Shown here: in pieces, positions 1-64,000 of the stretch | Numbering within the stretch: the first letter of the stretch is position 1 | Layout of the letters: each line of letters starts with the position of its first letter | NCBI RefSeq assembly: GCF_018860705.1 | Contig: NZ_JAHKQA010000072.1 | Coordinates: 62,001 to 126,000 of the forward strand | Reading direction: 5' to 3' | Source: Citreicella sp. C3M06 | GTDB lineage: Bacteria; Pseudomonadota; Alphaproteobacteria; Rhodobacterales; Rhodobacteraceae | DNA: 64,000 nt | Position numbers and translations under genes: made by a program | The notes under the pieces: generated by a model | What the model saw: the letters and a program-made list of their open reading frames with translations, nothing else | Database searches by the model: none | Told to the model about the DNA's origin: nothing

Positions 1-2
1 GG

Positions 3-326
3 TTCGATGACTGCCTCACCGACTGGGACCCGGCGTCGAACGCGCTTGGCTGGCAATGGACCGCTGGCTGCGGCCCCGACGCTGCGCCGTATTTCCGCGT
101 TTTCAACCCGATCACCCAGCGCGAGAAATTCGACCCCGATTGCGCCTACGTCAACCGCTGGATCGCCGAGGGCCAGCGCAACCCGCCCGCCACGGCGCAA
201 AGCTATTTCGACGCGATTCCCGAACGCTGGGCGATGCGCGCGCAAGACGATTACCCCGCTCCGGTGGTCACGGCCGAAGATGGCCGCAAGGCGGCGCTCG
301 ACGCCTACGAGAACCGCGACTTCTAG
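3..326 (+). CDS. phr: Deoxyribodipyrimidine photolyase, 3' part only
   Basis: The window opens inside a gene; 107 codons up to a TAG stop are visible. They match the C-terminal end of the FAD-binding helical domain of class I CPD photolyases/cryptochromes: DPASNALGWQW, then APYFRVFNPITQREKFD, which in this family contribute to the flavin pocket, and a YPAPVV stretch near the end. The family repairs UV-induced cyclobutane pyrimidine dimers with blue light. The N-terminal antenna domain lies outside the window, so intactness cannot be judged. The next gene, trgA, follows in the same direction after about 120 bases that could hold its own promoter. Photolyase versus a cryptochrome-like relative cannot be decided from this part alone, but the signature favours photolyase. 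Confidence 0.88.
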   Translation, partial: FDDCLTDWDPASNALGWQWTAGCGPDAAPYFRVFNPITQREKFDPDCAYVNRWIAEGQRNPPATAQSYFDAIPERWAMRAQDDYPAPVVTAEDGRKAALDAYENRDF

Positions 327-376
327 GCGGCTGTCGCCTGCAGGACACAAGAGGCGCCGATCATTCCTGCCGGAAT

Positions 377-400
377 CGCATGTGGTTGCGGGTTTTTTCT
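377..400 (+). terminator. Possible terminator after photolyase gene
   Basis: A short CGCA/TGCG stem with a six-base loop is followed by a run of six T. A second small stem (ATTCC/GGAAT) lies just before it. The stem is short, so this is a weak candidate. Confidence 0.3.
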
Positions 401-447
401 AAGACGTTTACGCTACCATATCGCGCCTTTTTCGAAAGCCATTTCAC

Positions 448-888
448 ATGTTCACTGCCGCTCGCATGATCGCTGCCCTGTGTCTCGCAGGGCTGGCATG
501 GCTGGGGTCGGATTACGTGATGGGCCTGATGCCCGAGCGCGAGCATTTCGGCATGTTCCCGTATATCAACACCCTCATCGGGTTTCTGTGCGGCTGGATC
601 ATCGTCGGGCCGCGGGCCGGGCGGGGCACCGCCGCTGCCATCTCGCATGGGTTTACCGGCGTTGTGGCGGCGCTGATCTGGGTGCTGCTGCTGCATTCCA
701 CCGTCGAAATGGTCGATCTGGCGATGAAGCATCGCTATGGTGGCGCGCTGGATGCCTTTGCCGCGATCTTTGAAATCGCGGTTGAATATGGCGCGCTGCT
801 GCTCAATACCGGGTTCATCATGTTGATGGTGATCGGGGCGGTGGTGACCGGCTTCCTGCCCGAGATCGCCTCGCGCCACTGGCGCTGA
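448..888 (+). CDS. trgA: TrgA family membrane protein (tellurite resistance locus)
   Basis: A 146-residue, very hydrophobic protein with about four membrane segments (near residues 5-22, 38-54, 65-85 and 115-137) and few charged residues outside the loops. Size, topology and position directly before trgB and cysK match TrgA of the Rhodobacter sphaeroides tellurite-resistance locus trgAB-cysK. The molecular activity of TrgA is not known; it is an inner-membrane protein needed for high-level resistance in that organism. The ATG was chosen because the preceding bases are in a non-coding, T-rich stretch that looks like a promoter region. The gene ends 36 bases before trgB, so the two are probably cotranscribed. 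Confidence 0.8.
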   Translation: MFTAARMIAALCLAGLAWLGSDYVMGLMPEREHFGMFPYINTLIGFLCGWIIVGPRAGRGTAAAISHGFTGVVAALIWVLLLHSTVEMVDLAMKHRYGGALDAFAAIFEIAVEYGALLLNTGFIMLMVIGAVVTGFLPEIASRHWR

Positions 889-924
889 GACCGGGGCCCG
901 CACGGCACCAAGAAGGATCCAGTC

Positions 925-2040
925 TTGCCCGATCTGTTCGTTTTCGGCACCCTGTGCCACTCTCCGCTGTTGTCGATCGTGCTAGGGCGCGATCCGGTGT
1001 GCCTGCCCGCGACGCTGGATGGCTTCGCCGTAGGGTGCGATTCTGGCGCCCCGGCAGAAACCGTGCTGCGCCCCGAAGCGGGGGCAAAGGCCGAGGGGTT
1101 GCTGATCCCGGATGTTCCCGAAGATGAGCTGGCACGGCTCGATTACTGGCTTGCCGGAACGGCGGATGGCTTTCGCGAACTGGACGTGCGCCTTGGCAAA
1201 GGCACGCTGCGCGCGCTGGTCGCGGTGACGGATCCGGTGCCGGAGGCCGCGCCATTTTCGCGAGAGGGCTGGGCCGCTGAGTGGGGTGAGCTGGCCTGCG
1301 CCACCGCGCGCGAGGTCATGGCGCGCTTTGGCAAGGCCCCGCGCGACGAGACCGCAGCGCTGCGCAGCTTCATCGCCGCCCGTGCATGGGCGCAAATCCT
1401 TGCGCAGGATAGCGCGCCTCACACGCTGCGCTCGGGGCGCGGGCGCGATACCGTCGAACTGGTGCGCGAGCGGCCCGGATTCGAAGGTTTTTTCCGGATG
1501 CGGGCGTTCGATCTGCGCCACCAGCGCTTTGATGGTGCCATGTCGGAAACCTTCGGCCGCGAAAGCTTTGTCACCTATGACGCGGCGCTGGTGCTGCCCT
1601 ATGATCCGGAGACGGACCGCGTGCTGCTGGTCGAGCAGCTGCGCTATGGCACTTATATGCGCGGCGATCCGTTCCCCTCGGTGCTCGAGCCGCCCGCCGG
1701 GCTGGTCGATGCGGGCGAGACACCCGAAACCTGCGCCCTGCGCGAGGCGCGCGAAGAGGCCGGGCTAGACATCCGCGAGCTGCGCCCCATCATGGGCGGC
1801 TATGCCTCGCCCGGTTACACCACTGAATTCTATCACTGCTTTCTTGGCATCTGTTCGCTATCCGCAGCCGATAACGGCCTGTCCGGGCTTGACGAGGAAC
1901 ACGAGGATATCCGCAACCACGTGATCAGCTTCGATCATGCCATGGCGCTGGTCGACAGCGGCGAGATCAACGTGGTGCCTCTGGCGGGCATGCTGCTGTG
2001 GCTGGCCCGCCACCGCGACGCGATCCGCGCGCAATCGTGA
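925..2040 (+). CDS. trgB: TrgB: GGCT-like domain fused to NUDIX hydrolase
   Basis: The protein has 371 residues and two parts. Residues 1-150 resemble the gamma-glutamylcyclotransferase/AIG2 fold, with FVFGTL at the start in place of the usual YGSL-type nucleotide-like loop. Residues 190-365 are a NUDIX domain with a complete Nudix box (G x5 E x7 RE x R EE x GL around residue 260), followed by GYASPGYTTE, which is typical of ADP-ribose pyrophosphatases. The start is a TTG at eight bases from an AAGGA ribosome binding site; no better ATG is present. The likely activity is hydrolysis of an ADP-ribose-like nucleoside diphosphate. In R. sphaeroides trgB is part of the tellurite locus, and here it lies between trgA and cysK. 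The role of the N-terminal half is not known. Confidence 0.85.
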   Translation: MPDLFVFGTLCHSPLLSIVLGRDPVCLPATLDGFAVGCDSGAPAETVLRPEAGAKAEGLLIPDVPEDELARLDYWLAGTADGFRELDVRLGKGTLRALVAVTDPVPEAAPFSREGWAAEWGELACATAREVMARFGKAPRDETAALRSFIAARAWAQILAQDSAPHTLRSGRGRDTVELVRERPGFEGFFRMRAFDLRHQRFDGAMSETFGRESFVTYDAALVLPYDPETDRVLLVEQLRYGTYMRGDPFPSVLEPPAGLVDAGETPETCALREAREEAGLDIRELRPIMGGYASPGYTTEFYHCFLGICSLSAADNGLSGLDEEHEDIRNHVISFDHAMALVDSGEINVVPLAGMLLWLARHRDAIRAQS

Positions 2041-2134
2041 GCGGCGCGTCGCGCGGGTTTGCCCCAAGCGGCGCTTGAGTTTGCCCCGCGCGCCGCCTAA
2101 ACCTGTGCTTCGAAGCGAAGAGGAAGGGGAACCC

Positions 2135-3160
2135 ATGCGGGTTGCACAGGATCTGGCCGAGGCCATCGGGAACACACCGCTCATCAAGCTGCGCAAGGCC
2201 AGCGAGATGACCGGCTGCACCATCCTCGGCAAGGCCGAGTTCGCCAATCCCGGCCAGTCGGTCAAGGACCGGGCTGCGCTGTTCATCATTCGCGATGCGA
2301 TGGAAAAAGGCCTTCTGGAACCCGGCGGCACCATTGTCGAGGGCACCGCGGGCAACACCGGTATCGGGCTGGCGCTGGTTGGCGCGTCGATGGGATTCAA
2401 GACGGTCATCGTCATCCCCGAAACGCAGAGCCAGGAAAAGAAGGACATGCTGCGCCTTGCCGGGGCGGAGCTGGTGCAGGTGCCCGCCGCGCCCTATGCC
2501 AACCCCAACAATTATGTGCGCTATTCCGGTCGCCTCGCCGAAGAGTTGGCGAAAACCGAAGCGCATGGCGCGATCTGGGCCAACCAGTTCGACAATATCG
2601 CCAACCGGCAGGCCCATATCGAAACCACCGGCCCCGAGATCTGGGAGCAGACCGGCGGCAAGGTCGATGGCTTTATCTGCGCGGTGGGCTCGGGCGGCAC
2701 GCTGGCGGGCGTCGGCATGGCGCTGCAACCCAAGGGCGTGAAGGTCGGGCTGGCCGATCCCGAAGGCGCCGGGCTGTACAAGATCTACACCGGCCATGAC
2801 AACCCCGGCGATTCGATCACCGAGGGCATCGGGCAAGGGCGGATCACCGCCAATCTCGAAGGCTTCACCCCGGATTTCAACTATCGCATCCCCGATGCCG
2901 AGGCGCTGCCCATCGTCTACGATCTGCTCTCGCACGAGGGGCTTTGCCTTGGCGGCTCGTCCGGCGTCAACGTCGCCGGGGCGATCCGCATGGCGCAGGA
3001 AATGGGGCCGGGCCACACCATCGTCACCATCCTGTGCGATTTCGGCAACCGCTATCAGTCCAAGCTGTTCAACCCTGAGTTCCTCAAGGGCAAGGGCTTG
3101 CCGGTTCCGCCTTGGCTTGACCGGGCACCCGCCTCAATCCCCGGCGTCTTCGAAGACTGA
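2135..3160 (+). CDS. cysK: Cysteine synthase A (O-acetylserine sulfhydrylase)
   Basis: A PLP enzyme that makes L-cysteine from O-acetylserine and sulfide in the cytoplasm. Visible motifs are NPGQSVKDR with the Schiff-base lysine at residue 44, TAGNTG at 71-76 (substrate loop; many CysK have TSGNTG), and GSGGTLAG near 185 for the PLP phosphate. At 341 residues it is somewhat longer than the enterobacterial enzyme, mainly from a C-terminal extension. The ATG at this position has a strong AGGAAGGGGA site five bases upstream; a longer open frame upstream lacks this. It follows trgB, the order known from the R. sphaeroides tellurite locus, where cysteine/thiol supply contributes to tellurite resistance. 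The stop overlaps the start of the next gene (TGATG). Confidence 0.95.
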   Translation: MRVAQDLAEAIGNTPLIKLRKASEMTGCTILGKAEFANPGQSVKDRAALFIIRDAMEKGLLEPGGTIVEGTAGNTGIGLALVGASMGFKTVIVIPETQSQEKKDMLRLAGAELVQVPAAPYANPNNYVRYSGRLAEELAKTEAHGAIWANQFDNIANRQAHIETTGPEIWEQTGGKVDGFICAVGSGGTLAGVGMALQPKGVKVGLADPEGAGLYKIYTGHDNPGDSITEGIGQGRITANLEGFTPDFNYRIPDAEALPIVYDLLSHEGLCLGGSSGVNVAGAIRMAQEMGPGHTIVTILCDFGNRYQSKLFNPEFLKGKGLPVPPWLDRAPASIPGVFED

Positions 3161-5598
3161 TGTCCGCCGCTTTCCGCTGGCTGGTTGCCGCTTGTGTCGC
3201 GCTTACCATTCTGGCGGGCGCGGCGTTGCGGGCGCAGACCACAACGCTGGATTACGACAGCTGGAATGCGCTGGCCAACCGTGCCGAGCAGGTGATCGAA
3301 CGGGCGCAAGCCTCGAGCGAAGCCTTCGGGGCGTTGCGCAGCGATGTCGCAGGCTGGCGCGACACCTTCCTTCAGGCCGAAAGCACCAATGCGGCGCGGA
3401 TCCAGACGTTGCAATCCCAGATTGCCGCGCTGGGTCCGGCGCCTGCTGACGGCGAAAGCGAAGCGGCGGACATCGCTGAACGCCGCGCGTCCCTCGCGGC
3501 GGAACTGGAGCGTTTGCAGGTCCCGGTGCGCAGGGCGCAAGAGGCCTATACCCAAGCCGACGGGCTGATCGGCGAGATCGACCAGATCGTGCGCAACCGA
3601 CAGGCCCAGCAATATCTGGAGCTCGGGCCATCGCCGTTGAACCCGGCGCTCTGGGGCGGGGCGCTGCACGAATTCAATGCCTCGATGGCATCGCTCTGGG
3701 CCGAGACACGGGTGAATTTCGCCTCGGACGTCAAGCAGCGCGAGGCAAGAAACAGTTTGCCGATCATTGCGTTGCTGCTGGCATCGGCGGCGCTTCTGGT
3801 GATCCGGGGCCCGGTCTGGGTCCGGCGGCTGGTCGAGTGGCTGCGCCAGCGCACCGCGCGCGGCACCGGCGTCTGGGGCTTTCTGGCATCGCTTGCCGGG
3901 ATCATCCTGCCGGGAGCGGGGTTGATCGCGCTGACCGTTGCGCTTGGTGCGACGGGTTTCGTCGGGATGAACGGGCAACGCATTCTCGAGCTTCTGCCGG
4001 TCTGGGGCATTACGCTGCTGACGGTGCGCTGGCTGGCTGAGCAGACCTTTCATCATTCCGAGGACGTTGCGACGCTGCCTCTGCGCCCAGCCCAACGCCG
4101 CGAAGGGCGCTATTATGCCAATATTCTCGCGGTTCTTCTGGTGTTGCGATCCGCCCATGAAACGCTCGGAGAGGTGTTCGGGCTGGCGCCCACGACGCAG
4201 GTGATCCTTGAATTTCCGGTGTTGGTGCTCTGCGCGCTCATGCTGTCGCGGCTTGGCCAGATTCTGTCCCGGATGACCCCGGACCGGGTCGGCGAGGAGG
4301 CGATGCAGGATGAGTCGCATTTCCGGCTGATGCTTGCGCGGGTGCTGGGGCGGATCGTCATTGCGATTGCGCTGATCGGCCCGGTGATGTCCGCGATCGG
4401 CTATGATGCGGTCGGCAAGGCGCTGGTGTATCCGGCGATTCAGACGCTGGCGATCCTTGCCGCCGTGCTGGTCTTGCAACGCTTCATCAACGATCTGTAC
4501 GAATTGATCACCGGCAAAAGCGCGCAGGGCGCCGACAGCTTGCTGCCGGTGCTGGCCGGGCTTGTTCTGAGTCTGTGCGCGCTGCCGCTGCTGGCTCTGG
4601 TCTGGGGCGCGCGCATCACCGATCTGACCGAACTGTGGACGCGGTTCCGCGAAGGCTTCGTCTTTGGCGAGACGCGGATTTCACCGGGAGATTTCCTGAG
4701 CTTCGTGCTGGTGTTCGCCATCGGCTATGGGCTGACGCGGCTGGTTCAGGGCGGGCTGCGCAGCACGATCCTGCCCAAGACCAAGATCGATCCCGGCGGG
4801 CAGACGGCGATCGTCTCGGGGCTGGGATATGTCGGGATCTTTGTGGCGGCGCTGGTGGCGATCACCGCGGCGGGGCTGGATCTGTCATCGCTTGCCATCG
4901 TCGCCGGGGCGCTGTCGGTCGGCATCGGTTTTGGCTTGCAGAACATCGTGTCGAATTTTGTCTCAGGCATCATCCTGCTGATCGAGCGCCCGATCTCCGA
5001 AGGCGACTGGATCGAGGTTGGCGGCACGCAGGGCATCGTGAAGTCGATCTCGGTGCGCTCGACCCGGATCGAGACCTTTGACCGCACCGACCTGATCGTG
5101 CCGAATTCGGATTTCGTGTCCGGACGGGTGGTGAACTTCACCAAGGGCAACGTGATCGGGCGGGTGGTGGTGAATGTCGGCGTCGCCTATGGCACCGACA
5201 CCCGCAGGGTCGAAGACATCCTGCGCAGCATCGTGCGCCAGCATGACATGGTGCTGCTGAACCCCGAGCCGGGTATCACGCTAGAGGGGTTTGGCGAAAG
5301 CTCTCTGGATTTCGTCATCCGGGCGGTGATCCGGGATGTCGGGCGCAAGGTTATCGTGGCCTCGGAGTTCCGCCATGAGATCGCCCGGCGCTTTGCCGAG
5401 GAGGGGATCGAGATTCCCTTTGCGCAGCGCGATGTCTGGTTGCGCAATCCCGAGGTGCTGCACCCGGAAGACCAAGCCGCGAAGGCCCGGACACCCGAGC
5501 CCGAGACGCAGCGCCCGGACGACGACACCATGCCGGCGTGGCGCGATGGAGACGATGGCGGCGAAGCTGTCACAGCAGACGGAGATGGCGGACGATGA
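3160..5598 (+). CDS. DUF3772 / MscS-family mechanosensitive channel
   Basis: An 812-residue inner-membrane protein. Residues 1-26 form a cleavable signal peptide; about 30-150 are a periplasmic helical region of the DUF3772 type; then come roughly ten membrane segments; and residues 545-760 are the MscS pore and beta domain. The pore region shows GFGLQNIVSNFVSG, followed by SEGDWIEVGG and the RSTRIETFDRTDLIVPNS stretch characteristic of large MscS-type channels. The C-terminal 50 residues are acidic and low in complexity. The family relieves turgor upon hypo-osmotic shock. The start codon overlaps the cysK stop by one base and the stop overlaps the next start by four bases, so it is part of the same transcription unit. 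Confidence 0.9.
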   Translation: MSAAFRWLVAACVALTILAGAALRAQTTTLDYDSWNALANRAEQVIERAQASSEAFGALRSDVAGWRDTFLQAESTNAARIQTLQSQIAALGPAPADGESEAADIAERRASLAAELERLQVPVRRAQEAYTQADGLIGEIDQIVRNRQAQQYLELGPSPLNPALWGGALHEFNASMASLWAETRVNFASDVKQREARNSLPIIALLLASAALLVIRGPVWVRRLVEWLRQRTARGTGVWGFLASLAGIILPGAGLIALTVALGATGFVGMNGQRILELLPVWGITLLTVRWLAEQTFHHSEDVATLPLRPAQRREGRYYANILAVLLVLRSAHETLGEVFGLAPTTQVILEFPVLVLCALMLSRLGQILSRMTPDRVGEEAMQDESHFRLMLARVLGRIVIAIALIGPVMSAIGYDAVGKALVYPAIQTLAILAAVLVLQRFINDLYELITGKSAQGADSLLPVLAGLVLSLCALPLLALVWGARITDLTELWTRFREGFVFGETRISPGDFLSFVLVFAIGYGLTRLVQGGLRSTILPKTKIDPGGQTAIVSGLGYVGIFVAALVAITAAGLDLSSLAIVAGALSVGIGFGLQNIVSNFVSGIILLIERPISEGDWIEVGGTQGIVKSISVRSTRIETFDRTDLIVPNSDFVSGRVVNFTKGNVIGRVVVNVGVAYGTDTRRVEDILRSIVRQHDMVLLNPEPGITLEGFGESSLDFVIRAVIRDVGRKVIVASEFRHEIARRFAEEGIEIPFAQRDVWLRNPEVLHPEDQAAKARTPEPETQRPDDDTMPAWRDGDDGGEAVTADGDGGR

Positions 5599-6311
5599 CG
5601 CGGCTATTGTACAATGACGATGCCTATCTGCGCGATGCGCCAGCCGAGATCGTGGCGCATACGCCCGAGGGTGGCATCGTGCTCGACCGGGTGATTTTCT
5701 ACGCCAAGGGCGGCGGGCAGCCGGGTGACAGCGGGCGGCTCGACTGGCGCGGCGGCTCGATCAAGATCGCCACGGCGCTCAAGACCGAGGACGGTGCGGT
5801 CGCGCTGGTTCCGGCAGAGCCGCTGCCGTTGCCGCCGGTGGGGCTGCGGGTCGAGCAGCATCTCGACTGGGAACGGCGGCATCGCCATATGCGGGTGCAT
5901 ACGGCGCTGCATCTGCTGTCGGTGGTGATTCCGCTGCCGGTGACTGGCGGCTGGATTGCGGCGGGCACCGGGCGGCTGGATTTCGCCATGCCCGAGCCAC
6001 CGACCGACAAGGACGCGCTGGAGCGGGCGCTCAACGAGATGGTCGATGCGGATCTGGTGGTCAGCAGTGACTGGGTTGATGACGAGGTGCTCGACGCCAA
6101 TCCGGGACTGGTCAAGACGATGACCGTGCAGCCGCCGCGTGGGCAGGGCCGGGTTCGGCTGGTGCGCATCGGGTCGGGGCGCGATCAGGTCGATCTTCAG
6201 CCCTGCGGCGGCACGCATGTGGCGCGCACCGGCGAGATCGGTCGCATTCGGATCGGCAAGATCGAGAACAAGGGCAAGATGAACCGGCGGGTGAGCATCG
6301 CGCTGGAGTGA
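5595..6311 (+). CDS. alaX: AlaX-like alanyl-tRNA editing hydrolase
   Basis: A 238-residue stand-alone relative of the alanyl-tRNA synthetase editing region. It carries the zinc-ligand pair HTALH (about residues 101-105) and CGGTH (203-207), the HxxxH and CxxxH signature of the SAD domain, after an N-terminal beta-barrel-like segment; the length fits the medium AlaX-M class. Such proteins hydrolyse mischarged Ser-tRNA(Ala) or Gly-tRNA(Ala) in trans. The ATG was chosen because it makes a four-base ATGA overlap with the preceding channel gene; an in-frame ATG 57 bases upstream would add a basic, low-quality leader encoded inside the channel gene. Functional connection to the channel is not apparent. 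Confidence 0.85.
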   Translation: MTRLLYNDDAYLRDAPAEIVAHTPEGGIVLDRVIFYAKGGGQPGDSGRLDWRGGSIKIATALKTEDGAVALVPAEPLPLPPVGLRVEQHLDWERRHRHMRVHTALHLLSVVIPLPVTGGWIAAGTGRLDFAMPEPPTDKDALERALNEMVDADLVVSSDWVDDEVLDANPGLVKTMTVQPPRGQGRVRLVRIGSGRDQVDLQPCGGTHVARTGEIGRIRIGKIENKGKMNRRVSIALE

Positions 6312-6325
6312 GTTTTGCGCCTTGC

Positions 6326-7246
6326 TCAGGGGGCAGAGGGGGGCGCTGCCCCCCGCCCTCGGCTCCCCCCAGGATATTTGACGCCAGAAGAAACCAGGGG
6401 CCGCGCGAGATAAATCGCAAGCGCGGTGAGCACGAGGGCGGCCCCGGCGAGGGTGCGGGCGGTTGGGGCTTCATCCAGAAACGCCCAGACCCAGATCGGG
6501 CCGAGCACTGTTTCCAGAAGCATCATCAGGCTGACATTGGCGGCCAGAGTGTGGCGCGAGGCAGAGGAGAGCGCGAAGAACGAGACGGGCAGGATCACCA
6601 GCCCGGTCAGCACGATGGCGGAGACGTTGCCGTCGATCATCCGCGCCGGGCCGGTGACGTAGAGACCGGCGAGTCCGGCAAGCAGAGCGCCGGTGCCGAG
6701 ACCCGGCAGCAGTGGCAGATCGGGGGTGCGGCGCAGGGTAACGAAGGTCGTGGCGAGGCTCATCGCGACACCGAGGCCGCAAGCCGCCCCGAGGAGCGCA
6801 TCGCCATTGAGGGTCATGCCGTCGCTGCCGGTTACAGCAATCGCAATGCCTGTCAGCACCGCTGCGATGGTGAGCCATGTGGCGCGGCTGGTTGGCTCGC
6901 CCAGAACGAGCCGCGAGAGCAGAGCGGCGCAGACCGGCATGCAGGCGACCGCGATCAGGACGATGGCGACCGGCGCAAGGGCGATGCCGAGCGGGAACAG
7001 CAGCGCGTTGCTGAAATGTGCCAACACAAGGACCAGCCCGGCGGGGCTGGCGAGCCGGCGCAGGCTGGACCAATCTTGCGTTGTCAGCAGCCATGCGGCC
7101 CAGAATACGAGCCCGGTGCAGAGGCCGCGCCAACCCAGCATCTGAAGCCCGTCCATTTCCGACAGCCGCATCAGCAGCGCGTCGGGGGTCAGGGCAAGCG
7201 CACCGAAGGCGGCAAGAAGGATGCCTCGGGAAGAGGTCTGGGGCAT
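6326..7246 (-). CDS. EamA/DMT-family transporter
   Basis: A 306-residue protein with about ten membrane segments arranged as two EamA halves, as in the drug/metabolite transporter superfamily. Likely role: export of an amino acid or other small metabolite; the substrate cannot be told. It starts MPQTSSRG, close to the first hydrophobic segment; the open frame extends far upstream but that extension runs through the neighbouring DUF533 gene. The last 20 or so residues (from VSSGVKYPGG) are encoded by a copy of the intergenic repeat described separately, so the C-terminus is a Gly/Arg/Pro-rich tail instead of an ordinary membrane helix end. Converges on alaX with a 14-base gap. Confidence 0.85.
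   Translation of the reverse strand: MPQTSSRGILLAAFGALALTPDALLMRLSEMDGLQMLGWRGLCTGLVFWAAWLLTTQDWSSLRRLASPAGLVLVLAHFSNALLFPLGIALAPVAIVLIAVACMPVCAALLSRLVLGEPTSRATWLTIAAVLTGIAIAVTGSDGMTLNGDALLGAACGLGVAMSLATTFVTLRRTPDLPLLPGLGTGALLAGLAGLYVTGPARMIDGNVSAIVLTGLVILPVSFFALSSASRHTLAANVSLMMLLETVLGPIWVWAFLDEAPTARTLAGAALVLTALAIYLARPLVSSGVKYPGGSRGRGAAPPSAP
6336..6393 (+). repeat. Intergenic repeat copy A (GGATATTT type)
   Basis: A GGGGGGC/GCCCCCC stem with a three-base loop is followed by CTCCCCCCAGGATATTTG and GCCAGAAGAA. The same layout recurs four more times in the window. This copy lies inside the 3' end of the EamA transporter frame. Confidence 0.75.
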
Positions 7247-7284
7247 GGCAAGTTCCGCTGCGGCGAGGGTCGGCGCAACGTGGC

Positions 7285-7983
7285 CTAGTGGTAGAGCGGC
7301 TGCAAGCCCATCTGCATGTGGATCTGGTTGATCGCGATTTCCGGCAGCTCCATCGCCTTGCCGAGCCGGTCGAGGAATTCTGCCTCTTCGTCGGTGTCGA
7401 CGGTGATGGTCAGCAGCGCCGCGCCGTAGACCTGTGCGCGGAGCGGTTCTGGCGTGTCGCGGGCGAGGGCTTCGGGGTCGCTTGGGGCGTCGAGAAGCGC
7501 GCGCAGGGTGGCAAGATCTTCGGGCGAGGCATCTTCGCCGACGGTGTCGATGATGCGCTTGCGTTCGGCTTCGTCGATATGCCCGTCTGCGCGGGCGGCC
7601 TGAATCATCGCGCGCAGCATCAGATGTGCCGCCTCTTCGGTCTGCGGTTGGGCGGCGGCGGCGTTGGCCTTGTCGATCATACCGCTGAGGCCGGCGGCGC
7701 CCATGACGCTGCCAGCCATCGCCATCAGCCCGCCCTGATCCTTGAACAGAGCGCCAAGCCCGCCTTGCTGGATCTGTGACATAATGTTCTGCATCGGATT
7801 GGCGGCGGGGCCGGTCAGCGCCTTGGCCGCCTGTGCCTGCTCGGTCGTGCCCGGCTCGGAGCCTTTGAGCTGCGCGCCACCGCCGAGCAAGCCGGCAAGG
7901 CCCTGACCTTTGGAAAGCTTGTCGACGCCGCGCGCCGCAGCATAGCCGAGGGCCAGCTTGGTAAGGGTGTTCAAAAGGCTCAT
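7285..7983 (-). CDS. DUF533 protein with TerB-like domain
   Basis: A 232-residue protein of the DUF533 (YebE-like) family. The N-terminal third is rich in Gly, Ala and Leu (residues 1-45, and 95-115 with a hydrophobic glycine-rich segment). The C-terminal part from about residue 120 is all helical and contains ARADGHIDEAERKRI, the acidic motif that resembles the metal-binding helices of TerB proteins. Function in this family is not established; a link to tellurium or envelope stress has been suggested only through the TerB-like fold. It lies between two transporter genes, 38 bases upstream of the complete EamA gene in the same direction, and could share its promoter. Confidence 0.8.
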   Translation of the reverse strand: MSLLNTLTKLALGYAAARGVDKLSKGQGLAGLLGGGAQLKGSEPGTTEQAQAAKALTGPAANPMQNIMSQIQQGGLGALFKDQGGLMAMAGSVMGAAGLSGMIDKANAAAAQPQTEEAAHLMLRAMIQAARADGHIDEAERKRIIDTVGEDASPEDLATLRALLDAPSDPEALARDTPEPLRAQVYGAALLTITVDTDEEAEFLDRLGKAMELPEIAINQIHMQMGLQPLYH

Positions 7984-8080
7984 GTCGGTCCTCCATCCGA
8001 TGGTGTCAGCATGTCAGATAGGAGCCGCACTGCATAGCGCCAAGGCTTGACCAGCGGATCGTCGCGTGGTCCGGCGAGGC

Positions 8081-8266
8081 ATGAACGTTCGCAGGCAAAT
8101 GGATCTGGCCGTGGCGGCGGGGCTGACGGGCTTTGCCTTGCTGCTGGCGGTGAATCAGGTGGTGGTCAAGCTGACCAATATCGGGATCTCTCCGGTGTTT
8201 GCGGCGGGGCTGCGCTCGGCGCTGGCGATGGTGGTGCTTGGTTGGGTGCTGATCAGCCGCCGTTAG
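8081..8266 (+). pseudogene. Truncated EamA/DMT transporter (5' fragment)
   Basis: Only 61 codons from the ATG (66 from an upstream GTG). They encode the first two membrane segments of an EamA transporter, with the typical FALLLAVNQVVVKL and GISPVFAAGLRSALAMVVL segments, and then stop at TAG. A working protein would need about 300 residues. The fragment ends exactly at the 3' end of the convergent selO gene, whose stop overlaps it by four bases, so the rest of the transporter has probably been lost by a deletion. A small two-helix product could still be made; that is untested. Confidence 0.65.
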
Positions 8267-9681
8267 GTGCCGCAGAAGGTCGCGGGGACGATTTCGGCTG
8301 GAAGCGGCGGGCGTGTCAGCTCTTCGGCGTCGGGCTGATCGTCATAGGGGCGCGAAAGCACGGTGTTCAGGTGATGAAAGGCGCGTTCGTCGCCATCGAC
8401 CGCCGCCGAGATCATCTGTTCGATGCGGTGGTTGCGCGGGATGAAGGCCGGGTTGCTGCGGCGCATCAGGGCTTCGGGATCAGCCTCGGTGTCGATCCGC
8501 TTGCGCCAGCCGGTTTCCCATGCGTCAAACGCCGAAGGGTCGGCGAACTGGTCGCGGGCGTTATCGGTCAGCAGGGCGCGGAAGGCGATGGTGAAATCCG
8601 CCTGATTGTCGTGCATGAGCCGTAGGAAGCTGCCGATCAGCGGGCCGTCTTCGGGGGTCGGGGCATTGATGCCGAGCTTGGCGGCAAACCGGGTGAGCCA
8701 TTCACGGTGCAGCGTATCGGCCATGCCGTGCACGATCTTGGTGAAGCTTTCGACGGCGGCGTCCTGATCGGGCATCAGCGGGATCAGCGCGGTGGCGAGT
8801 TGGGCCATGTTCCAGACGATGATTTCTGCCTGCGCGGCGTAGGCGTAGCGGCCATTGCGGTCGATCGAGCTGAACACCTGATGAGGGTCGTAGACATCCA
8901 TGAAGGCGCAGGGGCCATAGTCGATGGTTTCCCCCGACAGCGTGCAATTGTCAGTGTTCATCACGCCGTGGATGAAGCCGAGGCTCATCCACTGTGCCAC
9001 AAGCGCCGCCTGCCGGTCGCAGACCTGTTGCAGCAACTCGGTGGGATCGGTGGTGCTGGGGTAATGACGATCGACGGTATAGTCGAAGAGCTGTTGCAGC
9101 TCTGCAATCATGCCGCGCGACGAGAACAGTTCGAAATGTCCGACCCGGATGTGGCTGGCGGCAACACGGGTGAGGACGGCGCCGGGCAGCGGGCGTTCGC
9201 GCAGGACGGTCTCGCCGGTGCGCACGGCGGCAAGGGCGCGGGTGGTGGGCACTCCGAGCGCGTGCATCGCTTCGGAGACAACGTATTCGCGCAGCACCGG
9301 CCCGAGCCAGGCGCGCCCGTCGCCGCGGCGGGAATAGGGTGTTGGTCCGGAGCCCTTGAGCTGGATGTCGCGCCGGGCGCCGGCGTGGTCGATGACCTCG
9401 CCCAGCAGAAGGGCGCGCCCGTCGCCGAGCTGGGGCGAGAAGCCTCCGAACTGGTGGCCGGCATAGACCTGTGCCAGCGGATCGGCTCCGTCCGGGATGA
9501 CGTTGCCGGCGAAGATCGGGGCGAGGCGGGGATCATCGCTGCCGGTGATGTTCAGCGTTTCGGCGAGGGCCGCGTTCCATGCGATCAGCTTCGGGGCGCT
9601 GACGGGCTGCGGCTTCAGCTTGCTGTGGAAGCTGGCGGGCAGGCGGGCGAAGCTGTTGTCGAAGGGAATATGCAGGGTCAT
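8263..9681 (-). CDS. selO: SelO/YdiU protein adenylyltransferase (pseudokinase fold)
   Basis: A 472-residue member of the SelO (YdiU, UPF0061) family. Conserved blocks seen are YAGHQFGGFSPQLGDGRA with the nucleotide-binding glycine loop, the QLKGSGPTPYSRRGDGRAW segment with the key lysine, REY near the regulatory helix, and HGVMNTDN with the metal-binding Asn, followed by DYGPCAFMD. SelO proteins transfer AMP from ATP to Ser/Thr/Tyr of target proteins and are linked to oxidative-stress responses. The C-terminal selenocysteine of eukaryotic SelO is here an ordinary Cys two residues before the end (FCGT). The start MTLHIPFDNSF was preferred to an in-frame ATG 26 codons upstream because the latter runs into the intergenic repeat. 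Confidence 0.93.
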   Translation of the reverse strand: MTLHIPFDNSFARLPASFHSKLKPQPVSAPKLIAWNAALAETLNITGSDDPRLAPIFAGNVIPDGADPLAQVYAGHQFGGFSPQLGDGRALLLGEVIDHAGARRDIQLKGSGPTPYSRRGDGRAWLGPVLREYVVSEAMHALGVPTTRALAAVRTGETVLRERPLPGAVLTRVAASHIRVGHFELFSSRGMIAELQQLFDYTVDRHYPSTTDPTELLQQVCDRQAALVAQWMSLGFIHGVMNTDNCTLSGETIDYGPCAFMDVYDPHQVFSSIDRNGRYAYAAQAEIIVWNMAQLATALIPLMPDQDAAVESFTKIVHGMADTLHREWLTRFAAKLGINAPTPEDGPLIGSFLRLMHDNQADFTIAFRALLTDNARDQFADPSAFDAWETGWRKRIDTEADPEALMRRSNPAFIPRNHRIEQMISAAVDGDERAFHHLNTVLSRPYDDQPDAEELTRPPLPAEIVPATFCGT

Positions 9682-9740
9682 GATCTGGATATAGGCGGCC
9701 TGAAAGAGGTTGAAAGGGGCACTTGCGGCGAGGGCAGCCG

Positions 9741-9785
9741 TGGGGGCCAGCCCCCACACCCCCGGAGTTTAGGGGCAAGATGAAG
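9741..9785 (+). repeat. Intergenic repeat copy B (GGAGTTTA type)
   Basis: TGGGGGC/GCCCCCA stem with a two-base loop, then CACCCCCGGAGTTTA and GGGCAAGATGAAG. It lies between the selO start and the end of the acetyltransferase gene. Confidence 0.8.
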
Positions 9786-9805
9786 AGGGGGCGCGGCGCG
9801 GCGGA

Positions 9806-10252
9806 TCAGAGTTCGCGCGTCATCAGGGCGTAGCCATCGCGCATTTTGAAGCGGTTGCGGCGATAGAATTGCTGGGCGCGATCGTCGGAGCGGTCGACTT
9901 CGAGGTGCATGGCGCAGACGCCCGCCTCTCGCAGGCCGACCGAGAGCTGGTGAAGCGCATCGCCGCCCATGCCGCGGCGGCGCACGGCGGGGCGCACGTA
10001 GATTTCATCGACGATGGCGTCGAGGCCGCCGTATTCGAGGCTCCAGCCAAAGCTGACCATGACGTAACCGACCGGGGCCTTGCGCGGCCCGATCAGCCAG
10101 ATGGCGCCGTGCGGCATGCCGTCGAGGATAGGCGTAAGTGCGCCCTCGACATGGGCCTGATCGGAGCCGTAGCCACGTTCGGCGTGAAAGGACAGCACCA
10201 TGGCGGCGAGCTTTTGCAGATCGGAAGGATCGGCGAGATGCAGCGACTTCAC
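9806..10252 (-). CDS. GNAT-family N-acetyltransferase
   Basis: A 148-residue single-domain GNAT protein. The acetyl-CoA pyrophosphate loop is visible as RPAVRRRGMGGD (around residues 86-97), preceded by the DEIYV strand and followed by HLEVDRSDDRAQQFYRRNRF, the usual beta5/alpha4 region. The substrate is unknown. The GTG start (MKSLHLADPSDL) forms a GTGA four-base overlap with the stop of the nucleoside hydrolase gene upstream, so the two are translationally coupled; longer starts would lie wholly within that gene. Confidence 0.85.
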   Translation of the reverse strand: MKSLHLADPSDLQKLAAMVLSFHAERGYGSDQAHVEGALTPILDGMPHGAIWLIGPRKAPVGYVMVSFGWSLEYGGLDAIVDEIYVRPAVRRRGMGGDALHQLSVGLREAGVCAMHLEVDRSDDRAQQFYRRNRFKMRDGYALMTREL

Positions 10253-11184
10253 AGGCGGGCCAGCCTTTCGGTGATCAGCGCGAAGAGGCCATCGGCGTCG
10301 AGATCGCCGATGAACAGCGCATTGGGCGCGCGGTCGGTCACGCCCCACCAGTCGGCGACGGTCATGCCGCGGGTCAGGGGAGAGTGCACCTCGATTTCGA
10401 CGTTGATCCGGCGGCCAGTGAACAGCGCCGGTTTCAGCAGCCATGCCGTGACGCAAGGATCGTGGAGTGGGGCCCCGTCGGAGCCGTATTTCTCGCGGTC
10501 GAAGCGTTCGAAGAAATCGGTCATCTCCGCCACGGCGGTGCCGACCGGCGTGCCAATGGCGCGGAAGGCATCGTTGCGCGGCTTGGTGACCAGCGCCTTG
10601 TGGGTCACATCGAGCGGGATCACCACCAGCGGTGCGCCGGCGCGGAACACGATCTCGGCGGCTTCGGGGTCGACGTAGATGTTGAATTCGGCGGCGGGGG
10701 TGATGTTGCCGACTTCGAAATAGGCGCCGCCCATCAGGACGATCTGTTTGACCCGCGCCGCGATGTCGGGGGCCTGTTCAAAGGCGGTGGCGATGTTGGT
10801 GAGCGGGCCGAGCGGGCACAGCGTCACCGTGCCCGGCGGTTCGGCGCGCAGCGTGTCGATGATGAAATCCACCGCATGGCCCGGTTGCAGCGGCATCTGC
10901 GGATCGGGCAGGGTCGGGCCGTCGAGCCCGGTCTTGCCATGCACGTGTTCTGCCGTCACCAGCGGCTGGCGCAGTGGGCGGTCGCAGCCGGCAAAGACCT
11001 TTATATCGGGCCGCCCGGCCAGCTCGCAGACCTTGCGCGCGTTCAGCGCCGTCAGCGCCAGCGGCACGTTGCCCGCGACGGCGGTGATGCCCAGCACCTC
11101 GAGTTCGGGGGAGCCGAGCGCCAGCAGGATTGCAACGGCGTCATCCTGGCCGGGATCTGTGTCGATGATGATGCGCTCGGCCAT
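10249..11184 (-). CDS. Inosine-uridine type nucleoside hydrolase
   Basis: A 311-residue member of the IunH/Rih family, which cleaves the N-glycosidic bond of ribonucleosides for salvage. The calcium-binding signature DTDPGQDDA stands at the N-terminus (residues 7-15), with VLMGGAYFEVGN and AEFNIYVDPEAA further on, as in the family. Purine or pyrimidine preference cannot be told from the sequence. ATG at MAERIIIDTD was preferred to one nine codons upstream since it directly precedes the first core strand. First gene of a two-gene unit with the acetyltransferase. It is divergent from zwf across about 220 bases. Confidence 0.92.
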   Translation of the reverse strand: MAERIIIDTDPGQDDAVAILLALGSPELEVLGITAVAGNVPLALTALNARKVCELAGRPDIKVFAGCDRPLRQPLVTAEHVHGKTGLDGPTLPDPQMPLQPGHAVDFIIDTLRAEPPGTVTLCPLGPLTNIATAFEQAPDIAARVKQIVLMGGAYFEVGNITPAAEFNIYVDPEAAEIVFRAGAPLVVIPLDVTHKALVTKPRNDAFRAIGTPVGTAVAEMTDFFERFDREKYGSDGAPLHDPCVTAWLLKPALFTGRRINVEIEVHSPLTRGMTVADWWGVTDRAPNALFIGDLDADGLFALITERLARL

Positions 11185-11288
11185 GTTTGCCCCTTTTGTT
11201 CTGACCGCCAAGGGGTGCCACGGGCCGCGCCCGCATTCAAGCTACAAGCCAGAGCGGGCCGCTGCTGGCGCTTTTTCGCGACGGGTGA

Positions 11289-11316
11289 TTGCCGCATTGG
11301 AGCGAGATGCTACACT
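11289..11316 (+). promoter_or_regulatory. Candidate zwf promoter
   Basis: TTGCCG and TACACT are separated by 16 bases, a fair match to a sigma-70 type promoter. A start point near 11323 would leave an 80-base leader before zwf. Confidence 0.4.
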
Positions 11317-11347
11317 CGGGACTGGACTTGCCCTCGGCGCGGGCTGG

Positions 11348-11361
11348 CGTTAACGCTAACA
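11348..11361 (+). promoter_or_regulatory. Candidate LacI-family operator upstream of zwf
   Basis: CGTTAACGCTAACA is a 12-of-14 match to the palindrome TGTTAGCGCTAACA, with the central CG usual for LacI-family sites in alphaproteobacterial sugar catabolism. It lies just downstream of the candidate promoter and 44 bases before the zwf ATG, where a repressor would block transcription. No LacI gene is in the window. Confidence 0.4.
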
Positions 11362-11405
11362 GCGCCGAGTTCCGGCCACACGTTCAGAATCGGAGTACGC
11401 CCGAC

Positions 11406-12869
11406 ATGGTTTCCCGCGTCATTCCCGTCGCCCCCTTTGATCTCGTCATCTTCGGCGGCACTGGCGATCTTGCCCGGCGCAAGATCCTTCCCGGATTGTT
11501 CCGCCGCTATTGCAGCGGGCAGATCCCTCCCGAGAGCCGCATCATCGGGGCTGCACGGTCCGAGATGGACGAGGAGGGCTTTCGCGAGGAAATCCGCGCT
11601 GCGTTGCAGGAATTCGCCGGTCGCAAGGCCGAGGATGCCGCGGCGGTGCAGGATTTCCTTGACCACCTGTTCTATGTTGCGGTGGACGCCACCGGTGATC
11701 GCGGCTGGGAGCAACTCAAGGGTTTGCTGCGCCCGGATGACGAAGGCATTGTCCGGGCCTTCTATTTCTCGGTCGGGCCGAGCCTGTTCGGACCGCTGGC
11801 CGAGCGGCTGCGCACGCATGGGCTGGCCCATCGTGAAACCCGCATCGTGGTGGAAAAACCGTTTGGCCACGATCTGGAAAGCGCCCGCGCGCTGAACGAA
11901 GAGCTGGCGCAGCATTTTGCAGAGGATCAGATCTATCGGATCGACCATTACCTCGGCAAGGAAACCGTGCAGAACCTGATGGCGGTGCGCTTTGGCAACA
12001 TGCTGTTCGAACCGCTGTGGAACGCGCAATACGTCGATCATATCCAGATCACCGTGGCTGAAACCGTGGGCGTGGGTGGGCGTGGTTCCTACTATGACCA
12101 TTCGGGGGCGATGCGCGATATGGTGCAGAACCACCTGATGCAGCTTTTGTGCTTGATCGCGATGGAGCCGCCCGCCAAATTCGATGCCGATGCCGTGCGC
12201 GATGAAAAGCTCAAGGTGATCCGTGCGCTGGATCCGATCGATCCCGATCAGATCGTGCGCGGGCAGTATACCTCGGATGGCGAGGTGGCTTCGTATCGCG
12301 AGGATGCCGAGAACCCCGCGTCCAAGACCGAAAGCTATATCGCGCTCAAGGCGTATATTTCCAACTGGCGGTGGGCCAACACGCCGTTCTATCTGCGCAC
12401 CGGCAAGCGGCTGAACGCGCGGGCGTCGGAAATCGCCGTGGTGTTCAAGGAGACGCCGCATTCGATCTTTGGCATCGATTCGGGGCGGCATCGCAATGTG
12501 CTGTCGATCCGGCTGCAACCGGACGAGGGTATGACGCTGGGCGTTACCATCAAGGAGCCGGGGCCGGGCGGCATGCGCCTGCTGGACGTGCCGCTGGACA
12601 TGAGCTTTGCCGATGCGCTGGGGCCGGAGGCCGAAGAGGTCACCGATGCCTATGAGCGCCTGATCATGGATGTGATCCGCGGCAACCAGACGCTGTTCAT
12701 GCGCGGGGACGAGGTCGAAGCGGCATGGGCCTGGACCGATCCGCTGATCGAGGGCTGGGAACGGCGCGGCGACAATCCCAAGCCCTATGACGCCGGCAGC
12801 GTCGGGCCGGACGATGCCGCCTTTCTCATCAACAGGGACGGCCGCCGCTGGCGGGCGATCAAGTCATGA
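11406..12869 (+). CDS. zwf: Glucose-6-phosphate 1-dehydrogenase
   Basis: A 487-residue cytoplasmic enzyme oxidising glucose 6-phosphate to 6-phosphogluconolactone with NAD(P)+. The Rossmann loop FGGTGDLARRK is at residues 16-26 and the active-site signature RIDHYLGKE near residue 178. The start is the ATG after a GGAG site; the in-frame upstream ATG would add 39 residues of poor quality containing the putative operator. The stop overlaps the pgl start by four bases. With pgl and pgi it forms a unit feeding the Entner-Doudoroff and pentose phosphate pathways, the usual arrangement in Rhodobacterales that catabolise sugars by the Entner-Doudoroff route. A LacI-type palindrome upstream suggests sugar-responsive repression. 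Confidence 0.97.
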   Translation: MVSRVIPVAPFDLVIFGGTGDLARRKILPGLFRRYCSGQIPPESRIIGAARSEMDEEGFREEIRAALQEFAGRKAEDAAAVQDFLDHLFYVAVDATGDRGWEQLKGLLRPDDEGIVRAFYFSVGPSLFGPLAERLRTHGLAHRETRIVVEKPFGHDLESARALNEELAQHFAEDQIYRIDHYLGKETVQNLMAVRFGNMLFEPLWNAQYVDHIQITVAETVGVGGRGSYYDHSGAMRDMVQNHLMQLLCLIAMEPPAKFDADAVRDEKLKVIRALDPIDPDQIVRGQYTSDGEVASYREDAENPASKTESYIALKAYISNWRWANTPFYLRTGKRLNARASEIAVVFKETPHSIFGIDSGRHRNVLSIRLQPDEGMTLGVTIKEPGPGGMRLLDVPLDMSFADALGPEAEEVTDAYERLIMDVIRGNQTLFMRGDEVEAAWAWTDPLIEGWERRGDNPKPYDAGSVGPDDAAFLINRDGRRWRAIKS

Positions 12870-13543
12870 CCTACGAACTGCGCACCTATCCCGATCGCGA
12901 GATGCTGGCGATGGATCTTGCCAATCTGATTGCCGGGGAGCTGCGCGCGGCGCTTGGGCATCGCGACCGGGCGGCGCTGGCAGTGCCGGGCGGCACCTCG
13001 CCCGGCCCGGTGTTCGACGCGCTCTGCGCCGCCGATCTCGACTGGAACCGCGTCGACGTGCTGCTCACCGATGAACGCTGGGTGCCCGAAAGCTCGGAGC
13101 GGTCCAACACCGCGCTGCTGCGGCGCCGGTTGTTGACGGACCGCGCCGCGGCGGCGCGGTATCTGCCGCTTTATGCCGATGCCGAAACGCCAGAGGAAAA
13201 GCTGGGGGAATTGGCCGAAGCCATCGCCCCGTCGCTGCCGCTGGCGGTGGCGCTGCTGGGGATGGGCGAGGACATGCACACTGCCTCGATCTTTCCCGGC
13301 GCCGACAAGCTGGCCGAGGCGCTGGCCCCGGATGCCCCGATCCTGTTGCCGATGCGCGCGCCCGGCGCGCCGGAGCCGCGCATCACGCTAAGCGCGCATG
13401 TGCTGGATGGTGCGATGGCCAAGCATGTCGTGATCTATGGCGCCGCAAAGCTGGAAGTGCTTAAAGCGCTGCGAGGGAAACCGCCGAGCGAGGCGCCGGT
13501 GAATGCCATTCTCGGCGATGCGGTGGTGCACTGGGCGCAATGA
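12866..13543 (+). CDS. pgl: 6-phosphogluconolactonase
   Basis: A 225-residue protein of the DevB/NagB-like 6-phosphogluconolactonase family, which hydrolyses the lactone made by Zwf. Visible are AVPGGTSPGPVFDAL (residues 36-50) for the phosphate site, VLLTDERWVP near 70, SNTALL, and the ALLGMGEDMHTASIFPG block around residues 130-147 that ends in the expected catalytic region. Length is typical. Its ATG overlaps the zwf stop (ATGA) and pgi follows after 33 bases, so the three genes should be cotranscribed. Confidence 0.95.
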   Translation: MTYELRTYPDREMLAMDLANLIAGELRAALGHRDRAALAVPGGTSPGPVFDALCAADLDWNRVDVLLTDERWVPESSERSNTALLRRRLLTDRAAAARYLPLYADAETPEEKLGELAEAIAPSLPLAVALLGMGEDMHTASIFPGADKLAEALAPDAPILLPMRAPGAPEPRITLSAHVLDGAMAKHVVIYGAAKLEVLKALRGKPPSEAPVNAILGDAVVHWAQ

Positions 13544-13576
13544 GCCGCCGCGCTGTGCTTTCAGAAGGGAAGAGAT

Positions 13577-15157
13577 ATGTGGGATGATCTGAAACGCTTG
13601 GCCGCTGCGCGAGAAGAGCGGCGCATTGAAGCGCTGTTTGCCGAAGATGCCGACCGGGCGGCGCGCTTTTCGGTAGAAGCGGGCGGGATGCTGCTGGATT
13701 TCTCGAAAACCCAGCTTGACGACGAAGTGCTGGAGGCGCTGCTGGCACTGGCCGAGGCTGCGCAGGTCGCGCCCCGCCGTGAGGCGATGTTTGCCGGTGC
13801 AAAGATCAATGAGACCGAAGGGCGGGCCGTCCTGCACACGGCGCTGCGCAACCTTGATGGCGCGCCGGTGCTGGTCGATGGCACTGACGTGATGCCCGAG
13901 GTGCTAGCGACGCTGGGGCGCATGGAGGTGCTGGCCGAGGAAATCCGCGCATCGGGTGTGACCGATGTGGTGAACATCGGTATCGGCGGGTCGGACCTTG
14001 GCCCCAAGATGGGCACCATCGCGCTGGCGCCGTTCCACGACGGGCCGCGCTGCCATTTCGTGTCGAACGTCGACGGGGCCGACATTGCCGATACGCTCAA
14101 GCTGTGCAACCCGGCGAGCACGCTGTTCATCATCGCGTCCAAGACCTTTACCACCATCGAGACCATGACCAACGCCAAGACCGCGTGGGACTGGCTGGAA
14201 TCCAAGGGCCAGACCACCGAGGGCAAGTTCATCGCCCTGTCCTCCAATCAGGCGAAGGCGGCGGAATGGGGCATTCCGGAAACCCGGGTCTTTGGGTTCG
14301 AAGACTGGGTCGGCGGGCGCTATTCGATGTGGGGGCCGATCGGCCTGTCGATGATGATCGCCATCGGGCCGGATGATTTTCGCGCCTTCCTGCGCGGCGG
14401 CATGGAGATGGATGCGCATTTCCGCGATGCGCCGCTGGCGCAGAACATGCCGGTGATGCTGGCGCTGGTGGGCATGTGGCACAATCAGGTGTTGGGTTAC
14501 ACGACCCGCGCCGTGCTGCCCTATGACAACCGCCTTGCCCGTCTGCCCGCCTATCTTCAGCAGCTCGAGATGGAGAGCAACGGCAAGGGCGTCAGCATGG
14601 ATGGCGCCGATCTGACGGTGACGTCCGGCCCCGTGGTCTGGGGCGAGCCGGGCACCAATGGTCAGCACGCGTTCTATCAGCTGATCCATCAGGGCACCCG
14701 CGTCGTTCCCTGCGAATTCATGGTCGCCGCACGCGGACACGAGCCAGAGCTGCGCCACCATCACGAATTGCTCGTCGCCAACTGCCTTGCGCAATCCGAA
14801 GCGCTGATGCGCGGGCGCAGCCTTGACGAGGCGCGCGGCAAGGTCGCTGGCAAGTTCGAGGGCGACGAGCTTGAGCGTCAGGCCCGCCATCGGGTGTTTC
14901 CGGGCAACCGGCCGTCGACCACGCTGGTCTATGCCAGCCTCGATCCACAGACGCTGGGGCGCATCGTGGCGCTGTACGAACACCGGGTGTTTGTCGAAGG
15001 GGTGATCCTGAACATCAACTCTTACGATCAATGGGGTGTCGAGCTGGGTAAAGAGCTGGCGACGGCGCTGGGGCCGATGGTCAGCGGTGCGCAAAGCGCC
15101 GAGGGCAAGGATGGGTCGACCCGCCAGCTGCTGACATTCCTGTCGCAGAATGTCTGA
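13577..15157 (+). CDS. pgi: Glucose-6-phosphate isomerase
   Basis: A 526-residue phosphoglucose isomerase interconverting glucose 6-phosphate and fructose 6-phosphate. The sugar-isomerase blocks [13 protein letters not shown] (about 132-144), [13 protein letters not shown], and the C-terminal signature [10 protein letters not shown] are all present. Length is typical of the bacterial enzyme. An AGAAGGGAAGAG ribosome binding site stands before the ATG. Being third after zwf and pgl, it allows fructose 6-phosphate from gluconeogenesis to be recycled into the Entner-Doudoroff path, which is the known logic of this gene order in Rhodobacterales. Confidence 0.97.
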
Positions 15158-15191
15158 AAAAGTTCCCTGACATTGGGCTTATAAATTCTCT

Positions 15192-15216
15192 CCCGGGGGC
15201 GGAACATGCCCCCGGA
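15192..15216 (+). terminator. GC-rich hairpin after pgi
   Basis: CCGGGGGC and GCCCCCGG pair perfectly around a seven-base loop 35 bases after the pgi stop. No T-run follows, so it may stabilise the 3' end and not terminate by itself. Confidence 0.4.
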
Positions 15217-15273
15217 TCTCCGTGTTGTGTCTGCATACGTCATCTACGACGACACGAAATGGAGGAACACGCT

Positions 15274-15999
15274 ATGAAACATCTTACCATGACCGTTGCC
15301 GCGATTGCCCTGACCGCCGGTGGTGCCGCTTTTGCCCAGAGCGCTGACAACACCGCGCCGCAAACGCATGACAACATGGAACAGGCCGAGACCAATCTTT
15401 CTCAGGCTGGCGAAAATCTGGAGCAGGCCGCCGAGGACGCCGGCAATGCCATCGAACATGCCGCCGAGCAGACCGGCGATGCGATGCACAATGCCGCCAA
15501 TAATCTCGAAGGTGAAATGGACGAGGCCGGGAACGATACGCAGGCGTTGTTTGCCAATGATGCCGACGGCCTGATCCGCGCACGCGATATCCTTGGCGGT
15601 ACCGTCTATGCTGAAGCCGAGGACATGGAGGGCGACGAGGCGACCATGGACAGCGCGGCAACCGACAGCACCGCGATGCCCGAATCCGGCACTGCGACCC
15701 TCACTACGGAAGGCACCGAGGCTGGCGCCGACATGGCTGCAACCGGTAACTCCGCCATCGACGAAAACTGGAACAGCGTCGGCGAGATCGAAGATCTGGT
15801 GTTCAATGCGGATGGCTCGCTTGAAGGTGTCGTCGCCGAAGTTGGCGGCTTCCTCGGGCTTGGCGACAAGCATATCCATGTCTCGCTTGGTGACATGAAT
15901 CTGGTGCCGGTGGACGATGCGTCCTACGCCATCGTGGTTCCCTACACCAAGGACCAGATGATGGAGATGCCGGACGTCGATGAATCGTTCTCGAACTGA
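15274..15999 (+). CDS. Secreted PRC-barrel domain protein
   Basis: A 241-residue protein with a signal peptide (residues 1-22, cleavage after AAFAQ). Residues 25-90 are an acidic, Asn/Glu/Ala-rich amphipathic helix region with repeated NMEQAETNL / AGENLEQAA-type units, resembling LEA or apolipoprotein helices. Residues 165-240 form a PRC-barrel: NWNSVGEIEDLVFNADG, VVAEVGGFLGLGDKHIHVSL and a C-terminal strand. It should be periplasmic. PRC-barrel proteins of this kind are widespread in alphaproteobacteria and often stress-related, but no activity is established. A GGAGG site stands before the chosen ATG (MKHLTMTVAA). It is monocistronic: a hairpin precedes it and a clear terminator follows. 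Confidence 0.85.
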   Translation: MKHLTMTVAAIALTAGGAAFAQSADNTAPQTHDNMEQAETNLSQAGENLEQAAEDAGNAIEHAAEQTGDAMHNAANNLEGEMDEAGNDTQALFANDADGLIRARDILGGTVYAEAEDMEGDEATMDSAATDSTAMPESGTATLTTEGTEAGADMAATGNSAIDENWNSVGEIEDLVFNADGSLEGVVAEVGGFLGLGDKHIHVSLGDMNLVPVDDASYAIVVPYTKDQMMEMPDVDESFSN

Positions 16000-16023
16000 T
16001 CAATCACGTCTCTCTCAAGGATC

Positions 16024-16051
16024 GGCCGGAGCATTGCTCCGGCCTTTTCTT
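16024..16051 (+). terminator. Rho-independent terminator after PRC-barrel gene
   Basis: A perfect nine-base stem GGCCGGAGC/GCTCCGGCC with loop ATT is followed by TTTTCTTTT. Confidence 0.9.
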
Positions 16052-16075
16052 TTGCAATCAGATGAATAGGGCGTG

Positions 16076-16504
16076 TCATGAGATGTCGAACCCGGCCGGG
16101 GCGAGGGTGAATCCGTCGAAGCGAAAGCCCGGAGAGACGGTGCAGCTGACCAGCGTCCACGCCCCGGTTGAGACCGCCGCCTGCCAGTGATGCGCCGGAA
16201 CGATGCGCTGCGGGCGCGCCCCGGCGGCAAGGTCTGGGCCAAGCACAAGGTCCTCGCGGGGGCCGCTGTCTGACGGCGCCAACGACAGCACCAGCGGGGC
16301 ACCCGCATGCCAGAGCCAGATCTCGGCGGCATCGACGCGGTGCCAGTGGCTGCGCTCGCCCGCCTTCAGTAGAAAATAGATGCAGGTGCCCGCTGTCCGT
16401 TCGCCGGGCGCGCAGTCGGCAGCCCATGTCTGGCGGTAATGGCCACCCTCGGGGTGCGGGGACAGCTCGAGCAGGGCGATGATCTCGTCTGCGGTCAAAC
16501 TCAT
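16076..16504 (-). CDS. DUF985 cupin protein
   Basis: A 142-residue cupin of the DUF985 (YML079W-like) family. Seen are LSPHPEGGHYRQTW near the N-terminus, TCIYFLLKAGERSHWHRVDAAEIW with the first cupin motif histidines, and VPAHHWQAA and TLVSCTVSPGF in the second half. The fold suggests a small-molecule or sugar-nucleotide ligand, but no reaction is known for the family. MSLTADEI was chosen as start since the upstream in-frame ATG adds 27 unlikely residues. It converges with the terminator of the PRC-barrel gene and is divergent from the lysis pair. Confidence 0.85.
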   Translation of the reverse strand: MSLTADEIIALLELSPHPEGGHYRQTWAADCAPGERTAGTCIYFLLKAGERSHWHRVDAAEIWLWHAGAPLVLSLAPSDSGPREDLVLGPDLAAGARPQRIVPAHHWQAAVSTGAWTLVSCTVSPGFRFDGFTLAPAGFDIS

Positions 16505-16626
16505 CGGGGGGCTCCGTACGCTGCTGTCGGGTCTGGTTAAGAAATATTGGCGAGATTTGGTCCTGCGGGAAAGCGTCCCTTGCAAGAGGCGGCCCGCTCA
16601 ACGGACACATCGAGCGAGTATATACC

Positions 16627-17244
16627 ATGACCAGCATCGACGTTCGGCGCATGGCCGAAGACATCGTCGCCCGCGAGGGCGGCTACGTGAACGACCCCGA
16701 CGATCCAGGCGGGGCCACCAAATACGGCGTCACCATCCACACCATGCGGCGGCTTGGCATCGATCTCGACCGCGACGGTGATGTGGATGTGCGCGACGTT
16801 CAGGCGCTGAGCCGGGCGCAGGCGGTGGATATTTTTCTGACCCATTACTTCAGCGGGCCGCGTATTGCCGAGCTGCCGGAGGTGCTGCACGCCACGGTGT
16901 TCGACATGTATGTCAACGCCGGGTCGAATGCGGTGAAGATCCTGCAGCGCCTTTTGCTGAAGATGGGCGAGACGGTGTCGGTCGACGGGCTTATCGGCCC
17001 GATGACCATTGCCGCGACCCATCGCGCCTATGCGCAGGCCCCGGGCGTGATCGGCGATGCTTATGGCATCGAGCGGCGCAATTATTATTTCGACATTGCC
17101 GACCGGCGTCCGGCCTCGCGCAAATATGCCCGCACCCGCGCGGGCGGCAAGGGCGGCTGGATCAAGCGCGCCGAGGAGTTCATCTCGCCGCGGTTTCGGA
17201 TGAGCGATGCGGAATTCAGCCAGAGGGTGGCAGCATGGGGATGA
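16627..17244 (+). CDS. GTA release endolysin (holin-associated N-acetylmuramidase, GH108)
   Basis: A 205-residue muramidase. The GH108 domain begins with the catalytic motif REGGYVNDPDDPGGATKYGVT (Glu around residue 18), and the C-terminal half (from about residue 115) is the PG_binding_3-type domain with VDGLIGPMT. It would cleave glycan strands of peptidoglycan. It overlaps by ten bases with a holin gene whose family is that of GTA release holins, so this pair matches the endolysin-holin unit that lyses producer cells to free gene-transfer-agent particles in Rhodobacter capsulatus. No phage structural genes surround it, in agreement with the separate location of GTA lysis genes. No export signal is seen; the holin would provide passage. 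Confidence 0.9.
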   Translation: MTSIDVRRMAEDIVAREGGYVNDPDDPGGATKYGVTIHTMRRLGIDLDRDGDVDVRDVQALSRAQAVDIFLTHYFSGPRIAELPEVLHATVFDMYVNAGSNAVKILQRLLLKMGETVSVDGLIGPMTIAATHRAYAQAPGVIGDAYGIERRNYYFDIADRRPASRKYARTRAGGKGGWIKRAEEFISPRFRMSDAEFSQRVAAWG

Positions 17245-17801
17245 ACGGAATCGTCGGCTCGCTGCTCGGACTGCTGTTCGGCTCGGGCCGCAACGTGATC
17301 GCCGAGACGGCGGAAGTGTTTCGCGAGAACGCCGAGGCGCAAGCCACGCGCGAGGCGGGCATGCAGACCAGCGCCTTGCAGCAGTTCGGAACGGAATTCA
17401 CCTCGAATCGCTCGTCGTGGTTTGACCGGTTCATCGATGGGCTGAACCGCATCCCGCGCCCGGCACTGGCGCTTGGCACGCTGGCGCTGTTCGTGGCGGC
17501 GATGGTCGATCCGGTGTGGTTTGCCGAGCGCATGGCGGGCATCGCACTGGTGCCCGATCCGATGTGGTGGCTGCTGACGGCGATCGTCGGGTTCTATTTT
17601 GGCGCGCGCCATCAGGTGAAGGGCCACCAGTTCCGCCGCGAAATCGCCGCGAGCATGGCCGAAGTGCCGGGCGTGGTGCAGCAGATCCGCGACATCGACG
17701 CGGTGGGCACGCCGAGTGCCAGCCTGCCTGCGCCCGACCGGCGCGAGGTCGATGCGGGTGGCAACCCGGCGCTGGCGGCGTGGCAGGCACGGCAGGGGTA
17801 A
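17235..17801 (+). CDS. GTA-type holin (3-TM holin family)
   Basis: A 188-residue protein with a hydrophobic N-terminal segment (about residues 5-15), a central polar helix, and two clear membrane segments (about 75-92 and 104-122), fitting the family of holins used for gene-transfer-agent release. Its C-terminal tail is polar. A holin forms pores in the inner membrane to let the endolysin reach the wall. Two in-frame ATGs exist; the first follows an AGAGGGTGG site at five bases, the second (six bases on) makes an ATGA overlap with the endolysin stop. Either way translation is coupled. A repeat copy follows the stop directly. Confidence 0.88.
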   Translation: MGMNGIVGSLLGLLFGSGRNVIAETAEVFRENAEAQATREAGMQTSALQQFGTEFTSNRSSWFDRFIDGLNRIPRPALALGTLALFVAAMVDPVWFAERMAGIALVPDPMWWLLTAIVGFYFGARHQVKGHQFRREIAASMAEVPGVVQQIRDIDAVGTPSASLPAPDRREVDAGGNPALAAWQARQG

Positions 17802-17860
17802 GGGGGCCAGCCCCCTCGGCCTTGCGGCCTCACCCCTGGAGTTTATCTGGCAAGATGAAG
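17802..17860 (+). repeat. Intergenic repeat copy C (GGAGTTTA type)
   Basis: GGGGGC/GCCCCC stem with a two-base loop, a second small GGCC stem, then CACCCCTGGAGTTTATC and GGCAAGATGAAG. It begins immediately after the holin stop. Confidence 0.8.
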
Positions 17861-17976
17861 CGCGGGCGCGGTCTTTGGATCGCGCCTGTTTTTCGTTTTG
17901 GGTTGCGACAATGTGATGAGGCGCGCGGCGCGGTTTTCGTTGGCCGGGTCTGCGCGCGTGCCCTATAGATGGGCAC

Positions 17977-19944
17977 ATGATAAATGAGCTTGGACATTTC
18001 GCCCTCATCCTTGCCGCGCTGATCGCCTGCGTTCAGGCTGTGGTGCCGATGATCGGTGCGTCGAAACGCTGGCCCGGCTGGATGGCCGTTGCCGAGCCTG
18101 CTGCCACCGCGCAATTTTTGCTGACGGCGATCAGTTTCGCCGCGCTGATGCACGCCTTCATCGTTTCGGATTTTTCGCTGAAGCTGGTGGTCGAAAACAG
18201 CCATTCCGCCAAGCCGTTGATCTATAAGATTTCCGGGGTTTGGGGCAATCACGAGGGATCGATGCTTTTGTGGGTGTTGATCCTGGCGCTGTTCGGGGCC
18301 ATGGCCGCGTGGTTCGGGGGCAATCTGCCGCCGACGCTGCGGGCGCGGGTGCTGGGCGTTCAGGCGATGGTGGGCGTGGCGTTCTTTGCCTTTATCCTGT
18401 TCACCTCGAACCCGTTCCTGCGCCTTGCGGTGCCGCCGTTCGACGGGCAGGATCTCAACCCGCTGCTTCAGGACCCGGGGCTCGCGTTTCATCCGCCGTT
18501 CTTGTACCTTGGCTATGTCGGGCTGTCGCTGTGTTTCAGCTTTGCCGCCGCCGCGCTGATTGAGGGGCGGGTGGATGCGGCATGGGGGCGCTGGGTGCGG
18601 CCTTGGACGCTGCTCAGCTGGCTGTTCCTGACCATCGGTATCGCGCTGGGATCGTGGTGGGCCTATTACGAGCTGGGCTGGGGCGGTTTCTGGTTCTGGG
18701 ATCCGGTCGAGAACGCCTCGTTCATGCCGTGGCTGCTGGCCGCCGCGCTGCTGCATAGCGCCATCGTGGTTGAAAAGCGCGAGGCACTGAAGAGCTGGAC
18801 GATCCTGTTGGCGATTCTGGCCTTTGGGTTTTCGCTGGTTGGCACGTTCATCGTGCGGTCGGGCTTGCTGACATCGGTGCATGCCTTTGCCACGGACCCC
18901 GAACGTGGCCTGTTCATTCTGGCGATTCTCGTGGTGTTTACCGGCGGTGCGCTGACGCTGTTTGCGGCGCGGGCGGGGACGATGCAGGCCAAGGGCGTGT
19001 TTGGCGTGGTCAGCCGTGAATCGGCGCTGGTGGCCAACAATATCCTGCTGGCGGTGGCCTGTTTCGTGGTCTTTGTCGGCACGCTGTGGCCGCTGGTGGC
19101 CGAGATGCTGTTTGGCCGCAAGCTGTCGGTTGGGGCGCCGTTCTTCAACATGGCCTTTACGCCGTTCATGGTGCTGCTGGGGGTGATCCTGCCCATTGGT
19201 GCGCTGCTGGGCTGGAAGCGTGGCAAGATGGGCCGGGCCTTGCGCCAGCTGGTTCCGGCCTTTGTGCTGGCGGTGGCGCTGGCCGGGCTGGCTTGGGCGA
19301 TGCAGAGCGGGCGCAGCCTGATGGGGCCGGTGGGCATGTTCCTTGGTGCTTGGCTGGTGGCGAGTTCTGTGACCGATCTGCTGACGCGCATCGGGCAGGG
19401 GCGCGATTATGGCCGCCTGCTGCGACTGCCGCGCGCCGACTGGGGCAAAGCGGTGGCTCATGCCGGCATGGGGGTGACCATGGCGGGGATCGCCGGGCTG
19501 ATGGCGTGGCAGCAAGAAGACATCCGTGCGGCCACGTTGAACACCCCGTGGACCGTCGGGGCCTATGAGTTCGAGCTGATGAACGTCGAGCGGGTGCAGG
19601 GACCGAACTGGTTCGCCGATCAGGGCGAGATCTCGGTGCGCAAGGACGGGGAGGAGGTGGCGCATCTTTATCCGCAAAAACGCAGCTATCCCGTCGCCAA
19701 GATGCCGACCACCGAGGCGGCGATCCACAACGCCTTTCGCGGCGATATCTACGTGGTGATCGGCGATGCCCAGCAGGGCGGAGGCTGGACGGTCCGAGTG
19801 TATCTCAAGCCGCTGGCGAACTGGATCTGGGGCGGGGCGCTGCTGATGGCGCTTGGCGGCGCGCTCAGCCTGTCCGACCGGCGTTTCCGCGTTGCTGCTG
19901 GCGCGCGCAAGGCGACGCAGCCCAGCGGAGTGCCGGCCGAATGA
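17977..19944 (+). CDS. ccmF: Cytochrome c maturation heme lyase subunit CcmF
   Basis: A 655-residue inner-membrane protein with about 14-15 membrane segments. The tryptophan-rich heme-handling (WWD) domain is visible as WGGFWFWDPVENASFMPW around residue 230-250, with WGNHEGSMLLWVL (about 88-100) upstream and conserved His residues in the surrounding loops. CcmF, with CcmH, attaches heme to the CxxCH of apocytochromes c in the periplasm (system I). The gene overlaps ccmH by four bases. ccmE and ccmI are not in the window, consistent with the dispersed ccm genes of this group. Length is typical. Confidence 0.96.
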   Translation: MINELGHFALILAALIACVQAVVPMIGASKRWPGWMAVAEPAATAQFLLTAISFAALMHAFIVSDFSLKLVVENSHSAKPLIYKISGVWGNHEGSMLLWVLILALFGAMAAWFGGNLPPTLRARVLGVQAMVGVAFFAFILFTSNPFLRLAVPPFDGQDLNPLLQDPGLAFHPPFLYLGYVGLSLCFSFAAAALIEGRVDAAWGRWVRPWTLLSWLFLTIGIALGSWWAYYELGWGGFWFWDPVENASFMPWLLAAALLHSAIVVEKREALKSWTILLAILAFGFSLVGTFIVRSGLLTSVHAFATDPERGLFILAILVVFTGGALTLFAARAGTMQAKGVFGVVSRESALVANNILLAVACFVVFVGTLWPLVAEMLFGRKLSVGAPFFNMAFTPFMVLLGVILPIGALLGWKRGKMGRALRQLVPAFVLAVALAGLAWAMQSGRSLMGPVGMFLGAWLVASSVTDLLTRIGQGRDYGRLLRLPRADWGKAVAHAGMGVTMAGIAGLMAWQQEDIRAATLNTPWTVGAYEFELMNVERVQGPNWFADQGEISVRKDGEEVAHLYPQKRSYPVAKMPTTEAAIHNAFRGDIYVVIGDAQQGGGWTVRVYLKPLANWIWGGALLMALGGALSLSDRRFRVAAGARKATQPSGVPAE

Positions 19945-20399
19945 AACGCCTTGCCTTGATCTTGCTGCTGCTGTGCGGGCCGGCGCTTGCGGTGCAGCCC
20001 GACGAAATCCTCGCCGACCCCGCACAAGAGGCCCGGGCCCGCGAGATCAGCCAGGGCCTACGCTGCCTTGTCTGTCAGAACGAGAACATCGACGATTCCA
20101 ACGCCTCGCTGGCGCGCGATCTGCGCCTGCTGGTGCGCGAGCGGATCACCGCGGGCGACAGCAATGCCGAGGTGATCGACTATCTCGTGGATCGCTATGG
20201 CGAATTCGTGCTGCTGCGGCCGACGACCGGGGGCTGGAACTGGCTGCTCTGGGCGGCGGGGCCGCTGCTGTTCGTCTTTGCGCTGGGGCTGGGCGGGCTT
20301 TACATCCGCGCCCGCTCCAAGGCCGAGGCCGAAAGCGAAGCGCAGCTCAGCCCCGAAGAGCAGGCGCGGCTGAAGCAGATTCTCGACGGCAACGGCTGA
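19941..20399 (+). CDS. ccmH: Cytochrome c maturation protein CcmH
   Basis: A 152-residue periplasmic thioredoxin-like protein with a signal peptide (residues 1-18), the redox motif LRCLVCQNE (about 40-48) that reduces apocytochrome c or binds it for heme ligation, and one C-terminal membrane anchor (about residues 100-122). Lengths and motif order match the short CcmH/Ccl2 type, without the TPR domain, which in these bacteria is a separate CcmI protein. ATGA overlap with ccmF. Confidence 0.96.
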   Translation: MKRLALILLLLCGPALAVQPDEILADPAQEARAREISQGLRCLVCQNENIDDSNASLARDLRLLVRERITAGDSNAEVIDYLVDRYGEFVLLRPTTGGWNWLLWAAGPLLFVFALGLGGLYIRARSKAEAESEAQLSPEEQARLKQILDGNG

Positions 20400-20483
20400 T
20401 CGGCATGTGACGCCGCGTCTTGCTTTGCCTTTCCTTGCCGCGCCATGTTTGATGGCGCGGAGCAAGCCAAAGGGAGGCCCGCC

Positions 20484-21260
20484 GTGATCTATGAAACCAT
20501 CCGCTACGAGCTGACAGATGGCGTGGCGCTGATCACCCTGTCGCGCCCGCAGGTGATGAATGCGCTCGACACCCAGATGCGGGCCGAGATCACCCATGCC
20601 GTGCTGCAAGCTGGCCGCAAAGCGCGCGTCGTGGTGCTCACGGGCGAGGGGCGGGCCTTTTGTTCGGGGCAGGATCTGGGCGATCGCGAGACGGCGGCCA
20701 ATCTTGATCTTGAACGAGTGCTGCGCGACGAATACGAGCCGATGCTCAACGCCATCACTCAATGCCCGGTGCCGACCATCGCTGCCGTCAACGGGGCGGC
20801 GGCGGGCGCAGGGGCCAATCTTGCGCTGGTGCATGACGTGGTCATTGCAGCCGAAAGCGCCTTTTTCATGCAGGCCTTTACCCGGATCGGCCTGATCCCG
20901 GACGCGGGCGGCACATGGGCGCTGCCCCGTCAGGTGGGGCTGGCCAAGGCAATGGGCGCCGCGCTGTTCGCCGAGCGCATCAGTGCGCAGCAGGCCGATG
21001 ATTGGGGCATGATCTGGGAAGCGGTGCCGGACGCCGAGTTCGCGGCCCGGTGGCGGGCGCGGGCCGATTATCTCGCCAAGGGGCCAACGGCAGCCTTCGG
21101 GCACATCAAGACCGCGCTGCGCGGCGCGTTCGAAACCGATCTTGAGGGGCAGCTGCGGCTGGAATCCCGCCTGCAAGGCGAATGTGGCAAGACCCGAGAT
21201 TTCAAGGAAGGCGTCGTTGCGTTTCTAGAAAAACGCGCGCCGCATTTCGAAGGCCGCTGA
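20484..21260 (+). CDS. Enoyl-CoA hydratase/isomerase, PaaG-like
   Basis: A 258-residue crotonase-family enzyme. The oxyanion-hole segment GRAFCSGQDL (about 58-67) and AAVNGAAAGAGANLALVHD (about 104-122) are present. FTRIGLIPDAGGTW with the acidic residue in PDAGGT resembles PaaG, the epoxyphenylacetyl-CoA isomerase of phenylacetate degradation, more than ordinary enoyl-CoA hydratases. No other paa genes are near, so a general isomerase role is also possible. The GTG start was chosen over an ATG 13 codons upstream because an AGGGAGG site lies seven bases before the GTG. Confidence 0.85.
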   Translation: MIYETIRYELTDGVALITLSRPQVMNALDTQMRAEITHAVLQAGRKARVVVLTGEGRAFCSGQDLGDRETAANLDLERVLRDEYEPMLNAITQCPVPTIAAVNGAAAGAGANLALVHDVVIAAESAFFMQAFTRIGLIPDAGGTWALPRQVGLAKAMGAALFAERISAQQADDWGMIWEAVPDAEFAARWRARADYLAKGPTAAFGHIKTALRGAFETDLEGQLRLESRLQGECGKTRDFKEGVVAFLEKRAPHFEGR

Positions 21261-21343
21261 GCACAGATCAGGGGAGCCTCGCCGCGCTGAGCTGCGGGGC
21301 GAACTGGCAAAGCGCCGTCGCATTTGGCCGCAACGCCGACAAC

Positions 21344-21379
21344 GAAAAAACCGGCCCCCGTTGCAGGGAGCCGGTCTTT
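21344..21379 (-). terminator. gltA terminator
   Basis: Read on the minus strand, ACCGGCTCCC pairs with GGGGGCCGGT around the loop and is followed by six T. It lies 24 bases after the gltA stop. Confidence 0.85.
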
Positions 21380-21402
21380 GTAGCCCGAAGGCGATCGCGC
21401 AA

Positions 21403-22701
21403 TCAGCGGTTTTCGATATCCGTGTAATCGCGCGCGGTGCTGCCAAGATACAGCTGACGCGGACGGCCAATCTTGTGCTGCGGATCGGCAAGCTGTTCTT
21501 TCCACTGCGACACCCAGCCAACGGTCCGCGACAGTGCGAAGATCGGCGTGAACATCGAGGTGGGGAAGCCCATCGCCTCAAGAATGATGCCCGAATAGAA
21601 ATCGACGTTGGGGAACAGCTTCTTCTCGGAGAAATACGGATCCTCAAGCGCCTGCTTTTCCAGCTCTTTGGCAACCTGAAGGATCGGGTTGTTCTCGATC
21701 CCGAGCAGGTCGAGCACCTCGTCGGCGGATTTCTTCATCACCGTCGCGCGCGGATCGAAGTTCTTGTAGACGCGGTGGCCAAAGCCCATCAGGCGGAACG
21801 GATCGTTCTTGTCCTTGGCGCGGGCGATGTATTCCGGGATCTTGTCAACGGTGCCGATTTCCTTGAGCATTTCAAGGCAGGCCTGGTTGGCGCCGCCATG
21901 GGCGGGGCCCCAGAGGCAGGCGATTCCGGCGGCGATGCAGGCAAACGGGTTGGCGCCCGAGGACGAGGCAAGCCGCACGGTCGAGGTCGATGCGTTCTGC
22001 TCGTGATCGGCGTGCAGGGTAAAGATCCGGTCCATGGCGCGGCTCAGGATCGGGTCCACATGATAGGGCTCTGCCGGCACGCTGAAGCACATGTGCAGGA
22101 AGTTCGCCGCATAGCTCAGATCGTTGCGCGGATACACAAAGGGCTGGCCGATCGAGTACTTGTAGGCCCAAGCCGCGATGGTCGGCATCTTGGCGATCAG
22201 GCGGTGCGAGGCGATCTCGCGCTGCTTGTTGTCGGAAATGTCGGTGCTGTCGTGATAGAACGCCGACATGGCGCCGACCACGCCCACCATGGTTGCCATC
22301 GGGTGCGCATCGCGGCGGAAGCCCCGGAAGAAATACTGCATCTGTTCGTGCAGCATGGTGTGGCGGGTGATGGTGTTCTCGAAGGTTTCAAGCTCGGTCG
22401 CCGAGGGCAGTTCGCCGTACAGCAGCAGGTAGCAGACTTCGAGATAATGCGACTTTTCGGCCAGCTGGTCGATGGGATAGCCGCGGTGCAGCAGCTCGCC
22501 CTTGTCGCCGTCGATGAAGGTGATGGTGCTGTCGCAGCTTGCGGTCGAGGTGAAGCCGGGATCGTAGGTGAAGACACCCGCCTGCGCGTACAGCTTGCGG
22601 ATATCAAGAACGTCCGGCCCCGCGGTCGGCGAATAAATCGGCAGGTCAAAGGTCTGATCGTCGATCGACAGCGTCGCGGTCTTCGTCGGAGTGTCAGCCA
22701 T
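21403..22701 (-). CDS. gltA: Citrate synthase
   Basis: A 432-residue type II (hexameric, NADH-sensitive type) citrate synthase, condensing oxaloacetate and acetyl-CoA. The catalytic histidines are seen in [13 protein letters not shown] and [14 protein letters not shown], and the catalytic aspartate in VDFYSGI. The motif [10 protein letters not shown] is also conserved. The ATG (MADTPTK) was chosen since longer in-frame starts run back through the hairpin between gltX and gltA. gltX lies upstream in the same direction, 107 bases away with a hairpin between, so gltA probably has its own promoter. Confidence 0.97.
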
Positions 22702-22731
22702 GCTAGTCTCGTTCCTTTCGAAAGGGCCCTC

Positions 22732-22749
22732 GGGCACCGTCCGGTGCCC
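22732..22749 (-). terminator. Hairpin between gltX and gltA
   Basis: GGGCACCG and CGGTGCCC pair perfectly with a two-base loop. It may end gltX transcription; no strong T-run follows. Confidence 0.45.
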
Positions 22750-22808
22750 TGGCAATCAATCACATGGCCTCGGTCGAAAGGTGAGCCCGCGGTCCCGAAG
22801 GGGTGCGA

Positions 22809-24215
22809 TCACGTCTCGGAGGCCGCTGCCTGCTCGATCCGGAGAATAGCTTCTTCCTTGCCGAGCACCAGCATCATGTCGAATACGCTCGGGGTTACGG
22901 CGCGTCCTGCGAGCGCAGCGCGCAAGGGGGCGGCAAGCTTGCCGAATTTTGTCCCTTGTGCCTCCGCGAACTCGGCCATTGTCCCCTCGAGCTCTTCCCG
23001 CGACCAGCTAGCACCTTGCAGCTGCGGCGTCAACGTGGCCAGTATACCACGGGATACAGGGTCAAGCGCGGCTCGCGCCTTGGCGTCAGGTTCCAGCGGA
23101 ACTTCTGAAAGGATAAAATGTGCCTTATCAAGGAGTTCTGGAAGAGTCTTCGCGCGTTCTTTCAAGCAGTACATGCCGCGCTTCAGCCCGTCTTTTTGTG
23201 CGTCCGACAAAGCCGGAAGCGCCGCTGCGGCCAGATAAGCCTCTATTTCATGCAGCAGCGCAGCATCGTCTGCGGCCGCGATATGCTGGCCACACAGATT
23301 TTCCAGCTTCTTGAAGTCGAGCCGCGCCGGAGCCTTGTTGATTCCCGACAGATCGAACCACGCCTGCGCCTGCGCATCGTCGAAGAATTCGTCGTCGCCA
23401 TGGCTCCAGCCAAGCCGCGCCAGATAGTTGCGCATGCCTGCCGCCGGATAGCCAAACTTTTGATATTCATCGACGCCAAGCGCGCCGTGGCGCTTGGACA
23501 GTTTCTTGCCATCGGGGCCGTGGATCAACGGAATATGGGCGTAGACCGGCAGCGGCCAGCCCATCGCGGTATAGATCCCCATCTGCCGCGCGGCGTTATT
23601 AAGGTGATCGTCACCGCGAATGACATGGGTCACCCCCATGTCGTGATCATCGACCACCACGGCAAGCATATAGACCGGCGTGCCATCCGAGCGCAGCAGG
23701 ATCATGTCGTCGAGCTGATCGTTGCGGATGGTGACACGGCCCTGCACCCCGTCCTCGATGACGGTCTCGCCGTCTTCGGGGGTGCGCAGACGGATCACGA
23801 AGGGCGCGTCGGGGTGGGTTGCGGCATCGGCGTCGCGCCACGGGCTGCGGAACAGGGTCGAGCGGCCCTCTTCCTTGGCCTTGTCGCGGAAGGCGGCGAT
23901 TTCCTCCTGCGTGGCAAAGCACTTATAGGCAGCGCCTTGCGCAAGCAACTGATGCGCGACCTCGGCGTGACGCGGCGCGCGGCCGAACTGGCTGACCACC
24001 TCGCCGTCGTGATCGAGCCCCAGCCAGTCGAGCCCGGTCAGGATTGCCGCAGTGGCTTCGGGGGTCGAGCGGGCGCGGTCGGTGTCTTCGATGCGCAGCA
24101 GGAACTTGCCGCCGCGGCCACGGGCGTACAGCCAGTTGAACAGAGCCGTGCGCGCGCCCCCGATATGCAGGTAGCCGGTGGGAGACGGCGCGAAACGGGT
24201 GACGACAGCGGACAT
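22809..24215 (-). CDS. gltX: Glutamyl-tRNA synthetase
   Basis: A 468-residue class I aminoacyl-tRNA synthetase charging tRNA(Glu). The HIGH-type motif is [12 protein letters not shown] at the N-terminus (residues 12-23) and the KMSKS-type motif is KKLSKRHG (about residues 235-242). The C-terminal anticodon-binding domain is complete. Many alphaproteobacteria carry two GltX copies, one of them used for tRNA(Gln) with later amidation; which of the two this is cannot be told. It is divergent from comEC across 81 bases. Confidence 0.96.
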
Positions 24216-24296
24216 GGGATCTTAACCTCTCGGTAACCAAAAATGGCGTAGGGTTTCAGTCATCCCTCTAACCAGCGGACAGGGTCGGGGCAAGTC

Positions 24297-26339
24297 ATGC
24301 GGCAGATCCTCTCTGGGCTTGAGGGTGTATTGATCGGGCAGCGCGGGCATCTGTTCCCTTGGGTGCCGGTTGCTCTGGGCATTGGCATCGGGCTGTACTT
24401 CCTCCCTGGCTTCGAGCCGGCAGCCGAGATGCTATCGCTGGCGGCCCTTGCCGGGGTTGGGCTGCTGGTGCTGTCGCGACGGCTTGGGGTGGGGCACGCA
24501 CCTCTTGTCGTCGCGATGGGCCTTATGGCCTGCGGCTTTGCGCTGGCTGGTGCGCGGGCGCATATGGTCGCCGCGCCGCAGCTGTGGTTCCGCTATTACG
24601 GCCCGATCGAAGGGCGGGTCGTCGCCATCGACCGCTCTGCATCGGATGCGTTGCGGCTGACGCTTGACCGGGTGATGCTGGCCCAGATGGACCCGGCGCG
24701 CACACCCTACCGGGTGCGGGTGTCGCTGCACGGCGAGCAGGGGTTTCTTGAGCCGCGCCCCGGTATGCGGGTGATGATGACCGGACATCTCAGCGCACCC
24801 GGCGGCGCTGCCGAACCCGGCGGCTTTGATTTTCGCCGCCATGCATGGTTCCTGAAGCTGGGCGCGGTCGGTTATACCCGCACCCCGGTGCTGCTGCTCG
24901 GACCTGCGACCGGCGGGCAATGGATTTCGCGGGCGCGGATGGTGCTGTCGGCGCGGGTGCAGGCGGCTCTGCCGGATGAGACCGGGGCCTTTGCCGCCGC
25001 ACTGATGACCGGTGATCGCTCTGCCATGTCGCAACAAAGCATCGAGGCGCTGCGCCACAGCAACCTAGCGCATCTGTTGGCAATTTCAGGCCTGCACATG
25101 GGGCTGCTGGCGGGTTTCGTTTTTGGTTCGGCGCGGATTGCCTTTCTGCTGCCACCTCGGGCACGGCATCATTGGCCCGGCAAGAAGATTGCCGCAGGCA
25201 TCGCGCTTGTCGCCTCGGCGGGCTATCTGGCGCTGTCGGGGGGCAACGTGGCGACGGAGCGCGCCTTCATCATGGTGGCGGTGATGCTGCTGGCGGTGAT
25301 CTTTGATCGGCGGGCGTTGTCGCTGCGCGCCGTGGCGCTGGCGGCGATGATCGTGCTGCTGCTGCGCCCCGAGGCGTTGTTGGGTCCGGGGTTCCAGATG
25401 TCCTTCGCCGCGACAGTGGCGCTTGTCGCCGTCTTCGCAGTGTTGCGCGATCGCGGCACGGAACGCGGGGCACCGGGCTGGGCGCGACCGGTTCTGACCC
25501 TTGTGGTGTCCTCGGCAACGGCCTCGATGGCCACCGCGCCGATCGCCATGGCACATTTCAACCTGCTGTCGCATTACGGGCTGGTCGCCAATCTTGTCGC
25601 CGTGCCGGTGATGGGGGTGCTGGTGATGCCGATGGCGGTGGTGGCCGCCTTGCTGATGCCGCTGGGGTTGGAAGCGCTGGCAATGTGGGTGATGCGGCTT
25701 GGGCTGGACTGGATCCTGCTTGTCGCGCGCACCGTGTCGGGATGGGAAGGCTCGCTTGGCCATATCGTCGCGCCGGGGTCTGCGGTTTTGCCGCTGCTCG
25801 CGCTCGGCGGCTTGACGCTCAGCCTCTGGCGGGGGCGGGGGCGCTGGCTTGGCGTGATGCCGTTGGCGATTGCGGCAACGCTTTGGCCGCTGTCGCAGCG
25901 CCCGGACCTGCTGATCGCCGATACCGGCGCGCTTGTCGGCGCGATGACGGACGATGGGCGGGCCTTGTCGCGCCCGAGGGGCGCGGGGTTTCTCGCCGGG
26001 ATCTGGCTGGAAAACGACGGCGCTGCGCGCACACAGGAGCAGGCGGCGGCGCTTTGGCCCGGCGGAGCACCCGGCAATGTCGCCCGGATCGAGCTGGCCG
26101 GGCTGCGGATCACCCATCTTCAGGGAAAACGGGCCGCCTCGGCCTATACCGGCTGCGAAGATCGCGAGATCGTGGTGTCCAGCGTCGATCTGCCCGATCT
26201 GCCCGGCTGCGAAGTCTATGATCCCAAGCGGTTGAGAACCACGGGCACCATTGCGGTCTGGCTTGGGTCAGCCGGGCCGCGTATCGTCACGTCGCGCGGC
26301 GCGCGCCTGTGGCACGCACCGCCGCGCAGGCGTCAATAG
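24297..26339 (+). CDS. comEC: ComEC/Rec2-family DNA uptake channel
   Basis: A 680-residue inner-membrane protein. The N-terminal region (residues 20-200) has three membrane segments and a DUF4131 OB-like domain. The Competence domain (about 225-500) starts with [23 protein letters not shown] and has about seven membrane segments. A shorter C-terminal region replaces the full beta-lactamase-like domain; the metal-binding HxHxD motif of that domain is not seen. The family moves single-stranded DNA into the cytoplasm during transformation, and in Rhodobacterales it is also required in recipients for uptake of GTA DNA. Its 3' end overlaps that of the convergent lexA gene by seven bases. Confidence 0.92.
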
Positions 26340-27028
26340 CTGCGGATCAATCCGACCAGTTTGCCCTGAACCTTGACCGATCCAATCGGCAAGACCCGCG
26401 GTTCATAGGCGGGGTTCGCGGCTTCGAGAACGATCACCTCGCCCTTGCGACGGAAGCGCTTCAACGTTGCCTCGTAGCCATCGACCTGAGCAACTACGAT
26501 ATCGCCATTTTCGGCCGCCGATGTCTCTCGGATGATGACGACATCTCCGTCATTGATCCCGGCGTCGATCATCGAGTCGCCCTTCACCTCAAGCGCGTAA
26601 TGATGTGAATTCGACGCCAGCATCGCTCCGGGTACGGCAATGCCAGCGGGATTGTCGGAAATCGACTGGATCGGCACCCCGGCCGCGATCCGGCCCATGA
26701 CGGGCAATTCGACCGCATCAATGCTGGCAACCGGGCGCGCGCCGCTGGGCAATTTGTCGGGACGATCGCCATCGATCACTTCGGGGGTGAAGGTCGTTGA
26801 CGCCCCGCCCAGCGTTTCGGGCAGCTTCACGATCTCGATAGCGCGGGCGCGATGGGGCAGGCGACGGATGAAACCGCGCTCTTCCAGAGCGGTGATCAGG
26901 CGGTGGATACCGGACTTGCTGCGCAGATCGAGCGCCTCTTTCATCTCGTCGAAACTGGGCGGCACACCATCGCGTTGCAGCCGCTTGTTGATGAAATCGA
27001 GAAGGTCGAGCTGTTTCTTGGTCAGCAT
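26333..27028 (-). CDS. lexA: LexA repressor
   Basis: The 231-residue SOS repressor. The N-terminal winged helix (residues 1-65) binds DNA. The self-cleavage site is Ala116-Gly117 in RIAAGVPI, and the serine protease dyad is Ser152 (in GDSMIDAG) and Lys190 (in ATLKRF). The linker between the domains (about 70-100) is longer than in E. coli LexA, as in other alphaproteobacteria. The [13 protein letters not shown] is used; an in-frame ATG 24 codons upstream would place its own LexA box inside the gene. The promoter bears a perfect GTTC-N7-GTTC box. It lies at the end of the trp-moa-moe unit. Confidence 0.97.
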
Positions 27029-27056
27029 TCTTGGTTTCCCTGCCTGATGCTCCTTT

Positions 27057-27085
27057 GTTCTATCCATGTTCCCTATTTGTGTCAA
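27057..27085 (-). promoter_or_regulatory. lexA promoter with SOS box
   Basis: On the minus strand TTGACA and TAGAAC are spaced by 17 bases. GAAC-ATGGATA-GAAC (27057-27071), the direct-repeat alphaproteobacterial LexA box, covers the -10 region. It lies 29 bases before the lexA ATG, as expected for autorepression. Confidence 0.88.
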
Positions 27086-27106
27086 TGGCCTGCGGGCCAC
27101 TTCTCG

Positions 27107-28273
27107 TCAAAGAGGAACGTACTCCACGACGTCTCGTGCGGGGCGTGCAGGGTCGTGCGGCGGGCGGACCACCAGCGCGTTAGCCTCGCCCAGAATGCTG
27201 AGAAGAGAACTGTCCTGACGGTCGAACACGCGCACCCCATCCGGCCCCAACCGCGCCCGCATATAATGCTCTCGCGGACCGTTCGCGCCCAGATCACTGG
27301 CCAGCGGAGCCTGTTTGCGCGGCGCGGCGGCGCGTGGAAGGCCAAGCATCGCGCGGATCACTGGAAGCAAGAAGATATGCCCGCAAATGATTGCCGAAAC
27401 GGGATTTCCCGGCAGTCCGATCATCATGCTGCCGTCAAGACGGCCCGACATCAAAGGCTTTCCGGGGCGCATCGCAACCTTGTGGAAGGCGCGCTCAAGG
27501 CCAAGATCTGCGGCGACTTTCGCGACCAGATCGTGATCGCCAACCGAGGCACCGCCAATGGTGACCACCATATCGGCGTCGTCGATCAGGCCGAAAACCG
27601 TGCGCAGGGCGCTGTCGCTGTCACGGGCAATCGGCAACAGGCGCGGCTCGGCTCCGGCGGCGCGCAGCATCGCATGCAAGGCAAAGGTGTTCGAGGCGAT
27701 GATCTGGTCAGGGCCGGGGTTTTCTCCCGGCATGACCAGCTCGTCGCCGGTCGAGATCAGCGCGACCTTCGGACGCCGCGCAACCGGCACCATCGCAATG
27801 TTCATCGAGGCCAGCAGCGCAATATCTTGCGGGGTCAGGCGGCGCGGCGCCTGTATGGTGTCTCCGATATGAAAGTCACAGCCCGCGGGGCGGATGTTGT
27901 CGCCAACTCCAAGCCTGTCGGTGACAAGGATTTCGTCGCCAGAACGATCTACATCTTCTTGAATGATAACGGTATTTGCGCCTGGCGGGACCGGCGCGCC
28001 GGTAAAGATCCGCACCGCTTCACCCGGCCCGACAGAACCGTCAAAGCCCAGCCCGGCGGCAGATTCCCCGATCACCTTCAAGCGCATTCCCGGGGCAGCG
28101 GCACATGCGGCGTAGCCATCCATTGCCGAGGCGGAAAAGGGCGGCTGCTCACGCCGGGCATAGACCGTCTGGGCCAGAACCCGTCCGTTCGCCTCAAGCA
28201 GTGGCACCTCTTCGCAGGGCATCTGTCCGGCAAGGGAGAAAAGCCGGTCGAGCGCGTCGGATACAGTGATCAT
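27107..28273 (-). CDS. moeA: Molybdopterin molybdenumtransferase
   Basis: A 388-residue MoeA. It inserts molybdate into adenylylated molybdopterin to give the molybdenum cofactor. The N-terminal region has [10 protein letters not shown] (about residues 45-54), the central MoCF domain has [10 protein letters not shown] and the SVGDHDLV stretch, and the C-terminal beta domain ends in a YVPL strand. Length is normal. The ATG overlaps the moaC stop by four bases, and lexA follows after 78 bases with its own promoter. Confidence 0.96.
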
Positions 28274-28746
28274 GATGCCTCGTAGAGGCCTGATTTTCCG
28301 CCATCTTTGAGGATCACGCGCATGCCGCCGATCTGCATGCCGCGGTCAACAGCCTTGGCCATGTCATAGACGGTGAGCGCTGCGGTCGAGACCGCTGTCA
28401 GCGCCTCCATCTCGACACCGGTGCGTCCGGTGGTCTTGACCGTCGCCTCGATGCGAAGACCCGGAAGCGACGGATCGGGCCGCAGATCGACCGACACTTT
28501 GCTGACTGGAAGCGGGTGACACAGCGGGATCAGATCCGGGGTCTTCTTGGCCCCCATGATCCCGGCAAGCCGGGCGATGCCGATCACATCGCCTTTGGCG
28601 GCGCGGCCTTCGATAATGATCTCAAAGGTTTCGCGCTCCATCTTCACCCAGCCCTCGGCGGTGGCGACGCGCGCGGTTTCGGGCTTGTCAGAGACATCCA
28701 CCATATGGGCATTGCCGCTGGCGTCGAAATGGGTCAGCCCGCTCAT
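28270..28746 (-). CDS. moaC: Cyclic pyranopterin monophosphate synthase
   Basis: A 158-residue MoaC, which converts the MoaA product to cyclic pyranopterin monophosphate in molybdenum cofactor synthesis. Key blocks are [16 protein letters not shown] (residues 76-84) and [17 protein letters not shown] (about 110-126), with the catalytic Lys in the C-terminal VKDGG-type region here written [13 protein letters not shown] overlaps with trpC before it and moeA after it show translational coupling. Confidence 0.97.
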
Positions 28747-29546
28747 GCTGCCACCGGATCGCGCAGCAACTGCCGTGTTGCGGTTTCGACATCGGGCTGG
28801 CGCATCAGGCTTTCGCCGATGAGAAAGCTCCGCGCGCCATAGGCAGCCATGTCCGCAAGGTCCGCAGGGCTGTTCAGGCCGCTTTCCGAGACCAGAAGAC
28901 GCTCGGGCGGCACGGTTTTCGACAGCAGGCGCGTTGTCTCAAGACTGGTCTCGAAGGTGTTGAGATTGCGATTATTTATGCCGATCAGCGGTGACTTCAG
29001 CAGCAGCGCCCGTTCGAGTTCTGCGGCGTTGTGCACTTCGATCAGCGCATCCATGCCCCAGAAATTTGCCGCGTCTTCAAGTTCGGCGGCCTGAGCATCC
29101 GAGACGCTTGCCATGATGATCAGGATGCAATCGGCCCCGAGGGCGCGGGCCTCGGCGACCTGATAGGTGTCATACATGAAATCCTTGCGCAGCGCCGGCA
29201 GCGACGTGGCAGCGCGGGCATCGACAAGGAACTGCTTGGCGCCCTGAAAAGACGGTGTGTCGGTCAGGACCGACAGGCAGGTCGCCCCGCCACGCTCGTA
29301 AGCGGCGGCCAATGTCGCGGGGTGAAAATCTTCGCGGATCAAGCCCTTGGAGGGCGAGGCTTTCTTGACTTCGGCAATCAGGCCGTAGCCCGTCTCGCTG
29401 GCCTTGCGCAGCGCCTTGGCGAAGGGGCGCACGGGCGATGCATCGCGCGCCTGTGCTTCGATCTCGGGCAGCGGGCGGGCGGCTTTGTCGGCGGCCACTT
29501 CCTCGAGTTTATAGGCCTTGATCTTGTCGAGGATCGTCTGGGTCAC
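28743..29546 (-). CDS. trpC: Indole-3-glycerol phosphate synthase
   Basis: A 267-residue TIM-barrel enzyme of tryptophan synthesis. Present are [13 protein letters not shown] (about 54-66) with the catalytic lysine, LRKDF, and NNRNL and SESGLN for the phosphate and glutamate positions. It is monofunctional, not fused to TrpF. The GTG start overlaps the ung stop (GTGA), and the stop overlaps moaC. Fourth gene of a unit that starts with trpG. Confidence 0.96.
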
Positions 29547-30193
29547 GGGCGGCCTCCCTGCGGCGTTGTCCAGTTGATGGGGATTTCGCCCCTTGCAATA
29601 AGCCAGTCATTGACGCGGGAAAAGGGGCGCGAGCCGAAAAATCCCCGGCGCGCCGATAGCGGCGAGGGATGCGCCGAGCGCAGGATCAGATGACCGTCGC
29701 CCTGAATGGCGGGCGCGAAGCCCTGTGCGTGGTTGCCCCACAGAATGAAGGCGCGCGGACGGTCGCCAAGCGTTTCAAGAACTTGGGTGGTCAGTTTTGA
29801 CCAGCCAAGCTTGGCGTGCGCGCCAGCATTTCCCGCCGGAACGCTCAGCGCGCTGTTGAGCAGCAGAACGCCCTGATCGGCCCAGAACCGCAGATCGCCA
29901 TTCGGCGGGCAGGTGCCGAATTCCGCCTGAAGCTCCTTGTAGATGTTGCCCAGAGAGCGCGGCAGCGGCCGCACATCTGGTTCGACCGAAAAGGCAAAGC
30001 CATGCGCATGGCCCGGCGTCGGGTAGGGATCCTGCCCAAGGATCACCACGCGCACCTTTTCGGGCGCAACCGCATCGAGCGCGGCAAAGCGCTGCGTGAC
30101 CGGGGGCAGGATGTCATCGCCAGCGGTCAGCGCGGCGATGCGCGGCAGATCCTCGGTGAAAAAGGCCAGCGAGGCCCAAGCCTTGGGCGTCAT
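29543..30193 (-). CDS. ung: Uracil-DNA glycosylase, family 1
   Basis: A 216-residue family 1 UDG that removes uracil from DNA. The water-activating motif is [13 protein letters not shown] with Asp55, followed by the uracil-pocket [11 protein letters not shown] segment and the DNA-intercalation loop HPSPLSA near residue 175. All catalytic elements are intact. It is embedded between trpD and trpC with four-base overlaps on both sides (ATGA and GTGA), so it must be expressed with tryptophan genes. A base-excision repair gene inside a trp operon is unusual in general. Confidence 0.96.
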
Positions 30194-31212
30194 GCGGCGG
30201 CTTGCGTGGCCTCGGCCAGCGCTGTCACCTTGCCAAGCGCGGCGCCGCTGTCGATGCTCTCGCGCGCCAGCTCCACCCCGGCGCGCAGGTCGGCGGCCTT
30301 GCCCGCGACCACGATCGCCGCCGCCGCGTTCAGCAGCACCGCATCGCGATAGGCGGTCTTTGCCCCGTTCAGCAGGGCTCGGAAGGCGACTGCGTTCTGG
30401 GCAGGGGTGCCGCCAATGATGTCCTCGAAGGGGTGCACGGGCAGTCCGGCGTCTTCGGGGTGAATTTCGGCCTCGCGCACCGTGCCGTCTTCTTCAAGCG
30501 CGGCCAGCCAGCTGATGCCGGAAATCGCCAGCTCATCAGTGCCATCAGAGCCATGCACCAGCCATGCCCGCTCGGACCCAAGCTGGCCCAGCGTTTCGGC
30601 CATCGGGCGGATCATCTCGCGCGAGAAGGCGCCGGTGAGCTGGCGCTTGACCGCGGCGGGGTTGGTCAGCGGCCCGAGGATGTTGAAGATCGTGCGGGTG
30701 CCCAGTTCGGTGCGCACCGGCATGACGTGCTTCATCGCGGGGTGATGCATCGGCGCCATCATGAAGCAGATGCCGACCTGTGACAGGATCGGTGCGATGG
30801 CCGACGCTGGCAGCATCACCTGCACGCCCATTTCCGACAGCGCATCGGCAGAGCCGGATTTCGACGACAGGTTGCGGTTGCCGTGCTTGGCCACCACCAC
30901 ACCGGCGCCCGCGACGACAAAGGCCGCGGCGGTCGAGATGTTCAGCGTGCCCTTGCCATCGCCGCCGGTGCCGACGATGTCGATGGCGCCTTCGGGCGCG
31001 CTGACCCGGTTGCATTTGGCCCGCATCACCCCGGCGGCGGCGGCGTATTCATCCACCGTCTCGCCGCGGGTGCGCAGCGCCATGAGAAAGCCACCCATCT
31101 GCGCCGGGGTCGCTTCGCCTTCGAACAGCACCCCAAAGGCGGCCTCAGCCTCCGCGCGCGTCAAGGGGCGGGTGGCGGCGGTGCCGATCAACGGCTTGAG
31201 GCGATCGCTCAT
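30190..31212 (-). CDS. trpD: Anthranilate phosphoribosyltransferase
   Basis: A 340-residue TrpD transferring phosphoribose from PRPP to anthranilate. The PRPP loop [15 protein letters not shown] (about residues 80-94) and [15 protein letters not shown] (about 109-123) are complete. Length is typical for the separate, unfused enzyme. It overlaps trpG and ung by four bases each. Confidence 0.97.
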
Positions 31213-31790
31213 GCGGGGACTTTCATCGTATCCAGGAAGTTCTTGATCAGCGCGTGGCCATGCTCCGAGGCGATGCTCTCGGGGTGGAATTGCACGCCGT
31301 GGATGGGCAGGTCGCGGTGACGCAGACCCATGATCGTGCCATCGTCAAGCCAGGCATTGGCGATCAGGCAGTCGGGCAGGGTGGCGCGATCGACCACCAG
31401 CGAATGATAGCGTGTCGCCTCGAACGGGTCGGGCAGCCCGTGGAACACGCCGGTGTCGTCGTGATGCATCGTGCCCATCTTGCCATGCACGATTTCGGAA
31501 TGCTGCACGACCGTGCCGCCAAAGGCCTGCCCGATGGTCTGGTGGCCAAGACAGACGCCGAACAGCGGAATGCCGGTTTCCGCCGCCGCCTCGGTCAGTG
31601 CAAGGCAGATGCCCGCCTGATCGGGATCGCAGGGGCCGGGGCTGAGCAGGATGCCCGAAGGCTTCAGCGCCATCGCCTCCTGCACATTCAGCGCATCGTT
31701 CCGCCAGACCTGCGTTTCGACCCCAAGCTCGCCCACATAGTGAACAAGGTTCCAGGTGAAGCTGTCGTAGTTGTCGATGAGCAGAAGCAT
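31209..31790 (-). CDS. trpG: Anthranilate synthase glutamine amidotransferase
   Basis: A 193-residue class I glutaminase that delivers ammonia to TrpE. The triad is Cys80 in FGVCLGHQ plus His and Glu in VQFHPES near residue 175. The DNYDSFT opening is characteristic. The ATG gives the standard length; the open frame continues upstream but through the divergent deacetylase gene. It is the first gene of the trpG-trpD-ung-trpC-moaC-moeA unit. trpE is not in the window. The 186 bases to the divergent gene should hold the operon promoter; no attenuator leader peptide was recognised. Confidence 0.96.
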
Positions 31791-31976
31791 TGGGGCAATC
31801 TCGGGCTGGTAGGATTGGGTTGGTCCGGGGTATACATGCGCCCGGAGAAGGTGCAGCGTCAAGGGCATGCGCCGCAAGCGACCGTCCGGCGAACGGATGG
31901 CATTGATGGATGGGCAAGGACAGCCCGCGCCCGGGATCGGCAACGCGGGGACAGGCAGGTCAGGGGACGATTGGCG

Positions 31977-33446
31977 ATGGCGAAGAGCTTTGTCGCAGGG
32001 GCGATGGTCGGGTTGGTGGTGTCGGGGGCCGGGGCTGCGGCGCTGTCTTTGCTGATCGGTCCGCCGCAAGCCGTGACGCCCCGACCGGATGTCGAGATCT
32101 CGGACCTGCCTTCGGTTGCGCCGCAGAGCACCGATGCCGACCAGCCTGATGTCGGCGAACCCGGGCTCGCTGTGCCTCAAACCGCGCAGACGCAGCCCGC
32201 AACTGTGGCCTCGCCAGAGCTGCCATCCGAGCCGGTCGTCGACACCCCCGAGCCAGAGACCAGCCTGCAGATGAGCGCCGAATCCAGCGCTCCGGCCGCG
32301 CCGGTCCAGCCAGACCCGGTGGCAAAGCCCATCGACGACGCCCTTGCGCTTGATATGTCGGCGCCCGCCGTCGATGACACCGGCCCCGAGATCCCGTCTG
32401 CGCCACGGCCCGAGCTGGCGGTTCCCGCGCCGGTGGCAACCCGTCCTGCGGCACCTGAGCAGATGGTGTCGGCGACAGACGAGGCGCAGGCCGAGCCGGG
32501 GGCAGAGCTTTCCACCGCAACGCCCGAGCCGCCCTTGCCGATGCCCGCGCCGGTGCCGGCCCCCGTCGATCTTCCGACCATTGGCACCGCCCCTGTCGAA
32601 ACCACGGAAACTGCCCCGCAGGTCAGCTCTGACACGGGCGCGCCGTCGATCGGCGCCCCGGCGCAATCGCTTGTTGACCGCGATGGTCCCGTGCCGAAGC
32701 GGCGCTTGCCCAGCATTGGCAGCGCGCCGCTTGCCGATACGACAGACACCGAAACCGGTCCGTTGCCACCGCTTGTGCGCTATGCCGCCGCCGCTGACAT
32801 TGCCGAGGGAGAGCCGTTGATGTCGGTGGTGCTCATCGATGACGGCGCTGGCCCGCTTGGCCCCGACATGGTCGGGGATCTGCCGTTCCCGGTCAGCTTT
32901 GCGGTCTCGTCCTCGCATCCGAATGCCGCCGCTGCGGCGCGCGCCTATCGCGCCGCTGGCTTCGAAGTGCTGGCAATGGCCGGTGTGCCGAAGGGCGCGC
33001 AAGCGAGCGATGTCGAGGTCAGCCTCGAAGGTGCGCTTGGGGCGGTGCCCGAGGCCATCGGCGTGCTCGAAGATCCGGCGAGCGGTCTTCAGGAGACGCG
33101 CTCCGTCTCCGAGCAGGCGGCGCAATTCCTGCGCGACACCGGACACGGGTTGCTGATGATGTCCAAGGGCATGGGCACCGGCGAGGCGCTGGCGCAGCGG
33201 GTGGGGGTGCCGACGGCGCAGGTGTTCCGCGATTTCGACGGCGCCGGACAGGACCCGCGCGTCATGCGCCGTTTCCTTGATCAGGCGGCGTTCCGCGCCC
33301 GTCAGGAAGGATCGGTCGTCATGCTTGGGCGGCTGCGCGCCGATACGCTGACGGCGCTGGTGATCTGGGGCCTTCAGGACCGCGCGAGCAGCGTCGCGCT
33401 GGTGCCGGTATCGGCCATCATGACGCAGGGCGCCGCGCCGGGCTGA
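31977..33446 (+). CDS. Divergent polysaccharide deacetylase (YibQ-like)
   Basis: A 489-residue exported protein. One N-terminal membrane segment (about 5-27) acts as signal anchor. Residues 30-260 are a long Pro/Ala/Thr/Glu-rich low-complexity linker that could span the periplasm. The C-terminal 220 residues match the YibQ family of divergent polysaccharide deacetylases: [36 protein letters not shown], and [15 protein letters not shown]. The family is related to NodB-type deacetylases but its substrate is unknown. It is placed next to trpG, as yibQ is in R. sphaeroides, but here the two are divergent. The ATG was chosen at the beginning of the anchor; a TTG six bases earlier is also possible. 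Confidence 0.85.
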
Positions 33447-33455
33447 GCCGAAAGA

Positions 33456-33629
33456 TCAGGCCGAGCGATCATCGCGCCCGACCGGGGCCATGCCCCATCG
33501 CGCCAGCAGTCCCAGCCCCAAAAGCAGCGGAATCACGGTTCCCGCGCCCCAGGACAGAACGGCCCAGACCGTCAGCCCGCCAAGGGCGAGAACGGTTATG
33601 ATCAGGAAAACCAGGTGGGTCACCGGCAT
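33456..33629 (-). CDS. Small two-helix membrane protein (57 aa)
   Basis: Not recognised as a named family. The 57-residue product has two hydrophobic segments (about residues 5-22 and 26-43) joined by a short turn with WG, and a charged tail (RDDRSA). A perfect AGGAGG ribosome binding site stands five bases before the ATG, which strongly supports translation. It lies head to head with the radical SAM gene, 145 bases between the two starts, and tail to tail with the YibQ-like gene (9 bases). Whether the LexA box in the shared region also governs it is open; the box is 118 bases from its start. Confidence 0.75.
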   Translation of the reverse strand: MPVTHLVFLIITVLALGGLTVWAVLSWGAGTVIPLLLGLGLLARWGMAPVGRDDRSA

Positions 33630-33738
33630 GTTCGCCTCCTATCTACTGTTAAAGATAGGTCTCGCACCCTTGGGAATAAAGCAGATTTCTTCAGGATCGG
33701 TGAATTCTTTGCAAACGCGCCGCCTGTCATGTTCCACC

Positions 33739-33768
33739 TTGCGAATGTTCGCATAATGTTCCTATTCT
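33739..33768 (+). promoter_or_regulatory. SOS-type promoter of the radical SAM gene
   Basis: TTGCGA and TATTCT are spaced by 18 bases, and the spacer is filled by GTTC-GCATAAT-GTTC (33747-33761), a perfect alphaproteobacterial LexA direct repeat like that before lexA. A third GTTC stands at 33731. A start point seven bases after the -10 would fall on the ATG itself; no Shine-Dalgarno is visible. Confidence 0.8.
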
Positions 33769-33774
33769 TGCGGC

Positions 33775-34857
33775 ATGAGTGCAGAAAGATCCATCACCGC
33801 AGAGCGTCGCGCCGGGCGCGGCGCCTCCAGCCGCGATTGCGGGCGGTTCGAACGTCACCGCTATGAAGATGCGCATGATGGCTGGGATCTGCCCGAAGAG
33901 CTGCCGCCGCTGCGCACGGAGGTCGTGCAAGAACGGCCGCGCAGCCTGATCAACTATGTGCGCTCTCCGGATGTGCCGTTTGATCGCACGATCAATCCCT
34001 ATCGCGGCTGCGAGCATGGCTGCATCTATTGCTTTGCCCGCCCGAGCCACGCCTATCTTGGCCTGTCGCCGGGCCTCGATTTCGAGACGAAACTGGTGGC
34101 GCGGCCGGACGCGCCCGAGGTGCTGGCGCGCGAATTGCGGGCGCGGCGCTATCGCCCGCAGACCATCGCCATCGGCACCAACACCGATCCGTATCAGCCC
34201 ATCGAGCGTGATCGCGGCATCATGCGCGCCTGTCTCGAGGTGCTGCGCGATTTCAATCACCCGGTCGCCATCGTCACCAAGGGCACGCTGATCGAGCGCG
34301 ACATCGACATTCTTGCGGATATGGCGCGGCGAGGGCTGGCGCGGGTCGGGATCTCGGTTACCACGCTGGACGCGACTCTGGCACGGCGGATGGAGCCGCG
34401 GGTGCCGTCTCCGACGCGCAGACTGGCGACGATCCAGCGGCTGAGCGCCGCCGGGATCGAGGTGCGGGTGATGGCTTCGCCGGTGGTTCCGGCCCTGACC
34501 GATCCGGAGCTGGAACGCATTCTCGAGGCCGGGGCCAAGGCCGGTGCGGTGGCGGCGAGCTGGATCATGCTGCGCCTGCCGCGCGAGGTCTCGCCGCTGT
34601 GGCGGGCATGGCTGGCCGAACATTACCCGGATCGCGCCGCGCGTGTCATGGCGCGCTTGCGCGAGATGCACGGAGGTCAGGATTACAGCGCCGACTGGGG
34701 CCGCCGGATGCGCGGCGAAGGTCCTTACGCCGAGCTGATCGCCCGCCGTTTCGCGCTGGCAAGCCGCAAGCTGGGGCTGGACCGCAAACTGCCGCCACTG
34801 CGCACCGACCTGTTCGCGCCCCCCGCACGGGCGGGCGACCAGTTGAGCCTGTTCTAG
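33775..34857 (+). CDS. PA0069-family radical SAM protein with clamp-binding tail
   Basis: A 360-residue protein of the PA0069/Rv2578c-type radical SAM family, distantly related to spore photoproduct lyase. The 4Fe-4S cluster motif is CX3CX2C: Cys79, Cys83 and Cys86 in YRGCEHGCIYCFAR. IGTNTDPYQPIE and VAIVTKGTLIERD follow, typical of the TIM barrel of the family. The last eight residues are AGDQLSLF; Q356-F360 (QLSLF) matches the consensus beta-sliding-clamp binding pentapeptide. The promoter contains a LexA box. Together these point to a DNA-repair or damage-tolerance enzyme acting at the replisome, but its lesion is unknown. The stop codon shares CTAG with the stop of the convergent HAD gene. 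Confidence 0.9.
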   Translation: MSAERSITAERRAGRGASSRDCGRFERHRYEDAHDGWDLPEELPPLRTEVVQERPRSLINYVRSPDVPFDRTINPYRGCEHGCIYCFARPSHAYLGLSPGLDFETKLVARPDAPEVLARELRARRYRPQTIAIGTNTDPYQPIERDRGIMRACLEVLRDFNHPVAIVTKGTLIERDIDILADMARRGLARVGISVTTLDATLARRMEPRVPSPTRRLATIQRLSAAGIEVRVMASPVVPALTDPELERILEAGAKAGAVAASWIMLRLPREVSPLWRAWLAEHYPDRAARVMARLREMHGGQDYSADWGRRMRGEGPYAELIARRFALASRKLGLDRKLPPLRTDLFAPPARAGDQLSLF

Positions 34858-35516
34858 GCGCTCAGCCGGGCAAGAATGCCCTCCAGCGCCGGGTCTTCGT
34901 AATCGGCGATGGTGATCTTGGCGCCGGCTTCGCGCAGGCGATCCTCGGGCAGGCCAGACCGGATGCCGACCGCATAGCCGCCAGAGCGCGCGGCGGCGCG
35001 CATGCCGCTCGGGCTGTCCTCGAAGAGGATACAATCCTGCGGGCGCACGCCCAGCTCGCGCATGGCCAGCAGATAAGGTTCGGGGTCGGGCTTGGCGCGG
35101 GCGCATTCATCCCCGATGATCAGCAGCTCGAACCGCTTGCGCAGGCCGATGGCCTCCAGCATGTATTCGCCGTTTTCGCGCGGCGCGTTGGTCACCACCG
35201 CCAGCCGCCAGCCCTCGCGGTCCGCCCGGTCAAGCAGCGCCTCGGCCCCCGGCATCGGCGCTGTCCCATGGCCGAGGCTGTCGCGAAACCGCGCCTCTTT
35301 CTCGTCAGAAAGCGCCTGCGGGTCTTCGCCCGGAAACAGCTTGGGAAAGCTGTCGAGGTTGTGGTTGCCGTGAATCTGCGTCTCGTAGATCTGCTGGGTC
35401 AGGGTCTTGCCGCGCTCGGCAAACATCTCGGCGAAGACCTGGTAATGAAGCGGGTCCGACAGCAAAAGCGTGCCGTCGAGATCAAACAGAAGTGCCTTGC
35501 TGCCAGCAATCGCCAT
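34854..35516 (-). CDS. HAD-IA family hydrolase
   Basis: A 220-residue haloacid dehalogenase-type phosphatase. Motif I is FDLDGTLLLSD with nucleophile Asp12, motif II is the VVTNAP segment, motif III the Lys in AKPDP, and motif IV is FEDSPSG. A helical cap inserted after motif I (about residues 18-85) makes it subfamily IA, like phosphoglycolate phosphatase or beta-phosphoglucomutase; the substrate cannot be assigned. The ATG MAIAGSKALL fits the family start better than an in-frame one 17 codons upstream. It converges on the radical SAM gene; the two stop codons overlap as CTAG. Confidence 0.9.
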   Translation of the reverse strand: MAIAGSKALLFDLDGTLLLSDPLHYQVFAEMFAERGKTLTQQIYETQIHGNHNLDSFPKLFPGEDPQALSDEKEARFRDSLGHGTAPMPGAEALLDRADREGWRLAVVTNAPRENGEYMLEAIGLRKRFELLIIGDECARAKPDPEPYLLAMRELGVRPQDCILFEDSPSGMRAAARSGGYAVGIRSGLPEDRLREAGAKITIADYEDPALEGILARLSA

Positions 35517-35714
35517 GGTTGGTCCTTGTGCGTCTTGAGGGCGCATCGCGCGGCCCTTTCGTGGCACTGATAGCGGTAAAACCGCTTGGATGCACTCGTT
35601 TCCCGCGCGGCTGCCCGACCGCTTTTGGGGAAGTGTTTACCGTTGCTTAGGGATGTGCTGCGAGTGTGCCTTGGGCGTCGGGCGAATGGCAGACAGCAAG
35701 GGGCAGGGCAGCCG

Positions 35715-36413
35715 ATGGTCATCGCGATAGACGCGCACAGGATCGCCTACATGGCGCTGCCCAAGGCGGGGTGTTCCACCGTCAAGGCGGCGCTGGCGCA
35801 GATTGATCCAGCCGTCGCGCTGCCGCCCGAGCCTGCCGACGTGATGCAATGGCATCAGATCTATCCCACCCGGCGCTTTCGCCCGCATCGCTGGGAAGCC
35901 TATGATCATGGCTGGTGGCGCTTTTGCGTGGTGCGCGACCCGTTGCGGCGGCTGTTGTCGGCTTATGTCAACCGCGTGGTCGAACTGGGTGAATTACGCA
36001 ATTCCCGCAAGCTCTTGCGTGGCCGGGTCGATCTGCCGATGGACCCGGACCCGGATTTCTTCTTTTGCAATATCGCGGCCTACATGGATGCTGCGTCGGC
36101 GATCCGGCATCACATGCTGCCGGCGTGGCTGTTTCTTGGGCCGGATCTGGCGCGCTATGATCAGATCTACCGAACCAGCGAGTTGGCGCAGTTCGGGCGG
36201 GATCTGTCGGCGCGCACCGGGCTGCGTGTCGATATGCGACATGAGAACAGCTCGAGCCTGCGGCTTGGCCTTGACGATCTGCGCCCCGACACGCAGGCGG
36301 CCCTGCGCGAGAGGCTTGCGCCTGAATACCTGTATTTTTCGGGTATGTTCGATAATCCCTTTGTGACCGGGCGGGAACGCGCTTGCGTGGCGGCGTTGCG
36401 CCGCGTATCCTGA
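35715..36413 (+). CDS. Sulfotransferase family 2 protein
   Basis: A 232-residue P-loop-like sulfotransferase. The PAPS 5'-phosphosulfate loop is MALPKAGCSTVKAAL (about 14-28) and the 3'-phosphate segment is VVRDPLRRLLSAYVNRV (about 74-90), as in the carbohydrate sulfotransferase type (Sulfotransfer_2). It may decorate a surface glycan or lipid with sulfate. The first in-frame ATG would be 43 codons upstream, but MVIAIDAHRIAYM follows a purine-rich AAGGGGCAGGG site and starts at the first strand. It stands alone between the HAD and ppx genes. Confidence 0.75.
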   Translation: MVIAIDAHRIAYMALPKAGCSTVKAALAQIDPAVALPPEPADVMQWHQIYPTRRFRPHRWEAYDHGWWRFCVVRDPLRRLLSAYVNRVVELGELRNSRKLLRGRVDLPMDPDPDFFFCNIAAYMDAASAIRHHMLPAWLFLGPDLARYDQIYRTSELAQFGRDLSARTGLRVDMRHENSSSLRLGLDDLRPDTQAALRERLAPEYLYFSGMFDNPFVTGRERACVAALRRVS

Positions 36414-36439
36414 CACCAAGTTGATATTCGGAAAGGCGC

Positions 36440-37561
36440 ATGGAAATGGCGCCAACGCGTCCAGACGGCACGGGCGCAGCATTCCCGAAACCGGTCGAGA
36501 GCCCCGAGCCGCACTCGCCCGATCCAAATGCGTTGTATGCAGCGCTGGATCTGGGCACGAACAGTTGTCGCATGCTGATTGCCCATCCCAAGGGCAGCCA
36601 GTTTCATGTGGTTGATTCTTTCTCGAAATCCGTCCAGCTCGGTCACGGGCTGGAACGGACCGGGAGACTTTCGCGCGCCTCGATGACGCGCACCATCGGC
36701 GCGCTGCGCGTCTGTCAGCAGAAGATCCGCCGCCATGAGGTGTTGCGGATGCGCCTCGTTGCGACCGAGGCCTGCCGACGCGCCAAGAACGCCCGGGATT
36801 TCATCCGTCAGGTCCGACGCGAGACCGGGCTGACGCTCGAGATCATCCAGCCTGAGGAAGAAGCGCGGCTGGCGGTGATTTCCTGCGCACCGCTGGTCTC
36901 GACCCGTACCGAGCAATTGCTGGTCGTAGACATCGGGGGCGGCTCGACCGAGCTGGTCTGGATCGACCTCAGCTCTGTGCCCGCGCGCGAGCGGCCACGG
37001 GCGATCATGCGACTGCACGCCGGGTTCCACCCGCCTGAAAGCCCATTCCCGGCCGCCAAGGTGGTCGACTGGATTTCGGTTCCTCTGGGTGTTGCGACGC
37101 TGCGGGATCAGTTTTCCGATGTCGAGGACGACGCCGCCCGCTATGCGTTGATGAGCTGGTTCTTCGAGGAAAACCTTTCGGAATTCGCGCCTTACAAGGA
37201 TGCGCAATCGCGCGAGGGCTTTCAGATCGTCGGAACTTCGGGAACGGTGACCACCGTGGCCGCGTCGCATCTGGGGCTGCGGCGCTATGATCGCACCAAG
37301 GTTGACGGGCTGCGCATGTCGTCTGATCAGATCGAGGCGGTGATCCGCAGGTATCTTGAAATGGGACCGGTGGGGCGGCGCAAGGATCCTCGCATCGGGC
37401 AGGACCGTCAGGCGCTGATCATGTCCGGCGCGGCGATCCTTCAGGCCTTGCTGCGGCTGTGGCCGACCGACCGGCTGTCGGTTGCGGATCGCGGGCTGCG
37501 CGAAGGTTTGCTTTACGCGCAAATGTCGGCGGATGGCGTTCTGGAGGACGGCCCGCTCTGA
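36440..37561 (+). CDS. ppx: Ppx/GppA family phosphatase
   Basis: A 373-residue member of the exopolyphosphatase/guanosine pentaphosphate phosphatase family (ASKHA fold). After a 32-residue Pro-rich lead comes AALDLGTNSCRMLIA (the phosphate-1 loop), then VATEACRRAKN, IIQPEEEARLA, and VVDIGGGSTELVW (the phosphate-2 loop). The shorter form lacks the C-terminal HD-like domain of E. coli Ppx, as is common in alphaproteobacteria. It should hydrolyse polyphosphate and/or pppGpp. A GGAAAGG site lies four bases before the first ATG; a second ATG two codons later is possible. Two strong hairpins separate it from the convergent icd. Confidence 0.9.
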   Translation: MEMAPTRPDGTGAAFPKPVESPEPHSPDPNALYAALDLGTNSCRMLIAHPKGSQFHVVDSFSKSVQLGHGLERTGRLSRASMTRTIGALRVCQQKIRRHEVLRMRLVATEACRRAKNARDFIRQVRRETGLTLEIIQPEEEARLAVISCAPLVSTRTEQLLVVDIGGGSTELVWIDLSSVPARERPRAIMRLHAGFHPPESPFPAAKVVDWISVPLGVATLRDQFSDVEDDAARYALMSWFFEENLSEFAPYKDAQSREGFQIVGTSGTVTTVAASHLGLRRYDRTKVDGLRMSSDQIEAVIRRYLEMGPVGRRKDPRIGQDRQALIMSGAAILQALLRLWPTDRLSVADRGLREGLLYAQMSADGVLEDGPL

Positions 37562-37570
37562 TGCGGCGGG

Positions 37571-37610
37571 CCTGCCCCGGGAGGTCTTGATCAAAACCTC
37601 CCGGGGCAGG
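37571..37610. repeat. Perfect 15-bp inverted repeat (hairpin 1)
   Basis: CCTGCCCCGGGAGGT and ACCTCCCGGGGCAGG pair perfectly; the ten-base loop itself contains the palindrome TTGATCAA. It could act as a bidirectional transcription barrier between the convergent genes ppx and icd. No T-run follows on either strand. Confidence 0.9.
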
Positions 37611-37614
37611 TGGT

Positions 37615-37644
37615 GCATAGATCTTTGCTTTGAAAGATCTATGC
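37615..37644. repeat. Perfect 12-bp inverted repeat (hairpin 2)
   Basis: GCATAGATCTTT and AAAGATCTATGC pair perfectly around a six-base loop, five bases from hairpin 1. Its arms are AT-rich, unlike the surroundings. It lies just past the icd stop and may be part of the icd 3' end. Confidence 0.9.
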
Positions 37645-37657
37645 GATGCGCAGTGGC

Positions 37658-38872
37658 TCAGCCGTGCAGCGCCTTGTTCAGGTTTTCGTCGATCTTCTCA
37701 AGGAAGCCCATCGTGGTCAGCCATTTCTGATCGGGGCCGACAAGCAGCGCAAGATCCTTGGTCATCCAGCCATCTTCGACGGTTTCGACGATCACCTTTT
37801 CCAGCGTGCTGGCAAAGGCCATCAGCGCGGTGTTGTTGTCGAGCTTGGCACGGTGCTTGAGCCCGCCCGTCCAGGCGTAGATCGACGCGATGGAATTGGT
37901 CGAGGTCGATTTGCCCTCCTGATGCTGGCGATAGTGGCGGGTGACGGTGCCATGCGCCGCCTCGGCCTCGACAATCATGCCATCGGGGGTCATCAGCTGC
38001 GAGGTCATCAGCCCGAGCGAGCCAAAGCCCTGCGCCACGGTGTCGGATTGAACGTCGCCGTCGTAATTCTTGCAAGCCCAGACAAAACCGCCGTTCCACT
38101 TCATGCAGCAGGCGACCATATCATCGATCAGGCGGTGTTCGTACCAGATCTTCTTGGCCTTGAATTTCTCTTCGAACTCCTCTTCGAAGACCTGCTGGAA
38201 GAGATCCTTGAAACGCCCGTCATAGGCCTTGAGGATGGTGTTCTTGGTCGACAGATACACCGGCCAGCCCAGCGACAGGCCGTAGTTCAGCGAGGCACGC
38301 GCAAAATCGATGATCGAGGCATCAAGGTTGTACATCGCCTGATAGACGCCGGCGGACGGGGCATCGTAGACGTCTTTTTCGATCACCGTGCCATCTTCGC
38401 CGACGAATTTCATCGTCAGCTTGCCAGCGCCCGGGAAAGCGAAATCCGTCGCCTTGTACTGGTCGCCAAAGGCATGGCGCCCGATCACGATGGGGCGGGT
38501 CCAGCCGGGGACGAGGCGGGGCACGTTGCGGCAGATGATCGGTTGGCGGAAGACCACGCCGCCGATGATGTTGCGGATGGTCCCGTTGGGGGATTTCCAC
38601 ATTTTCTTGAGGCCAAATTCCTCGACCCGCGCTTCGTCCGGCGTGATCGTAGCGCATTTCACCGCGCAGCCGACCTCGAGCGTCTTTTCCGCGGCGTCGA
38701 TGGTGATCTGGTCATTCGTCGCATCGCGGCTTTCGATACCGAGATCGTAATAAAGCAAGTCGATGTCGAGATAGGGCAGGATCAGTTTTTTCTTGATGAA
38801 ATCCCAGATGATACGGGTCATCTCGTCGCCGTCCATCTCGACGATCGGATTGTCGACCTTGATCTTCGACAT
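37658..38872 (-). CDS. icd: NADP-dependent isocitrate dehydrogenase (eukaryote-like type)
   Basis: A 404-residue TCA-cycle enzyme of the homodimeric, eukaryote-like NADP type usual in alphaproteobacteria, not the E. coli type. Seen are [13 protein letters not shown] (residues 6-18), [12 protein letters not shown] with the substrate-binding serine, the metal ligands in [13 protein letters not shown], and [14 protein letters not shown] with the NADP-preferring segment. An AAAGGA site precedes MSKIKVDNP; an in-frame upstream ATG would add 33 basic residues. It is monocistronic with hairpins at its end. Confidence 0.97.
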
Positions 38873-39050
38873 GCGGAATCCTTTCCTTTTGCATGCGGGG
38901 CATGTTGCGCGCTGTAGAGCAAAATCAAGTGAAGAAAAAGCTCTGTATGCATTTGCATACCGAATTATCACGCGGCGGTGATCTTCATGGTCACGATGTA
39001 ACCATTTGGAAAGGAAACCGGGGCTAGATGAAGGCGATGAATGCTGCTTT

Positions 39051-40259
39051 TTATTGCCGAGCTTCGACCCGAAGCAGCCAGAGCATGCCGGAAAGGGCCA
39101 GACATTCGAGAATGAGGATCGCGGCGGCGAGGGGCAGGGGCGTGCCGTTGAACAATAGCCCGACCGGCGCCGCGATGATCACCGCGATAACCGTTGCAAT
39201 CGCGCCGATCAGCGAGGCGGCAAGCCCGGCGATATGGCCGACCGGCTCCATCGCGATGGCGTTGATGTTACCGACGGTCAGCCCCAGCTGAAAGAACACC
39301 GACCATTGCCAGAACAGGAAGATCCCGAAGCCCCAGTACCGCGGCAAGCCCACCAGAAAGGCGGTCAGCGCCAACGCAGACATGATGACGCCAGCGCACA
39401 GCATGGAGCGGATCACCGAGCGCATCCCAAAGCGCATCACAATCGACGCGTTCAGCAGGCTGCCCGACGCGGCACACAGGGCGACCACTGCAAACCAGAT
39501 CGGAAAGCTCTCGCCCATGCCGAAGCTGACGTCGTAGACTTGCTGCACCGACGAGATCATCGCGAACATCATCCCGAAGATCAGCGCCTGGATCAGGATG
39601 GCGATGCGCACTACCGGATTGCCGAGCAGTTCCTTCACCGCCGCCCTCAGAGAGGCAATGCTGAACGGTCGGCGTTTTTCGCGCGGCAGCGTCTCGGGAA
39701 GGCGCAGGATCAGCCAGAGTGACGAGACCGTTGCCAGCAGCACAAAGGCCCAGAAGATCGCCCGCCAGCCGCTCAGGTCGATGATCAGCGCCCCGATCGA
39801 CGGCGCAACCGCCGGAAACAGGGTGAAGACCATCATGACAAAGGACATGATCCGCGCCATGGACCGGCCTGAATGCAGGTCACGCACAATGGCAAGCGCT
39901 ACAACCCGCGGCGCGGCACCGCCCAGCCCTTGAAGCATGCGCGCGAACAGCAGGCCTTCAAGTGAATCTTCTGATGCCGCCAGCAGCGACATCGCGATAT
40001 ACAGCGCCGCGCCGCCCACGATCACCGGCTTGCGCCCAAAACTGTCCGACAGCGGCCCGGTGAACAACGTGCCGATGCCCATGCCCAGAACGAAGCTGGT
40101 CACCACCAGCTGCGCCCGGTTGAGATCATCCGGTGTCAGTTCGGCTCCGATGTCCGGCAGCGCGGGCAGCATGGCGTCGATGGAAAAGGCGATGGTGGCG
40201 AACAGTGTCGCCAGCAGAGCGATGAACTCCACGCGTCCGGGGGCAGATATGGTGCGCAA
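39051..40259 (-). CDS. Bcr/CflA-type MFS drug efflux transporter
   Basis: A 402-residue 12-helix major facilitator protein of the DHA1 Bcr/CflA group, exporting drugs such as bicyclomycin or chloramphenicol, or sulfonamides, by proton antiport. It has [19 protein letters not shown] at helix 1 and the signature [16 protein letters not shown] in the loop between helices 2 and 3. The start is uncertain: no ATG is near the first helix; a TTG (read [10 protein letters not shown]) with GAGG six bases upstream gives the right length, and a GTG ten codons later is the alternative. The open frame extends further upstream without an N-terminal signature. Confidence 0.88.
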
Positions 40260-40432
40260 GGGGGGCCTCGGGGTTCGGGTGCTTTCGGGAGGATCCCCGC
40301 CGCCGGGCAGACCGCCCTGACGGGCGACGGGAAAAGACTGCTCCGGGCTAACGGAAAAATATGTATACGAACAAGTCGCAACCGCCCCGCAGGCCTCACA
40401 TCCCCGTGATCGGCGATAGCAGGAGGGGTGGC

Positions 40433-41068
40433 TCAGGCCTCTTGCGCGGCGATTTCGGAAAGCACCTTCATCCACAGTTCGGTCGGCTGGGCACCGGGCA
40501 CCGCGTGCTTGCCCGCAACGACGAAGGTCGGCACCGAGGTCACCCCCATGCCGCGCGCAGCCGCGTCCATCTCGAAGATCTCGCGCTTGTCGGCATCGCT
40601 GTTCAGCAGACGCATCACCACGCTGGCATCCAGCCCGCAGGCATCGGCGATATCGCCCAGAACCTCGCGGTCGCCGATGTCGCGCCCTTCGGTGAAATAG
40701 GCGGCGAACAGGGAAGAGATCACCGCGGTCTGCACGCCTTCGATCCCGGCCCAAAGGATCAGGCGATGCGCATCCACCGTCGACGGCGTGCGCTTGATCG
40801 CATCGAGGTGCATCGTCAGGCCGCTGGCCTCGGCTTCTTGGGCGACGGGCGCGTAGGCGTTGATCGCGCCCTGCCGTCCGCCGAATTTCGTTTCGAGATA
40901 GGTGCGCCGATCCATGCCGCCCGCCGGCATGTCGGGGTTCAGCATGAACGGGCGCCAGCGCAGGGTGAACGGGTGCCCGGGCGTGGCCAGCAGCGCGGCA
41001 TCAAGCCGGGCCTTGCCGATGTAGCACCAAGGGCAGATGGGATCCGAGAATATATCGAGCGTAACCAT
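40433..41068 (-). CDS. DsbA-family oxidoreductase (FrnE-like)
   Basis: A 211-residue cytoplasmic thioredoxin-fold protein of the FrnE/2-hydroxychromene-2-carboxylate isomerase branch of the DsbA family. The redox motif is CPWC (Cys12, Cys15) and the cis-proline loop is TSVPTF (about residues 176-181), with the helical insert between. No signal peptide is present. The family acts as thiol-disulfide oxidoreductase or isomerase; the substrate is not known. AGGA lies nine bases before the ATG. It is followed by the MFS exporter in the same direction and preceded by the Crp-type regulator. Confidence 0.92.
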   Translation of the reverse strand: MVTLDIFSDPICPWCYIGKARLDAALLATPGHPFTLRWRPFMLNPDMPAGGMDRRTYLETKFGGRQGAINAYAPVAQEAEASGLTMHLDAIKRTPSTVDAHRLILWAGIEGVQTAVISSLFAAYFTEGRDIGDREVLGDIADACGLDASVVMRLLNSDADKREIFEMDAAARGMGVTSVPTFVVAGKHAVPGAQPTELWMKVLSEIAAQEA

Positions 41069-41128
41069 GGCAAACGTCCTTTTTACAAGCGTTCTAGCAG
41101 GGCTGCTCGCCGGATGCGACAGCGGATG

Positions 41129-41770
41129 TCAGCGATCGGCCTCGGCGAGGCTATGCAGCGCGGCTGCATCGAGAATACGCACGGTTCCGCGGTCCAGTCC
41201 GACGATGCCACGTCGGGCCAGCGCGTCAAGCCGACGCGAGACGACCTCGCGCGCAGAGCCGATCATGCTGGCGATTTCGGCGTGGGTGGCGTGCAGGCTG
41301 CCGTCTTCGGCGTGGTTCAGCAGGGTTTCGGCAAGCCGACATTCGATGCGCTGGAAGGCCACACGCTCGAGCAGGTGCATCATCCCCTGCATGCGCTGCC
41401 CAAAGGCGGTGAAGACAAAGCTGCGAAAGCCCGCGTCTTCATCCATCAGACGCAGGAACAGCCCGCGCGGGATCAGGACGAGGCGGGCATCATCGCGGGT
41501 GATCGCCTCGCCGCTGTAGCGTTCGTCGCCGAGCAGGCCCAGCGTGGTCTGTACGCAGCTTTGCCCCGGCTCGACCGCGTAAAGCAGGATCTCGCGCCCG
41601 GTGGGGCCGGTCAGGAAAACGTCAATCTGCCCCGACAGCACGATGACAAACCCCTGCACCGCATCACCGGGGCGAAACAGCACGGTGCCGCGCGGCGCAT
41701 CGAACGGCGTCAGCGCGTTCAGCGCGCTGCGGGTGGCGGCGGTAAAGGCGGCGGTCTGTGTCCAGCTCAT
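41129..41770 (-). CDS. Crp/Fnr-family transcriptional regulator
   Basis: A 213-residue regulator with an N-terminal cyclic-nucleotide-binding-type beta barrel (about 20-120), a dimerisation helix, and a C-terminal winged helix (145-205) containing THAEIASMIGSAREVVSRRLDAL as recognition region. The barrel lacks the residues of a cAMP pocket (no RTA-type motif), and the four N-terminal cysteines of oxygen-sensing FNR are absent. The effector is therefore unknown; it resembles small single-domain regulators of redox or nitrosative stress. It might regulate the downstream FrnE-type gene (60 bases away) or itself. Confidence 0.9.
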   Translation of the reverse strand: MSWTQTAAFTAATRSALNALTPFDAPRGTVLFRPGDAVQGFVIVLSGQIDVFLTGPTGREILLYAVEPGQSCVQTTLGLLGDERYSGEAITRDDARLVLIPRGLFLRLMDEDAGFRSFVFTAFGQRMQGMMHLLERVAFQRIECRLAETLLNHAEDGSLHATHAEIASMIGSAREVVSRRLDALARRGIVGLDRGTVRILDAAALHSLAEADR

Positions 41771-41935
41771 GCGGGCCTTTCGAAGCTTGGCCGCAAAACG
41801 CCCGATTGCGGTCTGCCCACATCATCTGCCACGACGCTGCCGCCCATTGCCATCCATATGACGCGACATGCGCCATTTTCTCGCAGCTCTCTCGGGCACT
41901 ATGCGCGGCCTGCAATGCGGCACAAAGCGCCCTGA

Positions 41936-42805
41936 TCAGCGTCCGCGCGTTTCGAACCGTGGCAGCATGGCCGAGAAATCCTTGCCGCGGCCGGATTCAT
42001 CTTCGACGAAGGTCCGGTACAGCTCGAGTGCGCGCGCGCCCATCGGGGTGTCGGCATCGGCGGCCTCGGCAGCCTGCTGCGCGAGGCCGAGATCCTTCAG
42101 CATCAGCTCGGCGGCAAACCCCGGCTTGTAGCCGTTGTCGGCGGGCGAGGTCGGGCCGACGCCGGGCGCGGGGCAATAGGCGTTCATCGACCAAGAATAG
42201 CCCGAGGACGTCGACACCACATCGAACATCGCGGCGCGCGACAGGCCTAGCTTGTCGGCCAACGCGAAGGCTTCGCAGGTGGCGATCATCGTCACGCCAA
42301 GGATCATGTTGTTGCAGATCTTGGCCGCCTGACCATTGCCCGAGGGGCCGCAATGCACGGCCTTCTGGCCCATGATCTCGAACAGCGGTCTGGCAGTGGC
42401 AAAGGCCGCGTCACCGCCCCCGACCATGAAGGTCAGCGTGCCCGCAGCCGCGCCGCCAATCCCGCCCGAAACCGGCGCATCCAGCGCGCCAAGCCCCGCC
42501 GCCTGCGCTTGTTCGGCGACCTCGCGGGCGCTTTGCACATCGACGGTCGAGCAATCGAGCAGCACCGCGCCGCTGCCCATCGCGGGAATGACCTCGGCGG
42601 CGACGGCGCGCAGGATGGCGCTATTGGGCAGCATGGTGATCACCACCTCGGCGCCGCGCACGGCTTCTGCCGCCGATGGCGCGCTGTGCACGCCCGGCGC
42701 GCTGGCGCCGGCAACGTCAAATCCGGTAATGTCATGCCCGGCTGCGGCAAGGTTGGCGGCCATGGGCGCGCCCATGTTGCCAAGGCCGATAAAGGCGATT
42801 TTCAT
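41936..42805 (-). CDS. mmsB: 3-hydroxyisobutyrate dehydrogenase
   Basis: A 289-residue beta-hydroxyacid dehydrogenase oxidising 3-hydroxyisobutyrate to methylmalonate semialdehyde in valine breakdown. The NAD-binding motif is FIGLGNMGAPMAANL at the N-terminus, the substrate motif DAPVSGGIGGAAAGTL stands near residue 115, and the catalytic lysine segment is GNGQAAKICNNM near 165. The start MKIAFIGLG directly begins the Rossmann fold. It is last of three genes for valine catabolism here (acyl-CoA dehydrogenase, hydroxyisobutyryl-CoA hydrolase, mmsB), spaced by about 20 bases each. Confidence 0.94.
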   Translation of the reverse strand: MKIAFIGLGNMGAPMAANLAAAGHDITGFDVAGASAPGVHSAPSAAEAVRGAEVVITMLPNSAILRAVAAEVIPAMGSGAVLLDCSTVDVQSAREVAEQAQAAGLGALDAPVSGGIGGAAAGTLTFMVGGGDAAFATARPLFEIMGQKAVHCGPSGNGQAAKICNNMILGVTMIATCEAFALADKLGLSRAAMFDVVSTSSGYSWSMNAYCPAPGVGPTSPADNGYKPGFAAELMLKDLGLAQQAAEAADADTPMGARALELYRTFVEDESGRGKDFSAMLPRFETRGR

Positions 42806-42827
42806 GGGTTTCTCCTCCACTTGGATG

Positions 42828-43859
42828 TCACAGCGCCAGCTCGGCCGCGCCCAGCGGAGCGAGCATCGCTGCGATCTTGTCCGGCGTCACGTCCGCTGGC
42901 TGGAACCGCCAGTGCGGATCGCGATCCTTGTCAATGATCTGCGCGCGCACGCCTTCGAGGAAATCGCCCTCTTCGACGGCGCGGTGCGAGACGCGGTATT
43001 CCTGAACCAGCGCGGCGCGAATGTCGCTGGGTTTGGCGCGCAGGCGGCGCAGCATCTCGATGGTCAGCGCCATAGACAGCGGCGCGTTGCGGCGCAGCGC
43101 CTTGAGCGCGGAGGCGGCAAGATCGCTGCTTGGCGACTCGAGCGCGTCGAGGATCTCGGCCACGCTCTCGCCTCCGAACAGCGCGGTGATCTCGGCCTGC
43201 GATGCGGCCAGCGGGCTTTCCGGGGCCGAAGCTGCCGCCGCGCCAAGTGCTGCGGTCTCGCCGCTGTCGCACAGCGCGGCCTTGAGCGCGGGCCAGTCGG
43301 ATTCGGGGATGAACAGATCGGCGAAGCCTGCGTAGAGCGCATCGCCCGGCCCCATGCGCGCGGCGGTCAGGCCAAGATAGTCGCCAACCCGCCCCGGCGC
43401 GCGCGACAGCAGCAGCGAGCCGCCAACGTCGGGTACAAAGCCGATGCCGCATTCGGGCATGGCGATCTGGGCGCTTTGCCCGACCACCCGGTGCGAGACA
43501 TGCCCCGCCAGCCCGACGCCGCCGCCCATGACAAAGCCATGCAGGAAGGCGACGATCGGCTTGGGGTATTCTGCCAGAAGGGCGTTCATGCGGTATTCAT
43601 CGGCCCAGAACCTGCGACCCAGATCGAAGTCGCCCGCCTTGCCAGCGCGCCAGACATCGGCGATGTCGCCGCCAGCGCAAAAGGCGCGCTCGCCCTCGGC
43701 ATCAAGGATAATCAGCGCCACGGCGTCGTCCTGCGCCCAGGCGATCAGCGCGGCTTCGATTTCAAGGCACATCTGATGGGTCAGCGCATTCAGCGCCTTG
43801 GGCCGCGTCAGGGTGATGCGGCCAGCGCAACCTTCGATGCGGGCGTGGATGTCGGGCAT
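42828..43859 (-). CDS. 3-hydroxyisobutyryl-CoA hydrolase
   Basis: A 343-residue crotonase-fold enzyme, longer than enoyl-CoA hydratases as HIBYL-CoA hydrolases are. The oxyanion-hole segments are RAFCAGGDI (about 58-66) and FVMGGGVGLAGHVSHRV (about 108-124), and the catalytic region is MPECGIGFVPDVGGS with Glu and Asp. It releases CoA from 3-hydroxyisobutyryl-CoA before MmsB acts. The start is an ATG after GGGAACC. It lies between the acyl-CoA dehydrogenase and mmsB genes, the expected pathway order. Confidence 0.93.
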   Translation of the reverse strand: MPDIHARIEGCAGRITLTRPKALNALTHQMCLEIEAALIAWAQDDAVALIILDAEGERAFCAGGDIADVWRAGKAGDFDLGRRFWADEYRMNALLAEYPKPIVAFLHGFVMGGGVGLAGHVSHRVVGQSAQIAMPECGIGFVPDVGGSLLLSRAPGRVGDYLGLTAARMGPGDALYAGFADLFIPESDWPALKAALCDSGETAALGAAAASAPESPLAASQAEITALFGGESVAEILDALESPSSDLAASALKALRRNAPLSMALTIEMLRRLRAKPSDIRAALVQEYRVSHRAVEEGDFLEGVRAQIIDKDRDPHWRFQPADVTPDKIAAMLAPLGAAELAL

Positions 43860-43878
43860 GGTGGTTCCCTTGTGAGGT

Positions 43879-45018
43879 TCAGGCAGAGACGAGGCCGCGC
43901 GCCACGATCAGTCGCATGATTTCGTTGGTTCCCTCGAGGATCTGGTGCACGCGCAGATCCCGGACAATCTTTTCAATGCCATAATCCGCAAGATAGCCAT
44001 AACCGCCATGCAGTTGTAGGCATTGGTCGGCCACCTTCGATCCGGCCTCGGTGACGAATTTCTTGGCCATGGCGCAGTATTTCGGCGCATCCGGCGCGCC
44101 CTGATCGAGCTTCCACGCCGCCTGACGCAGGAACACGCGGGCCGCCTGCAATTCGATCTCCATATCGGCAAGGCGGAATTGCAGCGCCTGAAACTGGTCG
44201 ATGCTTTGCCCGAAGGCGCGGCGTTCCGACATGTATTGCAGTGTCGCATCCAGCGCCGCCTGCGCCGCGCCCAGCGAGCAGGCCGAGATGTTCAGCCGCC
44301 CGCCGTCCAGCCCCGCCATGGCATAGCGAAAGCCCTTGCCTTCCTCGCCCAGCAGGTTGGCTGCGGGAATTTCAGCGCCGTCCATCTGCACCTGCCGGGT
44401 GGGCTGGGCCTTCCAACCCATCTTTTGTTCCAGCCCGCCAAAGGACAGCCCCGGCGTGCCGTCATCGATCAGAACCGCCGAAATGCCGCGCGGCCCGTCC
44501 GCGCCGGTGCGCGCCATCACGACATACGCATCGGAGTAACCGCCGCCCGAGATGAACGCCTTGGTGCCGGTCAGGCTGTAGCCATTTGCGGTGGTCTGCG
44601 CCTTGGTGCGCAGCGCGGCGGCATCCGAGCCAGAGCCGGGCTCGGTCAGGCAATAGGACAGTACGGTTTCCATGCTCAGTGCGCCGGGCAGGTAGCGCGC
44701 CTTGAGATCCTCCGAGCCATAGCTGTCGATCATCCGGGCGCACATGTTGTGGATCGACAGAAAGGCGGCGACAGCGGGGCAGGCCATCGACAGCGCCTCG
44801 AACACCAGCGTCGCGTCCAGCCGCCCAAGGCCCGAGCCGCCGGAGTCTTCGCTGACATAGATGCCGCCAAGCCCAAGCTCGGCCAGTTTTGGCCACAGCG
44901 CGCGGGGAATGGTGCCGTCGGATTCCCACGTGCGCGCATGGGGGGCGATGTGCTCCTGCCCAAAGGCATGGGCCATGTCAAAGATCGCCGATTGCTCTTC
45001 GCTCAGCGCAAAATCCAT
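43879..45018 (-). CDS. Acyl-CoA dehydrogenase, probably isobutyryl-CoA dehydrogenase
   Basis: A 379-residue flavoprotein of the short/branched-chain acyl-CoA dehydrogenase type. Visible are CLTEPGSGSDAAALRT (about 123-138) for FAD and substrate, KAFISGGGYSD, and the C-terminal IHQILEGTNEIMR-type segment (VHQILEGTNEIMRL). Its place before the hydroxyisobutyryl-CoA hydrolase and mmsB genes argues for isobutyryl-CoA as substrate. It passes electrons to ETF. An inverted repeat that looks like a TetR-family operator lies 27 bases before the ATG. Confidence 0.92.
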   Translation of the reverse strand: MDFALSEEQSAIFDMAHAFGQEHIAPHARTWESDGTIPRALWPKLAELGLGGIYVSEDSGGSGLGRLDATLVFEALSMACPAVAAFLSIHNMCARMIDSYGSEDLKARYLPGALSMETVLSYCLTEPGSGSDAAALRTKAQTTANGYSLTGTKAFISGGGYSDAYVVMARTGADGPRGISAVLIDDGTPGLSFGGLEQKMGWKAQPTRQVQMDGAEIPAANLLGEEGKGFRYAMAGLDGGRLNISACSLGAAQAALDATLQYMSERRAFGQSIDQFQALQFRLADMEIELQAARVFLRQAAWKLDQGAPDAPKYCAMAKKFVTEAGSKVADQCLQLHGGYGYLADYGIEKIVRDLRVHQILEGTNEIMRLIVARGLVSA

Positions 45019-45044
45019 GGGACTCCTCCCTTTCTCATGGAAAT

Positions 45045-45058
45045 TGAACGGTTGTTCA
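45045..45058. promoter_or_regulatory. Candidate TetR-type operator
   Basis: TGAAC-GGTT-GTTCA is a perfect inverted repeat with a four-base centre, just upstream of the acyl-CoA dehydrogenase gene. The layout suits a TetR-family fatty-acid or branched-chain regulator; none is encoded in the window. Confidence 0.4.
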
Positions 45059-45127
45059 GATCATGTCGGCAGTTGCGGCGGAATGCAAGCAGCGATGCGG
45101 CGGCGGACGCTGCGAATTTTGCGCGCC

Positions 45128-46258
45128 TCAGGCGATGGTGTCGCGGATCACGGTTTCGACCTTGGCCAGCAGAACCGCATTGTCGAATTTCGCCACGGCG
45201 GTGGCGCGGGCGGCGGCGGTCATGGCGCTGCGATCGCTCATGTTCAGCAGTTGCGTGATGCCGCTGGCAAAGCCCTGCTCGTCCCATTCATCGACGAGCA
45301 GGCCGTTGATGCCGTGTTCAACCGCCTCGGGGATGCCGGCGTGCCAGGTCGACAGGGTGATGCAGCCGCAGGCGAGCGCCTCTTGAATGGCGGTGGGCAG
45401 GCCTTCGGTGTTGCCGTTTTTGGCGGTGACCGAATGCTGAAGGAAGGTCTCGGTGGTGGTCAGATGCGCGCGCACCTGATCATGCGGCAAAGCGCCGGTA
45501 AAGGTCACCTGCGCGGCGATGCCAAGATCGGCGGCCATGGCTTTGCAGCTTTCGAGCAAGGGGCCATCGCCGATGAAGGTCAGATGCGCCTCGCGGCCCC
45601 TCGCGGCGCTGGCAAAGGCTCGCAGCGTCACCTGCGGCGCCTTTTTTTCCACCATGCGCCCGACGGCAAGGAACGAGCCGGGGGTCTTTGGCCCCGGGGT
45701 GAAGCGGCGGATATCAACCCCCGAGGGCACCACATGGGCGTTGGGGTGCGTCACCCCATGGGTGGCCAGATTGTCGAGTAGGAACTGGCTGACCGAAAAC
45801 ACCCCCGCGAGGCGCGGCATCATCCGCTTGTAGGCCCGCACGATCTGCTTTGAACGCAGGGCAAAGCTGGCATCGGTGCCGCGAAAATAGGTAAAGACCG
45901 GGATGTTCAGCGCGGCCCCGAGCTTGGCCACCACCAGCGCCTGCGTGCCGAATTCCGCAAGGATCACCTGAACCTGCTGCGCGTGCAGCCAGTCGGCAAG
46001 GCGCTGGCGATTGTCGCCAAAGGGCAGGCGGCCGGTGCCTTCGATTGCGGCGTTCCAGCCCATGGCAAAGGGCGCGCGCAGCTTGTCGGCGGTGCTGAGC
46101 GGCGCGCGGCGCACGAACAGCGGCTTGCCGAACGGGTCGGCGCCATTGAACCGCCCGGTCAGCACGCAGGTATCGCCGCCGAAGGCATGTTCGATATGGC
46201 GGTTGATGAAGGTCTCGCCGGGGACGTGAAAATCCGAGGTGACGATGCAGGTCTTCAT
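45128..46258 (-). CDS. Glycosyltransferase family 4
   Basis: A 376-residue GT-B fold glycosyltransferase. The C-terminal donor-binding domain has VVPSGVDIRRFTPG (about residues 188-200), FLAVGRMVEKKAP, FIGDGPLLE, and the family signature EGLPTAIQEALACG with the Glu residues that bind the nucleotide sugar. The N-terminal acceptor domain begins KTCIVTSDFHVPGETFINRH. It probably builds an exopolysaccharide or lipopolysaccharide; acceptor and donor are not known. The ATG is preceded by a GGGGACAACC stretch. Its neighbours are not sugar genes. Confidence 0.88.
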   Translation of the reverse strand: MKTCIVTSDFHVPGETFINRHIEHAFGGDTCVLTGRFNGADPFGKPLFVRRAPLSTADKLRAPFAMGWNAAIEGTGRLPFGDNRQRLADWLHAQQVQVILAEFGTQALVVAKLGAALNIPVFTYFRGTDASFALRSKQIVRAYKRMMPRLAGVFSVSQFLLDNLATHGVTHPNAHVVPSGVDIRRFTPGPKTPGSFLAVGRMVEKKAPQVTLRAFASAARGREAHLTFIGDGPLLESCKAMAADLGIAAQVTFTGALPHDQVRAHLTTTETFLQHSVTAKNGNTEGLPTAIQEALACGCITLSTWHAGIPEAVEHGINGLLVDEWDEQGFASGITQLLNMSDRSAMTAAARATAVAKFDNAVLLAKVETVIRDTIA

Positions 46259-46318
46259 GTGGTTGTCCCCTGTCTGGCGCGCCCCGTTCATGCCGTGCCA
46301 GGGCGGGGCGCGCAAGGG

Positions 46319-47449
46319 TCAGAGGCCCTCGTGGAATTCCGCGACAAGATGGGCGACCACCGCGCGCATCCGCGCTTCGCTGCCTTCGGGATAGGGCGCG
46401 GCGACGGCGCGCTGGCGGCTGGCCGAGGTTCCATTCTGCACGACGCTGTGGATGCGCTGGACTTCGGCGGTGCAGCCAAGCGCCTCGGCATCTTCGCCGA
46501 TCAGCGCCAGAAGTTCCTCGGCAAGCTGGGCAAAGGGCACGATCGCCCCGGCGCCAAAATCGATCAGCCCTTCGGTGACACCATAGCGCTGCGCCCGCCA
46601 GCGGTTCTCTGCAACAAGGAAATTCTCGTAGATCCGCCAGCGCTGGTTGCGCCGCCGCAACCGCCAGAGCATCCGCAGTATGCATTGCACCAGCGCCGCC
46701 AGCATCAGCGTATCCTCGATGCGCGGCTGCACATCCATGATCCGGGTTTCCAGCGTGGGAAAGCGCGACGACGGGCGCATGTCCCACCAGATCTTCGAGC
46801 TGTCCTCGATCAGGCCGAGGTCGATCAGCGTCTGCACCGAGCGTTCGTAATCCTGCCAGCCAGAGAAATGCGGTGGCAGACCGGTGCGCGGCAGGTTGTC
46901 GAACACCGTCAGCCGGTAGCTGGCCAGCCCGGTGTCCTGCCCCTGCCAGAACGGCGAGGAGGTCGACAGCGCCAGCAGATGGGGCAGGAAATACACCGCC
47001 TGCCGCATCAGGTCGGCGCGCAGGGAGTCATCGTCGATCTCGACATGCACATGCATGCCGCAGATCAGCATCCGGCGTACCACCGCCGCCAGCGCGCGGC
47101 GCAGATCGTTGTAGCGATCCCTGTCGGTGTGCGATTGTTGCTTCCAGTCGGCCAGCGGATGGCAGGAGGCGGCAATCGGGGTCAGGCCAAAGCTTTGCGC
47201 ATGACGGGCGACGGTGCGGCGCAGGTTTTGCAAATCGCTGCGGGCCTCGGCCACGTTGGCGCAGGGCAGGGTGCCGATCTCGACCTGACATTGCAGGTAT
47301 TCGCGGCTGACCTGCGCGCCCAGATCAGCCCGACAGGCATCCAGCAGCGCCTCGGGCGCTTCGGCCAGCGCCAGCGTCTCGGCATTGACCAGCAGGTATT
47401 CTTCTTCGATGCCGATCCTGAAGGCGGGGTCTCGGGTTTTTTGTGGCAT
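46319..47449 (-). CDS. YbdK-type carboxylate-amine ligase (GCS2 family)
   Basis: A 376-residue member of the glutamate-cysteine ligase family 2 (YbdK). Family marks are [12 protein letters not shown] at the N-terminus (residues 10-21), the CGMHVHVEI block near 130 for metal and ATP binding, [16 protein letters not shown] near 165, and [14 protein letters not shown] near 245. The E. coli homologue has weak gamma-glutamyl-cysteine ligase activity; the true substrates are unknown. The start [13 protein letters not shown] was chosen since the upstream part belongs to another frame of the next gene. It follows the small STAS-like gene by 49 bases. Confidence 0.9.
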
Positions 47450-47498
47450 GGCGGTCCTCCCGGCGACAGAAGACCATCCGGGAGCCGTTGCGGCAAGC

Positions 47499-47918
47499 CT
47501 AGCGCGCGGCGCGCAGGAATTCGGCGATGGTGCGCTCGGGCTGTTCGATATATTCAAGCGCCGGGCCCTCAAGGCGGAACACATCCATCTGGTAGGGCAG
47601 CGCGTTGTCGGCGATCTGATGATACATGCGCGACGCACCATAGGCGAGATCGTCGGGCGCATAGCAGGCATAGCGCGTTCCCGGAAGCACGCGGCTGCAC
47701 AGCCGCGATTCAACCCCGACCATCGACAGCGTCTGCAGGAAATCCGAAACCATGTCCTCGACCCGCGACAGGTCGGCAAGGATTGCCGTGCCGGGGCGCA
47801 CATCGCTGGCACCCTGAAGGCGCTCGACCACCGAGATATATTCGGACGGGGTCGCGATCCCGGCGAAACGAAGGTAGGCGAGGTTCCGTCGCGGATAGAG
47901 GGTGAGTTCAATTGACAT
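47499..47918 (-). CDS. Small STAS/SpoIIAA-like protein, paralogue 1
   Basis: A 139-residue cytoplasmic protein without a firmly recognised domain. It opens [20 protein letters not shown] and continues with [17 protein letters not shown], a pattern of beta strand, helix and strand that resembles STAS/SpoIIAA-like folds. It is clearly paralogous with the gene upstream: same start, same spacing of the PGT/PGQ and DLS elements, same length. No Shine-Dalgarno sequence is seen; the ATG sits in CACATATG, a context shared with its paralogue. A role in protein-protein regulation is only a guess. Confidence 0.7.
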
Positions 47919-48013
47919 ATGTGGTCTTGAGATCTTTTTAGCACGCTAAGGTGGTATTTATTAGCTCTTCACACTCGCCTTAGGTGTGTGACGCCTAGCG
48001 AAAGTCAAGCGGT

Positions 48014-48451
48014 TCAGCTGTCGGGCCGATTGCGCCCGGTGTTTTCCAGAAGGTCTGCGACACAGGTTTCGGGCAGTCCGAGCAGCGACAGCGCCTCTTG
48101 CTCGGATTGCTGGATCAGCGCGACAACGGCATCGAACCCCTCCCAGGATCTCAGGACCAGCTGCGCCAGTTCAAGGCCAAGGCGCGATGGCGCATAGTAC
48201 ACCATCAATGTCTGGGTGCCGCCGCTGCCGAACTGGTCGGCCTTGCGGGCCTGAATGGCCATCAGCCGGGTGAAGTCGCGTTCATACCCGGTGACGCCGG
48301 ACAGATCGACGAATTGCTTTTGCCCCGGGCGCGCCTGCGGGTGCTGCATGTAGCGGCCGAACGCCTTCATCGTATCGTCGATCAGCGCGAAGCCTTCGTA
48401 ACGAACATAGACCAGTCCCCGGTCGGCGAGGATGTGAAAGTCGATCGACAT
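48014..48451 (-). CDS. Small STAS/SpoIIAA-like protein, paralogue 2
   Basis: A 145-residue protein beginning MSIDFHILADRGLVYVRYEG, with RPGQKQFVDLSGVTGYERDF in the middle and a C-terminal part (VYYAPSRLGLELAQLVLRSWEG) predicted as helix and strand. It aligns along most of its length with the downstream paralogue. The start was set by that alignment; a TTG further upstream would add 34 residues. As with paralogue 1 the ATG lies in CACATATG without an evident ribosome binding site. No function is known. Confidence 0.7.
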   Translation of the reverse strand: MSIDFHILADRGLVYVRYEGFALIDDTMKAFGRYMQHPQARPGQKQFVDLSGVTGYERDFTRLMAIQARKADQFGSGGTQTLMVYYAPSRLGLELAQLVLRSWEGFDAVVALIQQSEQEALSLLGLPETCVADLLENTGRNRPDS

Positions 48452-48629
48452 ATGTGAAATCGCACCGGTGAACACAGGTAAGTCGGTGGCCAGGGCATCA
48501 TGCTCCGGTGCATCCGATGGCCAAAGCTTTGGCGCGGGTTTCGTAATTTGCAAGTGTTTCGTTTGAAGGGCTTACGGAAAATTCCGGGCGTTGCCGATGC
48601 GCACTGCGCTGTCTGGTCGGGGCAACGCA

Positions 48630-48657
48630 AAAGGGGCGACCGACTGGCCGCCCCTTT
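48630..48657 (-). terminator. mmsA terminator
   Basis: AAAGGGGCG and CGCCCCTTT form a nine-base perfect stem 31 bases after the mmsA stop; the flanking A/T bases give a short U-tract on the minus strand. Confidence 0.75.
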
Positions 48658-48688
48658 GAATGTCTTGTCGATCAGGCGCGCAGCGCGG

Positions 48689-50206
48689 TCAGTCCATCGC
48701 CTTGAAGTTGAACTCGCCGCCTTCCTTGATCCCCGAGAACCAGCGCGCCGTGACGGTCTTGGTCTTGGTGTAGAAACGGAACGCGTCGGGGCCGTACTGG
48801 TTGAGATCGCCGAAGGCCGATTTCTTCCAGCCGCCGAAGGTGTGGTAGCTCAGCGGCACCGGGATCGGGAAGTTAATGCCGACCATGCCGACGTTCACCC
48901 GATGGGCGAAATCGCGCGCGGTGTCGCCATCGGCGGTATAGATCGCCGTGCCGTTGCCGTATTCATTGTCGATCACCAGCTCTAGCGCATCTTCGTAGGT
49001 TTCGGCGCGCACCTGCGTCAGCACCGGGCCAAAGATCTCCTGCTTGTAGATCTCCATGTCGGGGGTGACATTGTCGAACAGCGACGGGCCGACGAAGAAG
49101 CCGTTTTCATAGCCCTGAAGCGTGAAGTCGCGCCCATCGACCACCAGCGTCGCGCCAGCATCGACGCCCGAGGCGATGAGCCCTTCGATCCGCGACTTCG
49201 ACGCGGCGGTGATGACGGGGCCGTAATCGACGTCTTCGCCGCCGGTGTAGGGGCCGACCTTCAGCTTGTCGATGCGCGGCAGCAGCTTTTCGACCAGCTT
49301 GTCGGCGGTTTCCTTGCCGACAGGAACCGCGACCGAAATCGCCATGCAACGCTCGCCCGCCGCGCCAAAGCTGGCCCCGACCAGCGCATCGGCGGCCTTG
49401 TCAAGATCGGCGTCGGGCATGATGATCATGTGGTTCTTGGCGCCGCCAAAGCACTGGGCGCGCTTGCCGTTGTTGGCGGCGCGGCCATAGATGTACTGCG
49501 CAATCGGGGTCGAGCCGACAAAGCCCACCGCCTGCACGGTGTCATTGTCGAGGATCGCATCCACGGTTTCCTTGTCGCCGTTGACCACCTGAAGCACGCC
49601 TTCGGGAAGGCCGGCTTCGATGATCAGCTCGGCAAGGCGCAGCGCGGTCGAGGGCACGCGCTCGGACGGCTTGAGGATCATCGCGTTGCCCGAGGCCAGT
49701 GCCGGGGCCATCTTCCACAGCGGGATCATCGCTGGGAAGTTGAACGGGGTGATGCCCGCGACCACGCCCAGCGGCTGGCGCATGGAATACAGGTCGATGC
49801 CGGGCCCGCCATTGTCGGTGTATTCGCCCTTGAGCAGGCTCGGCGCGCCCATGCAGACCTCGACCACCTCAAGCCCGCGCTGCACGTCGCCGCGCGCGTC
49901 GGGCAGGGTCTTGCCGTGCTCCATCGACACCAGCTCGGCCAGCTCGTCCATGTGCTCGTTGATCAGGGCGCCGAATTTCATCATCACGCGGGCCCGGCGC
50001 TGCGGGTTGGTCGCGCCCCATGCTTTTTGCGCCTCGGCGGCCTTGGCGACGGCATCGTTCAGTTCTTCGACCGTGGCCAGCGGCACCTTGGCGATGACTT
50101 CCCCGGTGGCGGGGTTGAACACTTCGGTAAAGCGGCCCGAGGTGCCCTTTACATGCTGGCCGTTGATGAAATGGGTAAGCTCTTTCACGTCCTGATGGTC
50201 TTTCAT
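48689..50206 (-). CDS. mmsA: Methylmalonate-semialdehyde dehydrogenase (CoA-acylating)
   Basis: A 505-residue aldehyde dehydrogenase that turns methylmalonate semialdehyde into propionyl-CoA, the last step of valine (and thymine) degradation. The catalytic Cys lies in GAAGERCMAIS (about residue 290), with FNFPAMIPLWKMAPALA and LKPSERVP earlier, and the MmsA-type FPIPVPLSYHTFGGWK near the end. MKDHQDVKEL follows an AGGAGCC-type site; an ATG 39 codons upstream lies in the intergenic region. It is divergent from a LysR gene, and two matching TTGCGnnnTTGCA sites lie between them. Confidence 0.96.
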   Translation of the reverse strand: MKDHQDVKELTHFINGQHVKGTSGRFTEVFNPATGEVIAKVPLATVEELNDAVAKAAEAQKAWGATNPQRRARVMMKFGALINEHMDELAELVSMEHGKTLPDARGDVQRGLEVVEVCMGAPSLLKGEYTDNGGPGIDLYSMRQPLGVVAGITPFNFPAMIPLWKMAPALASGNAMILKPSERVPSTALRLAELIIEAGLPEGVLQVVNGDKETVDAILDNDTVQAVGFVGSTPIAQYIYGRAANNGKRAQCFGGAKNHMIIMPDADLDKAADALVGASFGAAGERCMAISVAVPVGKETADKLVEKLLPRIDKLKVGPYTGGEDVDYGPVITAASKSRIEGLIASGVDAGATLVVDGRDFTLQGYENGFFVGPSLFDNVTPDMEIYKQEIFGPVLTQVRAETYEDALELVIDNEYGNGTAIYTADGDTARDFAHRVNVGMVGINFPIPVPLSYHTFGGWKKSAFGDLNQYGPDAFRFYTKTKTVTARWFSGIKEGGEFNFKAMD

Positions 50207-50246
50207 GGTCGGCTCCTGCGGTATTGGATCTGGCCATAGCCTAGTC

Positions 50247-50259
50247 TTGCGAAATTGCA
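50247..50259. promoter_or_regulatory. Candidate LysR-type site 1
   Basis: TTGCGAAATTGCA has the T-N11-A form of LysR-family sites. It lies 41 bases upstream of the mmsA ATG. Confidence 0.5.
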
Positions 50260-50288
50260 GCGTACAGGGGTAATCAGGCAAAAGGGTT

Positions 50289-50301
50289 TTGCGTTTTTGC
50301 A
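50289..50301. promoter_or_regulatory. Candidate LysR-type site 2
   Basis: TTGCGTTTTTGCA differs from site 1 only in the three central bases and is 42 bases away, close to four helical turns. It lies 12 bases before the LysR start, suited to autorepression. Confidence 0.5.
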
Positions 50302-50312
50302 AAGGTGAGGCG

Positions 50313-51209
50313 ATGCGGGACAACTGGGACGATTTGCGGATTTTCCTTGCCGTGGCGCGTGGGGGCGGGCTTTCGGGCGCGGGCCGGGTGCTGCGGATGG
50401 ACCCGGCGACCGTGGGGCGGCGGGTGGCGCGGCTCGAGGAAACGCTGGGCCAGCCGCTGTTCGTGAAAGGCCCGCAGGGCTATGCGCTGAGCGAAGCCGG
50501 AGCGCGTCTGTTGAGCCATGCCGAAAGCGCCGAGGCGGCGCTGGGGCTGGGCACGCAAGCCGTGCGCGGGGCCGGGACCGGCATGTCGGGGCAGATTCGC
50601 ATCGGCGCCCCGGACGGGCTGGCCAATTTTCTTTTGCCGCAGGTCTGCGCGCAGATCGGCGTCGAAAATCCCGATCTGGAAATTCAGATCGTCGCGCTGC
50701 CGCGCATCGTCAACCTGTCGCGCCGCGAGGCGGATCTGGCCATCGGCGTGTCGGCCCCCACCGCAGGCCGGCTGGTGGTGCAGAAGCTGACCGATTACCG
50801 CCTGCATCTCGCGGCCTCCGAAGACTACCTTGCCCAGCACCCGCCGATCCGCAGCAAGGCGGATCTGAGCGCGCACCGGATCATCGGCTACATCCCCGAT
50901 ATGATTTTCGACAAGGAACTGGATTACCTGTCGGAAATCGGCATCGACCGGGTCGGTCTCGCATCGAATTCGGTGTCGGTGCAGTTTCACTGGCTGCGCC
51001 TTGGGGCAGGGATCGGCATGGTGCATGACTTCGCGCTGCCCGCGGCGCCGGGGCTGCGAAAGATCCTGGCAGAGGACATTTCGCTGAGCCGCAGCTTTTA
51101 CCTGGTGCGCCACGCCGATGACCAGAGGCTGGGGCGGCTCGATACATTTGCCAAGGCTTTGGTGCATGGCGTGCGCCGCGAGTTGACCCGGCTTGAAGGT
51201 CTGAGTTGA
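50313..51209 (+). CDS. LysR-family transcriptional regulator, divergent to mmsA
   Basis: A 298-residue LysR protein. The N-terminal winged helix has DDLRIFLAVARGGGLSGAGRVLRMDPATVGRRVARLE with the recognition helix at about 30-50, and the effector domain starts near residue 90. GQIRIGAPDGLANFLLP marks the first strand of that domain. The ATG MRDNWDDLRIF was preferred to one eight codons upstream, as GTGAGG precedes it. By position it probably activates or represses mmsA in response to a valine-pathway intermediate; the inducer is unknown. Confidence 0.92.
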   Translation: MRDNWDDLRIFLAVARGGGLSGAGRVLRMDPATVGRRVARLEETLGQPLFVKGPQGYALSEAGARLLSHAESAEAALGLGTQAVRGAGTGMSGQIRIGAPDGLANFLLPQVCAQIGVENPDLEIQIVALPRIVNLSRREADLAIGVSAPTAGRLVVQKLTDYRLHLAASEDYLAQHPPIRSKADLSAHRIIGYIPDMIFDKELDYLSEIGIDRVGLASNSVSVQFHWLRLGAGIGMVHDFALPAAPGLRKILAEDISLSRSFYLVRHADDQRLGRLDTFAKALVHGVRRELTRLEGLS

Positions 51210-51266
51210 CAAACTTCCCCCGGGAGCCGAGCCTTCCATCAATACCAGAGCGATGGAGGAGTGCTC

Positions 51267-51701
51267 ATGCAGGTTCAGCAGATTCTCAAGGACAAGCGCG
51301 AGGATGGCGTGTTCACGGTCGGCCCCAAGGCCACCGTGGCCGACGCGGCGCAGGTGCTTGCCGAGCGGCGTATCGGCGGCGTCGTGATCTCCGAAGACGG
51401 TCTGACCCCGCTTGGCATCCTGTCGGAACGCGATATCGTGCGCCGCCTTGCCGCCGAAGGTGCGGCTGTGTTGGGACAGTCGGTCGAGTTGCTGATGACA
51501 AAAGAGCTCAAGAGCTGCACCCGCACGGATGACAGCGACGAGGTGCTGCGGCGCATGACCGCAGGGCGGTTCCGCCACATGCCGGTGGTCGAAGACGGGG
51601 TGATGGTCGGGATCATCACCATCGGCGACGTGGTTGCGGCGCAGATCTCCGAACTGTCGATGGAGAAGGACGCGCTTCAGGGAATGATCATGGGCCACTG
51701 A
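51267..51701 (+). CDS. CBS domain pair protein
   Basis: A 144-residue cytoplasmic protein made only of two CBS motifs (about 9-65 and 78-130), such as ATVADAAQVLAERRIGGVVI and the ILSERDIV stretch, then FRHMPVVEDGVMVGIITIGD. Such stand-alone CBS pairs bind adenosine nucleotides and act as energy sensors; the partner is unknown. A perfect GGAGGA site stands six bases before the ATG chosen; a GTG two codons earlier overlaps that site. Confidence 0.9.
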   Translation: MQVQQILKDKREDGVFTVGPKATVADAAQVLAERRIGGVVISEDGLTPLGILSERDIVRRLAAEGAAVLGQSVELLMTKELKSCTRTDDSDEVLRRMTAGRFRHMPVVEDGVMVGIITIGDVVAAQISELSMEKDALQGMIMGH

Positions 51702-51779
51702 GCGGCGAAGGCACCCGGAAGGGGTTGCAATCTTTGACGCAATATTGTTGCGTGCCGCAAAACGGCGGAGGGTCACCCC

Positions 51780-52271
51780 ATGCGTATCGGTCTTTATCCC
51801 GGCACTTTCGATCCGATCACGATCGGTCATATCGACATCATCAGCCGGGCCACCGTTCTGGTCGACCGGCTGGTGATTGGTTGCGCGATCAACCGCGACA
51901 AGGGGCCGCTGTTCTCGCTGGAAGAACGGGTCGCGATGATCGAGGCGGAATGCGCCGTTCTGTCAGAGCGGACCGGAACCGAGATCGTGGTCCACCCGTT
52001 CGAGAACCTGTTGATCGATTGTGCGCGCGATGTCGGCGCACAGATCATCATTCGCGGCCTGCGGGCGGTCGCGGATTTCGAATATGAATTTCAGATGGTG
52101 GGGATGAACCGGGTGCTCGACAGCAGCGTCGAGACCGTGTTCCTGATGGCCGAAGCCCGTCACCAGGCGATTGCCTCGAAGCTGGTCAAGGAAATCGCCC
52201 GGCTGGGTGGCGACGTCAGCAAATTCGTGACGCCGCCGGTCTATGCCGCGCTACAGGAGCGGTTTGCCTGA
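51780..52271 (+). CDS. coaD: Phosphopantetheine adenylyltransferase
   Basis: A 163-residue enzyme of coenzyme A synthesis, adding AMP to 4'-phosphopantetheine. The nucleotidyltransferase motif is YPGTFDPITIGHIDI at residues 6-20, RGLRAVADFEYE (about 91-102) and the later EARHQAIASKLVKEIA segment match the ISSS-type C-terminal motif region, here ASKL. Length is typical. A GGAGGGT site precedes the ATG. Confidence 0.96.
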   Translation: MRIGLYPGTFDPITIGHIDIISRATVLVDRLVIGCAINRDKGPLFSLEERVAMIEAECAVLSERTGTEIVVHPFENLLIDCARDVGAQIIIRGLRAVADFEYEFQMVGMNRVLDSSVETVFLMAEARHQAIASKLVKEIARLGGDVSKFVTPPVYAALQERFA

Positions 52272-52418
52272 TCAGTTGCCGTAGACGGCGCGATGCGCCA
52301 GTTCGGCCTCGTGGCCGACGATGTCGCAATCGAACCGGGTCTTGGCCGGCAGGGTGTTGAGCGTGTGCAGCGTGCGGTGGTAGGCATAGCGGCGAAAAAG
52401 TGCGTTCAGTACGGACAT
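52272..52418 (-). CDS. DUF1127-like microprotein (48 aa)
   Basis: A 48-residue basic/His-rich protein: MSVLNALFRRYAYHRTLHTL, then a conserved-looking LPAKTRFDCDI turn and a C-terminal helix. Size, N-terminal arginine-rich helix and the following D(I)D-type element resemble DUF1127 (YjiS) microproteins, and a clearer member lies directly upstream. AAAGGAAAG precedes the ATG. The stop lies one base after the stop of the convergent coaD. DUF1127 proteins in Rhodobacter are linked to RNA turnover and stress; the role here is inferred only from family. Confidence 0.7.
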   Translation of the reverse strand: MSVLNALFRRYAYHRTLHTLNTLPAKTRFDCDIVGHEAELAHRAVYGN

Positions 52419-52477
52419 GGGTGCTTTCCTTTAAGTCCAATGGCCGGTGCATCGGGCACCGGCCGGGTGCCTATGTG

Positions 52478-52645
52478 TCAGGCGCGGCCGTAGACGGCCA
52501 ATGCGGCGATGCGGCGTGCATCGCCCGGGTTGATGTCCAGATCGAGCGCCACATCCAGCGGCATGCTGCGAAGCTCTCGCAGGGTGCGCAGGTATTTGAC
52601 TCGACGTTCCAGACGGGATCCGAGGGTTTTCAAGAGGTGGTTCAT
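52478..52645 (-). CDS. DUF1127-family microprotein (55 aa)
   Basis: A 55-residue protein with two helices: LGSRLERRVKYLRTLRELRS and an MPLDVALDLDINPGDARRIA turn-helix, which is the arrangement of DUF1127 (Arg-rich helix, then D.G/D-type loop, then helix). GGAG lies upstream of the ATG in a purine-rich GAGGGAGGAG tract. It is 59 bases upstream of the second microprotein, in the same direction. Confidence 0.75.
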   Translation of the reverse strand: MNHLLKTLGSRLERRVKYLRTLRELRSMPLDVALDLDINPGDARRIAALAVYGRA

Positions 52646-52907
52646 GGTATTGCTCCGTGGCTCCTCCCTCGTTGCTGTTGGCGCTAACTTAGGGTTTGCT
52701 GCGGTGCAGCACAACTTCCCAGAAGGTCTTCCCGCCTTGCAAAAACTGCATGGCACGACGGGGTGTCGCGGGCTCTGGTTAAGACGTTTTTGCCGCACAC
52801 GGCCGGATCGCCCTTGTATGCAAGGGCGTAAGGGGTTTGTTCATCCTTCGGCGTTAACCTTACGCCCATGAAAGACAGGAGTAGGGTGCCGCTCAAGGAG
52901 ACAATTC

Positions 52908-53123
52908 ATGGAAATTCGTTCGGGAACACCATCGCTGCGCCGCCACGCCATTCATGCCGTGCCCGCCGCCGCGCCGCCAAGCGCCGTTACCGTGCACCGC
53001 AGGCTTCCGCCACCGGCGCCCGTCACCACTAAAATGTTGCCATTGTGGAAAGCGGCGCGCGCGAGAGACCATGGCGCAACGCGCGGCTACGCCCTTGCAA
53101 GGACCATGCTGCAAGACGAATAA
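52908..53123 (+). CDS. Hypothetical protein (71 aa)
   Basis: Not recognised. The frame encodes a basic, Ala/Pro/His-rich 71-residue product without membrane segment or known motif. Support comes from a good CAAGGAGA ribosome binding site seven bases before the ATG and from the absence of any competing gene here. Composition is unusual for a globular protein, so it may be a spurious frame or a disordered microprotein. It converges on gap. Confidence 0.35.
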   Translation: MEIRSGTPSLRRHAIHAVPAAAPPSAVTVHRRLPPPAPVTTKMLPLWKAARARDHGATRGYALARTMLQDE

Positions 53124-53190
53124 GGGCGAGGCCGCTGCCGGCCCCGCCCCTGAAAGCATCCAATTTGCCGGGCGCGCGCCCGGCGAGGGA

Positions 53191-54192
53191 TCAGATCAGC
53201 TTGCCCATGGCGACAGCTGTGTCGCTCATGCGGTTCGAGAATCCCCACTCGTTGTCATACCATGTCAGGATGCGGACCATGGTGCCGTCCATGACCTTGG
53301 TCTGGTCCATGTGGAAGATCGACGAATGCGCATCGTGGTTGAAGTCGATCGAGACATTCGGCTTTTCGGTATAGCCCAGAACGCCTTTGAGCGGGCCGTC
53401 TGCGGCTGCCTTGATCGCGGCGTTGATCTCTTCGACGGTGGTCGGCTTGCTGGCTTCGAACACCAGATCGACGACAGACACATTCGGCGTCGGCACGCGG
53501 ATGGCGACACCGTCAAGCTTGCCGTTCAGCTCGGGCAGCACGAGGCCGACGGCCTTGGCCGCGCCGGTCGAGGTCGGGATCATTGACATCGCCGCAGCGC
53601 GTCCGCGGTAGAGATCCTTGTGCATCGTATCCAGCGTCGGCTGGTCGCCGGTGTAGCTGTGGATCGTGGTCATGAAGCCCTTGATGATGCCGACCGTGTC
53701 GTTCAGGGTCTTGGCAACGGGCGACAGGCAGTTGGTGGTGCAGGAGGCGTTCGACACGATGATGTCGTCCGCGGTCAGCGTGTCGTGGTTCACACCAAAG
53801 ACGATGGTCTTGTCCGCACCCGAGGCAGGGGCCGATACCAGCACGCGCTTCGAGCCGTTCTGAAGATGCAGCGCAGCCTTGTCGCGGGCCGTGAAGATCC
53901 CCGTGCATTCCAGCACCACGTCGACGTCGCCCCAGGGCAGGTCGGCGGGGTTTCGCTCGGCGGTGACCTTGATCGGGCCGCGCCCGGCGTCGATGGTATC
54001 GCCCGAAACCGTCACGGTCTGCGGGAAACGGCCATGGACGCTGTCGAATTGCAGCAGGTGGGCGTTGGTCTCGACCGGCCCCAGATCGTTGATGGCGATG
54101 ACCTCGATATCGGTACGGCCCGACTCGATGATGGCGCGCAGCACGTTACGGCCGATGCGCCCGAAGCCGTTGATGGCGACTTTGACGGTCAT
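53191..54192 (-). CDS. gap: Glyceraldehyde-3-phosphate dehydrogenase, type I
   Basis: A 333-residue glycolytic/gluconeogenic enzyme. The NAD loop is [14 protein letters not shown] at residues 6-19, the Asp in INDLG favours NAD over NADP, and the active-site segment is [15 protein letters not shown] with the catalytic Cys. [12 protein letters not shown] near the C-terminus completes the family marks. Start MTVKVAING is at the first strand. A small membrane protein gene lies 93 bases upstream in the same direction. Confidence 0.97.
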
Positions 54193-54285
54193 TGGGAGAC
54201 TCCTCGCTATGGTGAATTTGGTGTTTGCGGGCAAGTCATCAGGTTCGCGGTGACAAGTCAACCTGCCGTATCGACGCGGCGCGGG

Positions 54286-54429
54286 CTAGCGCCAGAACGC
54301 AACCCAATCGAGCAGGGCAAACAACTTGCGGCCAAGGAACAGTATGTGATCCGATCCAAAAAACCACGTGTCCAGCGCCAGCAGCGCGACGATCAGCAGG
54401 GCAAGCCAGATGGCGATCCGATTGGTCAT
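54286..54429 (-). CDS. Small membrane protein upstream of gap (47 aa)
   Basis: A 47-residue protein with a long N-terminal membrane helix (IAIWLALLIVALLALDTWFF) and a second amphipathic helix ending in DWVAFWR. The aromatic C-terminal end and the start MTNRIA look like a conserved short protein found upstream of gap in related bacteria, as far as I recall. The purine-rich AGGGGG before the ATG is close to the start. No function is known. It may be cotranscribed with gap. Confidence 0.65.
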   Translation of the reverse strand: MTNRIAIWLALLIVALLALDTWFFGSDHILFLGRKLFALLDWVAFWR

Positions 54430-54568
54430 GCCCCCTGATGCCAGAGCCCGGGGGGGCTGTCACGCGCCTTGTGCAGCGCCCGGAGCCATTGTTGCCCAAA
54501 TCCCGTCAGGAATTCACTGGGTGAATCCAGCAAGATAGCTGGAAGGCGTGCGCAGTTGGTCCCCCGCG

Positions 54569-55289
54569 ACATACAAGACCACGCACAGCTCGTCTTACAA
54601 CGACAGCGCAGGCACCACATCCGTGGGTGAAGGCGAGTGGAATGCCCGCAAGCATGGCGGCTCCAAACGGCGCATCTGGCGAAAGAAATAAGTAGGGGAA
54701 GATGAAGAAACGCTTGAGGTTCGGACTGTCCGCCGCCCGGCAGGCGATTTGCATGGCAAATCTGCCGAAAGGAGAGATCACGATGGGCAACAGTGGTGAC
54801 GCGCCGATGCTACCTGAGTTACTGGCCTAAATTCCACCCCATCAGTGACGGCAGACGGGCCTACGACACCCGCAAATGCCATGACGAAATCGCGGCACGC
54901 GGCGCTCATGCTGTCCTTCCGCCGCGCAAGGCTGCCGAGCCGTGGAAGCCCACGAGCGCCCGAAAGGATACCGTTGATGCCTCACGATACCAGCAGCGCG
55001 CACTCTGGCGACGCGGGAGCAGATAGCCCCGAAGACGCCGCGTGGAGACCAGACCTGTCGAGACATTGCGTCCGTCGTCCTGCTCGGTCAATGGAGGCAC
55101 TGTATAAAGCTGCTGAGACAGCGCCTCAGGGCACCGGACTTCGTCCGCCAGGTCGCAGAAATCCAAATCCGTATCGCCGCGCTCAATCGGTATTCTGTGC
55201 TTGGCATAGCTGTCACCATGCCCGTAGGCCAAATCCGTCTGGGGAAAGGGACAGTTCGCCCTTCTCACGGTTTGAGAGACAAAGCCCCT
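54569..55289 (+). pseudogene. Decayed IS5-family transposase
   Basis: Pieces of an IS5-family transposase are found in order but in changing frames: YKTTHSSSYND (start), GEGEWNARKHGGSKRRIW, EETLEVR, GDAPMLPELL then an in-frame stop, RRAYDTRKCHDEIAARGAHAV, ASRYQQRALWRR, and HCIKLLRQRLRAPDFVRQVA followed by IQIRIAALNRYSVLGIAVT near the end. The N-terminal part between YND and GEGEW, roughly 100 codons, is deleted, and several frameshifts follow. The catalytic set cannot be functional. No clean terminal inverted repeats or target duplication were seen. Confidence 0.8.
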
Positions 55290-56369
55290 GTACGGACGAC
55301 CTCTGGGCGAAGCGCAGCCTCTCGGGTGGCAGCTGCACCGGGCCGCCTGTTTAGCCCCGGCCGGTTTGAGACGGCTGTTCTGGAAGGGGGTTGCGGCTAG
55401 GCCGCCGCGAAGGGCTTAGGGCTTTTTCCGACACTCTCTTCAATCTGGGATTCGTGGTGGTGAGGTTTCATTACGTTACAGACGTAGCACGCGCCCTGCC
55501 TTGTACCCATTTTCCGCAACTTCTCGGCGGCCAGTTCCAATGCCCGGAGCTTGTTGGCGCGTAAGCCGGGCCCGGCGATAGCTCTGTCCCTTCGTCAATA
55601 TTTGCCACAGAAGGGTGGCTAGCTTTCAGGAGCGCCCGATCGCAAGACAATCTGGGCAATGGGTTGCCCGGAAAACCCACGAGCGGCGAGCTGATGACCA
55701 CGTCACGCAGATATAGATGATGACGGCGCGCGACGGACCCGAGGCCCTTGCCGCGGCCTTGCAGGTCCGGTCATCGGAGGCGGCGCAGACGCGGATTCAG
55801 CCCGAAACAGCCCATCTGTTTGTAGGGCGAAGTGAACCGCACGATGCCGCCAATCGCCGCCATCCGTCCGGCTTTGATCCGCAGCCTGGTCAGCGGCATT
55901 CTAACGAAACAGACTGAGCGAAGGCTTGTTAGCTCACTCGCTACATGACGTTCGAAACGCCTGTGGCAGTTTGGGATGATCTCATCGTCTCACGGAACCG
56001 CCCGATCAACGCGGCCCGCCTGTCAGTGTAAGGCAAGCCGGGCGCTACGCCACTCTGGACCCCATCTTCGTTCCTGTCCTTCGATCAATGCTTGTCTTTC
56101 TGGCAGTTCGAAATGGATCGCCGCAGATTACTTTCCGCCGCAGCGTCGTTCAGCCGACAGTTTCGGGCCACAGACTTTCCAATCCAGCAACCAGCCGCCT
56201 CAGCGAGGCGGTGTAAAGCTGACTCCGACCATGTCCGATGTGTGGCCAGCCGACCCCGGATTATTTCAGGTCCTTCACATAGCGGCAGACGCGGGGCCCG
56301 GTTCATGGGACTGAAAATGATAGGATGATCATCTTTGGCTAGTGTGTTGAATATGCGGTATGTTGTGGC
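55290..56369. other. Decayed region without recognised genes
   Basis: About 1.1 kb between the IS5 relic and dsbB. Short open frames occur on both strands, but none has a ribosome binding site, normal codon use and a known motif. A minus-strand open frame at 55397-55594 encodes 65 plausible residues (LRALELAAEKLRKMGTRQG, then CYVC and HHH) but has no start near its beginning, so it may be a remnant. The rest looks like eroded coding DNA. No RNA gene or array was found. Confidence 0.6.
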
Positions 56370-56837
56370 TTAGCGCGACCGCCGTGCCGCAGCGATCCAG
56401 ATCAGAGCGAAGGCGAGGCTGGCGAGAGCGTTCCAGCTTGCCATCGACAGGCCGAGAAAGCTCCAGAGCACGTCGTCGCAGCGCTGGATCGCCATGTTCA
56501 TGATCAGCTCAGCGGCCTGCGCTGGTGACATTTCGGTGATCGACTGAGAGCCAGTGCAGGAGGTGGGGCCTTGCCACCAGTCACGTTCGACCCCGGTGTG
56601 ATACAGCCCGACCGCCCCTGTGCACAGCGCAGCTAGGGCCCCGGCGAGCGGCAGAAGCCGGCCACCGATGGCAAGCGCGGCAAGGCCGATACCCACGGCG
56701 GCAACATGCGGCCAACGCTGCCAGATGCACAGCTTGCACGGCGGCAGATCTTCGAAAAACTGGAAATACAGCGCCCCAAGCAGCACGGCGGCAGAGCCAC
56801 CGGCTGCCAGAAGAACAAGGACCTTGCGATTGAGCAT
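56370..56837 (-). CDS. dsbB: Disulfide bond formation protein DsbB
   Basis: A 155-residue inner-membrane quinone reductase with four membrane segments that reoxidises DsbA. The first periplasmic cysteine pair is CKLC (about residues 34-37), and the second loop has SCTGSQ and RCDD cysteines (about residues 93 and 119). The Trp/Arg following CKLCIWQR is the quinone-near segment. The ATG overlaps the stop of yqaA by one base (TGATG); a GTG one codon earlier is possible. Confidence 0.93.
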   Translation of the reverse strand: MLNRKVLVLLAAGGSAAVLLGALYFQFFEDLPPCKLCIWQRWPHVAAVGIGLAALAIGGRLLPLAGALAALCTGAVGLYHTGVERDWWQGPTSCTGSQSITEMSPAQAAELIMNMAIQRCDDVLWSFLGLSMASWNALASLAFALIWIAAARRSR

Positions 56838-57415
56838 CACAGATATCTCGCGACGTAAAAGCCACCCACGAGAAGCAGCATGAAAAGGGTGAAGACAAGC
56901 CCGAGTCGGCGCTCGATGAAATCGCGGATCGGCGCACCGCAGGCGTAAAGCAGCCCGGCCACCACAAAGAACCGCAGCGCACGGGCGATGATCGCGGTGA
57001 CGACGAACGTCCCCAGCGGCATCGCCGTCCAGCCCGACATGATGGTGATGACCTTGAAAGGAAACGGGGTAACCCCGGCGATCAGCACGGCCCAGAACCC
57101 GACATCGTTGAACCGCGTGTTGAACTCTTCGATGCTGTCGCTCTTTCCGAGCGATTCAAGGATCGGGCGGCCAATGCCTTCAAAGAAGAAATGCCCGATG
57201 CCATATCCGGCAAGCCCGCCCAACACCGATGCTGCGGTTGCAACCAGCGCGATCAGCCAAGCCCGACGCGGCGCCGCGAGCACCATCGGGATCATCAACA
57301 CATCGGGCGGGATCGGAAACACCGACGCTTCGATGAAGGCGACGGCGGCAAGCGCCCACAGCGCTCGCGGGTGATCGGCAAGCGACATCGTCCAATCGTA
57401 TAGGCGGCGCAGCAT
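56837..57415 (-). CDS. yqaA: YqaA-family VTT/DedA-like membrane protein
   Basis: A 192-residue protein with about five membrane segments of the VTT (SNARE-associated/DedA-like) family, YqaA branch. It shows EASVFPIPPDVLMIPMVLA (about 31-49), GGLAGYGIGHFFFE, and TPFPFKVITIMSGW, the re-entrant loops and glycine-rich motif of this group. DedA-type proteins move undecaprenyl phosphate or other lipids; the YqaA substrate is not known. MLRRLYDWTMSL follows a GGAG site; upstream in-frame ATGs overlap fliG territory. It is coupled to dsbB. Confidence 0.9.
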   Translation of the reverse strand: MLRRLYDWTMSLADHPRALWALAAVAFIEASVFPIPPDVLMIPMVLAAPRRAWLIALVATAASVLGGLAGYGIGHFFFEGIGRPILESLGKSDSIEEFNTRFNDVGFWAVLIAGVTPFPFKVITIMSGWTAMPLGTFVVTAIIARALRFFVVAGLLYACGAPIRDFIERRLGLVFTLFMLLLVGGFYVARYL

Positions 57416-57521
57416 ACGGAGGTCTCCACAAGGTTCGTCTTGCAGGAACCATGGAGACCCCCGAGGTGCAACCGGCGATTTCATGCCGGGCCACGGCGCT
57501 GCCGGCGCTGTATCGCTTCGG

Positions 57522-58574
57522 TCACTCGTCGGCGTCGTCACCATCTCGCAATTCAACCTCGCCAGTTGCAACGAGATCCCGGATCGCCGAAACGACCTGG
57601 TTCATGGCCAATTCGCCTTTCTTGGCGTTGACCGACAGGCCCGCTGCATCCTCCCGCAGACTTCCGGCCATGCGCTTTGACATATTTTCCAGCAGGAATT
57701 CGACAGATTTCATGTCGGCGTCAGACTTGGCGGCAGCGATCGCCATGGTCAGTGTTTCTGCGGGAACGTCGCGGGCGATCTTCGGAACGTCGATCTTCTT
57801 GAGCCGCTCAGCGATGTTGGCAAAGGTGAAGATCGCTTTGCGTACAGCTTCGGCGAAATCCTTATCGGTGGCGTCGAGCCCTTCGAGAAGTTCGTCGCGC
57901 TTGGCACTGTTGGCGTAATTCAGAATCGCCCCGACCCGCTGATCCGGTTTCTTTTCAAAAGCTTTCGCAGGCTCTGCGTCAAGCTGGGCGGCAAGGCTCA
58001 ACCCGATGCGATCCACAGCCTCAGGGCTTACGCCGCCGGTCATCGAGATCGCATAGCTGATCCGGCGTGCACGATCGCCGGGCAGGCGGGCCAGCACCTT
58101 GGCGGCCTTGGAGGTTTCGATCATCGACATCATCACCGCAGCGATCTCCGTTGATTCGCCGCCGACCAGCTCTGCCAGACGATCTTCTTCCAGCTTGTTG
58201 ATGCGCTCCCAAGGATCGCCGGTCTGGCGTACCCCCGCTTCCTTGCGCAGGCGGGCGGCAGTGCGGGGGCTGATCTTGCCGTCAAGGGCCGACAGCGCGC
58301 CGGCCATGTCCCCAGGAAAAGACATGCCGACGGAATCCAGTTCATCGGCAAATTCCTGGATGACCGTATTCAGGGTCTCGCGATCGACATAGCGCATTCG
58401 GCCCAATTGCTGGGTCAGTTCGCCTTGCAGATCGTCGGGCAGCGAGGACAACGGCACGTCGGCGCCCTCATTCAGCAGGAACTGAACGACGATGGCGGCC
58501 TTTGCGCGCCGGGTCAGCGGCGGGCGATTGAAAGCGGGCCCGGGCAGGGCCGCGAGGGGGGAAAGGCTGTTCAT
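57522..58574 (-). CDS. fliG: Divergent FliG-like flagellar motor switch protein
   Basis: A 350-residue FliG homologue. The N-terminal domain has RRAKAAIVVQFLLNEG (about 27-42); the middle domain begins near 115; and the C-terminal domain (about 225-340) ends with LLENMSKRMAGSLREDAAG, the charged torque-helix region. The EHPQ motif of the middle domain, which helps to bind FliM, is replaced by ESTE in GGESTEIAAVMMSM. No other flagellar gene is near, so it stands apart from any flagellar cluster. It could be the only FliG of the strain or an extra divergent copy. It runs toward yqaA with 106 bases between. Confidence 0.85.
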   Translation of the reverse strand: MNSLSPLAALPGPAFNRPPLTRRAKAAIVVQFLLNEGADVPLSSLPDDLQGELTQQLGRMRYVDRETLNTVIQEFADELDSVGMSFPGDMAGALSALDGKISPRTAARLRKEAGVRQTGDPWERINKLEEDRLAELVGGESTEIAAVMMSMIETSKAAKVLARLPGDRARRISYAISMTGGVSPEAVDRIGLSLAAQLDAEPAKAFEKKPDQRVGAILNYANSAKRDELLEGLDATDKDFAEAVRKAIFTFANIAERLKKIDVPKIARDVPAETLTMAIAAAKSDADMKSVEFLLENMSKRMAGSLREDAAGLSVNAKKGELAMNQVVSAIRDLVATGEVELRDGDDADE

Positions 58575-58663
58575 TTTAAACCGCTCCATTTCTTCCGTCC
58601 AAGGGTTACCCTGACGAGGTTAATGAAGCTTCACCTCAGCCGCGGATTTCCGCAGGCGCACCA

Positions 58664-58699
58664 ACAAAAAAGGGCGGCACTGCCAAGCGCCGCCCCTTG
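58664..58699 (-). terminator. Terminator of small secreted protein gene
   Basis: On the minus strand GGGGCGGCGC and a GTGCCGCCC arm form a stem followed by TTTTTTGTT. It separates the small secreted-protein gene from fliG. Confidence 0.85.
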
Positions 58700-58719
58700 T
58701 TACCGATTGGTCCGGATGA

Positions 58720-58872
58720 TCAGCCCGAAACGACCTTGCAGCTATGGGTCGCTGAGTCGTAAACCGCACCCTCGGCGCAGGTCATTCTGGCGTCTTCATG
58801 CGCAGCGCAGGCCCACGCAAACGCGGGCGCCCAAACGAGGGCGATGGCGGTCAGTATTGCCTTGATCGTCAT
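58720..58872 (-). CDS. Small secreted cysteine-containing protein (50 aa)
   Basis: A 50-residue precursor with a signal peptide (MTIKAILTAIALVWAPAFAW) and a mature part of about 28 residues with three cysteines: ACAAHEDARMTCAEGAVYD and SCKVVSG. The TCAEGxxYDxxxxxC pattern resembles the short Cys motif of chitin-binding-like microproteins seen in Rhodobacterales. It should be periplasmic or secreted with one disulfide. A perfect AGGAGG lies six bases before the ATG and a clear terminator follows, so it is a true gene. Function unknown. Confidence 0.8.
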   Translation of the reverse strand: MTIKAILTAIALVWAPAFAWACAAHEDARMTCAEGAVYDSATHSCKVVSG

Positions 58873-58961
58873 GGTGCGTCCTCCTGTCAGACTAAACGCA
58901 GACTATCATGATTCTACCGATCCGTGCAGAAAAGCCGTTCGGCTCCAAGCGCGGCCCGCCC

Positions 58962-59006
58962 CTTCATCTTGCCCTTAAACTCCGGGGGTGCGGGGGCTGG
59001 CCCCCG
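58962..59006 (-). repeat. Intergenic repeat copy D (GGAGTTTA type)
   Basis: On the minus strand: CGGGGGC/GCCCCCG stem, CACCCCCGGAGTTTAA, GGGCAAGATGAAG. It lies just past the purB stop, oriented away from purB. Confidence 0.8.
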
Positions 59007-59015
59007 CTCGCAGTG

Positions 59016-60323
59016 TCAGCCTTCGCCGAACACCCGCCGGAAAATGGTGTCGACATGCTTGGTGTGGTAGCCCATGTCGAATTTCTCGTTGATGCCATCG
59101 ACGCCAAGAGCTGTCACCACGGCGTCATCCCCCAGCAGCAACTCGCGGAAATCGAGCCGTTCCTCCCAAACCTTCAGCGCATTGCGCTGCACCATGGAAT
59201 AGGCGTCCTCGCGCGATACGCCGGCCTGCGTGAGCGCCAGAAGCACCCGCTGAGACATCACCAGACCGGGGAACTTGTTCATGTTGTCCAGCATGTTCTG
59301 CGGATAGATGATCATCTTGTCGACAACGCCAGCAAGCCGGTTCAGCGCGAAGTCAAGCGTGATGGTCGCATCCGGCCCGATGCCGCGCTCGACCGAGCTG
59401 TGCGAGATGTCACGCTCGTGCCAGAGCGCCACGTTCTCCATCGCCGGGATCACCGTCATGCGCACCAACCGGGCCAGCCCGGTGAGGTTTTCGGTCAGCA
59501 CCGGGTTCTTCTTGTGCGGCATCGCCGACGAGCCCTTCTGACCCATCGAGAAGAATTCCGCCCCTTCGAGCACTTCGGTGCGCTGCATGTGGCGGATTTC
59601 GATGGCGATGTTCTCGATGCTCGACGCGATCACGCCCAGCGTGGCAAAGAACATCGCGTGACGGTCGCGTGGGATGACCTGGGTGCTGATCGGCTCGGGG
59701 CGCAGGCCGAGCTTTTCGCAGACATGTTCCTCGACCGCCGGGTCGATGTTGGCGAAGGTGCCGACCGCGCCCGAGATCGCGCCGGTGGCGATTTCCCACT
59801 TGGCCTTTTCGAGCCGGTTCTTGTTGCGGTCCATCTCGGCGTAAAAACGCGCGAAGGTCAGGCCCATGGTGGTCGGCTCGGCGTGGATGCCGTGGCTGCG
59901 CCCGACGCGCACGGTGTCCTTGTGCTCGAAGGCGCGCTTCTTCAGCGCGGCGAGCACTTTGTCGACGCCGTCGAGCAGGATGTCAGCGGCGCGCACCAGT
60001 TGCACGTTGAGGCAGGTGTCGAGCACGTCGGAGCTGGTCATGCCCTGATGCACGAAGCGTGCCTCGTCGCTGCCGACATGTTCGGCAAGATGGGTCAGGA
60101 AGGCGATGACGTCATGTTTGGTCACAGCCTCGATCTCGTCGATGCGGGCGACGTCGAATTCTACATCCTTGGCTTTCCAGACCGCCTCGGCGTTTTCTTT
60201 CGGGATCACCCCGAGTGCGGCCATGGCATCGCAGGCATGGGCTTCGATCTCGTACCAGATGCGGAATTTGGTGGCGGGGTCCCAGATGGCGACCATTTCA
60301 GGGCGGGAATAGCGGGGGATCAT
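59016..60323 (-). CDS. purB: Adenylosuccinate lyase
   Basis: A 435-residue lyase acting twice in purine synthesis (SAICAR to AICAR; adenylosuccinate to AMP). The fumarase/lyase signature GSSAMPHKKNP carries the catalytic serine loop (about residues 262-272), with TSSDVLDT and the SHGIHAEPTTMG histidine region upstream. It is of the shorter, tetrameric type. MIPRYSRPEMV is the usual start. Repeat copies and an 11-base direct repeat flank the gene. Confidence 0.97.
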   Translation of the reverse strand: MIPRYSRPEMVAIWDPATKFRIWYEIEAHACDAMAALGVIPKENAEAVWKAKDVEFDVARIDEIEAVTKHDVIAFLTHLAEHVGSDEARFVHQGMTSSDVLDTCLNVQLVRAADILLDGVDKVLAALKKRAFEHKDTVRVGRSHGIHAEPTTMGLTFARFYAEMDRNKNRLEKAKWEIATGAISGAVGTFANIDPAVEEHVCEKLGLRPEPISTQVIPRDRHAMFFATLGVIASSIENIAIEIRHMQRTEVLEGAEFFSMGQKGSSAMPHKKNPVLTENLTGLARLVRMTVIPAMENVALWHERDISHSSVERGIGPDATITLDFALNRLAGVVDKMIIYPQNMLDNMNKFPGLVMSQRVLLALTQAGVSREDAYSMVQRNALKVWEERLDFRELLLGDDAVVTALGVDGINEKFDMGYHTKHVDTIFRRVFGEG

Positions 60324-60438
60324 CGGCGGTCCTCGGGATTGCGCTGGAATTGTGCGGGTCATAGGGCGGAAGGGGCCGCGCGGCAAGTGTGCAGGGGGCG
60401 TGATGGGCGCGGCGCGGTGCTGCACTGAACGCTCGCAG

Positions 60439-60484
60439 TGGGGGCCAGCCCCCACACCCCCGGGATATTTGCGGCCAGAAGAAG
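60439..60484 (+). repeat. Intergenic repeat copy E (GGATATTT type)
   Basis: TGGGGGC/GCCCCCA stem with a two-base loop, CACCCCCGGGATATTTG, GGCCAGAAGAAG. It lies upstream of purB, pointing away from it. The rest of this 420-base gap (60324-60745) holds only an AT-rich stretch with CATTTAA and TTAAATG arms (60654-60685) that may be the promoter of the DUF3422 gene. Confidence 0.8.
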
Positions 60485-60745
60485 GGTGGGCGCGGGGTGC
60501 CTTTGGGTGGTTTTGGGGGCGGGGCAGCTGGTTGATTGCCGCATTGAGGCGCACAGGGCAGTATGGAGGACGGTACAGAGCGGCGTTCGCCGTGCGAAAC
60601 CAGTTGCAGGGCCGCCGATTTTATGGGCTTTCGGTTCGGTATGCCGAAGTATTCATTTAACTCTCTGAAATATATAGATTAAATGTCTTGCTTTGGCGCG
60701 ACGGGCCTGTAGGTTTCCATCAATCATATTGTCAGGACTGCCCCG

Positions 60746-62050
60746 ATGCCGCCGATTCAGGATCACCCGCTGCGCTATCAGCTTGCCAACGAGTTGCACG
60801 CGCGCCCGTTTCCGTCTTTGAAGGCACCCTGCCGGGCGGTGTATCTTGCGATCAAGAAGGCGCAGGATGCCTCTTCTCGGGATCGGGCCAAGGATCTGGC
60901 GCATTTGATCGCGTTGCTCGATCGCTATGGCACGCAGCATCCGCAGCCGGGGGCGACGCATTTTACCGCGGCCATTGGGCAGCATGTGCTCAAATGGGAG
61001 CAGCACACGGAATTTGTGTCTTATACGGTGTTTCTTGCCGGGCTGGGCGAGCGGCCTTTCGATCCAGCGGATTTCGACGTGTTTCCCGATGACTGGCTGG
61101 AGAGCGCGCCGGGCGTGCGGGTGACCTCGGCGATGATCCGGATCTGTGAGCGGGCGGACCATGACGCCGACGTGAATCTTCTGGCGAACGCGTGGCTGGT
61201 CACCGAGAGCATGGCGGTGTCGTCGGTGCTGGATGATGCGATGATCGTGGCGGGGGATTTTCGCATCGATCAGGGCGGACATCTGCGGTTTGCCGTCTTC
61301 CCGCGGCGCGGGGTCGGCGAGCGACGGGTTGGCCGCGTGGTGCAGCGCCTGTGCGAGATCGAGACCTATAAGGCGATGTCGATGCTTGGCTTTACCCGCG
61401 TGCGGGCCATCGCTGGCCGGATGACCGAGATCGATGAGGAGCTTACCCGGCTGATGACCGCGATGACCCATGGCGATGCGCCCGAGGAAGAGACGCTGAC
61501 GGCGCTGCTGCGGGTGTCGTCCGAGCTTGAGACACTCTCGGCGCAGACGGCCTTTCGTCTATCTGCGACAGAGGCTTACGAGGCATTGGTAACGCAGCGC
61601 ATCGCGGTTTTGCGCGAAGAGCGGTGTGGCGGTCGGCAGACGTTTCGCGAATTCATGGCGCGCCGCTTTGATCCGGCGATGCGCACCGTCAAGAGCGCCG
61701 AGAAGCGGCTGGAGTCAATGTCGGCGCGGGCCGTGCGCGCGGGCGATCTGCTGCGCACGCGGGTCGAGGTGAAGCGCTCGGCGCAAAATCAGGATTTGCT
61801 GGAAAGCATGAACCACCGCGCCGACCTGCAATTGCGGTTGCAACATACCGTCGAGGGGCTGTCGGTGGTGGCGATCAGCTATTACGCGGTGTCACTGGTG
61901 GGATATCTGCTGTACCCGCTGGCGGATGTGATCGGCATGAGTAAGGGCATGCTGACGGCGCTGGCGGTGCCGCCGGTCGTGCTTGCGGTGTGGCTCGGGT
62001 TGCGCCGCATCCGATCTGCGGTTGAAAAGGACGGGCATCAACCACGGTAG
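60746..62050 (+). CDS. DUF3422 family protein
   Basis: A 434-residue protein of the DUF3422 family. It opens DHPLRYQLANELHARPFPSL, the family mark, followed by a mixed domain to about residue 215, then long helices (220-370, possibly coiled coil) and two C-terminal membrane segments (about 375-393 and 402-422). The family occurs widely in proteobacteria and has no known activity; the layout suggests an inner-membrane protein with a large cytoplasmic part. An AT-rich promoter-like stretch precedes it. Its 3' end overlaps the convergent sulfotransferase gene by 13 bases. Confidence 0.88.
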   Translation: MPPIQDHPLRYQLANELHARPFPSLKAPCRAVYLAIKKAQDASSRDRAKDLAHLIALLDRYGTQHPQPGATHFTAAIGQHVLKWEQHTEFVSYTVFLAGLGERPFDPADFDVFPDDWLESAPGVRVTSAMIRICERADHDADVNLLANAWLVTESMAVSSVLDDAMIVAGDFRIDQGGHLRFAVFPRRGVGERRVGRVVQRLCEIETYKAMSMLGFTRVRAIAGRMTEIDEELTRLMTAMTHGDAPEEETLTALLRVSSELETLSAQTAFRLSATEAYEALVTQRIAVLREERCGGRQTFREFMARRFDPAMRTVKSAEKRLESMSARAVRAGDLLRTRVEVKRSAQNQDLLESMNHRADLQLRLQHTVEGLSVVAISYYAVSLVGYLLYPLADVIGMSKGMLTALAVPPVVLAVWLGLRRIRSAVEKDGHQPR

Positions 62051-62790
62051 AGATAGCCCAAAGCGGCCTCTGTTCCGAGGTCGATCTGGCTGCGCAGGAA
62101 GGTCAGGTCGTTTTTGGACAGCTGCGGCGGTGTTGCGGGGCGCGGCGCGACTGATGGCACAAAGCGCGCGCCAAGCCGTTTTGTCACCGGGCGGAACCCC
62201 TGCGGCGCAGGTGGCAGCGCCAGGCTCTGCTCGATTGCAGCGACGAAATCGCGCGGTGCGCCTTGCACCGCCTCGAGGCGACACAGGATCATCGTGCAGC
62301 CGCGGTTCAGAAAACTCAGCAACCCTTCGATCTTGGCCCGGCGCAATGCGAACAGATTGGCATAGGGCAGGCCGGTCAACGGGTGGCGATCCAGTTGCAA
62401 GGGTTGTCCGACGCCGCCAATCGTCTTGAGCGGCGGGAAATAGCGTTCACGGTCGGCGATGGTGGCCCATTCGGCGCGCAGGAAATCGGCGAATTCGAGC
62501 GCCTGCATCTGCGGCGGGCAATGCCACGGCTTGGCGTGCATCGAGCGCGCCCAATCTTCGGCGTGGCGGATCACGCAGACCGCCGCCGTATCCGCCGGGA
62601 TCGCCGTCATATGGGGCAGGGCGTGTTTCCATCCCAGCGCCTCGGTCGGGACCAGCGCGGTGTTGCGGCCCAGTAATCGCTTGACGAAATTGGTTCCCGA
62701 CGAGCGCTCTCCGAACACCTGAAAGCGGGTGATCGCGCCGCCATCATGGGCGATCTGCCAGCCGGTTTCTGGGAATGCCTCGGAAATCAT
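62038..62790 (-). CDS. Sulfotransferase-like P-loop protein
   Basis: A 250-residue protein with a P-loop-like FGERSSGTNFVKRLL (about residues 26-40) and VCVIRHAEDWARSM (about 70-83), equivalent to the 5'-phosphosulfate loop and 3'-phosphate segment of PAPS-dependent sulfotransferases. The rest is too divergent to name an acceptor. It is divergent to a family 2-like glycosyltransferase, 149 bases apart, so both may act on the same surface glycan. Confidence 0.65.
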   Translation of the reverse strand: MISEAFPETGWQIAHDGGAITRFQVFGERSSGTNFVKRLLGRNTALVPTEALGWKHALPHMTAIPADTAAVCVIRHAEDWARSMHAKPWHCPPQMQALEFADFLRAEWATIADRERYFPPLKTIGGVGQPLQLDRHPLTGLPYANLFALRRAKIEGLLSFLNRGCTMILCRLEAVQGAPRDFVAAIEQSLALPPAPQGFRPVTKRLGARFVPSVAPRPATPPQLSKNDLTFLRSQIDLGTEAALGYLYRG

Positions 62791-62939
62791 GACCCTGCCT
62801 CACCGTCGATTTTCAGAATGTTACCCGCGCTGCGGCCTCTGGGCGATAGTCTTTCCGGCCCCTCGCGGCTAGAGTTCGTGTCAGCACGAGGCGTGCGCCG
62901 CTTCGTACCCGGGCAGGCGATGACACGAAAGAGATCTTG

Positions 62940-63812
62940 ATGCAGAGCATTTGCGCGGCAGTCACCATGGTGCGGGACGATCCGGTCTTCCTGAAAACAT
63001 GGGTGCGCTATTACGGCGACCTGCTGGGGCGCGAGAATTGCACCGTGGTCAACCATGGTCACGAGCCCGAGGTCGCCCGCATTGCCGAGGGTTGCAACCT
63101 CATCGGCATTCCCGGCGATCTGCACCGGAATTTCGACATGAAACGCTGGCGGCTGCTGAACGGGCTGGTGGCGGGGCTGCGCGGCTATTACCGCCATGTG
63201 ATCGTTGGCGATGTCGACGAGCTGGTGGTGCTCGATCCCGAAGCCGGAGCTCTGCTGGACTGGCTGCGCGCACAGCCCGGTCGGCGGGTGCTGACACCGC
63301 TTGGGCTGGAGGTGATCCACCGCCCCGAGATCGAAACCGAGCCGCTGGGCGCGGGCATCCTTGGGGCGCGGCGCCATGTGCGGCTTGCGCCGCATTATTC
63401 AAAGCCCTGCGTGCTTTCGATGGGCACCAAGATCGCGCGGGGCGGGCATTTCACTCAGGCCGAAACGCTGCATGTGCCCGATCCGCTTTACCTGTTCCAT
63501 CTGAAATTCTGCGATCTCGCGACCTATAGCGCGACGATGGACCGGCGCAATGCCATGACAGGCGCGGTCGGCGCGGGCGTTGAAGAGGCGGCCATCGGTC
63601 GACACTGGTTTGCCGAGGCGCGGGGCGAAGACCGAGCGGTGTTTGACCGCTTTGCCGGGCTCAGGATGCAGGACGGGTTCGATCTTGGCTGGGTGCGCAA
63701 GCGGATGAAGCGCAGCTGGAAACCCCGTGGCGATACGGGATTCTGGCAGTTCGACCGGCCGGAGTATGACCAGCAATATTGCCTGCCAGAGCGGTTCTTC
63801 GGGCTGTTCTGA
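62940..63812 (+). CDS. Glycosyltransferase family 2-like protein
   Basis: A 290-residue protein of the group of GT2-like/GT92-related proteins that open with an ICAAVTMVRDDPVFLKTWVRYY segment, followed by HVIVGDVDELVVLDP with a DVDE motif that serves as the DxD-type metal site, and HLKFCDLATYS with a catalytic-region histidine. It probably transfers a sugar to a surface polysaccharide. A TTG one codon before the ATG is an alternative start. It ends a few bases from a convergent partial gene. Confidence 0.75.
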   Translation: MQSICAAVTMVRDDPVFLKTWVRYYGDLLGRENCTVVNHGHEPEVARIAEGCNLIGIPGDLHRNFDMKRWRLLNGLVAGLRGYYRHVIVGDVDELVVLDPEAGALLDWLRAQPGRRVLTPLGLEVIHRPEIETEPLGAGILGARRHVRLAPHYSKPCVLSMGTKIARGGHFTQAETLHVPDPLYLFHLKFCDLATYSATMDRRNAMTGAVGAGVEEAAIGRHWFAEARGEDRAVFDRFAGLRMQDGFDLGWVRKRMKRSWKPRGDTGFWQFDRPEYDQQYCLPERFFGLF

Positions 63813-63816
63813 ACGC

Positions 63817-64000
63817 TCAGTAACCGCCGGTTGACGACACGAAGGCGATGTTGCCCAGATCGACAGGCATCTTGTCGGCAGCAGCAACGATCAGCGAGCG
63901 CGAGTTGGTGTCCAGCAGGCCGAAAGCCGCCTCGAAGACGCTGTCGGGCGTATAGACAAAGCCAGCGGCCAGCATCGCGCCAAACAGCAGCCCGCCAGAG
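63817..64000 (-). CDS. Unrecognised protein, C-terminal part
   Basis: The last 60 codons of a gene continuing beyond the window. They encode a hydrophobic Gly/Ala-rich stretch (GGLLFGAMLAAGFVYTP) and a soluble end (LIVAAADKMPVDLGNIAFV, then SSTGGY). No motif allows naming. Codon use fits the neighbours. Confidence 0.6.
   Translation of the reverse strand, partial: SGGLLFGAMLAAGFVYTPDSVFEAAFGLLDTNSRSLIVAAADKMPVDLGNIAFVSSTGGY

Follow-up and report, generated by a model that had tools for sequence, protein, structure and literature searches.

Genes for SplB-like radical SAM proteins have been placed in the SOS regulons of several bacterial groups. Predicted LexA sites before a gene called splB were described in alpha- and beta-Proteobacteria in 2012, where they were presented as the first evidence that SOS regulates a photoreactivation enzyme (PMC3323433). 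In Gram-positives and Balneolaeota the SOS regulons include a radical SAM protein (PMC7739468), SplB is part of the SOS regulon of Bacteroidetes (PMC8565304), and SplB-like proteins are tied to SOS neighbourhoods with ImuB-C domains (PMC3765255). The splB of 2012 is very probably the same gene as the PA0069-family gene described here, since 105 of the 109 genomes of the Rhodobacteraceae with a match have just one; the remaining four show a single weak match, fragments or additional fragments. We know of no tested function for SOS-controlled SplB-like genes. In the 2012 work, as here, predicted LexA sites precede the gene in both classes, each class having its own motif, while the available part of that text reads splB as photoreactivation, draws no line between it and true spore photoproduct lyase and does not mention a clamp motif (PMC3323433).

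The second feature of the locus, a C-terminal motif for binding the sliding clamp, is familiar from other proteins. The clamp clients PolC, DnaE1 and transposases carry a QL[S/D]LF or QxxLF motif (PMC12309361, PMC3919608, PMC4549789), of which positions 1, 4 and 5 are reported as most important for binding (PMC12309361, PMC3919608). PolC ends in QLSLF and its peptide binds DnaN, in B. subtilis with a KD of 3.8 uM (PMC12309361), and QLSLF placed on a transposase binds an alphaproteobacterial clamp (PMC4549789). In PolC and many transposases the motif is C-terminal, as in the radical SAM protein described here, but the clients named in the available parts of these texts are polymerases or transposases, with no radical SAM enzyme among them. 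The initial annotation of this locus knew of no described system of its kind. This statement is too broad with respect to SOS control, which has been in print for splB since 2012 (PMC3323433), while a clamp tail in this radical SAM family was not found by searches of open-access full texts, which do not take in most subscription papers. The new part is the clamp tail; SOS control is already known.

The gene and its protein

The gene lies in a 64,000-nucleotide stretch of Citreicella sp. C3M06, referred to as the window (Table 1). The span first assigned to it, from 33739 to 34857, is correct at its end, while its start takes in the promoter, the reading frame itself beginning at 33775. The protein had been called a PA0069-type radical SAM enzyme with Cys79, Cys83 and Cys86, and this assignment is confirmed by the NF033668 (rSAM_PA0069) profile, which matches with 507.9 bits (E 1.2e-152, cut-off 360; residues 14-360 on positions 2-348 of 348), and by a CxxxCxxC motif at these residues. 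The profile of the sister family, Rv2578c, gives 240.1 bits, below its cut-off of 430. A Pfam scan finds Radical_SAM above its cut-off (73.3 bits) and no other Pfam domain. The cysteines of the protein are at residues 22, 79, 83, 86 and 153.

Table 1. Positions in the window of the gene, its motifs and the LexA-related features
Feature	Position	Strand	Remarks
Direct-repeat LexA box GTTCGCATAATGTTC, perfect GTTC-N7-GTTC	33747..33761	+	13 nt from box end to ATG
PA0069-family radical SAM gene	33775..34857	+	ATG start, 360 aa, stop codon included
[4Fe-4S]/SAM motif C79xxxC83xxC86	34009..34032	+	all three Cys in 323/323 aligned rows
Conserved stretch GTNTDPYQPIE, residues 134-144	34174..34206	+	alignment of 323 rows
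Clamp-binding-like motif QLSLF at the C-terminus (protein ends GDQLSLF)	34840..34854	+	codons read directly
lexA	26333..27100	-	TIGR00498 182.9 bits, cut-off 110.95; likely ATG 27028
LexA-type box before lexA	27057..27071	+ (opposite to lexA)	28 nt from ATG taken at 27028

The alignment used for residue counts has 323 rows, four of them actinobacterial, with identity to the query down to 36%; the query appears in it two times, once as L031, next to five more identical homologues. Alignment A1 comprises 48 of the 80 named loci, the others being incomplete, near-identical or without an ATG start. In the GTNTDPYQPIE stretch, D138 and Q141 are present in all 323 rows, T137 in 321, Y140 in 319 and E144 in 318. 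The stretch probably belongs to the active site.

Relation to spore photoproduct lyase

In the predicted model, the closest fold is that of spore photoproduct lyase, as found by re-alignment of the top chains from Foldseek. The lyase chains aligned (PDB 4FHC, 4FHE, 4FHF, 4FHG, 4K9R and 4RH0) are 12-14% identical to the query. Solved relatives were not found by phmmer at E up to 0.1, and a search of the PDB with the family profile lists no spore photoproduct lyase up to an E-value of 1; its seven chains at E 0.028-0.17 are SkfB, NifB and diguanylate cyclases. Among the six NCBIfam matches of the query at E up to 0.01 there is no lyase family. The kinship to spore photoproduct lyase that the initial annotation proposed is supported by the predicted fold and not by these sequence searches.

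The lyases and the PA0069 family share the predicted fold, but the PA0069 family has no conserved extra cysteine. C140 of the solved lyase, the H-atom donor, is the residue mutated in those lyase entries, and a like cysteine is not conserved in the family. No conserved fourth cysteine is present in the 323 rows (beyond the three cluster columns, the most frequent ones have Cys in 96, 62, 61 and 45 rows), and columns 133-138 hold no Cys. With only the three cluster cysteines conserved in the family, this enzyme and the lyase probably act through different residues. The SOS box and the clamp-type tail, which are family-wide in PA0069 proteins, stand outside this comparison with the lyases, which covers fold, identity and cysteine.

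The LexA-type box

The perfect GTTC-N7-GTTC repeat that had been noted in the promoter is present. The same box had been noted before lexA; it is there, but in reversed orientation, reading GAAC-N7-GAAC on the strand of lexA itself. The window contains three GTTC-N7-GTTC matches against 1.31 expected, and at least three occur in 12 of 100 shuffles. The whole genome has 113 such sites, and the backward-read pattern occurs 134 times. Without genome-wide enrichment, the bare 15-mer was rejected as proof of SOS control. It is weak evidence alone; the evidence that counts is conservation of its position.

A weight matrix for LexA-type sites, built from 95 loci of the family with the genus of the query left out, was used to score 100 of the 113 sites in the genome; an earlier scoring took 25 hand-picked sites. 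Among these 100 of 113 sites, the box of the radical SAM gene ranks seventh with a score of 18.28 and the box before lexA ranks 22nd with 12.07. The top-ranked site (L360 2283-2297) is beside imuB-dnaE2, just before imuB, and the third is just before uvrA. The top-ranked site falls inside an ORF upstream of imuB on the opposite strand. The fifth in the same ranking, GTTCCCCTTACGTTC, is at C31:146990-147004 (L009).

Homologues were collected from the family, where 109 of 149 genomes have a match and 105 a full-length gene, the four fragmentary or weak matches being left out, from 398 genomes of the phylum (171 above the cut-off, part of these taken in) and from 80 named loci, 79 of them complete. 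"Alpha" denotes Alphaproteobacteria, the class of the window, and the other classes of the phylum in the sample are presumably beta and gamma. The 47 genomes from other classes are among the matches listed, from which weaker ones and most additional same-family ones are absent, so that this set leans to better scores. Boxes were searched from -300 to +30 of start codons picked by a script, which makes box-to-start distances approximate, and two of 273 alpha loci with less than 100 nt upstream were left out of the upstream counts.

GTTC-N7-GTTC is present upstream of the gene in 253 of the 271 alpha loci, or 246 of 264 without identical proteins, so most homologues keep the box. By group, it is found in 97 of 104 loci of the family, 77 of 79 named loci, seven of eight further loci of the family, and 30 of 30 and 42 of 50 loci in other families of the class. 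The reversed pattern, GAAC-N7-GAAC, is upstream in just seven of the 271. When the half-site spacing is varied from 0 to 20, no spacing but 7 exceeds 38 of 271, a count reached at spacing 11, and the remaining ones stay at 12 or fewer. Of the 256 tetramers repeated at spacing 7, GTTC comes first with 253; the runners-up, TGTT with 206 and TTCT with 131, overlap the GTTC box itself. The 18 alpha loci without a perfect box in the searched region include two with a box at -308 and -325, 11 with a one-mismatch box at -20 to -85, and five with neither nearby. GTTC-N11-GTTC, the most frequent repeat at a spacing other than 7, perhaps marks a third half-site in its 38 upstream regions.

The LexA of beta- and gammaproteobacteria binds another sequence than that of alphaproteobacteria. 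CTGT-N8-ACAG is upstream in 30 of the 47 homologues from other classes, while CTGT/ACAG at other spacings (2-14) occurs in at most two of the 47. Two of the 17 loci without it (L248 and L256) show TTAG-N6-TACTA sites, which we take to resemble the LexA box of Xanthomonadales. In the actinobacterial relatives of the Rv2578c family, two of four have GAAC-N4-GTTC upstream. The LexA regulon of P. aeruginosa also contains PA0069. The promoter carries a LexA box of the type used by its host, and most orthologues in the alpha and other-class sets keep one. Different LexA boxes kept before the same gene are hard to explain except by SOS control. Conservation of the box is not by chance.

The C-terminal tail

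The last five codons encode QLSLF, as first noted. The tail was defined as Qxx[LMF][FLI] at most three residues from the protein end, and two of 320 loci were left out for incomplete genes, which gives 318 complete homologues. The pattern is present in 293 of the 318 (288 of 313 non-identical ones) and in six of 2085 other ORFs of the same loci, these being mechanical calls of at least 100 aa and not all genes. At motif position 1, Q356 is Q in 322 of the 323 aligned rows, so most homologues keep the clamp-like end. Position 4 (L359) is L in 315, position 5 (residue 360) is F in 233, L in 73 and I in five, together 311, and positions 2 and 3 are variable. The linker between F347 and Q356 has eight residues in 247 of 323 rows and ranges from 4 to 26. 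In the predicted model, the mean pLDDT is 68 for residues 351-360 against 94-96 for residues 321-350. A QxxLF motif kept at positions 1, 4 and 5 is accordingly located at an accessible, flexible end, as in a clamp client.

Of the 25 tails outside the pattern, most either carry a longer stretch of residues after the motif (QLSLFGEGA, QGDLFAGD...) or have a variant of six residues (QMALDL, QMRLAF, QLGFDL), and a few are degenerate, ending in RQALL or QLALW. We take six-residue tails such as QMALDL and QMRLAF to be the other known clamp motif. The DnaN of this genome is ordinary and matches solved clamps from end to end. Conservation of the tail, by the counts given, is not by chance.

Genomic surroundings

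Within the window the gene is solitary and belongs to no operon with repair genes. The ORF before it, of 730 residues and on the same strand, has its end at 33446; downstream, a gene for a HAD-type hydrolase (34854-35567) on the other strand overlaps the stop codon of the radical SAM gene. The uracil-DNA glycosylase gene ung is at 29543-30193 on the minus strand, about 3.6 kb away, flanked by ORFs that we take to be trpC and trpD.

Of the 79 complete named loci, 39 have a member of one single-linkage ORF cluster after the gene on the same strand, at a median distance of 168 nt. This cluster holds RNase HII (rnhB), which follows the gene in L086, L122 and other Rhizobiales loci and was checked by HMM in these two, and Rhizobiales loci have a glycosyltransferase-like gene divergently upstream of the radical SAM gene. 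In Rhodobacterales L061, the gene is flanked by split methionine synthase genes (HMM-checked), namely corrinoid-protein-like, betaine-homocysteine methyltransferase and methyl-THF:corrinoid methyltransferase genes. Such genes also flank it in L064, by eye, with the corrinoid one HMM-checked; in the window they do not adjoin it. A general operon partner was rejected, since neither RNase HII nor the split methionine synthase genes are general. Since the neighbours change while the box and the tail stay, both signals belong to the radical SAM gene.

Among the 149 genomes of the family, 100 have both the gene and a photolyase, eight the gene alone, 31 a photolyase alone and 10 neither. This is a mild co-occurrence (p 0.009) by a statistic that ignores phylogeny. 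Co-occurrence of the gene with dnaE2 within the family gives no signal (p 0.33).

Proposed function and alternatives

The reading that we favour, by a modest degree of confidence, is a LexA-repressed, clamp-tethered radical SAM enzyme that acts on DNA near the replication fork. LexA would repress the gene through the promoter box, as its conservation suggests, and damage would lift this repression. The protein is predicted to take the fold of spore photoproduct lyase, built around SAM and a [4Fe-4S] cluster. Its last five residues, at the end of a linker of variable length, would bind the peptide pocket of DnaN, as the motif implies, and this docking would hold the enzyme at forks or gaps. Radical chemistry on DNA might then follow, direct reversal of a base lesion being its most likely form. 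The parts of this reading differ in strength. SOS control and clamp docking are likely; that the substrate is DNA is fairly probable; and that the reaction is lesion reversal is a serious possibility of which we are less than half persuaded. The repair of a lesion at the replisome through radical chemistry, which the initial annotation proposed, likewise counts as an inference. Points against the favoured reading are the alpha and other-class loci that lack a perfect box, the lower score of the reversed box before lexA, the few degenerate tails, the low identity to the lyases and the missing extra cysteine, the absence of a repair operon in the window and the lack of association with dnaE2.

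Much of the same evidence could be read as a plain photolyase of the spore photoproduct type, which reverses UV photoproducts and for which the clamp contact is incidental. The closest predicted fold is indeed that of the lyase, the gene co-occurs mildly with photolyase, and the SOS-regulated gene of alpha- and beta-Proteobacteria was named splB and linked to photoreactivation (PMC3323433). Such an enzyme would leave unexplained why the Q and L of the tail hardly vary, and the family has no conserved fourth cysteine. The spore photoproduct is a lesion of dry spore DNA, and to our knowledge these bacteria form no spores of that kind, which also counts against a plain photolyase and makes it unlikely. 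A clamp-tethered radical SAM enzyme could instead modify a protein (the clamp, a polymerase or another part of the replisome) or RNA. This seems rather unlikely, but it is the least improbable of the alternatives: in structure comparison the lyases score higher than such enzymes by about 4 Z units or more, and SOS control together with a clamp motif fits a DNA substrate best.

The two signals themselves could have other meanings. The QxxLF end might be a structural part of the fold or dock to another partner than the clamp, and the preceding DLFxxP stretch is also conserved, with F347 in 319 of 323 rows. We consider this quite unlikely, since the linker after F347 varies in length, though most rows share one length, the last ten residues have a low pLDDT relative to the preceding part, and four Rv2578c members keep the Q and L after a longer linker. 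The six-residue variants, the extensions and the pattern of conserved positions also argue against a structural role. The LexA box, in turn, might serve the divergent gene that starts upstream in many relatives. The divergent genes differ, being corrinoid-protein-like in Rhodobacterales and glycosyltransferase-like in Rhizobiales, while the box stays; its median position in loci of the family is -27 from the start of the radical SAM gene, and relatives from other classes carry a box of their own LexA type, which lies between -23 and -55 in 27 of 30 cases. Control of the neighbour alone is therefore highly improbable.

If the clamp-tethered enzyme acts on DNA as proposed, some lesion is repaired at the fork by direct radical reversal and not by bypass, and this lesion could be found by following the enzyme. 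It would, as far as we know, be the first radical enzyme of DNA repair to be tethered to the clamp. The clamp motif kept in nearly every member examined points to the place where the enzyme would work, and a two-residue mutant of the motif offers a test of docking. That many bacteria carry both box and tail points to a so far unstudied step of repair at the replication fork. A bolder and more doubtful version is that a clamp-riding enzyme with the lyase fold, part of a widespread SOS pathway of Proteobacteria and Actinobacteria, reverses a lesion new to enzymology; in that pathway, an enzyme without the extra cysteine of the lyase would work next to translesion polymerases.

Distant relatives

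The Rv2578c family (NF038135) of Actinobacteria, a separate NCBIfam family, comprises homologues of 38-43% identity. The four members examined keep the Q and L of the tail, two of them ending in QEPLF and QESLF, but the tail follows a longer, variable linker and extends beyond the end of the family model. Viral copies are represented by 10 distant phage records and three viral contigs, with one of the two viral scans empty. Of the 10 distant plasmid radical SAM loci, one has just 76 residues before a stop and two, both clostridial, end in the motif (QQSLFD and QLSFF). The rest include two records annotated as "radical SAM mobile pair protein B" together with two similarly ending phage proteins, all four lacking the motif. 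One of five gut-phage records ends in the motif (QMSLFE), and, given the ends of L373, L374 and L380, the clamp tail may extend beyond the two named families.
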